Translations under genes and position numbers: made by a program
Part shown: one piece after another, positions 1 to 37,446 of the stretch
Layout: every line of letters starts with the position of its first letter
How positions within the stretch are numbered: position 1 is the first letter of the stretch
Notes under the pieces: generated by a model
The model's database searches: none
Told to the model about the DNA's origin: nothing
What the model saw: the letters and a program-made list of their open reading frames with translations, nothing else
IMG/VR virus record: IMGVR_UViG_3300023174_000014
Coordinates: 1-37,446 of that record
Source: a virus
DNA: 37,446 bases
Direction: 5' to 3' (one strand)

Positions 1-93
1 TTCCGTAATCGCTGTGGGCGGCCACGAGTGCTTCAAAAGTTTTAGGTTCAACCTTCGCTGGTGCTTCAACAACTGGCGAAGCCGAGATGGGCT
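1..93. repeat. Left copy of 93-bp terminal direct repeat
   Basis: These 93 bases are identical to the last 93 bases of the window. The repeat lies inside the protease gene, whose reading frame continues across the join without a break. That is what a circular or circularly permuted assembly looks like when the assembler leaves an overlap. A real short terminal repeat is possible but less likely inside a coding region. Confidence 0.97.
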
Positions 94-325
94 TAATGCC
101 GAACTCGGTTAGAACTTTCTTCACAACCTCGCTCATCTCTTCCTTTTTATCTTCGGAGGGTTCAACCTCAACGGAGACTTCGGGAGCAGGGGCGGGAGTC
201 TCGGAGGGCTTCTCGGAGGCCATCTCCTCTTTTTTTACTTCTTCTTTGGGTTTCATCGAATCTTCAATGGCCGCCAAGCGAACCTTGATATCTTCGATAT
301 CTTTTGTGTAATCCTTATTTTCCAT
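1..325 (-). CDS. Possible nested scaffold protein (in-frame internal start)
   Basis: Within the protease gene an in-frame ATG at 325 is preceded by AAAAAGGAC about 10 nt upstream. This resembles the site used by the decoration gene (AAGGAT, 8 nt). Initiation here would give a 137-residue protein, completed across the contig junction to 37265. It would consist only of the charged, Pro/Glu/Lys-rich tail. In lambda, scaffold Nu3 is made this way from within gene C, and the gene order here matches lambda. That it is made in this phage is inference. Confidence 0.5.
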   Translation of the reverse strand, partial: MENKDYTKDIEDIKVRLAAIEDSMKPKEEVKKEEMASEKPSETPAPAPEVSVEVEPSEDKKEEMSEVVKKVLTEFGIKPISASPVVEAPAKVEPKTFEALVAAHSDYG

Positions 326-1084
326 ATTTGTTTTGTCCTTTTTGTCAAGTGGAGCTTCCTCCACGGATTGTTTCGTTGTTGCTGGGATTGTCTTGCCTCC
401 GCTGATATAGCCGAGTTTTTCTTCTGCTTTCACACAAGAACCCGGTTCGTAGGCTTTGACTCCCTTTGCTGGTTCGTATCCGTCCCAGCACCTAAATTCT
501 TTAACCTTCTCCATAAACTTAATCATCTCCTCGAACAAGCCATTAGTGGCCGCAGGGGATGAAACAAGATCAGCAGAGGCGATGCTCTGGGGGCGAATGT
601 AGTCCTTGCCATTGATGGTCTCGGATTCGTTCACGAAGGCTAGGGAAACGCCGAACTGGTCTGGGGCTTCGGAGGCCATCTCTTTGATTAGGCCATAGTG
701 GGGAGAGTTGCGGAGAAGGCGAAGGTCTGCGACTAGCTTATCCCCATCAATGCGGGGATTCCTAGCAAAGCCAACGACAGCGTCTAATCCGCTTCCGTGG
801 TTCATCTTTACCTTCACCCCATTCCTTGCACCCTTCATAAGTTTTAGGGCGGTCTGCAAGCTAACTTTATCCACGAAAAGATCGTGTCCTTTTGCTTCAC
901 CAACCTCTAAAATGCTCACCCCGCCTAGCTCCATTTCCTCCATCTCCTCATCCCTATAAGTAGAATAGGCAACCGCCGCCCTTTGCGTCTCGTCTGGAAA
1001 CTTGGATACCGCCTCTTCATCTCCCATAAAGCGGGATACAAAGTCTTGCTCTGATTCGTCAGCGGAAGGAAGTGGTAGGGGCAT
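1..1084 (-). CDS. Prohead (head maturation) protease with scaffold-like tail, 5' part
   Basis: This is a serine protease of the prohead maturation type, acting inside the immature capsid. Joined across the contig ends to the piece ending at 37265, the gene is 1173 nt and encodes 390 residues. The ATG at 1084 has AAGGGA 8 nt upstream. Likely catalytic residues are His96 in MNHGSG and Ser147 in FGVSLAF, followed by the segment SIASADLVSSPAAT (about 167-180), typical of phage proteases of this type. From about residue 250 the sequence becomes charged, rich in Glu, Lys and Pro, and scaffold-like. It follows the portal and Cys-rich genes and precedes the decoration gene, the position of lambda C/Nu3. 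The family call is by motif and position. Confidence 0.85.
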   Translation of the reverse strand, partial: MPLPLPSADESEQDFVSRFMGDEEAVSKFPDETQRAAVAYSTYRDEEMEEMELGGVSILEVGEAKGHDLFVDKVSLQTALKLMKGARNGVKVKMNHGSGLDAVVGFARNPRIDGDKLVADLRLLRNSPHYGLIKEMASEAPDQFGVSLAFVNESETINGKDYIRPQSIASADLVSSPAATNGLFEEMIKFMEKVKEFRCWDGYEPAKGVKAYEPGSCVKAEEKLGYISGGKTIPATTKQSVEEAPLDKKDKTNMENKDYTKDIEDIKVRLAAIEDSMKPKEEVKKEEMASEKPSETPAPAPEVSVEVEPSEDKKEEMSEVVKKVLTEFGIKPISASPVVEAPAKVEPKTFEALVAAHSDYG

Positions 1085-1105
1085 AAGGGTAATCCCTTTT
1101 GTCAA

Positions 1106-1573
1106 TTACTTGGCTTTATCTTTAATCGGGCCACCCACAATCCAAGCATCGCAAGTCCTTTTAGCCGCACACTTAAAGTCAAAAATCTCGCAGTAACCTA
1201 GATCGCCACCAACGGCCACCTCGTTTGCGTCCTCTCCGATGCCCTTCTTAATGCACCCTAGAATCTTGCTCCTCTGGTCGAAGGCCGCACAATTACCGCA
1301 AAGCATTTTCTTGGCCGTTACTACATCGCCTTGGAACTCATCTGCCTTGGCTTTCCAGTAATCCTCGTTGGGTTCGTTTGGGTTAGCTGGACCGTAGTTC
1401 GCATCGTCCACGGCTATCTGCCTATTGGCTAGATTTGTTTTGATGTCTTGGGTTGCGATTGGGCAAGATGGCTCTGCTAGTTCTTTGTCCTTTATGCCAT
1501 AAAGACCCTTAAGATATTTACCAAACTCTCTATCGTAGTCCTCTTGATTAAATAATTCTGGTGGGATTATCAT
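1106..1573 (-). CDS. Cysteine-rich protein with HiPIP-like cysteine pattern
   Basis: This 155-residue protein has no function I can assign with certainty. Its second half has a regular cysteine pattern: CGNC followed by AAFD, then ILGC, then GYCEIFDFKC and RTCDAW. A CxxC-aromatic followed by spaced Cys and an aromatic-rich end recalls high-potential iron-sulfur proteins and small zinc-binding proteins. The first half is polar and lacks a signal peptide. The ATG overlaps the portal stop as ATGA, so translation is probably coupled. Its place between portal and protease suggests a head-assembly or minor virion protein. Metal binding is inferred from cysteine spacing only. Confidence 0.75.
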   Translation of the reverse strand: MIIPPELFNQEDYDREFGKYLKGLYGIKDKELAEPSCPIATQDIKTNLANRQIAVDDANYGPANPNEPNEDYWKAKADEFQGDVVTAKKMLCGNCAAFDQRSKILGCIKKGIGEDANEVAVGGDLGYCEIFDFKCAAKRTCDAWIVGGPIKDKAK

Positions 1574-4452
1574 TTTAATTGCGGGCCTCCGTAAAGATCG
1601 TACATATCCATAACACCACTATCATATTTTTTGCCATTGATGTGTCCAGCAAAAACCTCTGCAACAAACTCCATTGGGTTGATTGCCGCATATTCGCTAA
1701 CTTTTTTGGCTATATTTTTTCTATTTTCACCGCTTGTCCCCGGCCCAAACTTTTCAGTTTTATACATTTCAGCATCGTCATACCCTATGTTTTTATGATG
1801 CAAGATATGTCCATATTCGTGAGAAAACACATCATCATTTCCAAGCCATCCCCTTTCTACCATTCTTTTGTTTATGTCTTGGAATCCTCCCTGCCCTTCT
1901 TTGTTATATGCTTTATTAAAATATATTTCTTGGCGGCGAACTTGCCCGTTAATATATGTTGAAGAGGCTTGGGCAACAGTTCCAGAGCTTAAGGTTGCCA
2001 TACCTATTTCAGACGGAGGTGGTATGTCATAACCCTTTGCCTTCAAAAGATCGTATGAAGCACCTATTTTAATTGCCACATCATCATCTACTGGCAACTC
2101 AACACTAGAAAGCCCATCACCTTTCATCTTTTCAACGATTCTAGCCTTGTCTGTTGTTTTCTCCTTTTTGGCTTCTTGTTCTGGTTTGGATGTTGGTGGC
2201 TGTGGTGGCTTAGGAGGTGGGGGTGCGGGGGTTGTGTCTTTTTGTTTTTTGGGCTTCTCTGCTTTCCCTTGAGGTGTTGGCCTCTTATAATCTTTTGGGA
2301 ATTTCCCACCGGGTCGAGTTGGCGTATAGCCTCCCTTAAATGGGGGTCTGCCGTAACCTACTGCACACTTGTTATCTGGCCCGAAAGTGCCACCCTCATC
2401 TTGCCCACAATCCCTGCCAGCAACGAACTCGGTTTTCTTGTCCCTAGCCTCCATCTGTCCGACTACTTTCTTTGCCCAAGAAAAGCCAGCATCCCCGCCC
2501 CATCCATTCCACGCCTGCCAGCCTTTGCCCTGTTCCCCGAAGGTCGCTCCCTTTTTGTCCACTTCGTGCCTATCAAAAAAGGCTTTCATTCTGCGAACTG
2601 TATCGGGAGACATCTTCACCCCATTGATTAAATCCCTAGCTCTAGCGATGCCCACTGGGGTCATTCCCCTTTGGCTGGGTGGTTTCGTCTCCCGCACATC
2701 CAAGGCTCTTTTAGCGGCCTCCCTAGCTCCTTCTGGTGGGGTAAAATCAATCCCATCGTACTTTGCCAACTCAATCCCGCCCATCATTCCCGCAATCAGC
2801 ATCTTGATGGATGCTGGGTCTAGTTTTGCTAGTGCCTCTTCAGTATCTTTTTTTTTAACTTCTAATTCTTCGGAGGATGGTTCGATGGGGTCTTCTGGAA
2901 TTGGCTTCTGGTCGCCTCCCTCATTCTTATCCTCCTCTGGTTTATCCTCTATGGGTGCTACTGGTTTGGGTGCGAGAGCAGGAGGCAGTTGGGGTTGCGG
3001 AGGTGTCGGGGTGACAATATCGGAAATCGTCTCTGGGGCTACGCCATACTTCTGTGCTAAATCCTTTATCAGCTTCGCCTCAATAGCTCTTTGTCGCATA
3101 GCACTTTCAAAATCTTGGCCTCGCTCACTATAAATATCTGCCGCCGTTCGCAAGCCACTCTTAAATTCCGAGATCGCCGACTGGCTGTCCCTAGATAAGT
3201 CTATGGAGACATTCGCCCCGAAATTGAAAATACCCCTTGTAGTTCTGCTCCCAACATTGTTTTCAATCAATCCTCTGGCAACTGCATCGGCGATTACGAT
3301 GTTCTTAATTGGGCGAAGCACCTTATCATCTAGGAGCTTCTGGTATCTGCGGAAGGTGCGCCCTGCTTGTTGCATCTCAAGGCGGGCTGTCGGGCCAGAC
3401 ATAGCAGAAGGGTCGACGGCGAAGCTGTAAGGGATGCCCACGCCTAAGCAAATGTTGCGGAGAAGAATCTTATGGAACTCTGCAAACGCACCGGAGGGAC
3501 GGCTCGGGCCATCGGGGAACACGATATCTTCACCCGGCTCTAGGTAGGAGATTTTGCCAGACTCAATCGCTTCCAGCTTGATTGCGCTTCCGTTAATGTC
3601 TTGATCGTTTGTGAGGCTTGAGAGATCGGAAGCATTGTTGTTATTCCTCTTTATGATTGCGCTCTGGCTAGAAGCAACCTTGGCTGACATCTTCTCGAAG
3701 CCCACGATTTCGTGAATATCCGTTGCGTCATTGATTGCGGTATGGAAAGCGGAGATTCCTCGGTACTGGTCAATGCGGAGTGGGTCGAATAAGTGAAAGG
3801 CTTGGCTTGCGGGAATGGTTGCTTGGAACGAATACATATCGCCAATCGTTCGGCTATAAACATCATAAGCTGTGGGCGAGCCAGTCCTTTGGTCGATATG
3901 GATTCCACCAATTAACTCCGAGCTTGTATAGACCTTGAATGGGTCGCCAAGTCTATCACCCTCAATGCCTTGTATTTTTAAGTTGCCATCTGAATCTCGG
4001 ACTAGGACAAAAAGAAAATCACCATCTCGTAACATCGACATCATCGCCACTTGCATAAGTGTTGAGCCGGTATGCCTTGTGGAGATGTCGCACTTGTCCC
4101 ACCATTCTGCCCAATATGCCTCTACCTCGGTATTGACTTCGGGGTTCTCGGTTCGGGCTTGGTAAGAAATGTTTGCGGCGGTGTGGCTGGCAAACTTCAT
4201 AAGGATGGAGCGGACAAGGCCAACATTCTCGGCCAAGTCCCTCGCCCTTTTCATCAACTCAACTCGGTCATAGTTGGAGCGATAATCTTCCGCACCAGAA
4301 AGCGAACTCGGCCCCTTGCGTTGCCTCGAATACTTTACCGCATCATACTCGAAGTTTTTAATCCTTTGACGAGCAACAAGCCTATCAACTGCGCCCTGAG
4401 GATTTACAAAGGCAATCGCCTTATCGATCAGATTGAGAGAGGCTTTTTTCAC
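1570..4452 (-). CDS. Portal protein (lambda gpB-like) fused to a C-terminal zincin-like domain
   Basis: Residues 1 to about 500 form a portal protein of the lambda gpB type, the ring through which DNA enters and leaves the head. The usual length of this family is about 500-550 residues; this one has 960. After the portal core come a Pro/Glu/Lys-rich linker, a conserved-looking patch (RMKAFFDRHE, then WNGWGGDAGFSWAKK), and a second Pro/Lys-rich linker around 700-770. The final domain carries HEYGH at 878-882 and NPMEFVAEVF near 925-934. This is the pattern of a zinc metalloprotease with a downstream glutamate ligand. The start is GTG and overlaps the gpW-like stop as GTGA. The portal call is strong; protease activity is inferred from the motif. 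Confidence 0.9.
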   Translation of the reverse strand: MKKASLNLIDKAIAFVNPQGAVDRLVARQRIKNFEYDAVKYSRQRKGPSSLSGAEDYRSNYDRVELMKRARDLAENVGLVRSILMKFASHTAANISYQARTENPEVNTEVEAYWAEWWDKCDISTRHTGSTLMQVAMMSMLRDGDFLFVLVRDSDGNLKIQGIEGDRLGDPFKVYTSSELIGGIHIDQRTGSPTAYDVYSRTIGDMYSFQATIPASQAFHLFDPLRIDQYRGISAFHTAINDATDIHEIVGFEKMSAKVASSQSAIIKRNNNNASDLSSLTNDQDINGSAIKLEAIESGKISYLEPGEDIVFPDGPSRPSGAFAEFHKILLRNICLGVGIPYSFAVDPSAMSGPTARLEMQQAGRTFRRYQKLLDDKVLRPIKNIVIADAVARGLIENNVGSRTTRGIFNFGANVSIDLSRDSQSAISEFKSGLRTAADIYSERGQDFESAMRQRAIEAKLIKDLAQKYGVAPETISDIVTPTPPQPQLPPALAPKPVAPIEDKPEEDKNEGGDQKPIPEDPIEPSSEELEVKKKDTEEALAKLDPASIKMLIAGMMGGIELAKYDGIDFTPPEGAREAAKRALDVRETKPPSQRGMTPVGIARARDLINGVKMSPDTVRRMKAFFDRHEVDKKGATFGEQGKGWQAWNGWGGDAGFSWAKKVVGQMEARDKKTEFVAGRDCGQDEGGTFGPDNKCAVGYGRPPFKGGYTPTRPGGKFPKDYKRPTPQGKAEKPKKQKDTTPAPPPPKPPQPPTSKPEQEAKKEKTTDKARIVEKMKGDGLSSVELPVDDDVAIKIGASYDLLKAKGYDIPPPSEIGMATLSSGTVAQASSTYINGQVRRQEIYFNKAYNKEGQGGFQDINKRMVERGWLGNDDVFSHEYGHILHHKNIGYDDAEMYKTEKFGPGTSGENRKNIAKKVSEYAAINPMEFVAEVFAGHINGKKYDSGVMDMYDLYGGPQLK

Positions 4453-4685
4453 GAGCCGAAATTTGCGTAGGTTGTGCGAACCCTAGTGCCAGTCGCTTGT
4501 TGAATGGCTAGGGTCAATTCCATAATCGTATCTCTTACCTCACCGAGATTCGCTCTTGAAAACGAACGACCAGCTATCGAATAGCTTGAACCCGCCACCG
4601 CTATCGCTTCTAGGCAAGTGATATATTTATCACGCAACGAAGTGAGGGTGGCAAGGGGTAGCCCAATGAAATCACCCTTCGCCAT
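4449..4685 (-). CDS. gpW-like head-tail joining protein
   Basis: This small protein (78 residues from the ATG at 4685) lies between the large terminase and the portal, exactly where lambda has W. It starts with MAKGDFIGLPL and contains predicted helices and a small central sheet region, as in gpW proteins that join head and tail at the portal. It overlaps the terminase end by 14 nt and shares GTGA with the portal start. A GTG 12 nt upstream is an alternative start. Identification rests on size, position and general sequence character. Confidence 0.7.
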   Translation of the reverse strand: MAKGDFIGLPLATLTSLRDKYITCLEAIAVAGSSYSIAGRSFSRANLGEVRDTIMELTLAIQQATGTRVRTTYANFGS

Positions 4686-6462
4686 TATCAAACTCACTTT
4701 CTGTCAAACTTGCGGGCGACACTTTCAATCGCCCATACAAAGCCGCCCCCACGATGTTCATACACTCGCAATCCATTAAGTGATTATGCTTTCCGACTTG
4801 CTTCCATACAAGCCTTTCCCTGCCAGTCATAGGATTTTTCACCCTCACCTTCACCTCTGATTCAATATGCACACGCCAAACATCGGGTGTGTCGAGAGCG
4901 ATGTAACCCGGCTCTTTCAATAGATTTGCTAGGATGTCTTTGATGGACGGATTAGACCAACGCCAAACTGGACAGAATTTCCACTTCCAACCAGTTTTCA
5001 ACTGAACAGCCTTACCGCTAAATGGGTCTCCATTTGCAATTCGTGAATATGGGCGTTGCAACTTATGGTCTCCGACTATTTCAGAAAAGCTAGTACGATC
5101 TGAACCAACTAACGCTATCCATCCATTTTTGCAACAATTCAAATAAACATCTCTGGTTTGATCGCCCGAATCGCAGAATACGCATTTGCTTTCAACTCCA
5201 AACTCTTCTGCCTTGGCTTGGATGTCTCCCCAAGTTTCTAGCCTACCTGCCCACACGAGCCTTGACCTACCCTCTAAATCCCAAGCCCTAACAACGCACC
5301 AAGCGTGGAAGCCCCCTGCCTCTTGAATGTCGCAAGCCATAATCAGCTTTTCATTTACTCTGACTTCGCCCATCTTGTAATCACCCGCTACAATTTCCAT
5401 TTTCTCGCTTTCGTGTTCCATCCAAGGCTCGGCAAGAACTCGATTCACGAAGTCTTGTAGCCCTATGATTCCATTGTGCTTATCTTGCAAAAACTTCACC
5501 GCTAAACTCCCAAAGCTAACCCAAGGGGCATATAGGCCGTTGAGATGGTAGGAGCGTCTGGCAGGCTCGCCCTTGGGATTGGTTGCCCTCCACTCCCCCT
5601 CTCGGAGCATCTTGGTTTTCTGGCCGTCTTGAATCTTGCCCTTGCATCCCTCGCACTCATAATAGGTCGAGGATTTCACTAGGGCGTAATCATAAACGCC
5701 ATCTTCTATCTTGGCCGATTCATCCCACTTCACTTGTCCCCAAATTAGTTTTTGTTTTAATCCACAATGGGGGCAAGGCACAAAATAGAAGCGCATATCC
5801 CCCTTCTGCCATTCAGCCCAGATTATTGAGTCGGCAGTTGTCGGGGTGCTGGTTGCTATGATGAGATGGTTGGGATAGGTGCTAACTCTGGCCTCTGCTA
5901 ATTGAACTGGGTTTGCTTCTCGCCCCGACCCCGCTTGTTCTGGGAACTTGTCCACCTCATCCATACAAAGCAAAGCAATCGAGCGACTAGAAAGAGCCGA
6001 GGGGCTAGTGCCAGCCCACCATACCGAGCATCGTTTGAAGTGTTGCTCTAGGATTTTGATTTTGTCGGTGTTGTCTGGTTTCTCTTTCGCAAGGGCTGGG
6101 CAATCGTCAATCATTGGCAACCACCTAGTTTCCGTGAATGATCTAGCTAAATGCTCGCTAGGCATCACCCACAAGGCGGGGCAAGGTCGCTCTGCTATTC
6201 GGTACGCTAGGCCAGCTAGAATCGTTGTGGTCTTACTTGTCTGTGCCCCCCATACCAGCACCACCCTACGAATCGAATCATCGCCAAAAGCCTCTAGGGG
6301 TTCGCGGACATAGGGCGTAAGCGTTGTCGAATACGCACCGGGGATGTTGGTTACTCTTGCCGAAAGTGTGAGGTTTTTTTCTGCCCACTCTGGAATCGAG
6401 AGCTGTTCCCTTGGCTCAAACAAAAGACGAGCAAAGTTCTTGGCCTCATCAATCTGGTTCAC
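4672..6462 (-). CDS. Terminase large subunit (lambda gpA family)
   Basis: This is the ATP-driven motor and nuclease that cuts and packages phage DNA. An N-terminal ATPase has a Walker A variant WGAQTSKTT at about 71-79 and a Walker B stretch IALLCMDEVDKF ending near 172. A zinc-binding pair follows (CPHCG and CEGC). The C-terminal half has the acidic residues of an RNase H-like nuclease, in MACDIQ, FCDSGDQ and MDCEC. From the GTG at 6462 it has 596 residues; this start shares GTGA with the preceding stop and has AAGGG upstream. A GTG three codons earlier is possible. GpA-type terminases usually go with cos packaging. Confidence 0.95.
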   Translation of the reverse strand: MNQIDEAKNFARLLFEPREQLSIPEWAEKNLTLSARVTNIPGAYSTTLTPYVREPLEAFGDDSIRRVVLVWGAQTSKTTTILAGLAYRIAERPCPALWVMPSEHLARSFTETRWLPMIDDCPALAKEKPDNTDKIKILEQHFKRCSVWWAGTSPSALSSRSIALLCMDEVDKFPEQAGSGREANPVQLAEARVSTYPNHLIIATSTPTTADSIIWAEWQKGDMRFYFVPCPHCGLKQKLIWGQVKWDESAKIEDGVYDYALVKSSTYYECEGCKGKIQDGQKTKMLREGEWRATNPKGEPARRSYHLNGLYAPWVSFGSLAVKFLQDKHNGIIGLQDFVNRVLAEPWMEHESEKMEIVAGDYKMGEVRVNEKLIMACDIQEAGGFHAWCVVRAWDLEGRSRLVWAGRLETWGDIQAKAEEFGVESKCVFCDSGDQTRDVYLNCCKNGWIALVGSDRTSFSEIVGDHKLQRPYSRIANGDPFSGKAVQLKTGWKWKFCPVWRWSNPSIKDILANLLKEPGYIALDTPDVWRVHIESEVKVRVKNPMTGRERLVWKQVGKHNHLMDCECMNIVGAALYGRLKVSPASLTESEFDNGEG

Positions 6463-7322
6463 ACCCCACACATCCCTTCTTCACAATGGGGATGATCGCC
6501 ACCAAAAATATCCATCTGCCCCTTATCGAAATCGTCCCTAAAATCTACTTGCTCAATAGGGGTGCAAGACTTGTGGAGGAATGGCGTGGAGTCAAAATTC
6601 TCGCTATTCTTTTTTGCAAGTTGCATATCCTTTTCGAATTGCACGGCTCGCTCAAATGCCTCTGGTTCTTCTTGTTTCAATCGCTTCCATTCCTTGTTTG
6701 AGTGAAATGGGCAATATACGCACGATGATCTTGGTGGTTTTGGGTATCCGTTTCGCTCCATCCATTCCAAGCAACTCTGCCTAGTCATTCGCTTTTCAAT
6801 CAGAGGCCAGCGGCTTTGTGCCCAAGCATCCCTAGAGGGTTTGCACCGATGCCACTCGTCCCAAGAAATACCGATATATTGAGTTACTGAAATATGTTTT
6901 TGCCCCCTCTTAATTTTGCACCTAGCCCTAGCCTCTTTCATAATCGGCTTAATTTTGAAGTCTGCCGTGCAAGACCTAAACACGATTTTACCCAGCTTGC
7001 CCTTGGCACTTTTGGTAAAGAATGGAATGTTCGTTCTGCTGAACTTGCGGCCATCTTTTGTCACCCTCATTTTTAATGATTCTTTTGAAAGACTCCCAGC
7101 CGTTACTATATAAACCGGGTATGGCAACAATGCCTTTAACTGCTCTAGCCATTTATAGACGCTCTCTGGTTCGTCTTGCGTATCAGAGAAAATAGCAAAG
7201 TCTGGCATAGGGGAGATTTCCCCCCTCGCACACATCAAGGCTAGGCAACTAGACTGAACCCCAGCACCAAGAGAAATGATGTTGTATTCTGTCTTTATGT
7301 CTGGTTCGATTAGTGGATTCAT
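6459..7322 (-). CDS. PP-loop ATPase, phage PAPS-reductase-like (copy 1)
   Basis: This 287-residue protein belongs to the adenine nucleotide alpha-hydrolase/PAPS reductase superfamily. The nucleotide-binding PP-loop is SLGAGVQSS at residues 17-25, followed by FSDTQDEP. A Cys-containing segment (RSCTADFKIKP, about 116-126), IGISWDEWHR and the pair SSCVYCP (Cys201, Cys204) suggest a metal or Fe-S site. The same elements occur in the protein at 7621-8373, so the two are paralogues. The ATG at 7322 shares ATGA with the HNH stop. An in-frame start 24 codons upstream would lie inside the HNH gene and is unlikely. The substrate is unknown; DNA or nucleotide modification is one possibility. Confidence 0.85.
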   Translation of the reverse strand: MNPLIEPDIKTEYNIISLGAGVQSSCLALMCARGEISPMPDFAIFSDTQDEPESVYKWLEQLKALLPYPVYIVTAGSLSKESLKMRVTKDGRKFSRTNIPFFTKSAKGKLGKIVFRSCTADFKIKPIMKEARARCKIKRGQKHISVTQYIGISWDEWHRCKPSRDAWAQSRWPLIEKRMTRQSCLEWMERNGYPKPPRSSCVYCPFHSNKEWKRLKQEEPEAFERAVQFEKDMQLAKKNSENFDSTPFLHKSCTPIEQVDFRDDFDKGQMDIFGGDHPHCEEGMCGV

Positions 7323-7624
7323 CTCTTGACCAAATAATCTTTTGCATACGCCCAAGCGGGGTTCAAATGGATTTGATGATGGCACTCGAAGCACACCGCC
7401 AAAAAGAACTCTACCTCGTTGAGCCTATCCCCAAATCTTCCTCGCCTATGGTGAACTTGGCTCGCCATCTTGCATTTGCACACTTGGCAGACTGGATTAT
7501 TGGTTAGAAACTTCTCTCGCACATCTTTATAGACTTCGTTCTGGCCTTTTCTTTTTGCAGATACTCGGCGTAGTTTCCCGCCTCGCTTGAGTGGGGTTTT
7601 GCGTTTAAGTGGAGAGCGTTTCAT
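7319..7624 (-). CDS. HNH endonuclease
   Basis: This is a small HNH nuclease of 101 residues. The N-terminus is very basic (MKRSPLKRKTPLKRGG) and probably contacts DNA. The zinc-binding and catalytic part shows CQVCKCK, then VHHRRGR, then CFECHHQIH. It is joined by ATGA overlaps to PP-loop genes on both sides. In cos phages such as HK97, an HNH protein next to the terminase genes takes part in cutting and packaging DNA. The same role is likely here because it lies between the two terminase genes. A free homing-type nuclease is the alternative. Confidence 0.9.
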   Translation of the reverse strand: MKRSPLKRKTPLKRGGKLRRVSAKRKGQNEVYKDVREKFLTNNPVCQVCKCKMASQVHHRRGRFGDRLNEVEFFLAVCFECHHQIHLNPAWAYAKDYLVKR

Positions 7625-8373
7625 CCGTCATAGCATCCACAAGGAACTTCATCTGGCAAGTCCTCAAATAATTTCATTTGGCTTGCATCCGACTTAATTA
7701 AGTCCTCCCATTTCCAATTTCTCCCAAGTCCAATAACGCTTGTGAGATGGGCATTGTTTTCCATCCTTACTGCTCTTTCTGCAAGTTCTGGATGATTTTT
7801 AACTAGACTCAAAACCTCGTGCTTTTTCATAGCTGGGCAAAAGAAGCAAGATGATTTTGCTGGTGCAAATCCAGCACTTTTCACAACATCAATGCACTTG
7901 CTCCGATTCCATCCCCAACGGACAAGTGGATATTCGTAAATATATTTTTTGTCATCATAGAACTTAACTCGGTGAGACTCCCCGGCATCATAGCCAATAA
8001 GTTTCAAAACCTTGCCGCCCGCCTTCCACGCTTCTTTAGATGCTTCCCAGTTATTGCAAAACTTGTCTTGGGGTTGGATTTTATATTTCTGCGAACATCC
8101 CTTAAAACCATAGGCCAAGCTCGGCAACATTTTCTGTCGCAAGCAATTCTCTTCTAGGGTTTCTTTTTTATATTTTACTGTCTGTATTTCTGGCATTTGT
8201 CTTTCCACTAGCCACTTGCTGAATGTATCGACAAACTCATAAGTCTCTGGAAGCTCGCCACCAGTATCAGCAAACAGAATAAGGTCTGGAACAACTCCCC
8301 GCTTTTGCATTTCAATGAGCATAGCGGCAGAGTTTGTTCCTCCACCAAAAGCAACAACGCAAGGAGTTTTCAT
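7621..8373 (-). CDS. PP-loop ATPase, phage PAPS-reductase-like (copy 2)
   Basis: This 250-residue protein is a paralogue of the one at 6459-7322. The PP-loop is AFGGGTNSAAM at about 8-18, followed by FADTGGELPET. Later come KGCSQKYKIQP, IGYDAGESHR, the tyrosine-rich YEYPLVRWGWNR and the Cys pair SSCFFCP. A further Cys pair (CGCYDG) ends the protein and is absent from copy 1. The ATG shares ATGA with a 24-codon upstream gene, and the stop shares ATGA with HNH. Having two such enzymes around an HNH gene inside a terminase operon is unusual. The reaction is unknown. Confidence 0.85.
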   Translation of the reverse strand: MKTPCVVAFGGGTNSAAMLIEMQKRGVVPDLILFADTGGELPETYEFVDTFSKWLVERQMPEIQTVKYKKETLEENCLRQKMLPSLAYGFKGCSQKYKIQPQDKFCNNWEASKEAWKAGGKVLKLIGYDAGESHRVKFYDDKKYIYEYPLVRWGWNRSKCIDVVKSAGFAPAKSSCFFCPAMKKHEVLSLVKNHPELAERAVRMENNAHLTSVIGLGRNWKWEDLIKSDASQMKLFEDLPDEVPCGCYDG

Positions 8374-14415: not shown

Positions 14416-15205
14416 CGGGTGTTCCTTTACTTAACGCCTCGCTCTCCAAAAGAATCTCTTGGATGATTTCGTTGCGTATGATGTCATTCTTATATGGTTG
14501 CCCGTCCTTGCCGGGTTTGAGTTCTTGTTTGCTTAACCAGTCCAAGTAGTCCAAGCCCTTCTCACCAAAGGCGGCGATCTGACGAAGGGTAGAGCCTTTA
14601 TACTTACCAAACTTCAATTCTATATCCCTCGGCTCTGTGCCGTTGGTTTTATTAGGAGAGTTGAGCTTGGCCGTGATATCTGCTAGGTCTGCTTTGCTTA
14701 TCTTGGCTGGTTCGGCCTTTCGGGCTTCCTCAAACTTGTCCGTGTTTATGTCTTGGAATCCCCCATAAGGAACTTCCTCGGCTGGTGTTGTCGATAGGCT
14801 CTTGTCGATTAGGACTACGATATGGGCAAAGGCAGAGCGACAAGCCCTACTGATTGCACGAGTCTGGCACATCGCCCTTTTGGCGTAGGTCGGACGCTTC
14901 TCCCACATCGGCTCATCATCACCCAGAAACCCCTCGGCTTGGGAGATCACTTGTCCGTTGTCCATTCGCTTCACCTCACCAATGCAACGATAGCCATCTT
15001 CAAGACGCTCAACATCTCTTGCGCTTGCTACGCATCCGTGAGCTACTGCGATGGCCTGCCAGCCCTCAACCCGAACATAATCTTTTTGGCCGATGCGTTG
15101 GCAAGTTTCCTTTACTATGGCACGACAAGCCCCCGCCACATCAGTCGCTTGTCGGATATGGTTGGAGACTCCGTTGCCGTTGTGTACTGCTAGTTGGTCA
15201 TTCAT
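14399..15205 (-). CDS. Recombination/replication-type protein with ExoX-like C-terminal motif
   Basis: The ATG at 15205, after AAAGAAAGAACC, gives 268 residues. The N-terminal domain contains VRVEGWQAIAVAHG and the repeated-alanine helix AKRAMCQTRAISRACRSAFA. I associate this combination with phage single-strand DNA-binding and annealing-type proteins. Near residues 190-225 the motif FGKYKGSTLRQI, followed by GLDYLDWL, matches the small domain found at the end of exonuclease X-like proteins. No exonuclease active site is seen, so the protein probably handles DNA rather than degrading it. It is next to nuclease and ligase-like genes. Confidence 0.65.
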   Translation of the reverse strand: MNDQLAVHNGNGVSNHIRQATDVAGACRAIVKETCQRIGQKDYVRVEGWQAIAVAHGCVASARDVERLEDGYRCIGEVKRMDNGQVISQAEGFLGDDEPMWEKRPTYAKRAMCQTRAISRACRSAFAHIVVLIDKSLSTTPAEEVPYGGFQDINTDKFEEARKAEPAKISKADLADITAKLNSPNKTNGTEPRDIELKFGKYKGSTLRQIAAFGEKGLDYLDWLSKQELKPGKDGQPYKNDIIRNEIIQEILLESEALSKGTPDEIPF

Positions 15206-15224
15206 TTGTTGGTTCTTTCTTTGT

Positions 15225-15440
15225 TTATTTTTTGTTCTGTCCGTCATCGAAAACGCCAAAGCCTTCGGCGTTTTCTTTCTGTGTCTTGGGTAAGTTCAAA
15301 AATCTAAAGTCATTCCTCTGGTCGAACTCGGTATCTGGGAACGCTCCAAACACTCTTACCACCCATTCATCCGTAGTTTCATTTGGTAATTTTTTATTGG
15401 CTGGTTCTTGATGCCAGAATGCAGGCAGTTCTTCACTCAT
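15225..15440 (-). CDS. Hypothetical small acidic protein
   Basis: The ATG at 15440 shares ATGA with the nuclease stop and has AAGGAC upstream, giving 71 residues. The protein is polar and acidic with a few aromatic residues (DEWVVRVFGAF). No family is recognised. An inverted repeat (15249-15275) is encoded at its 3' end. Longer versions starting upstream would overlap the nuclease and are unlikely. Confidence 0.65.
   Translation of the reverse strand: MSEELPAFWHQEPANKKLPNETTDEWVVRVFGAFPDTEFDQRNDFRFLNLPKTQKENAEGFGVFDDGQNKK
15249..15275. repeat. Perfect 9-bp inverted repeat (hairpin)
   Basis: GAAAACGCC and GGCGTTTTC form a perfect 9-bp stem around a 9-nt loop. A T-run borders the stem in both directions, so it is a possible weak bidirectional terminator or an attenuator between the 15225 and 14399 genes. 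It lies within the end of a coding frame, so it may also be chance. Confidence 0.5.
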
Positions 15441-15757
15441 TTGGTTGTCCTTTCTTTTATGGTTTTTATTATCGGGGAAAGCCACTTGGCAGAGATATCG
15501 TGAGAGGGTATTCGGAAAACTAGGATGCCCATCGATGCGGCAAGGTTGTATTTTTCCATATCGTTGAGGAATCCGGAGGGTCTGGTATGCCTGCCACGCA
15601 CCCACACCCCGCCCTCCAATTCAATGGCTACGCCGTCGATGTGATAGTAATCAAAACGAAACCTTCTGCCATCGGCAAACTTGTATTCCCTTATCAGCCC
15701 CCACCCGCCCAGACTCTTCCAAAGAATCTCGAACTTGGCTGATGGGGAGAGCTTCAT
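15437..15757 (-). CDS. PD-(D/E)XK/Vsr-like nuclease
   Basis: This 106-residue protein resembles small Vsr/restriction-type nucleases. FRFDYYHIDGVAIELEGGVW gives an Asp and a Glu at the expected spacing. GRHTRPSGF and DMEKYNLA follow, then a strand ILVFRIP. Related phage proteins share the EGG-W, GRHTR and EKYN elements. It probably cuts DNA in replication or recombination, since the recombination-type and ligase-like genes flank it. It starts directly after the upstream TAA. Confidence 0.75.
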   Translation of the reverse strand: MKLSPSAKFEILWKSLGGWGLIREYKFADGRRFRFDYYHIDGVAIELEGGVWVRGRHTRPSGFLNDMEKYNLAASMGILVFRIPSHDISAKWLSPIIKTIKERTTK

Positions 15758-15982
15758 TTAGTTTCGCCCCACCCAGTTCTTGCTAGGCAGGACTAGCTCT
15801 GGTTGCTTTGGTTCTTTGGGATGGTTGCCCTCGGCTACGATCTTGTCCATCTTATCTAGCTCGGCGGCCACGAATAAATAAAACTTCCTTCGCTCATAAT
15901 TCTGCTGGTCAATGTGCTTTGCGAATATTCTCACCCCTTGCAGAATCAGAAGCCCGAAGAAAACTACAAGGAAAATAATCAC
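15758..15982 (-). CDS. Small single-pass membrane protein
   Basis: From the GTG at 15982, which shares GTGA with the ligase-like stop, the protein has 74 residues. It begins directly with a membrane helix (IIFLVVFFGLLILQGVRIF). A charged cytoplasmic or periplasmic tail with Pro-rich end (KEPKQPELVLP) follows. A TTG eight codons earlier is an alternative start. The function is unknown. Confidence 0.7.
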   Translation of the reverse strand: MIIFLVVFFGLLILQGVRIFAKHIDQQNYERRKFYLFVAAELDKMDKIVAEGNHPKEPKQPELVLPSKNWVGRN

Positions 15983-16548
15983 CAGCGTATCCGTTGCTTC
16001 TGCCAAGCGGGGGAACAGTAAGAGGGGTTGGTGATATAAGGATACTTGCCATCATCAAGCGATTTCATCACGAAGCCCTCCCAGATTACTTCCCCCGCCT
16101 TATTGTTTTGGAAGTTCATCTCTTCCCATATCGAATTGATCTTATGGTGTGCGAGACGGACAAAGCGGAGGAGCTTGTTGTTTGGGATATCAAAGGTGAC
16201 GGCCTCCAAGTGTTCAATCTCTTTCATCCGTTCTGCATAAGGCTTCGGATTGGCTGGGTCGAACGCATCCATCACTACGATTGTTCCTTTGCCAGTCTTG
16301 GTGCGTTGCCCCATAATCTCGCAATCGACAAAGCGTGATTTGATTCCAGCACCAATAATCCTCTCAGCCATTAGGTTGTGGTTGGAGGCGAAATTGCCGT
16401 GGCGGTTGTAGCCTTGCCCTGTCTCTTGGTCGAACCAGCCCCGCCATCCGTTGAGCTTGCCCTCAATGGCTGTTTCTTTTTTGAACTCAATGTGCCAAGC
16501 CGGAACTGCGGAGGCTTGCGGTCTAGCGGGGAGTGGGAAGGATGTCAT
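15979..16548 (-). CDS. Minimal ATP-dependent ligase-like nucleotidyltransferase
   Basis: This 189-residue protein shows the ordered motifs of DNA/RNA ligases. Motif I is GKLNGWR with the nucleophile lysine at 31; the usual Asp of KxDG is Asn here. YNRHGN follows, then motif III FVDCEI (Asp75, Glu77), VVMDAFDP, motif IV WEGFVMKS (Glu157, Lys162) and motif V WQKQR. Only the nucleotidyltransferase domain is present, without the OB-fold of full ligases. It probably seals nicks during replication, alone or with a partner. Neighbours are nuclease and recombination genes. Confidence 0.7.
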   Translation of the reverse strand: MTSFPLPARPQASAVPAWHIEFKKETAIEGKLNGWRGWFDQETGQGYNRHGNFASNHNLMAERIIGAGIKSRFVDCEIMGQRTKTGKGTIVVMDAFDPANPKPYAERMKEIEHLEAVTFDIPNNKLLRFVRLAHHKINSIWEEMNFQNNKAGEVIWEGFVMKSLDDGKYPYITNPSYCSPAWQKQRIRW

Positions 16549-16586
16549 TGGTTTGTTGTAGGATTTCGATTTGAACTTGTAAAGGA

Positions 16587-16673
16587 TTAATTGAGGAGAT
16601 GTTCAACTATGTAGAGGGTTGAGCCAGCACCTACGATTAGGCCGATGATATAGGCTATTAGGATTTTAGTCAT
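16587..16673 (-). CDS. 28-residue membrane peptide
   Basis: An ATG at 16673, with AAGGAAA about 10 nt upstream, opens a 28-codon gene. After MTKIL, the sequence is one membrane helix rich in Ile, Gly and Ala, ending YIVEHLLN. The ribosome site resembles those of neighbouring genes, and the frame fills a gap that would otherwise be empty. The function is unknown. Confidence 0.55.
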   Translation of the reverse strand: MTKILIAYIIGLIVGAGSTLYIVEHLLN

Positions 16674-16694
16674 TTGGTTTGGTTTCCTTTCTGT

Positions 16695-16931
16695 TTAGTA
16701 GGTTCTTGTGTCCGGTGACTTCGCCAGTTCATCTATTAAAGAATTCAGCACGCTCCATTTGCCATCACCAAAGCCTTGCTGATATTCCCTGCTAAATGTA
16801 TTCTCTGGGTCGTATTGCTTTTTTTCTGCCTCATCACGAAGTTCAACCAGCAAGTCAAAAAAGTCTTGTTTGCTGTTGCACGACTGACTGAATTTTCTTT
16901 TTGTGGTTGGGATTGATTTGGTTATTTGCAT
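16695..16931 (-). CDS. Hypothetical protein, first gene after an intergenic promoter
   Basis: From the ATG at 16931 this protein has 78 residues; a GTG two codons earlier is possible. It is polar, with a helical middle (FFDLLVELRDEAEKK) and GFGDGKW near residue 58. No family is recognised. It follows a 73-nt non-coding stretch with a promoter-like sequence, so it probably heads the early operon that includes the ligase-like, nuclease and replication genes. Confidence 0.7.
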   Translation of the reverse strand: MQITKSIPTTKRKFSQSCNSKQDFFDLLVELRDEAEKKQYDPENTFSREYQQGFGDGKWSVLNSLIDELAKSPDTRTY

Positions 16932-16937
16932 ACCCAC

Positions 16938-16965
16938 ACCCTATCACACTCCCATAACTTGTCAA
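16938..16965 (-). promoter_or_regulatory. Promoter-like sequence, possibly giving leaderless mRNA
   Basis: On the minus strand a perfect -35 hexamer TTGACA (16960-16965) is followed after 16 bp by TAGGGT (16938-16943), a weak -10. The expected transcription start would fall on or next to the ATG at 16931. The stretch is in one of the few non-coding gaps of the genome. Confidence 0.5.
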
Positions 16966-17004
16966 GGGTTATTTAACGATTGTTTGTAAGTCCCTATAAA
17001 CACG

Positions 17005-17277
17005 CTACTTATGGGGGTGCTTTGTGGAGAGAATCTTGAAGGTTTTAAGGTTGCGAATCACACGATGGTCTTTTCTCGCTACAATAAAGGGATGTCTTTT
17101 CATCTCCACTTTCTTTTGCTCAAGCATTTGATTAAGCATCCTCGATGTCGTGTTCATTGATTTCTGCCACAACTTACTGACTTGTTCCCTCGTGTAATAT
17201 CCCGCTGGTTGAGGTGGAGCAAACTTGTCTTTGATGTGTTCCGACAAAAGTTTCTGCCAAGGATTTTGTGCTTTCAT
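17005..17277 (-). CDS. Small winged-helix-like protein
   Basis: This 90-residue basic protein contains a likely HTH, GYYTREQVSKLWQKSMNTTS, followed by a recognition helix and wing (MLNQMLEQKKVEMKRH). It is the last gene before the intergenic promoter and may regulate it. It starts 3 nt after the metallophosphoesterase gene. Confidence 0.65.
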   Translation of the reverse strand: MKAQNPWQKLLSEHIKDKFAPPQPAGYYTREQVSKLWQKSMNTTSRMLNQMLEQKKVEMKRHPFIVARKDHRVIRNLKTFKILSTKHPHK

Positions 17278-17279
17278 AA

Positions 17280-18029
17280 TTAAAACGCTTTTATGTCCGT
17301 GGGTAAATAAAACTTGTTGCCTCGTTGCCGTGCTTGAAACACCTCGTGCGTTTTATCCGGATAAATTGCACCAAACGCCCAGCCGTGTTGCCAGCGGAGG
17401 CGACGGAGTTGGCCTCGATTATATTCTGGGGTCTTGTTGCATAGGCATCCAATATTGTAGCCAGTCCGGGGGTCGATTGAGACGCTACGAAAATAATCGA
17501 TGGCGTGGGTGTGGCCAAAGATAACATCCCCATAAGCATCGGCGTGTTGCTTGCCGGAGTGCATTGCGTGGCCGTAGCCGTGGACAAAGGAGAGCGAGCC
17601 GCATTTGTAGATTCCCCCGACTGAATCGTATGGGAACATTCTTGCTTTCGTCTCCTTCATTATCGCTTCGATGTTTGCTATACCATCATTTGCATAGTCA
17701 CGAGCCAGACCGCTTCGACTGTTATTAGCCATATCAAAAATCCGTTCATCGTGGTTGCCCCTTAAAAAGATTCTCTCATCGCCAAACTTAAAGAACTCTC
17801 GAATGAACTCCTCCCCTGCGTCCCAATCCTTTTGCAAGCTCGATGCCTGCTCCTCATCGCCCGCCCCTTTTCTGATTGCCCTAAAATCCCAGAGATCACC
17901 GATGCAGACTACAAGCCCACCATCCTTGCCGATGTATTCCTTGGTAAAAGCGAGCAAGGCTTTCACCGAGGGAGCGTCTTGTTCGTCGCCGTGGATATCA
18001 CCACAAGCAACGAACTTAATTGGCTTCAT
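17280..18029 (-). CDS. Calcineurin-like metallophosphoesterase
   Basis: This 249-residue enzyme has all the metal-binding motifs in order: GDIHGD (about 10-15), GDLWD (about 44-48), GNHDER (about 96-101), a His in VHGYGH, and FGHTH. These bind two metal ions and hydrolyse phosphoesters. Phage members of the family may act on nucleotides or nucleic acids; the substrate here is unknown. The start shares ATGA with the MazG-like gene. Confidence 0.9.
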   Translation of the reverse strand: MKPIKFVACGDIHGDEQDAPSVKALLAFTKEYIGKDGGLVVCIGDLWDFRAIRKGAGDEEQASSLQKDWDAGEEFIREFFKFGDERIFLRGNHDERIFDMANNSRSGLARDYANDGIANIEAIMKETKARMFPYDSVGGIYKCGSLSFVHGYGHAMHSGKQHADAYGDVIFGHTHAIDYFRSVSIDPRTGYNIGCLCNKTPEYNRGQLRRLRWQHGWAFGAIYPDKTHEVFQARQRGNKFYLPTDIKAF

Positions 18030-18385
18030 AAGGGTTTAGATTGACCAGTCAGAGTTGTGTAAATTAAATTACAACACTCTCTAGCTCTAGGATTTGTCAA
18101 TGTTTCGTCTGTGCATCCGTCCCTTGCAAGCTCCATCACAATGTGCATTTGTTGTCGAAGGGTGAGGAGATATACCATTTGATCTGTCGCCTCCGCTATG
18201 GCTTCTTCAACTAAGCGGGCGGTCGGCATCTCCCACAATTTAGTTCCACAATTTTCTACGACTCCCTTTTTATATTTCTTCTCCATCGATTCGACCGCCG
18301 CCATTTGCAAAGTAGTGAGATGGAGGTCGTGCTTTTTTGTAAAAATTTTCTCTTCTGTTTTCTCCACGCTCTGAGCTGATGTCAT
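18026..18385 (-). CDS. Helical protein, possibly MazG-like
   Basis: This 119-residue protein is helical. Residues 40-78 contain KYKKGVVENCGTKLWEM followed by LVEEAIAEATDQMVYLLTL. The spacing of acidic residues on one helix resembles MazG-type nucleotide pyrophosphohydrolases of phages. Not all metal-binding residues can be placed with confidence. It lies between endolysin and metallophosphoesterase genes. Confidence 0.5.
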   Translation of the reverse strand: MTSAQSVEKTEEKIFTKKHDLHLTTLQMAAVESMEKKYKKGVVENCGTKLWEMPTARLVEEAIAEATDQMVYLLTLRQQMHIVMELARDGCTDETLTNPRARECCNLIYTTLTGQSKPL

Positions 18386-18388
18386 CCT

Positions 18389-18895
18389 TTATCTGCTAGA
18401 CCACGGACGCTTACTGACTAGGGAAATCTTTTGCTTGTTCACCTCTTGTTTTTGCGGAGATATAAGCTCCCGCCATCCAGAGATATTGCTATCCTCTAAA
18501 TGAGGTTGTTCCCAATCTAGACCACGCAAGCCGTGTTTTTCTGCAATCTTGCGGGTGATGGAGTAGCCTTGGTCATCGTCCCAAGAAGCCACTAGATCGC
18601 CACTAGGGGTGCGAGCAAGGGGAACATAGTCGATTGCGTGAGAGCCTTTACCTAGGTCAATGTGGAGCGATTGCGGGGGTATTCCACGAGCATTTGTAAC
18701 TTTCCTTCCAGACTTTGTCCGTCCTTGGGCATATAGTTCCTCTTGCTCTTGAGGGGTACGCACCGAACAATAGATCAGCACCGGAATCTTTTTGCTCATC
18801 AACTCGCTATACCAAGCCCCCACCCTCTTGCCGAAACTAGGCTCGCACTTTTCTATGTGGCCTCTTGACCTTTCCACTGCCTCTCGAATCGTCAT
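18389..18895 (-). CDS. Endolysin, M15-type (VanY-like) peptidase
   Basis: This 168-residue protein is a zinc peptidase that would cut peptide cross-links of peptidoglycan. The M15 pattern is visible: YCSVRTPQEQEELYAQGRT, then SLHIDLGKGSHAIDYVP supplying His and Asp, then LDWEQPHLE supplying the last His. There is no signal peptide, so it needs the holin to cross the membrane. It directly follows the lipoprotein, small membrane protein and holin-like genes, a complete lysis group. Confidence 0.85.
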   Translation of the reverse strand: MTIREAVERSRGHIEKCEPSFGKRVGAWYSELMSKKIPVLIYCSVRTPQEQEELYAQGRTKSGRKVTNARGIPPQSLHIDLGKGSHAIDYVPLARTPSGDLVASWDDDQGYSITRKIAEKHGLRGLDWEQPHLEDSNISGWRELISPQKQEVNKQKISLVSKRPWSSR

Positions 18896-19170
18896 TGATC
18901 GAGCCTCTTTCGGAGTCGTTCATTTTCCTCCACGAGTCGAGATATCGTTTTGAGCGATTGCCCAAAAAGCTGTCTGTATTCTTCTGGGGTTGCTTTGCTT
19001 CTGTCGAGCTTGTCCCAGCGCATAATGAAGTCGGTAATTGAATCTTGGTTCGGGACTTGGCCAAGGTCGTAGGGGCGGGTTGTTACGCACCCACAAATTA
19101 AACTAGCGACGATGAATCCAAGAATCGACTTCCGAATCACGGAGACGGCGGTTATAAGCAATTTCTTCAT
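18892..19170 (-). CDS. Outer-membrane lipoprotein, probable o-spanin
   Basis: The ATG at 19170 gives 92 residues starting MKKLLITAV. A hydrophobic segment ends in SLICGC, whose last Cys (28) fits a lipobox. The mature part ends in a coiled coil (RLVEENERLRKRLDQ). The first 68 nt overlap, in another frame, the membrane-protein gene at 19103-19264, as Rz1 overlaps Rz. It would join the inner and outer membranes during lysis of a Gram-negative cell. The stop shares four bases with the endolysin start. Confidence 0.7.
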   Translation of the reverse strand: MKKLLITAVSVIRKSILGFIVASLICGCVTTRPYDLGQVPNQDSITDFIMRWDKLDRSKATPEEYRQLFGQSLKTISRLVEENERLRKRLDQ

Positions 19171-19264
19171 CGTCTCGTTCTTTGCGGGTCTTGGCTCTGT
19201 TCTTCGTCCACCAAGCGATAATCCCAATCAATCCAGCAAGCGAGGCGAGAATGGCCTCCCACAT
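19103..19264 (-). CDS. Small membrane protein, possible i-spanin
   Basis: This 53-residue protein begins MWEAILASLAGLIGIIAWW, a single membrane helix. A highly charged tail (KNRAKTRKERDDEEIAYNRR) follows. Its end overlaps the lipoprotein gene. The order holin, this gene, lipoprotein, endolysin fits an inner-membrane spanin subunit, although the tail is shorter than usual. A second holin is the alternative. Confidence 0.65.
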   Translation of the reverse strand: MWEAILASLAGLIGIIAWWTKNRAKTRKERDDEEIAYNRRLRDSEVDSWIHRR

Positions 19265-19266
19265 TG

Positions 19267-19437
19267 TTATTTCCGTGAGAACTTCGAGAGGAACGAAACG
19301 ATCTTGGTTAGCGTGGCCTCTGGCTCGTCACCGGGGATCAATGCACAAATAGCAATCGCCGCAGTCAGAAGGGCGGTCAATGCTCCAAGCCAAGCAAACA
19401 AGTCTTGAGACTGAACAAAGGATAGGAGTTGGTTCAT
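19267..19437 (-). CDS. Holin-like membrane protein
   Basis: The ATG at 19437 shares ATGA with the previous stop and gives 56 residues. After MNQLLSFVQSQDLFAW comes one membrane helix, then IPGDEPEATLTKIVSFLSKF. I recognise this tail from small membrane proteins in lysis regions of many phages. It lies at the head of the lysis group. Holin activity is inferred from position. Confidence 0.65.
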   Translation of the reverse strand: MNQLLSFVQSQDLFAWLGALTALLTAAIAICALIPGDEPEATLTKIVSFLSKFSRK

Positions 19438-19688
19438 ACTGATGCTGGGGGTGTCAAGGGTTCGCTTTTCCATTTACCAATAGGACACTCGCTTGTTGCC
19501 ATCCTTGCCTTTACCATCATCATACATCCGCACTTACCACATATAGGCATCTTGAAATGCTCACAAGATTTGCAAGCATTCATTCTGTTATTATAACTTT
19601 CTTGTGTAGAAATAGGCATTCCAGCCATTCCCCAGTAGCCAATAGATTTAATTAGATTATTAGCCTTCCCACAAACAGAACAACTCAT
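19434..19688 (-). CDS. Cysteine-rich zinc-ribbon-like protein
   Basis: This 84-residue protein has nine cysteines: CSVC at the start, NACKSCEHF, then CGKCGCMM and ECPIGKW. The pairs suggest two zinc-binding sites. The KARM...CPIGKW end is common in small phage proteins near tail and lysis genes. Its role is unknown. It lies between the last tail gene and the holin. Confidence 0.8.
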   Translation of the reverse strand: MSCSVCGKANNLIKSIGYWGMAGMPISTQESYNNRMNACKSCEHFKMPICGKCGCMMMVKARMATSECPIGKWKSEPLTPPASV

Positions 19689-19714
19689 AATGGTTATGAA
19701 ATTGAATGGAAATT

Positions 19715-20317
19715 CTAAAAGTCAAAATAAGATGATGCCGATATATCAAGCCGTATATTTCCACCCTCAACATAACTGTCTTTTGCACGCAGTACCCCTC
19801 TTAAAACTTTATTAGAATAGGTAATGCTATAATTACCGACCACCGCACCCTCATCAATATTAGAGGCAATGTTCCCGCCATAGCTAACCCCCACAGTAAT
19901 TAGAGCATAGTATTTGTTATTAAATTTTTTTACGAGCAGATTCCCAAAATTGGAAAATATGGAGAGCTCAGCCGCTCCTCCGACCTGTCTTCCATCTGGA
20001 GCGATGGGAGAATATAGGGTCACATCAAAACTAGATACAGCCCCAACCCCAGAAGGACACACTTTAGCATCTAATGTCTGTACCCCAGTCTGGAAAAGTC
20101 CTGTTTGTGCGCCGGGCTCATAACGAAAAACAGTATAAAATAAATTTCCAGTTACTTGTATTGTCCAAGATTTAACTTTCCAATATAGTGACATTGCCTC
20201 CTTGAGAGACAATGGCTCATCCCAAGGGTCAACTTGTTGTGTTTCTTGAATGCAAAATGGAAAATACCCGCTTCCACTGGCGTGAAGGATTTTACCCATA
20301 GGATTTCGTTGAGGCAT
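19715..20317 (-). CDS. Hypothetical virion-region protein
   Basis: This 200-residue protein is beta-rich by composition with many Tyr, Ser and Gly and one conserved-looking central segment (SFDVTLYSPIAPDGRQVGG). I do not recognise it. Its position directly after the large adhesin-like gene suggests a tail or fibre-associated protein. The ATG at 20317 follows AGGGG closely; a TTG one codon earlier is possible. Confidence 0.65.
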   Translation of the reverse strand: MPQRNPMGKILHASGSGYFPFCIQETQQVDPWDEPLSLKEAMSLYWKVKSWTIQVTGNLFYTVFRYEPGAQTGLFQTGVQTLDAKVCPSGVGAVSSFDVTLYSPIAPDGRQVGGAAELSIFSNFGNLLVKKFNNKYYALITVGVSYGGNIASNIDEGAVVGNYSITYSNKVLRGVLRAKDSYVEGGNIRLDISASSYFDF

Positions 20318-20327
20318 CAACCCCTAG

Positions 20328-21968
20328 TTAATAACCAATGACTGTAATTCGGTAGGTGGCTGTGTTCACATCCCTAGCAACGCTGTCGGCATTTACGCAA
20401 GATAAGCAGACTGTGTTGGTCTGATAAACCACTCCTTGAATAATTGCGCCTGCTGAAATTGCCGATGGCAAGCCCACTAAAACAATATCATTTACTAACG
20501 CACCAGTCACAACCACATCCCGATAATGCTGATCGTTGGGAGCAACCGTTCCGAAAGAAACAGAGGTTAGAGTGGTGACGGTTTTCGGAGATTGCGGAAG
20601 CACTCCGTAGGTTGCCCCGCTTGCAATTAGCCCGAGATTGATTAAGCCAGAGACTACATTGATGTTGGCGGGTTGGGCGGTGACTGTTGCCCCATAGAAT
20701 CCAAGAGGAGTGTTGGAAAAGGAAAGCCCAGCCCCATAACTAACGACTACTGTGCCAGAGTTATTGTTGAGCGTCCTAGCACCAAAGGCAACCGAGGTTA
20801 CGGCAGAGGAATCGGCAAGACCTCTAGCCGTTGAATTTACTCCTGTTGTTGAATTTCTTACAAAGGCGGCGTAGCTCTCGGCGGCAGTAAGGTAGGAACT
20901 TTGGGCGGCGGGAACGGCACTACCGCTGGTCAATAAATCCCTACGGACAGTTACATCAGTCTGAAGAACCGTCTTTGGTGTCCCATTTTGAGTTAACTCA
21001 ACCTCAATCTTTGGCGAGATAGTGTCTGCACCAGCTTCCGCAAATAGCTCATCAAGTTCTGCCGTTGCAAGAGTGCAAGTCGTTTGTAAGAAGCTCCCAA
21101 AAATAACTCCGCTTGCGTCGAGCGTAAGAGCAGTTGTGATATTCGTTAGGCCAAGGCCACGGACAAAAGAAATAGAATAGTTTCCCGCATTGTTTCCAGC
21201 GTCAACGCTTATATTTCCATCCCCAATTCCAATAATTGATGTTAAAGCCTCTGAAAAGCTAATCGCATTCGAGCCTACCGGAATTGCGGTTGTTGAGTTA
21301 GCTCCATAGTTTAGAATAACTGAACCGCCTTCGGCATCAGACCCAACTGCTAGGTTATATGTTTCGTTTTGCGTGGCAGACCCATCTTGAATTTTGGTCA
21401 GAGACACAACTCCAGCGGTAGGAGAGGCAATGAATGTATCTGAATAGACGGCAGGATTTCGGACTAGACGAATGACTTGTTGTGCGGCTACCGAAGAAGC
21501 TGGGAATCTACGAGTGCTTACAAGAACAGAGCTAGTTGGGAAAAGCGTAAAAGCAGAACCACCAAACGACATAGCCGTGTTCGCCGTTGCCGAAGTAATT
21601 AAGTAGGCATACGCCTCGTTGCCATAGGTCGCAACGCCGACACCAGCACTAGCGATTGCAGAAATGGCGTTATAAACTTGAGTAGTTGTTGCGTTAAATG
21701 AAATGGCGTTGGATGTTACGCTATTGAGAACCAGCTTGAATTGTCCGTCAGTTGGGTCGGCATCAATCCCACCAATGCCCAACTTAATTGAAGAACCAGT
21801 TGTATCTAAATCTCGAAGAAACCCAGCAGAATCTCTCTCTTGTAACCGAACACGAAGATTATATGAGTCGTTGCGGGTTAGCGTTGGAAGCGTTCCGTTT
21901 CTAGCTGACCCTGCGGCTACTAGGTTTCCGTTGGTTGTGTCAATATAGATGTCTAAACTTTGAGCCAT
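20328..21968 (-). CDS. Large beta-rich tail protein, possible baseplate/fibre protein
   Basis: This 546-residue protein is rich in Ser, Thr, Ala and Gly and mostly beta by pattern. The start (MAQSLDIYIDTTNGNLV) and the middle contain repeats of short beta segments. The last 85 residues (SVSFGTVAPNDQHYRDVVV onward, ending TYRITVIGY) resemble a C-terminal domain found in tail-fibre or adaptor proteins of many phages. It probably belongs to the tail tip and contacts the host. AGGAAAC precedes the ATG. Confidence 0.7.
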   Translation of the reverse strand: MAQSLDIYIDTTNGNLVAAGSARNGTLPTLTRNDSYNLRVRLQERDSAGFLRDLDTTGSSIKLGIGGIDADPTDGQFKLVLNSVTSNAISFNATTTQVYNAISAIASAGVGVATYGNEAYAYLITSATANTAMSFGGSAFTLFPTSSVLVSTRRFPASSVAAQQVIRLVRNPAVYSDTFIASPTAGVVSLTKIQDGSATQNETYNLAVGSDAEGGSVILNYGANSTTAIPVGSNAISFSEALTSIIGIGDGNISVDAGNNAGNYSISFVRGLGLTNITTALTLDASGVIFGSFLQTTCTLATAELDELFAEAGADTISPKIEVELTQNGTPKTVLQTDVTVRRDLLTSGSAVPAAQSSYLTAAESYAAFVRNSTTGVNSTARGLADSSAVTSVAFGARTLNNNSGTVVVSYGAGLSFSNTPLGFYGATVTAQPANINVVSGLINLGLIASGATYGVLPQSPKTVTTLTSVSFGTVAPNDQHYRDVVVTGALVNDIVLVGLPSAISAGAIIQGVVYQTNTVCLSCVNADSVARDVNTATYRITVIGY

Positions 21969-21985
21969 TTAATTGTTTCCTTGTG

Positions 21986-22237
21986 TCAATTCTGTGCTTG
22001 AGCAAAAACTTTGATTGTAGCGGGTTCTCCATTAGAACAAACATTTAGAGTGACTTCTTGGAAACTTCCACTACCAGTACCACCAATTCCAATTTTGAAT
22101 CCATTATCTTCCTCTATAATTGTAATTCCGGGGCCAGCTACTGGTTTAGTGCTTTCAATCCTTCTTATCAGCTTATTGAAAAATGATTTTGTAAGGATAG
22201 ATATTCCTTGGAGTTCTGTAAGTGTATTTTCTCTCAT
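21986..22237 (-). CDS. Small virion-region protein
   Basis: This 83-residue protein has a helical N-terminus (TELQGISILTKSFFNKLIR) and a beta-rich end with PGITIIEEDNGFKIGIGG. This is a small anchor-plus-beta form typical of fibre or fibre-joining proteins. No family can be named. It is between two tail genes. Confidence 0.65.
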   Translation of the reverse strand: MRENTLTELQGISILTKSFFNKLIRRIESTKPVAGPGITIIEEDNGFKIGIGGTGSGSFQEVTLNVCSNGEPATIKVFAQAQN

Positions 22238-22243
22238 AAGACC

Positions 22244-22912
22244 TTATTGAAAAGACGCAAAGTTAAAGCCCGCCTCAAACTCTTTATATGTGGTTCTTGC
22301 GACAAGAAACAGCCCTCTTCGTTCGCAAGCGTGTGATTCTGTGCAATAGCCAAAATACTCTAGCAGGCTAAAGCCTTGTTGGCTTTTTGCAGGTGTTCTG
22401 GGATTTGATGGCATTTTTGTTCCATTAATAAATGCTGGCATTTGATTGACTTGACCAAATGAAATGTTCCCTAATTTGATTGAAGCAGTTGCATTGATAT
22501 TACCTTGAATAAATTGTGACTCATTTATATCAGTTATAAACTCTGCTTCGACAACAAGGGGAGGGCCGTATATGCCTGCGCCGGGTGTAGGGATTAGGCG
22601 CACTATGGGTGGAGGCAAGCCACTCGCTGTCGTTAGCCCCACAAAGGTGACAAGCATTTGAGTAATACCGCCATCTTGTTCTTCTGTGGCTACAGATTCA
22701 ACAACCATTCGAGAGTATTTCTTTGTAGAGGATGAAAATGCAGAATGTAGCGTATCTTTCTGTGGAACAATCGTGTCTCTATTTGCTGTTTGAATTGCGT
22801 AAGACTCAATGAGCGTCTCTAGGCCGTTGGGTTCTTTATTAAAGTTTTGCCTTTGCAAGACCTTTGAGGTGCTAGTTGCCCCGATTGCGCTTCCAATAAT
22901 TACACTTGCCAT
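22244..22912 (-). CDS. Tail-region protein of unknown family
   Basis: This 222-residue protein is mostly beta with a Pro-rich middle (GLPPPIVRLIPTPGAGIYGPP) and two Cys near the end (GYCTESHACERRG) that could form a bridge or bind metal. It lies immediately after the tape measure gene, where distal tail proteins are encoded. Function by position only. Confidence 0.65.
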   Translation of the reverse strand: MASVIIGSAIGATSTSKVLQRQNFNKEPNGLETLIESYAIQTANRDTIVPQKDTLHSAFSSSTKKYSRMVVESVATEEQDGGITQMLVTFVGLTTASGLPPPIVRLIPTPGAGIYGPPLVVEAEFITDINESQFIQGNINATASIKLGNISFGQVNQMPAFINGTKMPSNPRTPAKSQQGFSLLEYFGYCTESHACERRGLFLVARTTYKEFEAGFNFASFQ

Positions 22913-22913
22913 A

Positions 22914-24215
22914 TTATTTTACCACTGTTCCAGATTGCATAAGTTCAACCAATTTCTTAATTGCTTGAAGGGTCTCGTTGCTTAAACTGCTTTTTTCTTC
23001 GCCAAGTTTGCCTTGTGTTCCTGTCATCTTTGAGGGGCCAAATGCTCTATCTTTCTCAAACTTACTTGCGGCCGCATCTCTTGCAAGTTGAGATGGGTCT
23101 ACGCCAGTTAATCCGCCTTGAATCTTCTCCGCTAATGACGGCATTTCCCCTGCGGCTTGTTGTGCGGCCAGCTTTTCTCTATCCCTCTGGGTTGGAGCAA
23201 TCCTCTCTGCGGTCTTAAAGTTTTCTGATTTAAGTTGTCTCTCTCTTTGTTTTCTTGCAACATCAAGAGCTTGGCCACCAGCCCTACTTGCACCAAGCAC
23301 TCCACCTCCGGCTTGTTGAAGTGTCTTGGATTGCTTTTCTTTGAGTCTTGCCTCTTCTTTTTGAACATTAAGATTAGCTCTTAAAATTCCAAATTCTAAT
23401 TCTGCTTTCTTAATTTGCCTATCTTTGATGGCTTCTTTATTGCTTTCTTCCCTATTCGTTTCGATTAGTTGATTCAGTATGCGTGAATTCTCATCATAAA
23501 GGGCATTGGCTTGTGCCACTTCTTCCTTCGCTAGTTTAACCGACAAATTCTGTAATCCATATATTTCGGCTTCTGCTTTAAGGTTTTCTTGGTTTATTTT
23601 AGATTGTAATACGATTGCCCTTGTTTCTGCTTGTATTCCTTCTGTCTGTTTTAATTCTTGTTGCTTTAATTTGACGATTTGTTCTTGTAGAACAAGTTGA
23701 TCTTGCGCTTGTTTTAATGCTTTCTCCGTGTCCCCAACTCCCAAATTAATTCCAGTAAATTTCTCGAGGGCCTTAAGAATGCCACCAGAAGCACCTAATT
23801 GAGTAATCTTCCCTCGCAAAGATTCGATTGTGTCTTGGGTCTTTTCTACGCCGGCCCTTGCCTCCTCAATGCTTGTGCTTTTGAATGATGTCTCAAATGC
23901 TCCAGCTAGGTCTTTTTGTGCCGTGTAGTAATCTGTCGATGCTTGTTTGACTGTTTCGCCAAACTTATTCATTGAGCCAATCACAGCGTACCCAAAGATT
24001 CCACCAGTCCCAAGTCTGGCTAGTGTCCCAAGAGATGTCCCAGCCTTACCGGCACTCAATCCTAGCCCAACAAGAGTTTTGCCCAGCTTTTGAGCAGAGG
24101 CATCAGATTGCTTGAATACACTTGCCGTCCTTGTAGCTTCCTTTTGGACACCTCGCAAACCAGTTGTAGCTTTGCGTCCGTCAATCTCGATCTCTCCTTT
24201 TAATACAAAAGCCAT
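22914..24215 (-). CDS. Tape measure protein (short)
   Basis: This 433-residue protein has a basic, glycine-containing N-terminus with a hydrophobic stretch (LGTLARLGTGGIFGYAVIG). A long coiled coil follows from about 150 to 300, rich in Gln, Glu and Lys. The end is again basic and alanine-rich. This is the composition of tape measure proteins, which set tail length. It follows the frameshifted chaperone gene and one more gene, as expected. At about 1.5 Angstrom per residue it predicts a tail near 65 nm. Confidence 0.75.
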   Translation of the reverse strand: MAFVLKGEIEIDGRKATTGLRGVQKEATRTASVFKQSDASAQKLGKTLVGLGLSAGKAGTSLGTLARLGTGGIFGYAVIGSMNKFGETVKQASTDYYTAQKDLAGAFETSFKSTSIEEARAGVEKTQDTIESLRGKITQLGASGGILKALEKFTGINLGVGDTEKALKQAQDQLVLQEQIVKLKQQELKQTEGIQAETRAIVLQSKINQENLKAEAEIYGLQNLSVKLAKEEVAQANALYDENSRILNQLIETNREESNKEAIKDRQIKKAELEFGILRANLNVQKEEARLKEKQSKTLQQAGGGVLGASRAGGQALDVARKQRERQLKSENFKTAERIAPTQRDREKLAAQQAAGEMPSLAEKIQGGLTGVDPSQLARDAAASKFEKDRAFGPSKMTGTQGKLGEEKSSLSNETLQAIKKLVELMQSGTVVK

Positions 24216-24220
24216 ATATA

Positions 24221-24997
24221 TTACCTTGTCCTATTGGCCTTGTCAGCAATCTCTTGTTGCTTTTGTGCAATCTTTTCCTTCATATCTGCCTCTTCTTCAT
24301 TTATCGCATTTTGTAAAGCACGAGGCCCAATCTTTGCTACCCCAGCCGCCGCATTAACAAATACCGCCTTAACCACCTCGCCATCTGCAAAGACATTGTC
24401 AATCCCATATCCCAGTCCAGCACTTCCCTTTAATGCCCTAAAAAATTTCAATATAACATTATCGGGTTGAATTGTTTTCTTAATGGTCTTTCTGCTAAAA
24501 TGATAAAAGGCTGGCAACCATCCAGCGGCTATATATCCAGCGGATGACCTTGCTCTCTTAACAAACTTATTATAAAACTGGCTTGCTGTTCCACCCTTTT
24601 TACCCTTGCCCGGCCCAGCTAATTTAGCTGGAAACTTGTTGTAAAATCCCATTTTTTTACCCCTAGCAAGTCTCCAGTTCGCAATCTTAAAAGCCTCTTG
24701 ACTCCCCATATAATTAACAGTTGCTTGTTTCTGGGTTGTCTTTCCACCTTTACTTAACGCAACATACTCGCCCCTTTTCTTTGTTTTTTTAACATAAGAA
24801 GCGGTAACAGTTTCAACTGCCTTCATATCATCAGAAATCTTTTCTGGGTCTGCTCTGTCTGTCAGCTTGCTTGCCCTTGCACAAATGTTGGCCGCCCTGC
24901 GATTCAATTCATCAATCCTATCTCTGTTAGTTAGGTCAAGATATAGGTCAATCGTCCTATTAAACTCCGTCACATCTAATTTGAATAGATTGCCCAT
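24221..24997 (-). CDS. Basic tail-region protein
   Basis: This 258-residue protein is basic and helical with Lys/Gly-rich patches (GPGKGKKGG) and a charged coiled end (EEEADMKEKIAQKQQEIADK). It lies between the tail chaperone and tape measure genes. A minor tail or assembly role is likely, but the family is unknown. AAGAAG precedes the ATG. Confidence 0.65.
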   Translation of the reverse strand: MGNLFKLDVTEFNRTIDLYLDLTNRDRIDELNRRAANICARASKLTDRADPEKISDDMKAVETVTASYVKKTKKRGEYVALSKGGKTTQKQATVNYMGSQEAFKIANWRLARGKKMGFYNKFPAKLAGPGKGKKGGTASQFYNKFVKRARSSAGYIAAGWLPAFYHFSRKTIKKTIQPDNVILKFFRALKGSAGLGYGIDNVFADGEVVKAVFVNAAAGVAKIGPRALQNAINEEEADMKEKIAQKQQEIADKANRTR

Positions 24998-25013
24998 AAA
25001 CTTCTTCTTTGTG

Positions 25014-25600
25014 TTAAACTATACCCAATAGCCTCTCTAGGTTTTCCCTATCCTCACCTATCTCTGTAAGCACCCGCCGGCACTTCGCTCCATTTTGCCA
25101 CAGGTAGGTATGAGTTGCTTGCGTTATTAGGGCTAAAGGAATGTTCCATAAGATATAATCTATGCTCCAACCAGTTCGTTCTGCCAACGAGAACACAAAA
25201 CTTGCTGTTCCCGCTGGCGTTAGGCGTTTCCCAAGTCGGGCTGATGAGGGGCTGGGATAACATCAACTTTGCCCTTCTGGGCTTCGTCTAAAATGTTGGA
25301 GACGATAGTGGTGGCTACTTCACGATCTGCCTCTGTCTTGCCTTCGATATATTCCATTATCTTTTCCCTAAACAAGTTCTTGTTCCAAGCCAGTTTGATT
25401 GCGTCCTTCTTGTTCTTGGCTAGGAGAATGTGGACATAGATAAACGACCAGATAAAATAGATTGAGGAATCCTCATCGTCCCTTACTTGCAGGAGAAGCA
25501 AGCGAGAGCCTTCCGTGTAGGGTGCTAGTTTTTCGCCCATATATTCTTTGTCTGGGGATATAAAGGCCGAGTTTAGTTCTTCTTCTAGGGATATGCTCAT
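25014..25600 (-). CDS. Tail assembly chaperone, -1 frameshift product (lambda GT-like)
   Basis: A -1 shift at GGGAAAC (25226-25232), two codons before the normal stop, would join 125 residues of the G-like frame to 70 residues of the overlapping frame. The result is 195 residues. The added part contains LAERTGWSIDYILWNIPLA, a pattern common in the second half of such chaperones, and has no good start of its own. Coordinates here cover both frames; the join is at 25226, which is read twice. Confidence 0.85.
25220..25600 (-). CDS. Tail assembly chaperone, unshifted product (lambda G-like)
   Basis: This is the 126-residue product of normal reading. The ATG at 25600 shares ATGA with the previous stop. 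The protein is helical and acidic near the start (MSISLEEELNSAF) and ends VIPAPHQPDLGNA. It precedes the tape measure gene. In siphophages the two products of this locus coat the tape measure protein during tail assembly. The role is inferred from position and from the slippery site near its end. Confidence 0.8.
   Translation of the reverse strand: MSISLEEELNSAFISPDKEYMGEKLAPYTEGSRLLLLQVRDDEDSSIYFIWSFIYVHILLAKNKKDAIKLAWNKNLFREKIMEYIEGKTEADREVATTIVSNILDEAQKGKVDVIPAPHQPDLGNA
25226..25232 (-). promoter_or_regulatory. Slippery heptamer for programmed -1 frameshift
   Basis: GGGAAAC is read as G GGA AAC in the zero frame, a standard X XXY YYZ site. Lambda G/GT uses GGGAAAG. The zero-frame stop TAA follows at 25220-25222. 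Confidence 0.88.
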
Positions 25601-25971
25601 AGATGCTTTAGGATTGCCCTTCTTTGCTCCGAGGTTGCGTTTTCTGAGATGAGTAAAGTCTGCCCGCCCCTTTGTATCACTCGCACCGGAACCGCCCTCT
25701 TGAGTAGCCCCAAGAAGGTTTCTCGGTTCTCCAAGGCCGCTCGAACATAGCGGATTGGGCTTTCTGGGTCGCTCTTCATTTCTGACCAAGGGCGTTCCAT
25801 TTCTGCCTTTGCCTCTGTCCCTGCCCCCGCCTCGAACCAGAAGGTCGCTTGGGTGCTTCCGTCCTCTTTGATTGTCCTAGTTACTGGGTCGAGCTGTCTT
25901 GGCTTTGCTCCAAAGGAAGCAACGGCACTCGCCACTTTTATGTTAGTCGTTCCCCAGTAGGCTTCGGTCAT
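25597..25971 (-). CDS. Tail-region hypothetical protein
   Basis: This 124-residue protein lies between the probable major tail protein and the frameshifted chaperone. Its first half is beta-rich, the second helical (YVRAALENRETFLGLLKRA). No family is recognised. A tail assembly or minor tail role is inferred from position. The stop shares ATGA with the chaperone start. Confidence 0.7.
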   Translation of the reverse strand: MTEAYWGTTNIKVASAVASFGAKPRQLDPVTRTIKEDGSTQATFWFEAGAGTEAKAEMERPWSEMKSDPESPIRYVRAALENRETFLGLLKRAVPVRVIQRGGQTLLISENATSEQRRAILKHL

Positions 25972-26006
25972 AAGTTTAGGATTTCAATAGAGGATTAGAA
26001 CCTCTA

Positions 26007-26363
26007 TTAACTTACATTCGGATAGCCAGTAGCCGAGATATCGAGGGTAACAAACGCATCGTTAGACTTGTTAATCGTGATAGAATCGATGCGAAGAGAG
26101 CCATTTCCAACAGCCGTAGTTGCATTGTTCAAGGCCGCAAGAGCCGCCCCCGCGGTTACATTATAAGCACCAATAAGGGCAACCGATAGTGAGTAGGAGG
26201 TTGTGGCGTTATAGTATCCAACGGCAACAATATCGCCGGCGTTATTTCGGACTTCGTTTTTCTCGATATTACGAGCCTCTGAAAAGCTCTGAACCAACCC
26301 AATGCTACCCTCGGAAACAGTTGCGAAGGTCAAGTTAGAAGTTCCGATTGTGACGGCGGCCAT
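26007..26363 (-). CDS. Probable major tail (tube) protein
   Basis: This 118-residue protein is almost entirely beta, with many Ala, Thr, Val and Asn and no cysteine. Segments such as VQSFSEARNIEKNEVRNNAG and the strand GSLRIDSITINKS fit small tail-tube or similar virion proteins. It stands upstream of the chaperone and tape measure genes, where the major tail protein gene is normally found. GAGG lies 10 nt before the ATG. Confidence 0.55.
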   Translation of the reverse strand: MAAVTIGTSNLTFATVSEGSIGLVQSFSEARNIEKNEVRNNAGDIVAVGYYNATTSYSLSVALIGAYNVTAGAALAALNNATTAVGNGSLRIDSITINKSNDAFVTLDISATGYPNVS

Positions 26364-26420
26364 TAGATTGAAACCTCGTTAGAAAGTGTATTTTTCATAA
26401 TCTCCTTTGCTTGTGTCAAA

Positions 26421-26696
26421 TTATCGTGGGAACACTCGCACCTTTATAAGTTCCCAAATCGTAGAAAAGACCGCTCCCGACACTAGCGCAACTAACCAGA
26501 GCTTTGTTTTGATGGTATGCGACTCCCTCTCTAGGGTGTCCACCTTGCCGTTAATCTTGGCTGTCCATTGAGCCAGCTCGCTAGTATGGCGTTCTATAAC
26601 GGAAATAATACTTTGCTGTCTTTCTTCTATTCTTGCGATTGCCTCACGGACAACAGATAAGCGCTCTTGAAGTTCTGCAACTTGATCGGCACTCAT
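26421..26696 (-). CDS. XhlA-like coiled-coil membrane protein
   Basis: Residues 1-65 form an amphipathic coiled helix (AELQERLSVVREAIARIEER). A C-terminal membrane helix follows (LWLVALVSGAVFSTIWELI) with a short basic end. This is the design of haemolysin XhlA-type proteins, which can assist lysis or sit at the membrane. It shares ATGA with the small gene before it and stands inside the tail operon, 7 kb from the main lysis genes. Confidence 0.7.
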   Translation of the reverse strand: MSADQVAELQERLSVVREAIARIEERQQSIISVIERHTSELAQWTAKINGKVDTLERESHTIKTKLWLVALVSGAVFSTIWELIKVRVFPR

Positions 26697-26833
26697 ACTT
26701 CACAATCCTCCGCTCCTTCGCAGATTCGGACGCATAACTCGTTATTGGAGTCGTAGAACTTCTCTATGTAACCCTCGGCCTCAAGCCATTTGAGCGAGGA
26801 CATAAAATCCTCATAAGTATATTGGTGCATCAT
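26693..26833 (-). CDS. Small 46-residue hypothetical protein
   Basis: An ATG at 26833 (or the next codon at 26830) opens a 46-residue frame. The sequence is acidic, contains YEDFMSSLKWLEAEGYIEKF and two Cys near the end, and shares ATGA with the XhlA-like start. The compact fit between two other small genes supports translation. Its form recalls a small winged-helix fragment; function unknown. Confidence 0.6.
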   Translation of the reverse strand: MMHQYTYEDFMSSLKWLEAEGYIEKFYDSNNELCVRICEGAEDCEV

Positions 26834-26840
26834 ATTGGCT

Positions 26841-26966
26841 CTACTTGCTGGGCGTTTGCCCTGCGTCCTCAGCCGCTTGCATCATATCGTAGTTAGGCAG
26901 GCCGGTGTTCTCGGCCGGCTGTGGCGAGCAGGAGCATAGCAAGAGGGTGAGGAGGAGTAAGGGCAT
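26841..26966 (-). CDS. Small lipoprotein, possible second spanin-type protein
   Basis: This 41-residue protein begins MPLLLLTLLLCSCSPQP. The first 9-12 residues are a short lipoprotein signal; the likely modified Cys is at 10 or 12. The mature part is short, polar and Pro-containing. The start overlaps the previous stop by one base (TAATG). With the XhlA-like gene next to it, it looks like a second set of membrane-acting genes. The role is unproven. Confidence 0.6.
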   Translation of the reverse strand: MPLLLLTLLLCSCSPQPAENTGLPNYDMMQAAEDAGQTPSK

Positions 26967-27721
26967 TACGGCAATCCTAAGTCTGCCCCGAGGGTTGTTT
27001 TGTAGAGGGAGTAGAGCGATGCATTGCCAGTTATTGATTGAGAGAACAAAGCAAAAGCAAAATTACCATTCCCGCCGTTTGAATTTATTTTAAAAGATGT
27101 CATATTTGCATTTGCAGATGAAACTGCATTGCTTAAAATTGAAGTTCCATTAACAAAGAATGTTGAACCGCTTGCTGAGGCAATCCCGTGCGTAAATACT
27201 CGGCTTGTTGGAGTTGATCCTCCCTGTAGTCTATTCAATGCATTTGCGCTAGATCTTACATCCCAATAATACGAACCACCAAATCCCGCCCAAATGCCCG
27301 GATCTGCTCCGCTAGCCGTTGCGTTAATAGTTCTTAAATTCCCAGATGTAGCGGCTTGGCAGGTAGCTAAAATTAAATCAGTTGCGGTTATAGCAATGTT
27401 TGGGATGTTTATTGTTTGAGAAAAACCAGAAGTAAAAGTAATTCCATCTACTCCCCGAGTTGGAAGTGGTGATCCAGCTAGCGTCCCATCAAAAGTCCCA
27501 AAACCGCCCAAGCTATAAACAGTCGTGCCGCTTTGAGCGTTCTGGGTAGAGCGTAGAGGCCAACTAACTATACTACTCCAAATACCAAGATTTTTAATCC
27601 CTAAAACAAAATCATTAATCGCATTTTGTGCTACTACGTCCGTAATCCCCGCTCTTCCAATGTAGGCAACAGCGTCTAAGTCAGCCGTTGGCTTAATTAT
27701 TTGCCTGCGGTAAAGAGGCAT
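26966..27721 (-). CDS. Beta-rich virion protein, possibly lectin-like
   Basis: The ATG at 27721, with AAGGATCGGAAG before it, gives 251 residues. After a basic start (MPLYRRQIIKPT) the protein is beta-rich with many Gly, Ser, Thr and Asn. Its end (FALFSQSITGNASLYSLYK) resembles the closing part of LamG/concanavalin-like domains in phage tail proteins. Binding to host sugars is a reasonable guess. It lies directly after the repeat-rich fibre-like gene. Confidence 0.6.
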   Translation of the reverse strand: MPLYRRQIIKPTADLDAVAYIGRAGITDVVAQNAINDFVLGIKNLGIWSSIVSWPLRSTQNAQSGTTVYSLGGFGTFDGTLAGSPLPTRGVDGITFTSGFSQTINIPNIAITATDLILATCQAATSGNLRTINATASGADPGIWAGFGGSYYWDVRSSANALNRLQGGSTPTSRVFTHGIASASGSTFFVNGTSILSNAVSSANANMTSFKINSNGGNGNFAFALFSQSITGNASLYSLYKTTLGADLGLP

Positions 27722-27731
27722 CTTCCGATCC

Positions 27732-28853
27732 TTAGCTAAGTTGGCAAATCCTAGCCGTCCCTGCGGTTGCAAACACGGCCGAGTGAGTGATCGTCGTTTG
27801 GTGATTTGGCACTTCGTAGTAATCCCCTGCCGATAGGCGCACCTGATAGGCGATGGTGGTGCAAGTAACTCCGGGTGCGATATGCAGATTACCAGCTCCC
27901 TCGTTAAAAATAGTCAGCACTTCCCTTGTCGCATTGTAACTAGCAAGCACGGTAGAGGCGGTGGTGCTGGTAAAGTTAGAGGTGGTGACGGCCGTGCCTT
28001 GCAAGGCGAAGGTGTTAGCTGTAACCGTCCCGCTAATCGCAGGGAGCGAGCCGATAGTGACGCTGTTACCTACCGTAACGGAGGAGATGCTGATGGGAAC
28101 CGTCCCGCTGATAGATGCGGTGACAGAGCCGATTTGGTTTGTGCCAGCCGCAAGTGCTGGCAAGGACGCTAAAGATGCGGGCTGAGTGGCCTGAAAGAAT
28201 GTTCCGCTAACTGGTACCGTCCCAGAAATTGATGCGGTAACAGATCCAATCTGTGCCGTGCCTGCGACTAACGCTGGTAGCGTAGTTAGTGAGACTGGTT
28301 GCGTGGCTGGAAAGTTAGAGATACTAGCCGTGACTGAACCAATCTGTGCAGTTCCCGCTCCGATGGTGACTGTTCCTGCTCCAATCGTTACTACTCCGAT
28401 GCGGTTTGTGCCAGCGGGGAGGGGAGAAACGATGCTCGCTTGTATCTCAGCAAATTGACTTGTTCTTTCAATAAAAACATCGGCAAAAGCTTGGCTAAAG
28501 GTAGGACTGGTTAATAGGCTTGCCGTGACGCTCCCGATCTGTGCCGTGCCTGCTCCTAGTGTTACTGAACCTGCAATCGTCTGTGTGCCAGTTGGATTGG
28601 CGGTGACTGTGCCAGAGATGGCAGGGAGCGAGCCGATTGTGACGCTGTTACCGACTGTAACTGTACCCCCTACTGTGACTGCACTAGCTCGGAGTTGGGT
28701 GTTGGTAAGGCCAGTCGAAGTCGCATTGACTATATCTGTAATCGCTTGAGTGCCAAGGCTAACAACCGTGTGGGCGGTGATATGTTGCCCGCTAGAAAGG
28801 ATGGTTGAAAGCGTAGTTGCTGACTGGTTGCCGTCTAAAATGGAAAGTGCCAT
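27732..28853 (-). CDS. Repeat-rich fibre-like protein
   Basis: This 373-residue protein is built of short beta repeats. Variants of AGTAQIGSVTASISGTVPV occur several times, and VGNSVTIGSLPAISGTVTA occurs twice. Such repeats often fold as a beta helix or stalk. The last 90 residues (NEGAGNLHIAPG to the end) form a different, globular part. It is probably a fibre or stalk with a tip domain. AAGG precedes the ATG. Confidence 0.7.
   Translation of the reverse strand: MALSILDGNQSATTLSTILSSGQHITAHTVVSLGTQAITDIVNATSTGLTNTQLRASAVTVGGTVTVGNSVTIGSLPAISGTVTANPTGTQTIAGSVTLGAGTAQIGSVTASLLTSPTFSQAFADVFIERTSQFAEIQASIVSPLPAGTNRIGVVTIGAGTVTIGAGTAQIGSVTASISNFPATQPVSLTTLPALVAGTAQIGSVTASISGTVPVSGTFFQATQPASLASLPALAAGTNQIGSVTASISGTVPISISSVTVGNSVTIGSLPAISGTVTANTFALQGTAVTTSNFTSTTASTVLASYNATREVLTIFNEGAGNLHIAPGVTCTTIAYQVRLSAGDYYEVPNHQTTITHSAVFATAGTARICQLS
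28039..28652. repeat. 32-bp near-perfect repeat in fibre gene
   Basis: The stretches 28039-28070 and 28621-28652 differ at one base in 32 and encode the same protein segment (NSVTIGSLPAIS). They could recombine and change the number of stalk repeats by about 580 bp. Confidence 0.85.
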
Positions 28854-28869
28854 ATAGCCTTATCCCTTG

Positions 28870-29361
28870 TTAAATGACTGCCACATACATTGAGTTTCTT
28901 TGCTCGCTGAAATCCAAGAATCGCAAGCCGTCGTCTAATTCTGATGGGGTGCAAATAAGGCTCATTTTCAATCCCCTCTGCCAAGCCCTTTTAGCGGTCT
29001 TTATGGTTGGGGTTTGTCCAGTAATCCTAGCAGTATAAACCTTTGTATCGACTATATTGTTTTGAATCTTGGTAAAGAGGGGAGGTGTTTCAGAATAGAA
29101 CGCCTCAAAGATCGAGCAGTATTCAGCGTCAAAAGCCTCTTGGCTAATCTTGGTCGCTGTGTCGGAGTAGTCGATTGTAACGGCCACTTCATACACTCCG
29201 GTATAGTTCCCAAGCAACTGCCCCCCAACCGATGCAGAGATTGTGGCTGATGGGAATAGCTTTGCCCCCACCCTATTAGTCTTATAGACATTGAGATTGG
29301 GGATGTTTGCAAGAAGATTCTCTAAAGCATCCTCCACATTGATTTGAACGCTATTGTTCAT
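28870..29361 (-). CDS. Tail-completion-like protein, paralogue 1
   Basis: The ATG at 29361 shares ATGA with the previous stop and gives 163 residues. It is related to its upstream neighbour: both start with a helix VE-AL-N, continue with P-S-T-SA/QA and G-Y/F-GV strands, a DF/AFDA(E/K) segment and an end with W-R-L-MSL/TLDI. The pattern fits small neck or tail-terminator (gpU-like) proteins. Family assignment is uncertain. Confidence 0.65.
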   Translation of the reverse strand: MNNSVQINVEDALENLLANIPNLNVYKTNRVGAKLFPSATISASVGGQLLGNYTGVYEVAVTIDYSDTATKISQEAFDAEYCSIFEAFYSETPPLFTKIQNNIVDTKVYTARITGQTPTIKTAKRAWQRGLKMSLICTPSELDDGLRFLDFSEQRNSMYVAVI

Positions 29362-29774
29362 TTCTTTGCCGTTGCTGTGATGTCTAGGGTCATAGCCCTT
29401 GACCAAGTGCGATTTTGACTAATAACCGCAGGGCTATCCCCAGTCACCTTTGCCACATAGAAAGTTATGTTTGAGTTGCTGGTTAGATAACTAGCCAAGT
29501 CTGGGTCACGATAGAGTTGTTCTAGGATGTCATAAAACTTGGCATCGAAGTCGGCTCTCGCCGTGGTGTCTGCCCTTGCTACATAGGTTATCAAGGCTGG
29601 GGTTTTGAATACACCAGAGAAAGGCACAAGTTCTTCTCCGCTGATGGTAGCTTGAACTGTGACACTTGGCATCGTGCGAGCCGTTCCCCTCTCGCTAGTA
29701 AAGAAGTTCACCCCAGTAACACCAGAAACAACATTAAGGAGGGCGTTCTCCACCTCCCTCTCTATCGAGGCCAT
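29358..29774 (-). CDS. Tail-completion-like protein, paralogue 2
   Basis: This 138-residue protein is the upstream partner of the pair. It shows IEREVENALLNVVSGVTGV, MPSVTVQATISGEEL, FDAKFYDILEQLYRD and RAMTLDITATAK, each matching a part of its neighbour. One copy may form the tail terminator ring and the other may have taken a different place in the virion. Its stop and its neighbour's start share ATGA, and its own ATG overlaps the previous stop. Confidence 0.65.
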   Translation of the reverse strand: MASIEREVENALLNVVSGVTGVNFFTSERGTARTMPSVTVQATISGEELVPFSGVFKTPALITYVARADTTARADFDAKFYDILEQLYRDPDLASYLTSNSNITFYVAKVTGDSPAVISQNRTWSRAMTLDITATAKK

Positions 29775-30091
29775 TAGGTAGTAATCTCCGCAAGTTCGAT
29801 GGTAAAGGAAAGGCCATCTGTGCTTTGCGAAAATCCCCCAATCATACGTTCCACCCCGCTAACTGTGCAAAGAGAGCCGATAACTGGGGCAGAGATTCCA
29901 GAAGCTAAAACAACTAGGCTTTGAGTCACCCTAAATACTTCACCACCTATCTCTAGTTCGCTCGCTGTAGATAGGTCGGTAACAGAGGCAGAAACAGAGG
30001 ACGAACCCAAGCCAGTCACGGATTGATATAGGTCTTGAATCATATAGTTCAAGTCTGTTGCGAAGTAGGAGGTGGGGATACTGCCAGCCAT
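29774..30091 (-). CDS. Small head-tail or neck protein
   Basis: This 105-residue protein has a helical start (YFATDLNYMIQDLYQSVTG) and a beta-rich body with EIGGEVFRVTQSLVVL. It has a strong ribosome site, AAGGAG, before the ATG. It comes first in the tail block, just before the two paralogous completion-like genes, as head-tail adaptor proteins often do. The call is by position. Confidence 0.55.
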   Translation of the reverse strand: MAGSIPTSYFATDLNYMIQDLYQSVTGLGSSSVSASVTDLSTASELEIGGEVFRVTQSLVVLASGISAPVIGSLCTVSGVERMIGGFSQSTDGLSFTIELAEITT

Positions 30092-30107
30092 AAAACCACT
30101 CCTTGTG

Positions 30108-30782
30108 TCAATCCATACTAACTAGCCCTTCAAAGCTGAAAATGTTGTCTGTTTCCCACTCGTTTTTCTGTGGGAAAAAGCCAGTTTGTTTGTCTCTCCT
30201 AGTTGCCGAAGCAAGGATGATTGGGGTGCTATTGATTGCCCAAAAGTCCGTAGCCCCTCGAATCGCCTTTGCCATCTGCTCAACCGATGGGGCGGTGTAG
30301 GTGTTTAATCCTTGAATCTTAATGTCGGCGGGGCATAGCACATAGAAGTTATCTTTACCCATAGTTTGCCTAGCCCTAACAATTAACTCTAGTGGGTTTC
30401 GATAGTAGCCTTGGGATAAGCCAAATGGGGCAACTAGATTGTAGGTTTCTGGAAGTCCCTCGGCTGGTTCATCGTCCAGCTTGTCTAGGACAATGTTGGT
30501 CTTGTCTGCATCCTTAATCTCTGGATGGCTATACACAAAGTCAGTCCAGCTTCTCTTGCTTTTCCTATAAGCCTCATACTGGTTTGGCCAAACCTCTAAA
30601 TCAATTATATCTCCCTGCCTATGTCCAGCCTTCACATAGCTAGTCAGTTCAAAAACATCGTTATATTGAGCAAAGCAATCAAAGAAAACTTCGTGGCCTT
30701 GGTCGGCTAGATGCTTGGCGGCGGGTAGACAACGAAGCACATCGCCCAACCTCTGCGAGTATTTGATGGTTTTAACACTCAT
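30108..30782 (-). CDS. Glycosyltransferase, GT9-like (GT-B fold)
   Basis: From the ATG at 30782 the protein has 224 residues. The start SVKTIKYSQRLGDVLRCLPA resembles heptosyltransferase-type enzymes, followed by LADQGHEVFF. The nucleotide-sugar side is suggested by YNLVAPFGLSQGYYRNP and a C-terminal WAINSTPIILASAT. It probably moves a sugar from a nucleotide donor to a phage or host acceptor. It is the last gene of the sugar/methyl-transfer island. Confidence 0.65.
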   Translation of the reverse strand: MSVKTIKYSQRLGDVLRCLPAAKHLADQGHEVFFDCFAQYNDVFELTSYVKAGHRQGDIIDLEVWPNQYEAYRKSKRSWTDFVYSHPEIKDADKTNIVLDKLDDEPAEGLPETYNLVAPFGLSQGYYRNPLELIVRARQTMGKDNFYVLCPADIKIQGLNTYTAPSVEQMAKAIRGATDFWAINSTPIILASATRRDKQTGFFPQKNEWETDNIFSFEGLVSMD

Positions 30783-31539
30783 CAGCAACGCTCTTGTCCG
30801 TTATGAATGGCAAGTAATCCCTTAATCTAACTGGGCTAGATGTTTGTTGTAGCTTTTCCCATCCTTCGACTAGCCCTTTATAGCCATAGAAATCTTCCTT
30901 GAATTGGGCTTGCTCCTTGGTTGCGTAGGCAAAATGGTCAAAGGTTAGTCCCCAAGTTTCAGTCACTCCCCTCGGAATCATCATTGACTGCACATTAAGT
31001 TTGGGTGGTTCATGACTTGTAAAGTGAACATCCTTGCCCCACTTCCAAGCCCTAAACCATTCGTACCAATGCATAGCAAATCCTTCCCTAGTCACTACTT
31101 TTTTATTCTGCCCCACATAATAGTTACAATGAAACTGCATAGCCCGCCCATCCTCGCATCCTTTGAGATGCCCAAAAATTGCCTCTAGTTGGTCGGCTTT
31201 CCACATCTCATCCGAATCAATCTGCATCACCACGCCATCCTCAACTCCCTGCAAAGCCTCGTTAATCATCGCCAGCTTCCCGGGGAAGGGCTTGGCCTGC
31301 CAACAGACTGAAACATTCTTGTCCCTAATGCTCTCAAGATATTCGTGCGTTCCGTCTGCGCTTATAAAGTCCTTGTGATACTTGTCTGGAACTTGCTTGC
31401 ACCAGCGGGTGCATCCAAGAGGCTCGGCCACTCCCTCGACAATCCTCCATTGCCAAGGAATCTTGAGCTTCTGAAATTCTGCCAGATGCCTCTGGATGTA
31501 GGGCATCCCATTGAGGACGATGGTAAAGATGGTCAGCAT
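30772..31539 (-). CDS. Glycosyltransferase, GT-A type
   Basis: This 255-residue enzyme starts LTIFTIVLNGMPYI, typical of GT2-like proteins. IDSDEMW near residue 108 supplies the DxD metal site. The rest contains several Trp-rich acceptor-side segments (HWYEWFRAWKWGKD). It overlaps the methyltransferase before it and the GT9-like gene after it, so the three are probably made together. Confidence 0.75.
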   Translation of the reverse strand: MLTIFTIVLNGMPYIQRHLAEFQKLKIPWQWRIVEGVAEPLGCTRWCKQVPDKYHKDFISADGTHEYLESIRDKNVSVCWQAKPFPGKLAMINEALQGVEDGVVMQIDSDEMWKADQLEAIFGHLKGCEDGRAMQFHCNYYVGQNKKVVTREGFAMHWYEWFRAWKWGKDVHFTSHEPPKLNVQSMMIPRGVTETWGLTFDHFAYATKEQAQFKEDFYGYKGLVEGWEKLQQTSSPVRLRDYLPFITDKSVADEC

Positions 31540-32045
31540 TTCAATCGCCCATAGATAACGCTAATCTCTGGACAGAAAGAAACCGAGTCGTGCCGGTAGC
31601 ACTCAAATCCAATCGAATCAAACCAAGCCATGAACTCCTTTAGCCAAGTGTCTGAATAGTGTAGCTCAATAGCAATCTCTTTTAGATTGTGAACATTCTC
31701 AATTTGCAGAAGTTGAGTCTCGTCTCCTTCGATGTCGCACTTAATGTGAGTGATGGAGTTTTCTGTTATCCAAGTGTTCATTTGAGGTGCGGAGTCTGCC
31801 TTTTCGCACAAGAACTTTCCTTGTGGGTATTGTTGAGAAAGGGTTTGAATGTCTCCTTGGTTTATGTCCACCCCCATATAGAACTCTGGTTTTTGAGATA
31901 GAAAATACTTGGTCGTTCCGTTGGCCTCTTGCCTTTCTGATTCCGTCCAGAACGCACACCCTAAGTCAAGCAACCTACCGCCAGCTACATTAAGATGTTC
32001 CCAATGAATTTCGGGTGATTCCGATGTGATGATTCCCTTGGTCAT
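31533..32045 (-). CDS. SAM-dependent methyltransferase, FkbM-like
   Basis: This 170-residue enzyme has the SAM site GRLLDLGCAFW at about 23-33, then FYMGVDINQGD and the FkbM-like segment IKCDIEGDETQLL. FkbM-type enzymes often methylate sugars or small molecules. Its place between glycosyltransferases suggests methylation of an attached sugar. The start shares ATGA with the gene before it. Confidence 0.75.
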   Translation of the reverse strand: MTKGIITSESPEIHWEHLNVAGGRLLDLGCAFWTESERQEANGTTKYFLSQKPEFYMGVDINQGDIQTLSQQYPQGKFLCEKADSAPQMNTWITENSITHIKCDIEGDETQLLQIENVHNLKEIAIELHYSDTWLKEFMAWFDSIGFECYRHDSVSFCPEISVIYGRLKC

Positions 32046-32650
32046 AGCTCAAAGATGGCCGCACCATTACGCACCGACCAATCCTCCCAGAGCAGTTCGG
32101 CAAATCCCTTGAGCTTATTATAGTTCGCCAAGTTCTTAATGTCGTTCACATCATCCAATGCGATGATTGCCTTCTCCGCTAGGAAGGGGCGGACGCAGCG
32201 CAACTCTGCCTCACCAGAAAAGGGAGAACCATCAATCAGAACAAAGTTAAAATCCACATTATGCTCAAAGTGAATGTCCTCGATGGCGTTGGTCGAATAA
32301 GGAAAGGCAGTCTCTAGGCAGACATTGTGCCAGCCCAGAACTGTTTCGAGCGGGTATTGGTTGAGATTTGTTTTGATGGTTCGATAAAATTCCTCGATAT
32401 CATTCTTGTTCATCCAGAGTTTTGATAGGGTTGCCGTGCCGTTGATGGCCACACCCCCCCTTGAAGATAGGTTCATCGAATGACGGCCTATGCGGTCTGG
32501 GTGGTTCTCAATGCTGAATAGTTTTTTGGTTCTGATACATTGAGTCGAGCCGTCCCCAGTTCCTCCCCCGATCTCTAGCCCAACCTCAAGCCCCTCGCTA
32601 TATTTTGCAAGGGCTTGTCCGAAGGGGTCGTGGATGCTTATTTCTTGCAC
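32042..32650 (-). CDS. Class I SAM-dependent methyltransferase-like protein
   Basis: The likely start is the GTG at 32650 (202 residues), overlapping the previous gene by 13 nt; a GTG at 32731 would be much deeper in that gene. The SAM site is VGLEIGGGTGDGSTQ, followed by LFSIENHPDR. FVLIDGSPFSG and AIIALDDVND resemble the later strands of Methyltransf_24-type enzymes. It forms a pair with the FkbM-like gene. Confidence 0.7.
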   Translation of the reverse strand: MQEISIHDPFGQALAKYSEGLEVGLEIGGGTGDGSTQCIRTKKLFSIENHPDRIGRHSMNLSSRGGVAINGTATLSKLWMNKNDIEEFYRTIKTNLNQYPLETVLGWHNVCLETAFPYSTNAIEDIHFEHNVDFNFVLIDGSPFSGEAELRCVRPFLAEKAIIALDDVNDIKNLANYNKLKGFAELLWEDWSVRNGAAIFEL

Positions 32651-32892
32651 TTTGCGTATCCGGTAAGAGCTTTTACAATCACATATTGAATGACTGCTTC
32701 CTTGTCGTGCTTTAACGCAATCATCCCGCACTCATACAAATCTTTCTCTGCTTTTTCGTCATAGGTGATATTAACCTTCACATACTTGGTGGGGTCAGGG
32801 CGAGACTTGCCGAATCTAATCATACCAAGCCCCTTCGTATCCTCCCCCTTTTTTGATTTCCTACATCCAATTATTTGCTTTGCGTTTTTCAT
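32638..32892 (-). CDS. Small hypothetical protein in the sugar-transfer island
   Basis: This 84-residue basic protein has a Lys-rich start (CRKSKKGEDTKG) and a central KYVKVNITYDEKAEKDLYEC. It overlaps the large glycosyltransferase gene by 32 nt and the methyltransferase gene by 13 nt. The family is not known. The overlaps support a real gene. Confidence 0.6.
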   Translation of the reverse strand: MKNAKQIIGCRKSKKGEDTKGLGMIRFGKSRPDPTKYVKVNITYDEKAEKDLYECGMIALKHDKEAVIQYVIVKALTGYAKCKK

Positions 32893-34513
32893 AGATCGCT
32901 TTTCCTTTCTCGTAGAACTCCGGCTTGTTGTGGTTTTTTAATTGCTCGTCTGGTTGGCCGCCATTAAACATAGGGTTATCGTGCTTGAATTGGATATGTC
33001 TAGCCTCAACCACCACTTGTTCTTCGTAGGCTCTGTCTGTATGCTCGTTATCCGAATAGATGCCATCCGACTCTTGGTAGTCGGGGTGGAATAGATGCCC
33101 TTGCTTCTTTAGCCTAGATTGCGTCAGAATCGCCATACAAAGCAGTTTATCTGTGCGGAGGCCATCTGATACTGCCAACACTTTCTCTGCGTTTGTATCG
33201 CCGATAGCGTGCGAAATTAGGGCATCCCAATGGCGGGGGGGCGTCCAATCGTCGCTCATTTGAATGATAATGTTCCCCTTCGCTATTTTAGCCCCTGCGT
33301 TCCAAGCGTTAATCATCCCACCCGGATTGCACCTAATGGCTTGGTGGGGGGTGTAGTCGATTGGGTCATTGTGATCGACCATAAACAACCACTCAATTTC
33401 TAGGGGCTTCTCGGCTAAAGAAAGCCACATCCATCGCCTCTGCCAAGCTACTTGCGGTCTGCCCCTTGTGGCGTGAACAATGCTGATCTTGGGGGCTGGT
33501 CGCATCTTCCTAATCTTTTCAGCTTCGCCAGTCTCGCCTACGCACACCGAGGCCGTCTCGTATAAGTCCATCGCTTGCCAGTTATAGATTGCCTCGACAA
33601 GATTCCAATAGTGGGCTTTTGGCCTATGCAAAGTCATACAAGTCCTCGACGCACCATAAGCCTTTACCCAGTTTCCCTTTCCAGACCAATGATTTGCTAT
33701 GTAGAAATAAGCCTCTCGCCTATCGGGTTGTAGTGCTACGGCTTGACCAAGATAAGAAAGCCTCTCGTTTTCTGGTGCAACTCTCCCCAAGTTGCAAAGC
33801 ACATCGTAGCGAAGCGTGTCCTCTAGTTCCGGAAAGGCTAACGCCCGCATACTCGAATCAATGCACTTTTCAATCTGCCCAGACAGAAAATACTCTTGGG
33901 CTTGGTAGTAAAGGGAGTTGGCGGCTGGGGCAAGCGTGTCGGCCAAGATGTTTAAGTTTCTCTCTGCACTCCTTGGCTTGTATCCGTGAGGCTTGTGAAT
34001 ACGGAAAATCTTATCTACCCCAATCGTTTTGTTTGGCTCTTTGCAAACCAGCATTTCGTGAACCCGGTTCTTCCAGCTACAAGTTCCTTTCTTTGAGATT
34101 TCTTCTCGAAGGGGAATAAGGCCAGCGTTGTCCACATTGTATTTTAACGCCACTAGGTGAGCGTCTTTTTGAATAGCAAGGTCAATAGCCTCCTCGACAA
34201 CCTTCGCCCCGTCCTCGGCCATTACATCGTCAGCGTCTACCCATAAACACCATTCGTTTGAGCAAGCCTCAAGAGCCGTGTTCCTAGCAGTTGCAAAATC
34301 GTCTATATGCTCCCAATCAGTTCTTTTATTCTGGTAGTGAACGATCTTCGCTCCAAGCCCACTCGCAATCTCCTCGGTCTTGTCGGGCGTAGCTGACCCC
34401 CTAGAAATACATACAACCATTTCTTTTGCGATTGGGGCAAACGACTTGAGGCAACGCTCAATGTATTCTTCTTCATTACCAGCTATGAGATAGACTGAAA
34501 TAGGATATTTCAT
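32861..34513 (-). CDS. Two-domain glycosyltransferase with TPR-like middle
   Basis: This 550-residue protein joins two catalytic-looking domains. The first (1 to about 190) is GT2-like, starting PISVYLIAGNEEEYIERCL and containing LWVDADDVM with the DxD site. The middle (about 190-330) has helical TPR-like repeats (YYQAQEYFLSGQIEKCI). The last domain starts KISIVHATRGRPQ and contains GNIIIQMSDDWTPP, again GT-A-like. It may add two different sugars. It opens the island, just after the tagged virion proteins. Confidence 0.8.
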   Translation of the reverse strand: MKYPISVYLIAGNEEEYIERCLKSFAPIAKEMVVCISRGSATPDKTEEIASGLGAKIVHYQNKRTDWEHIDDFATARNTALEACSNEWCLWVDADDVMAEDGAKVVEEAIDLAIQKDAHLVALKYNVDNAGLIPLREEISKKGTCSWKNRVHEMLVCKEPNKTIGVDKIFRIHKPHGYKPRSAERNLNILADTLAPAANSLYYQAQEYFLSGQIEKCIDSSMRALAFPELEDTLRYDVLCNLGRVAPENERLSYLGQAVALQPDRREAYFYIANHWSGKGNWVKAYGASRTCMTLHRPKAHYWNLVEAIYNWQAMDLYETASVCVGETGEAEKIRKMRPAPKISIVHATRGRPQVAWQRRWMWLSLAEKPLEIEWLFMVDHNDPIDYTPHQAIRCNPGGMINAWNAGAKIAKGNIIIQMSDDWTPPRHWDALISHAIGDTNAEKVLAVSDGLRTDKLLCMAILTQSRLKKQGHLFHPDYQESDGIYSDNEHTDRAYEEQVVVEARHIQFKHDNPMFNGGQPDEQLKNHNKPEFYEKGKAIYEKRKANNWM

Positions 34514-34568
34514 TTTGATAGGATTTCTAATTGCTAGAGGATGTCAATTTATTCGTTTTAGTTATTCA

Positions 34569-35075
34569 TCAAGAGGCAGTGATGGTGATGGATGGAGACC
34601 AGCCGGAGGTGGGTATTATTGTTGCGTCTGTTGATGAATTAAGTGAATATCTATCATAAATAAATTGAGATGCATCTGCGTCTCCATAAACTACCCCAGC
34701 CTTCCAAGTTGTGTCAGAATCTAATGGTGTTAATCCTGTAGCAGTAAAAGTTGTATTTGGTGGAATAAGTATATGTCCGTATGGCACAAAAACATAAGGT
34801 GGATTTCCTGTTCCGCTTGAATCTGTAAATCCAGCCTCCTTCAAATAAACCAAACCAGTAGCAAGAAGCAATTTATCGCTCGAAAGTATGCCAGCAACTC
34901 TAGTTCCAATAGTTGTAACTTTTGTATATGTGCCGTCTGGAACTTGTAAATTACTTCCAGATATATTAACTGCGTTTGTGGTGGCTACAACAATCCCGCT
35001 AGGTGCGGCTCCGCCAGAAGCAACAAGGGGTGTCCTGCTACCGCTTAATGACATTCCATATCCGTAATGTGGCAT
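34569..35075 (-). CDS. Tagged virion protein, paralogue 1
   Basis: This 168-residue protein begins with the segment YGYGMSLSGSRT, then ASGGAAPSGI, shared with the next gene upstream. The rest is beta-rich and different. Proteins with this N-terminal tag probably use it to attach to a common virion site and display different outer parts. It lies after the capsid genes, so a head fibre or decoration role is likely. Confidence 0.65.
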   Translation of the reverse strand: MPHYGYGMSLSGSRTPLVASGGAAPSGIVVATTNAVNISGSNLQVPDGTYTKVTTIGTRVAGILSSDKLLLATGLVYLKEAGFTDSSGTGNPPYVFVPYGHILIPPNTTFTATGLTPLDSDTTWKAGVVYGDADASQFIYDRYSLNSSTDATIIPTSGWSPSITITAS

Positions 35076-35105
35076 ATAATAATTAAGCGGCGGTGATGGT
35101 GTTCA

Positions 35106-35504
35106 TTACGGAGTTGTGCTGATTACGAGTGTGCCTGTTACGGTTAAATCATTCTGCGAATTAACCCATCCAGTTGTCGGAAGTGATGTTGGCAATGCAG
35201 TATTTGTTGCTACTAAAGCAGCTTCGGGACTGCTTTCACCATTTGCAAAAGTTCTAAAACCCCACCCTCCTCCATTATATGTTACAAATCCAACATTGTA
35301 TACATCCTGCCAATATCCGGGTGTAAACAAGGTATATGGACTATACAAAACCCCACCAGAGAAATAGCCTCCATCCGCAAAAGTTAATCCAGAAACATAT
35401 ATTGTTGGTGCAGTAAGTGAAATCCCGCTGGGCGCGGCTCCTCCAGAAGCAACAATAGCTGTTCTACTACCGCTTACGGACATTCCGTAGCCGTACCGAG
35501 CCAT
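35106..35504 (-). CDS. Tagged virion protein, paralogue 2
   Basis: This 132-residue protein shares the tag YGYGMSVSGSRT and ASGGAAPSGI with its neighbour. The remainder is rich in Gly, Tyr, Thr and Phe and is beta-like. The DNA of the tag is also similar between the two genes, so the duplication may be recent or under exchange. GGAGA precedes the ATG. Confidence 0.65.
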   Translation of the reverse strand: MARYGYGMSVSGSRTAIVASGGAAPSGISLTAPTIYVSGLTFADGGYFSGGVLYSPYTLFTPGYWQDVYNVGFVTYNGGGWGFRTFANGESSPEAALVATNTALPTSLPTTGWVNSQNDLTVTGTLVISTTP

Positions 35505-35505
35505 A

Positions 35506-35796
35506 TTAGTCTCCGATTGCTAGGACTACGCCAGAATGGATACGGAAATTAGAAACATCCCCAGCGATATATGCGCCAGCAGGGATTGTGGTTGCACTTG
35601 CCAAGGTTGTATTTGCAATCGCACTCATTCCAGTAATAGTAGATGTGATTGAGTAGAACTTTGTTTCTGTAATGGCTACTAGGCCAGCGAACACGCCAGT
35701 AACAGAACTTGCGGTTGTGGTGACATACTGCGTGCCGGGTCTAGCGGCGTGGGAAATCTGGTCGTAATAAGGCTCGGAATTAGAAAGGTCGGACAT
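35506..35796 (-). CDS. Small beta-rich virion protein
   Basis: This 96-residue protein is the first gene after the capsid terminator. It is rich in Thr, Ser and Ala (for example FYSITSTITGMSAIANTTL) and ends GVVLAIGD. The pattern resembles small phage structural proteins near capsid genes, but no function is known. AGGACAATAAAACT precedes the ATG. Confidence 0.65.
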   Translation of the reverse strand: MSDLSNSEPYYDQISHAARPGTQYVTTTASSVTGVFAGLVAITETKFYSITSTITGMSAIANTTLASATTIPAGAYIAGDVSNFRIHSGVVLAIGD

Positions 35797-35816
35797 AGTT
35801 TTATTGTCCTAATGTC

Positions 35817-35857
35817 AAAAAGAAAAAGGAGGAGCAAGGTTTCCCCTGCTCCCCCTT
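35817..35857 (-). terminator. Rho-independent terminator after the major capsid gene
   Basis: On the minus strand the stem GGAGCA...TGCTCC, extended by outer G-C pairs, is followed by TTTTTCTTTTT. It begins 27 nt after the capsid stop. It would end or reduce the capsid transcript before the accessory virion genes. Confidence 0.85.
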
Positions 35858-35883
35858 CTTCGGAGGAAACAACCAACCAATCT

Positions 35884-36846
35884 TTAGCTGTAAGTCGTGG
35901 TGATACGGACGGCGGCGTTCGCATCAATGACTTTCTCGGCTGTGTTCATGCGAACACGGAGAACATTGGAGCGACGAGCCTCGTCACGATAGCTCTCGGA
36001 GACGAAACCACCGGGAGCGTCATCAGACCAGACCAAGGTGCGTCCTAATCCACCAGCGGTGAACTGACCGCCAGCAACATTGGCAACAACGATCTTGGTA
36101 TCGGGAACAATGAACGAGCCAGAGTAGCTCTTGTTCTTGTTTGCTGTGTTGTAAGCCGCGCGGCCGATGTAGACATTATCCACACCAAACGCTTCTGCAA
36201 TCTGCTTTTCATCGAGCAAGCGACCACCAGTATTCGACACAACTCCGTAGAATTGATTTTGTAGGAGGGTGGTACGACGAACTCTCTCATATACATTGGC
36301 ACTCATTATGACGGCGTTTGCCGCATAGCCTAATTTATTAAGAGCCAATTTGCCAGCCGCAACGTCCGCAGGGGCGTTGATGGTTGCCAAGTTGCCTTCG
36401 ATGTAGGAAGCCGTAGGGCTAATGTCAGTCGTGGTGAAGGGAGTCGTTGTTGCCCAGAGCAAGTCAGCCACCCGCTTTTCGTGGGAGAGCTTAACTTGGC
36501 GGAGCAAGAACTTGGCAGTTTCGCTTTCCAGCGAAAAAAACCTGTTTGCATCCTGCTTGAAACTATCGTCAATTAGCTCTTCCAAGCCGGTTTCGATACA
36601 ATCGTAGGTATCACTTGTGAATTTCCGAACCGCACGAGCGTATTCAGAACCAGCAGTACGCTTGGCCGCATCAGCATTGAGGATGTCGGCATCGGCTGTC
36701 TGCACTTTGAGATACACGCCACTCTTTGCCGATACTGGCAAGAGAGGGAGAATGTCTGCACCGATCAAGCCGATCTCTGCGGGGGCTTCGATGAGGGCTT
36801 GGTTAATATCGGCACGAATGGTCGTGCCACCAGAAATAAAGCTCAT
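35884..36846 (-). CDS. Major capsid protein (lambda gpE-like position)
   Basis: This 320-residue protein lies directly after the decoration gene and before a strong terminator, as expected for a highly expressed capsid gene. It has the alpha/beta pattern of HK97-fold capsid proteins. The N-terminal arm is at 1-40, a helix-rich spine contains FFSLESETAKFLLRQVKLSH, and later comes LNKLGYAANAVIMSANVYER. No fused protease or scaffold is visible; these come from the gene upstream. Identity is supported by order and fold-like pattern. Confidence 0.85.
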   Translation of the reverse strand: MSFISGGTTIRADINQALIEAPAEIGLIGADILPLLPVSAKSGVYLKVQTADADILNADAAKRTAGSEYARAVRKFTSDTYDCIETGLEELIDDSFKQDANRFFSLESETAKFLLRQVKLSHEKRVADLLWATTTPFTTTDISPTASYIEGNLATINAPADVAAGKLALNKLGYAANAVIMSANVYERVRRTTLLQNQFYGVVSNTGGRLLDEKQIAEAFGVDNVYIGRAAYNTANKNKSYSGSFIVPDTKIVVANVAGGQFTAGGLGRTLVWSDDAPGGFVSESYRDEARRSNVLRVRMNTAEKVIDANAAVRITTTYS

Positions 36847-36883
36847 TTTATATTATTCTTTCTTTTGTTTATTGTTTCGTTGT

Positions 36884-37246
36884 TTAGAACATCGGAATTG
36901 CAAGTTCGATAACAGCCGATGAACTTGTGGCCGCTTCGAGTGCAACACCAGCCGTCACGAGGTTGGCGGCCAATGTGGTCACCAAACCAGTAGCGTCGAA
37001 TTTCAAAGTATCACCGACTGCCGCAACGCCGGAAACCGTTGCGAAAAAAGTTGGATGAAACAACTTAACTGCCACGAAACCACCAGCGGCAACATCTTCT
37101 TGAGTTACGCCGATAGCTTTGGTTGCACCAGTTACCGCAACATTAACGAAGCCAGCCGTGGTGGTGTCGGGCTGAACGAATCGGTACGCCGAGATGGCAG
37201 AAGCCGAGCCGAATGTGCGAAAATTACCATCAACTTGAGTAGACAT
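36884..37246 (-). CDS. Capsid decoration/cement protein (gpD-like position)
   Basis: This 120-residue beta-rich protein lies between the protease/scaffold and the major capsid gene, where lambda has D. AVTGATKAIGVTQEDVAAGG and GVAAVGDTLKFDATGLV resemble small capsid-cement proteins of the DUF2190 kind. It probably stabilises the head from outside. AAGGAT stands 8 nt before the ATG. Confidence 0.75.
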   Translation of the reverse strand: MSTQVDGNFRTFGSASAISAYRFVQPDTTTAGFVNVAVTGATKAIGVTQEDVAAGGFVAVKLFHPTFFATVSGVAAVGDTLKFDATGLVTTLAANLVTAGVALEAATSSSAVIELAIPMF

Positions 37247-37264
37247 TTTCTTTTATCCTTTTGT

Positions 37265-37446
37265 TTAGAGTTTGGTAATACCACGAGACAGAGCCTCGGA
37301 GTATTCTTTGGGGTTAGACAGCATCACGGCTTGCATAGCCTTGAGCTTTGAAGTTCCGTAATCGCTGTGGGCGGCCACGAGTGCTTCAAAAGTTTTAGGT
37401 TCAACCTTCGCTGGTGCTTCAACAACTGGCGAAGCCGAGATGGGCT
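37265..37446 (-). CDS. Prohead protease/scaffold, 3' part (same gene as 1-1084)
   Basis: This piece holds the C-terminal end of the protease/scaffold gene, with its TAA stop at 37265-37267. Its upstream 93 bases duplicate bases 1-93. The predicted tail is short, charged and probably helical, ending in GITKL. The decoration protein gene starts 19 nt further on, after the ribosome site AAGGAT. Confidence 0.85.
   Translation of the reverse strand, partial: PISASPVVEAPAKVEPKTFEALVAAHSDYGTSKLKAMQAVMLSNPKEYSEALSRGITKL
37354..37446. repeat. Right copy of 93-bp terminal direct repeat
   Basis: Exact copy of the first 93 bases. Removing one copy gives a 37,353-bp circle and restores one uninterrupted protease/scaffold gene. 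Confidence 0.97.

What the first reader, a model, noticed from the sequence alone, without database searches (positions are those of the whole stretch)
1570..2500. Portal protein carries a C-terminal zincin domain
The 960-residue portal is nearly twice the usual length. Its last domain shows HEYGH (878-882) and a downstream EFVAE, the pattern of a zinc metalloprotease, and is joined by long Pro/Lys-rich linkers. Known head proteins can carry toxin or enzyme tails (MuF-type proteins), but a portal bearing a protease would place an enzyme at the DNA exit. It might process head proteins, or be injected and act in the host. The fusion and the motif are seen directly; the activity is inferred.
Basis: partly seen in the sequence, partly recalled or inferred. 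Interest (0 to 1): 0.8.

Follow-up and report, generated by a model that had tools for sequence, protein, structure and literature searches.

The report
Phage portal with swappable enzyme tail
A virus of bacteria carries a zinc-protease domain on the inner end of the ring through which its DNA leaves, and close relatives carry quite different enzymes at the same spot, which suggests that the ring doubles as a carrier for exchangeable proteins sent into the host cell.

Summary
The 960-aa lambda-type portal (window 1570-4452, minus strand) ends in a 190-aa zincin. HEYGH is residues 878-882; Tyr921 and Glu928 fit an anthrax-lethal-factor/PPEP-type zincin. All 36 distinct relatives found keep HExxH...Y-x6-E-x3-E, and the AlphaFold model matches known zincins.

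Comparison changes the reading. In six pairs of IMG/VR relatives whose portal cores are 97-99% identical to each other, one has this zincin and the other an ART-like domain or a different zincin. Other relatives carry other cargo or none. Among 68 readable portals (core-similar top 80 plus the window) there are 15 tail states and at least 31 changes on the core tree. Cargo sits behind a short Cys/Gly motif (D), here after a portable helical module (T). A D-motif scan also leads to HK97-type portals, with ART and zeta-toxin tails in two.

A head-maturation protease would hardly be swapped like this. The best reading is an exchangeable, virion-carried effector, a portal-borne counterpart of MuF toxins, without a neighbouring immunity gene. 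Ejection, activity and target are inferred. A bold extra: zincin tails (30 of 34), but no other D1 tail (0 of 25), follow a Pro-Pro-rich linker, as if the enzyme cut itself free.

The parts
1570..4452 (-). portal protein with C-terminal enzyme tail, 960 aa, GTG start
   Evidence: 937 of 950 residues identical in independent contig L002
3340..4293 (-). portal core, lambda family (residues 54-371)
   Evidence: PF05136 E 1.5e-54; phrog_21 E 3.9e-60 over residues 1-492
2434..2832 (-). module T (residues 541-673), a portable helical module
   Evidence: phrog_2859 (function unknown) E 2.1e-23; in 77 phage records, of which 60 were listed, some annotated as portal, head protease, capsid or minor head protein, many as hypothetical; separate gene T+zincin in L017 and T+R+JAMM-like in L008; AF2 model pLDDT 90.5, no clear PDB fold match
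2362..2412 (-). D motif, D1 type (DCGxxxGGTFGPxNxC, residues 681-697), directly before the exchangeable tail
   Evidence: place; 59 distinct complete D1 tails, chosen by the motif: 57 have T and 50 the portal core upstream
2143..2262 (-). Pro-Pro-rich linker (about residues 731-770)
   Evidence: common with zincin cargo, absent with other D1 cargo
1573..2142 (-). zincin domain (residues 771-960)
   Evidence: AF2 model mean pLDDT 88.7, pTM 0.86; structure matches; weak PHROG matches 'virion structural protein' 1.2e-4 and 'peptidase' 2.7e-3
1807..1821 (-). HEYGH (residues 878-882): two zinc ligands and the catalytic Glu (inferred)
   Evidence: HExxH in 36 of 36 distinct relatives
1669..1692 (-). 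Y921 to E928: candidate oxyanion-hole Tyr and third zinc ligand Glu
   Evidence: Y-x6-E in 36 of 36; an oxyanion-hole Tyr is described for PPEP-1/2/3 (PMC12828418, passages)
1106..1573 (-). Cys-rich module C as a separate gene; fused to the portal in many relatives
   Evidence: no Pfam or PHROG match
2..1105 (-). conserved gene behind the portal, taken for the head maturation protease by position and by eye only; it runs across the contig ends
   Evidence: 85-99% identity in relatives, present in 60 of 80 loci; no family match: Pfam best 0.11, PHROG best 0.13, NCBIfam best 0.33
4672..6471 (-). large terminase, lambda gpA type
   Evidence: PF05876 E 3e-62, PF20454 E 2.9e-15

Best explanation
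The zincin is one version of an exchangeable cargo domain carried on the head-side end of the portal. Twelve portal subunits would place about twelve copies inside the capsid beside the packaged DNA. The T module and D motif form the attachment behind which recombination swaps cargo (zincins, ADP-ribosyltransferase-like domains and others). The cargo is most likely cut loose or unfolded and leaves with the DNA to act on host proteins at the start of infection, as is known for T4 Alt and proposed for MuF-borne toxins. Shown here: fusion, predicted fold, conserved catalytic residues, purifying selection, exchange on near-identical portals, reuse of related zincins on other head proteins. Inferred: location in the mature head, release, ejection, proteolytic activity, target.
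For: Exchange on near-identical portals: L044 (zincin) and L041 (ART-like) have 99.4% identical cores, 92.6% T and 96% D1 but unrelated cargo; likewise L048/L057, L058/L059, L040/L059, L034/L085 and L082/L083. The window's nearest relative after its twin, L020 (core 97%, T 97%), has no zincin. Tail census of the 80 best portal-core hits plus the window: 68 readable, 39 with and 29 without recognised cargo on the portal, 15 states including none and two combinations, at least 31 changes on the core tree against 36.9 (sd 1.3) for shuffled labels. Zincin kept functional: 36 of 36 keep the motif; median dN/dS 0.14 over the 53 of 325 pairs with dS 0.1-1.5. Related zincins on other head proteins: Hardycor1 MuF (tblastn 2e-6; PF04233 4.7e-16), BLv36 Mu-type portal (tblastn 6e-4; PF06074 1.1e-6), HK97-type portals L195 and L208 (PF04860), viral minor capsid proteins by structure (best E 8.7e-7). 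Cargo of injected or toxin type: Alt-like ART on L082 (phrog_832 3.7e-5); ART (PF03496 3.4e-15) on L134 and zeta toxin (PF06414 8.3e-29) on L236.
Against: No virion proteomics, no activity, no known host. 29 of 68 relatives show no recognised cargo on the portal, so it is dispensable. No immunity gene is seen next door, unlike MuF toxins. Whether a folded domain of 190 aa passes the portal and tail channel is unknown; release by cleavage is assumed. The five AF2 models vary (mean pLDDT 66.9-88.7). The domain has no Pfam or NCBIfam family above cut-off. Jenst and PaBG carry related zincins as separate proteins, the PaBG one among non-structural genes, so the domain is not tied to head proteins.
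Confidence: 0.65

Rival explanations
1. Head-maturation protease: the zincin cleaves head or scaffold proteins during assembly.
For: It is fused to the portal. The gene behind it, which I take for the usual head protease, has no family match, so a second source of maturation activity is not proven. Group 1 jumbo phages have a conserved zincin suspected in maturation (PMC7824862, passages).
Against: Relatives with 97-99% identical portal cores have an ART-like domain, another zincin or no recognised enzyme there, while the neighbouring head genes stay alike: the presumed protease is found in 60 of 80 loci and the contigs of the other 20 end before it.
Confidence: 0.12
2. Self-release peptidase: its main job is to cut the Pro-Pro-rich linker (its own or a neighbour's) and free the tail from the portal; the freed zincin may then also act in the host.
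For: Nearest solved folds include Pro-Pro endopeptidases (Z 6.8-7.5). Two or more PP in the linker: 30 of 34 zincin tails against 0 of 25 other D1 tails; by cargo clusters 8 of 9 against 0 of 9. Iyer 2017 proposed that zincins process multidomain injected proteins (PMC5512222, abstract passage).
Against: One zincin cluster of three (L274, L289, L301) has no PP linker; neither have the D2-type zincins ZN3 and ZN4 nor the related zincins on Hardycor1, BLv36, L195 and, after its D motif, L208. ART tails would need another way out. A linker can simply travel with its cargo. The aligner's note warns that Z under 8 may mean only a common arrangement.
Confidence: 0.14
3. Classical polymorphic toxin used against competitors or lysogens, with immunity.
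For: Variable C-terminal toxin-like domains, as in MuF toxins.
Against: In the 15 loci with a D1 zincin or ART portal and the presumed protease on the contig, only a C/R-module gene lies between them, with gaps of at most 22 bases. Over all loci held (duplicates included) 47 of 49 have such a gene; one zincin and one ZN2 locus have an unassigned gap of 518 and 271 bases. No relative of portal core or zincin in one genome for each of 84,980 species (pattern-limited). No integrase among 25 window ORFs tested. An immunity gene elsewhere is not excluded.
Confidence: 0.06
4. Inactive structural spacer or DNA-binding domain.
For: No activity data.
Against: Catalytic residues invariant in 36 of 36, low dN/dS, and replacement by unrelated enzyme-like domains.
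Confidence: 0.03

Closest known systems
MuF polymorphic toxins (Jamet 2017, PMC5576092; Bxa, PMC11699363; passages read)
   Same: Head protein with exchangeable C-terminal toxin domain; [quoted passage not shown] a related zincin is found on a MuF protein and on minor capsid proteins by structure.
   Different: The carrier is the portal itself (12 copies in lambda), not MuF (one to two copies in SPP1); no immunity gene next door; no prophage found.
Portal fusions noted by Iyer 2017 (PMC5512222) and the NAD+-ADPr survey (PMC9503650); passages read
   Same: PBECR RNase and 2H domains fused to MuF and portal; Nudix fused to MuF, portal and head protease; [quoted passage not shown] proposed to be packaged and injected.
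   Different: The passages shown mention no zincin on a portal, no exchange among near-identical portals, no D or T modules.
Anthrax lethal factor / Pro-Pro endopeptidase type zincins
   Same: Fold (lethal factor Z up to 9.9 over 158 residues; PPEP Z 6.8-7.5), HExxH, Tyr before a third Glu.
   Different: 11-19% identity, no Pfam ATLF match; target unknown.
T4 Alt
   Same: Virion-packaged enzyme injected with DNA (passage in PMC5512222); Alt-like ARTs are among the alternative cargos.
   Different: Alt is not fused to the portal (recalled).

Membership tests
lambda-family portal | Pfam PF05136 above the curated cut-off | tested here: met
   186 bits against cut-off 32.9; the narrower NCBIfam equivalog TIGR01539 matches at 1.4e-38 but below its cut-off (132.6 against 172.7 bits)
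zincin metallopeptidase | HExxH in an active-site helix | tested here: met
   helix 105-130 of the model carries HEYGH at 108-112
zincin metallopeptidase | zincin fold | tested here: met
   predicted model; VIA: the 22 best rows are lethal factor or PPEP, Z 9.9 to 6.8; Foldseek PDB best 4l7a, a putative zinc peptidase, E 8.7e-3, none below 1e-3; BFVD best 8.7e-7
zincin metallopeptidase | zinc binding and proteolysis | not testable with these tools
   needs protein
M34 / ATLF-PPEP family | sequence profile of the family (PF07737) | tested here: not met
   no Pfam family at E <= 1 for residues 771-960
M34 / ATLF-PPEP family | catalytic Tyr and third-ligand Glu after HExxH | tested here: met
   Y-x6-E in 36 of 36; that lethal factor and PPEP-1 have the same spacing is recalled
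MuF polymorphic toxin | N-terminal MuF domain | tested here: not met
   no MuF family among the matches of the window protein
MuF polymorphic toxin | variable C-terminal toxin domain on a conserved carrier | tested here: met
   that the domains are toxic is not tested
MuF polymorphic toxin | cognate immunity gene next door | tested here: not met
   15 of 15 loci: only a C/R module between portal and presumed protease, whatever the cargo; in the window the next gene is module C
MuF polymorphic toxin | temperate phage | tested here: inconclusive
   no integrase among 25 window ORFs tested; no prophage found by a pattern-limited search
polyvalent protein (Iyer 2017) | several effector domains in one injected polypeptide | tested here: inconclusive
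   one enzyme in the window; two cargo domains on L017 and L024 portals; injection untested

The most novel reading that the evidence does not exclude
Portals are a general polymorphic delivery platform: cargo is docked behind a short Cys/Gly D motif on the inner end of at least two portal families (PF05136 and PF04860), swapped by recombination, and, where it is a PPEP-like zincin, cuts its own Pro-Pro linker so that it can leave with the DNA.
Probability: 0.27. Interest if true: 0.9.

Novelty: new variant of a known kind. Interest (0 to 1): 0.73.

Why it matters
The portal is usually treated as a conserved DNA gate. If its inner end carries interchangeable enzymes, one of the most conserved phage proteins is also a delivery vehicle, and lambda-type phages would have an equivalent of the MuF toxins. 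The D motif is a search handle for many unrecognised early effectors, including enzymes that may counter host defence.

Tried and rejected
Sequence search of the PDB with the zincin profile gave only 4l7a, E 0.52. Phage-record tblastn with the D2 motif alone found nothing (the query is probably too short to be informative). Portal core and zincin found no relative in genome contigs (the first look needs exact short peptides, so distant relatives would be missed). The T module gave no structural match above Z 4.7, so its role stays open. Pfam matches of most alternative cargos were below the curated cut-offs (Prok-JAB 0.24, Peptidase_Mx 0.047, ADPrib_exo_Tox 0.0037, KptA-type 0.2, NTP_transf_5 0.013; ARTa none; L056, L057, L059 none); the names JAMM, ParB-like, nucleotidyltransferase, PARP-like, some ART-like and the further zincins ZN3 and ZN4 partly rest on motifs read by eye; the coiled-coil (CC) and U54 inserts are unassigned. 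L025/L030/L033 ('EESAH') were considered as a degenerate zincin and left unassigned. The presumed head protease has no Pfam, PHROG or NCBIfam match and no similarity to the CRP-811 protease-capsid protein (E 1.1). The PHROG name 'head maturation protease' (phrog_595) on L134 and L196 falls on their ART-like ends and was not used as evidence. L130 looked MuF-like by eye, but Pfam finds no MuF domain, so it is not counted.

Bias told: one search used HEY[GA]H as one of its two patterns, so motif conservation in those loci is not fully independent; the 13 zincin ORFs among the loci, chosen by portal core, all keep it, though the profile was itself built from HExxH-bearing rows. The script selected by HEY[AG]H and is not used as a conservation count. 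The 80 loci are the most similar of 206, and the cargo classes were defined from these same loci. 13 of 81 tree rows ended before the tail could be read and were left out of the label counts; some rows with cargo also end at a contig edge. One search reports 82 stretches and lists 80; of 80 D1 proteins, 63 were distinct after the motif and 59 of these complete enough to use. The linker was measured from the end of D1's conserved stretch to the zincin start for ZN tails and as 45 residues for the others. Literature: seven searches on portal-borne effectors, MuF and polyvalent proteins showed no paper on portal tails exchanged in this way; only open-licence PMC text is held, and I read listings and passages, not whole papers.
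Full report
What is there. The window is an IMG/VR virus record. Its first and last 93 bases are identical, so it is probably a complete genome of about 37.4 kb, opened inside a gene. On the minus strand it has a small terminase (phrog_57), the large terminase, an 82-aa ORF, the 960-aa portal, a Cys-rich 155-aa gene and a conserved gene that crosses the contig ends and that I take, by position and by eye only, for the head protease (no family match). The major head protein lies at 35884-36846 (phrog_1005).

The portal. Residues 1-492 are a lambda-type portal. Then come a Pro-rich stretch, module T (541-673), the Cys/Gly motif D1 (681-697), a second Pro-rich linker and the zincin (771-960). In lambda gpB the crown is the C-terminal domain and only 20 further residues follow it (PMC10721106, passages). 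That the crown faces the head interior is recalled; on that basis the extra 470 residues hang into the capsid.

The zincin. The best AlphaFold model has mean pLDDT 88.7 and pTM 0.86; the five range down to 66.9. VIA-align puts lethal-factor catalytic domains first (Z 9.9, 158 residues, 3.7 A), then Pro-Pro endopeptidases (Z 6.8-7.5; values under 8 are weak by the tool's own note). Foldseek's PDB matches are weak (best E 8.7e-3); against viral models the best are phage minor capsid proteins (E 8.7e-7), with proteins named 'Lethal factor' among the next. HExxH is kept in 56 of 56 ORFs found by profile, duplicates included, and the full pattern with Tyr and Glu in 36 of 36 distinct ones. Over the 53 of 325 pairs with dS 0.1-1.5, median dN/dS is 0.14, maximum 0.46. 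It looks like an active enzyme; activity is not shown.

The exchange. A search with the portal core found 206 relatives and kept the best 80. Reading their tails shows a cassette zone between two conserved ends, the portal core and the presumed protease gene. Of 81 rows (80 loci and the window), 68 could be read: 29 without recognised cargo on the portal, 13 with this zincin, and 26 in 13 other states, two of them combinations: coiled coil 7, ZN3 3, EESAH 3, ARTa 3, ARTb 2, and eight states seen once. On the core tree at least 31 changes are needed, against 36.9 for shuffled labels and none of 300 shuffles at or below 31: cargo is inherited a little and exchanged a lot. The sharpest evidence is six pairs with 97.3-99.4% core identity, 90-94% T, 94-98% D1 and unrelated cargo. 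The window's nearest relative after its twin, L020, has no zincin. In L017 the T-D1-zincin unit, and in L008 a T-R-D-JAMM-like unit, is a separate gene behind the portal, so the unit can move as a block. D2-type cargo also occurs between core and T.

A wider system. Pfam confirmed PF04860 in 9 of 10 tested, with an ART tail in L134 (3.4e-15) and a zeta-toxin tail in L236 (8.3e-29), and in L208. A scan for D1 gave 59 distinct usable tails: 26 of this zincin, 21 ART-like, 8 of a second zincin family (one with a further insert), 4 unknown. Related zincins sit on Hardycor1 MuF, the BLv36 Mu-type portal and the HK97-type portals L195 and L208. Others occur as separate proteins, in Brevibacillus phage Jenst ('putative low copy number virion structural protein') and Pseudomonas phage PaBG ('endopeptidase').

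Linker and cargo. Two or more Pro-Pro pairs stand before 30 of 34 zincin tails and 0 of 25 others; at least one before 31 of 34 and 4 of 25 (Fisher 8e-13 for the first; rows are related, so the cluster count, 8 of 9 against 0 of 9, is fairer). Because Pro-Pro endopeptidases are among the nearest folds, self-cleavage is a real possibility. Against it: one cluster of three has no PP, and related zincins on other carriers have none. A Pro-rich stretch just after the core occurs in zincin, other-cargo and cargo-free portals alike (those rows where the anchor motif was found).

Mechanism. Most likely an exchangeable effector stored in the head at the portal and delivered with the DNA (0.65). A head-maturation role is unlikely because the neighbouring head genes stay alike while the enzyme changes. 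A toxin-immunity pair is unlikely because in 15 of 15 loci only a C/R-module gene lies between a D1 zincin or ART portal and the presumed protease gene, without room for another; in the larger set 47 of 49. Location, release, ejection and target remain inference.

Known or new. MuF toxins and portal fusions with RNase, 2H, Nudix and ART domains are in print (passages). The passages and searches listed under Tried and rejected show no zincin on a portal and no swapping on near-identical portals. I rate it a new variant of a known kind: polymorphic head-borne effectors, here on the portal.

Noticed in passing
window 1106-1573: Cys-rich module C (CPIATQDIK...CGNCAAF...CDAW) is a separate gene here but fused into the portal or a neighbour in many relatives; its Cys pattern recalls high-potential iron-sulphur proteins (recalled, untested).
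   Followed up: partly
L060 5590-7095 and L062 2827-4332: A D2-like motif plus extra domain is inserted inside the presumed head protease gene, so that gene too can carry inserts.
   Followed up: partly
L017 91-4796: One phage with three different HExxH domains in the portal zone: two on the portal, one on a separate T-D1 gene.
   Followed up: partly
module R, e.g. C-terminal part of L009 3726-6536: Conserved module R (KAPTLGALKKVFRRGAGAFSTSFRP...WAMARVNKFL) often ends the portal or the next gene; function unknown.
   Followed up: no
L236 3252-5906: HK97-type portal with zeta-toxin tail (PF06414 8.3e-29), whose tail also matches a minor head protein family (phrog_16619 6.5e-41).
   Followed up: partly
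window 6459-7394 and 7621-8373: Two neighbouring genes both matching phosphoadenosine phosphosulfate reductase (phrog_424) lie between the terminase subunits.
   Followed up: no
window 1-93 and 37354-37446: The two ends of the contig are the same 93 bases, a sign of a complete genome or a circular assembly.
   Followed up: yes
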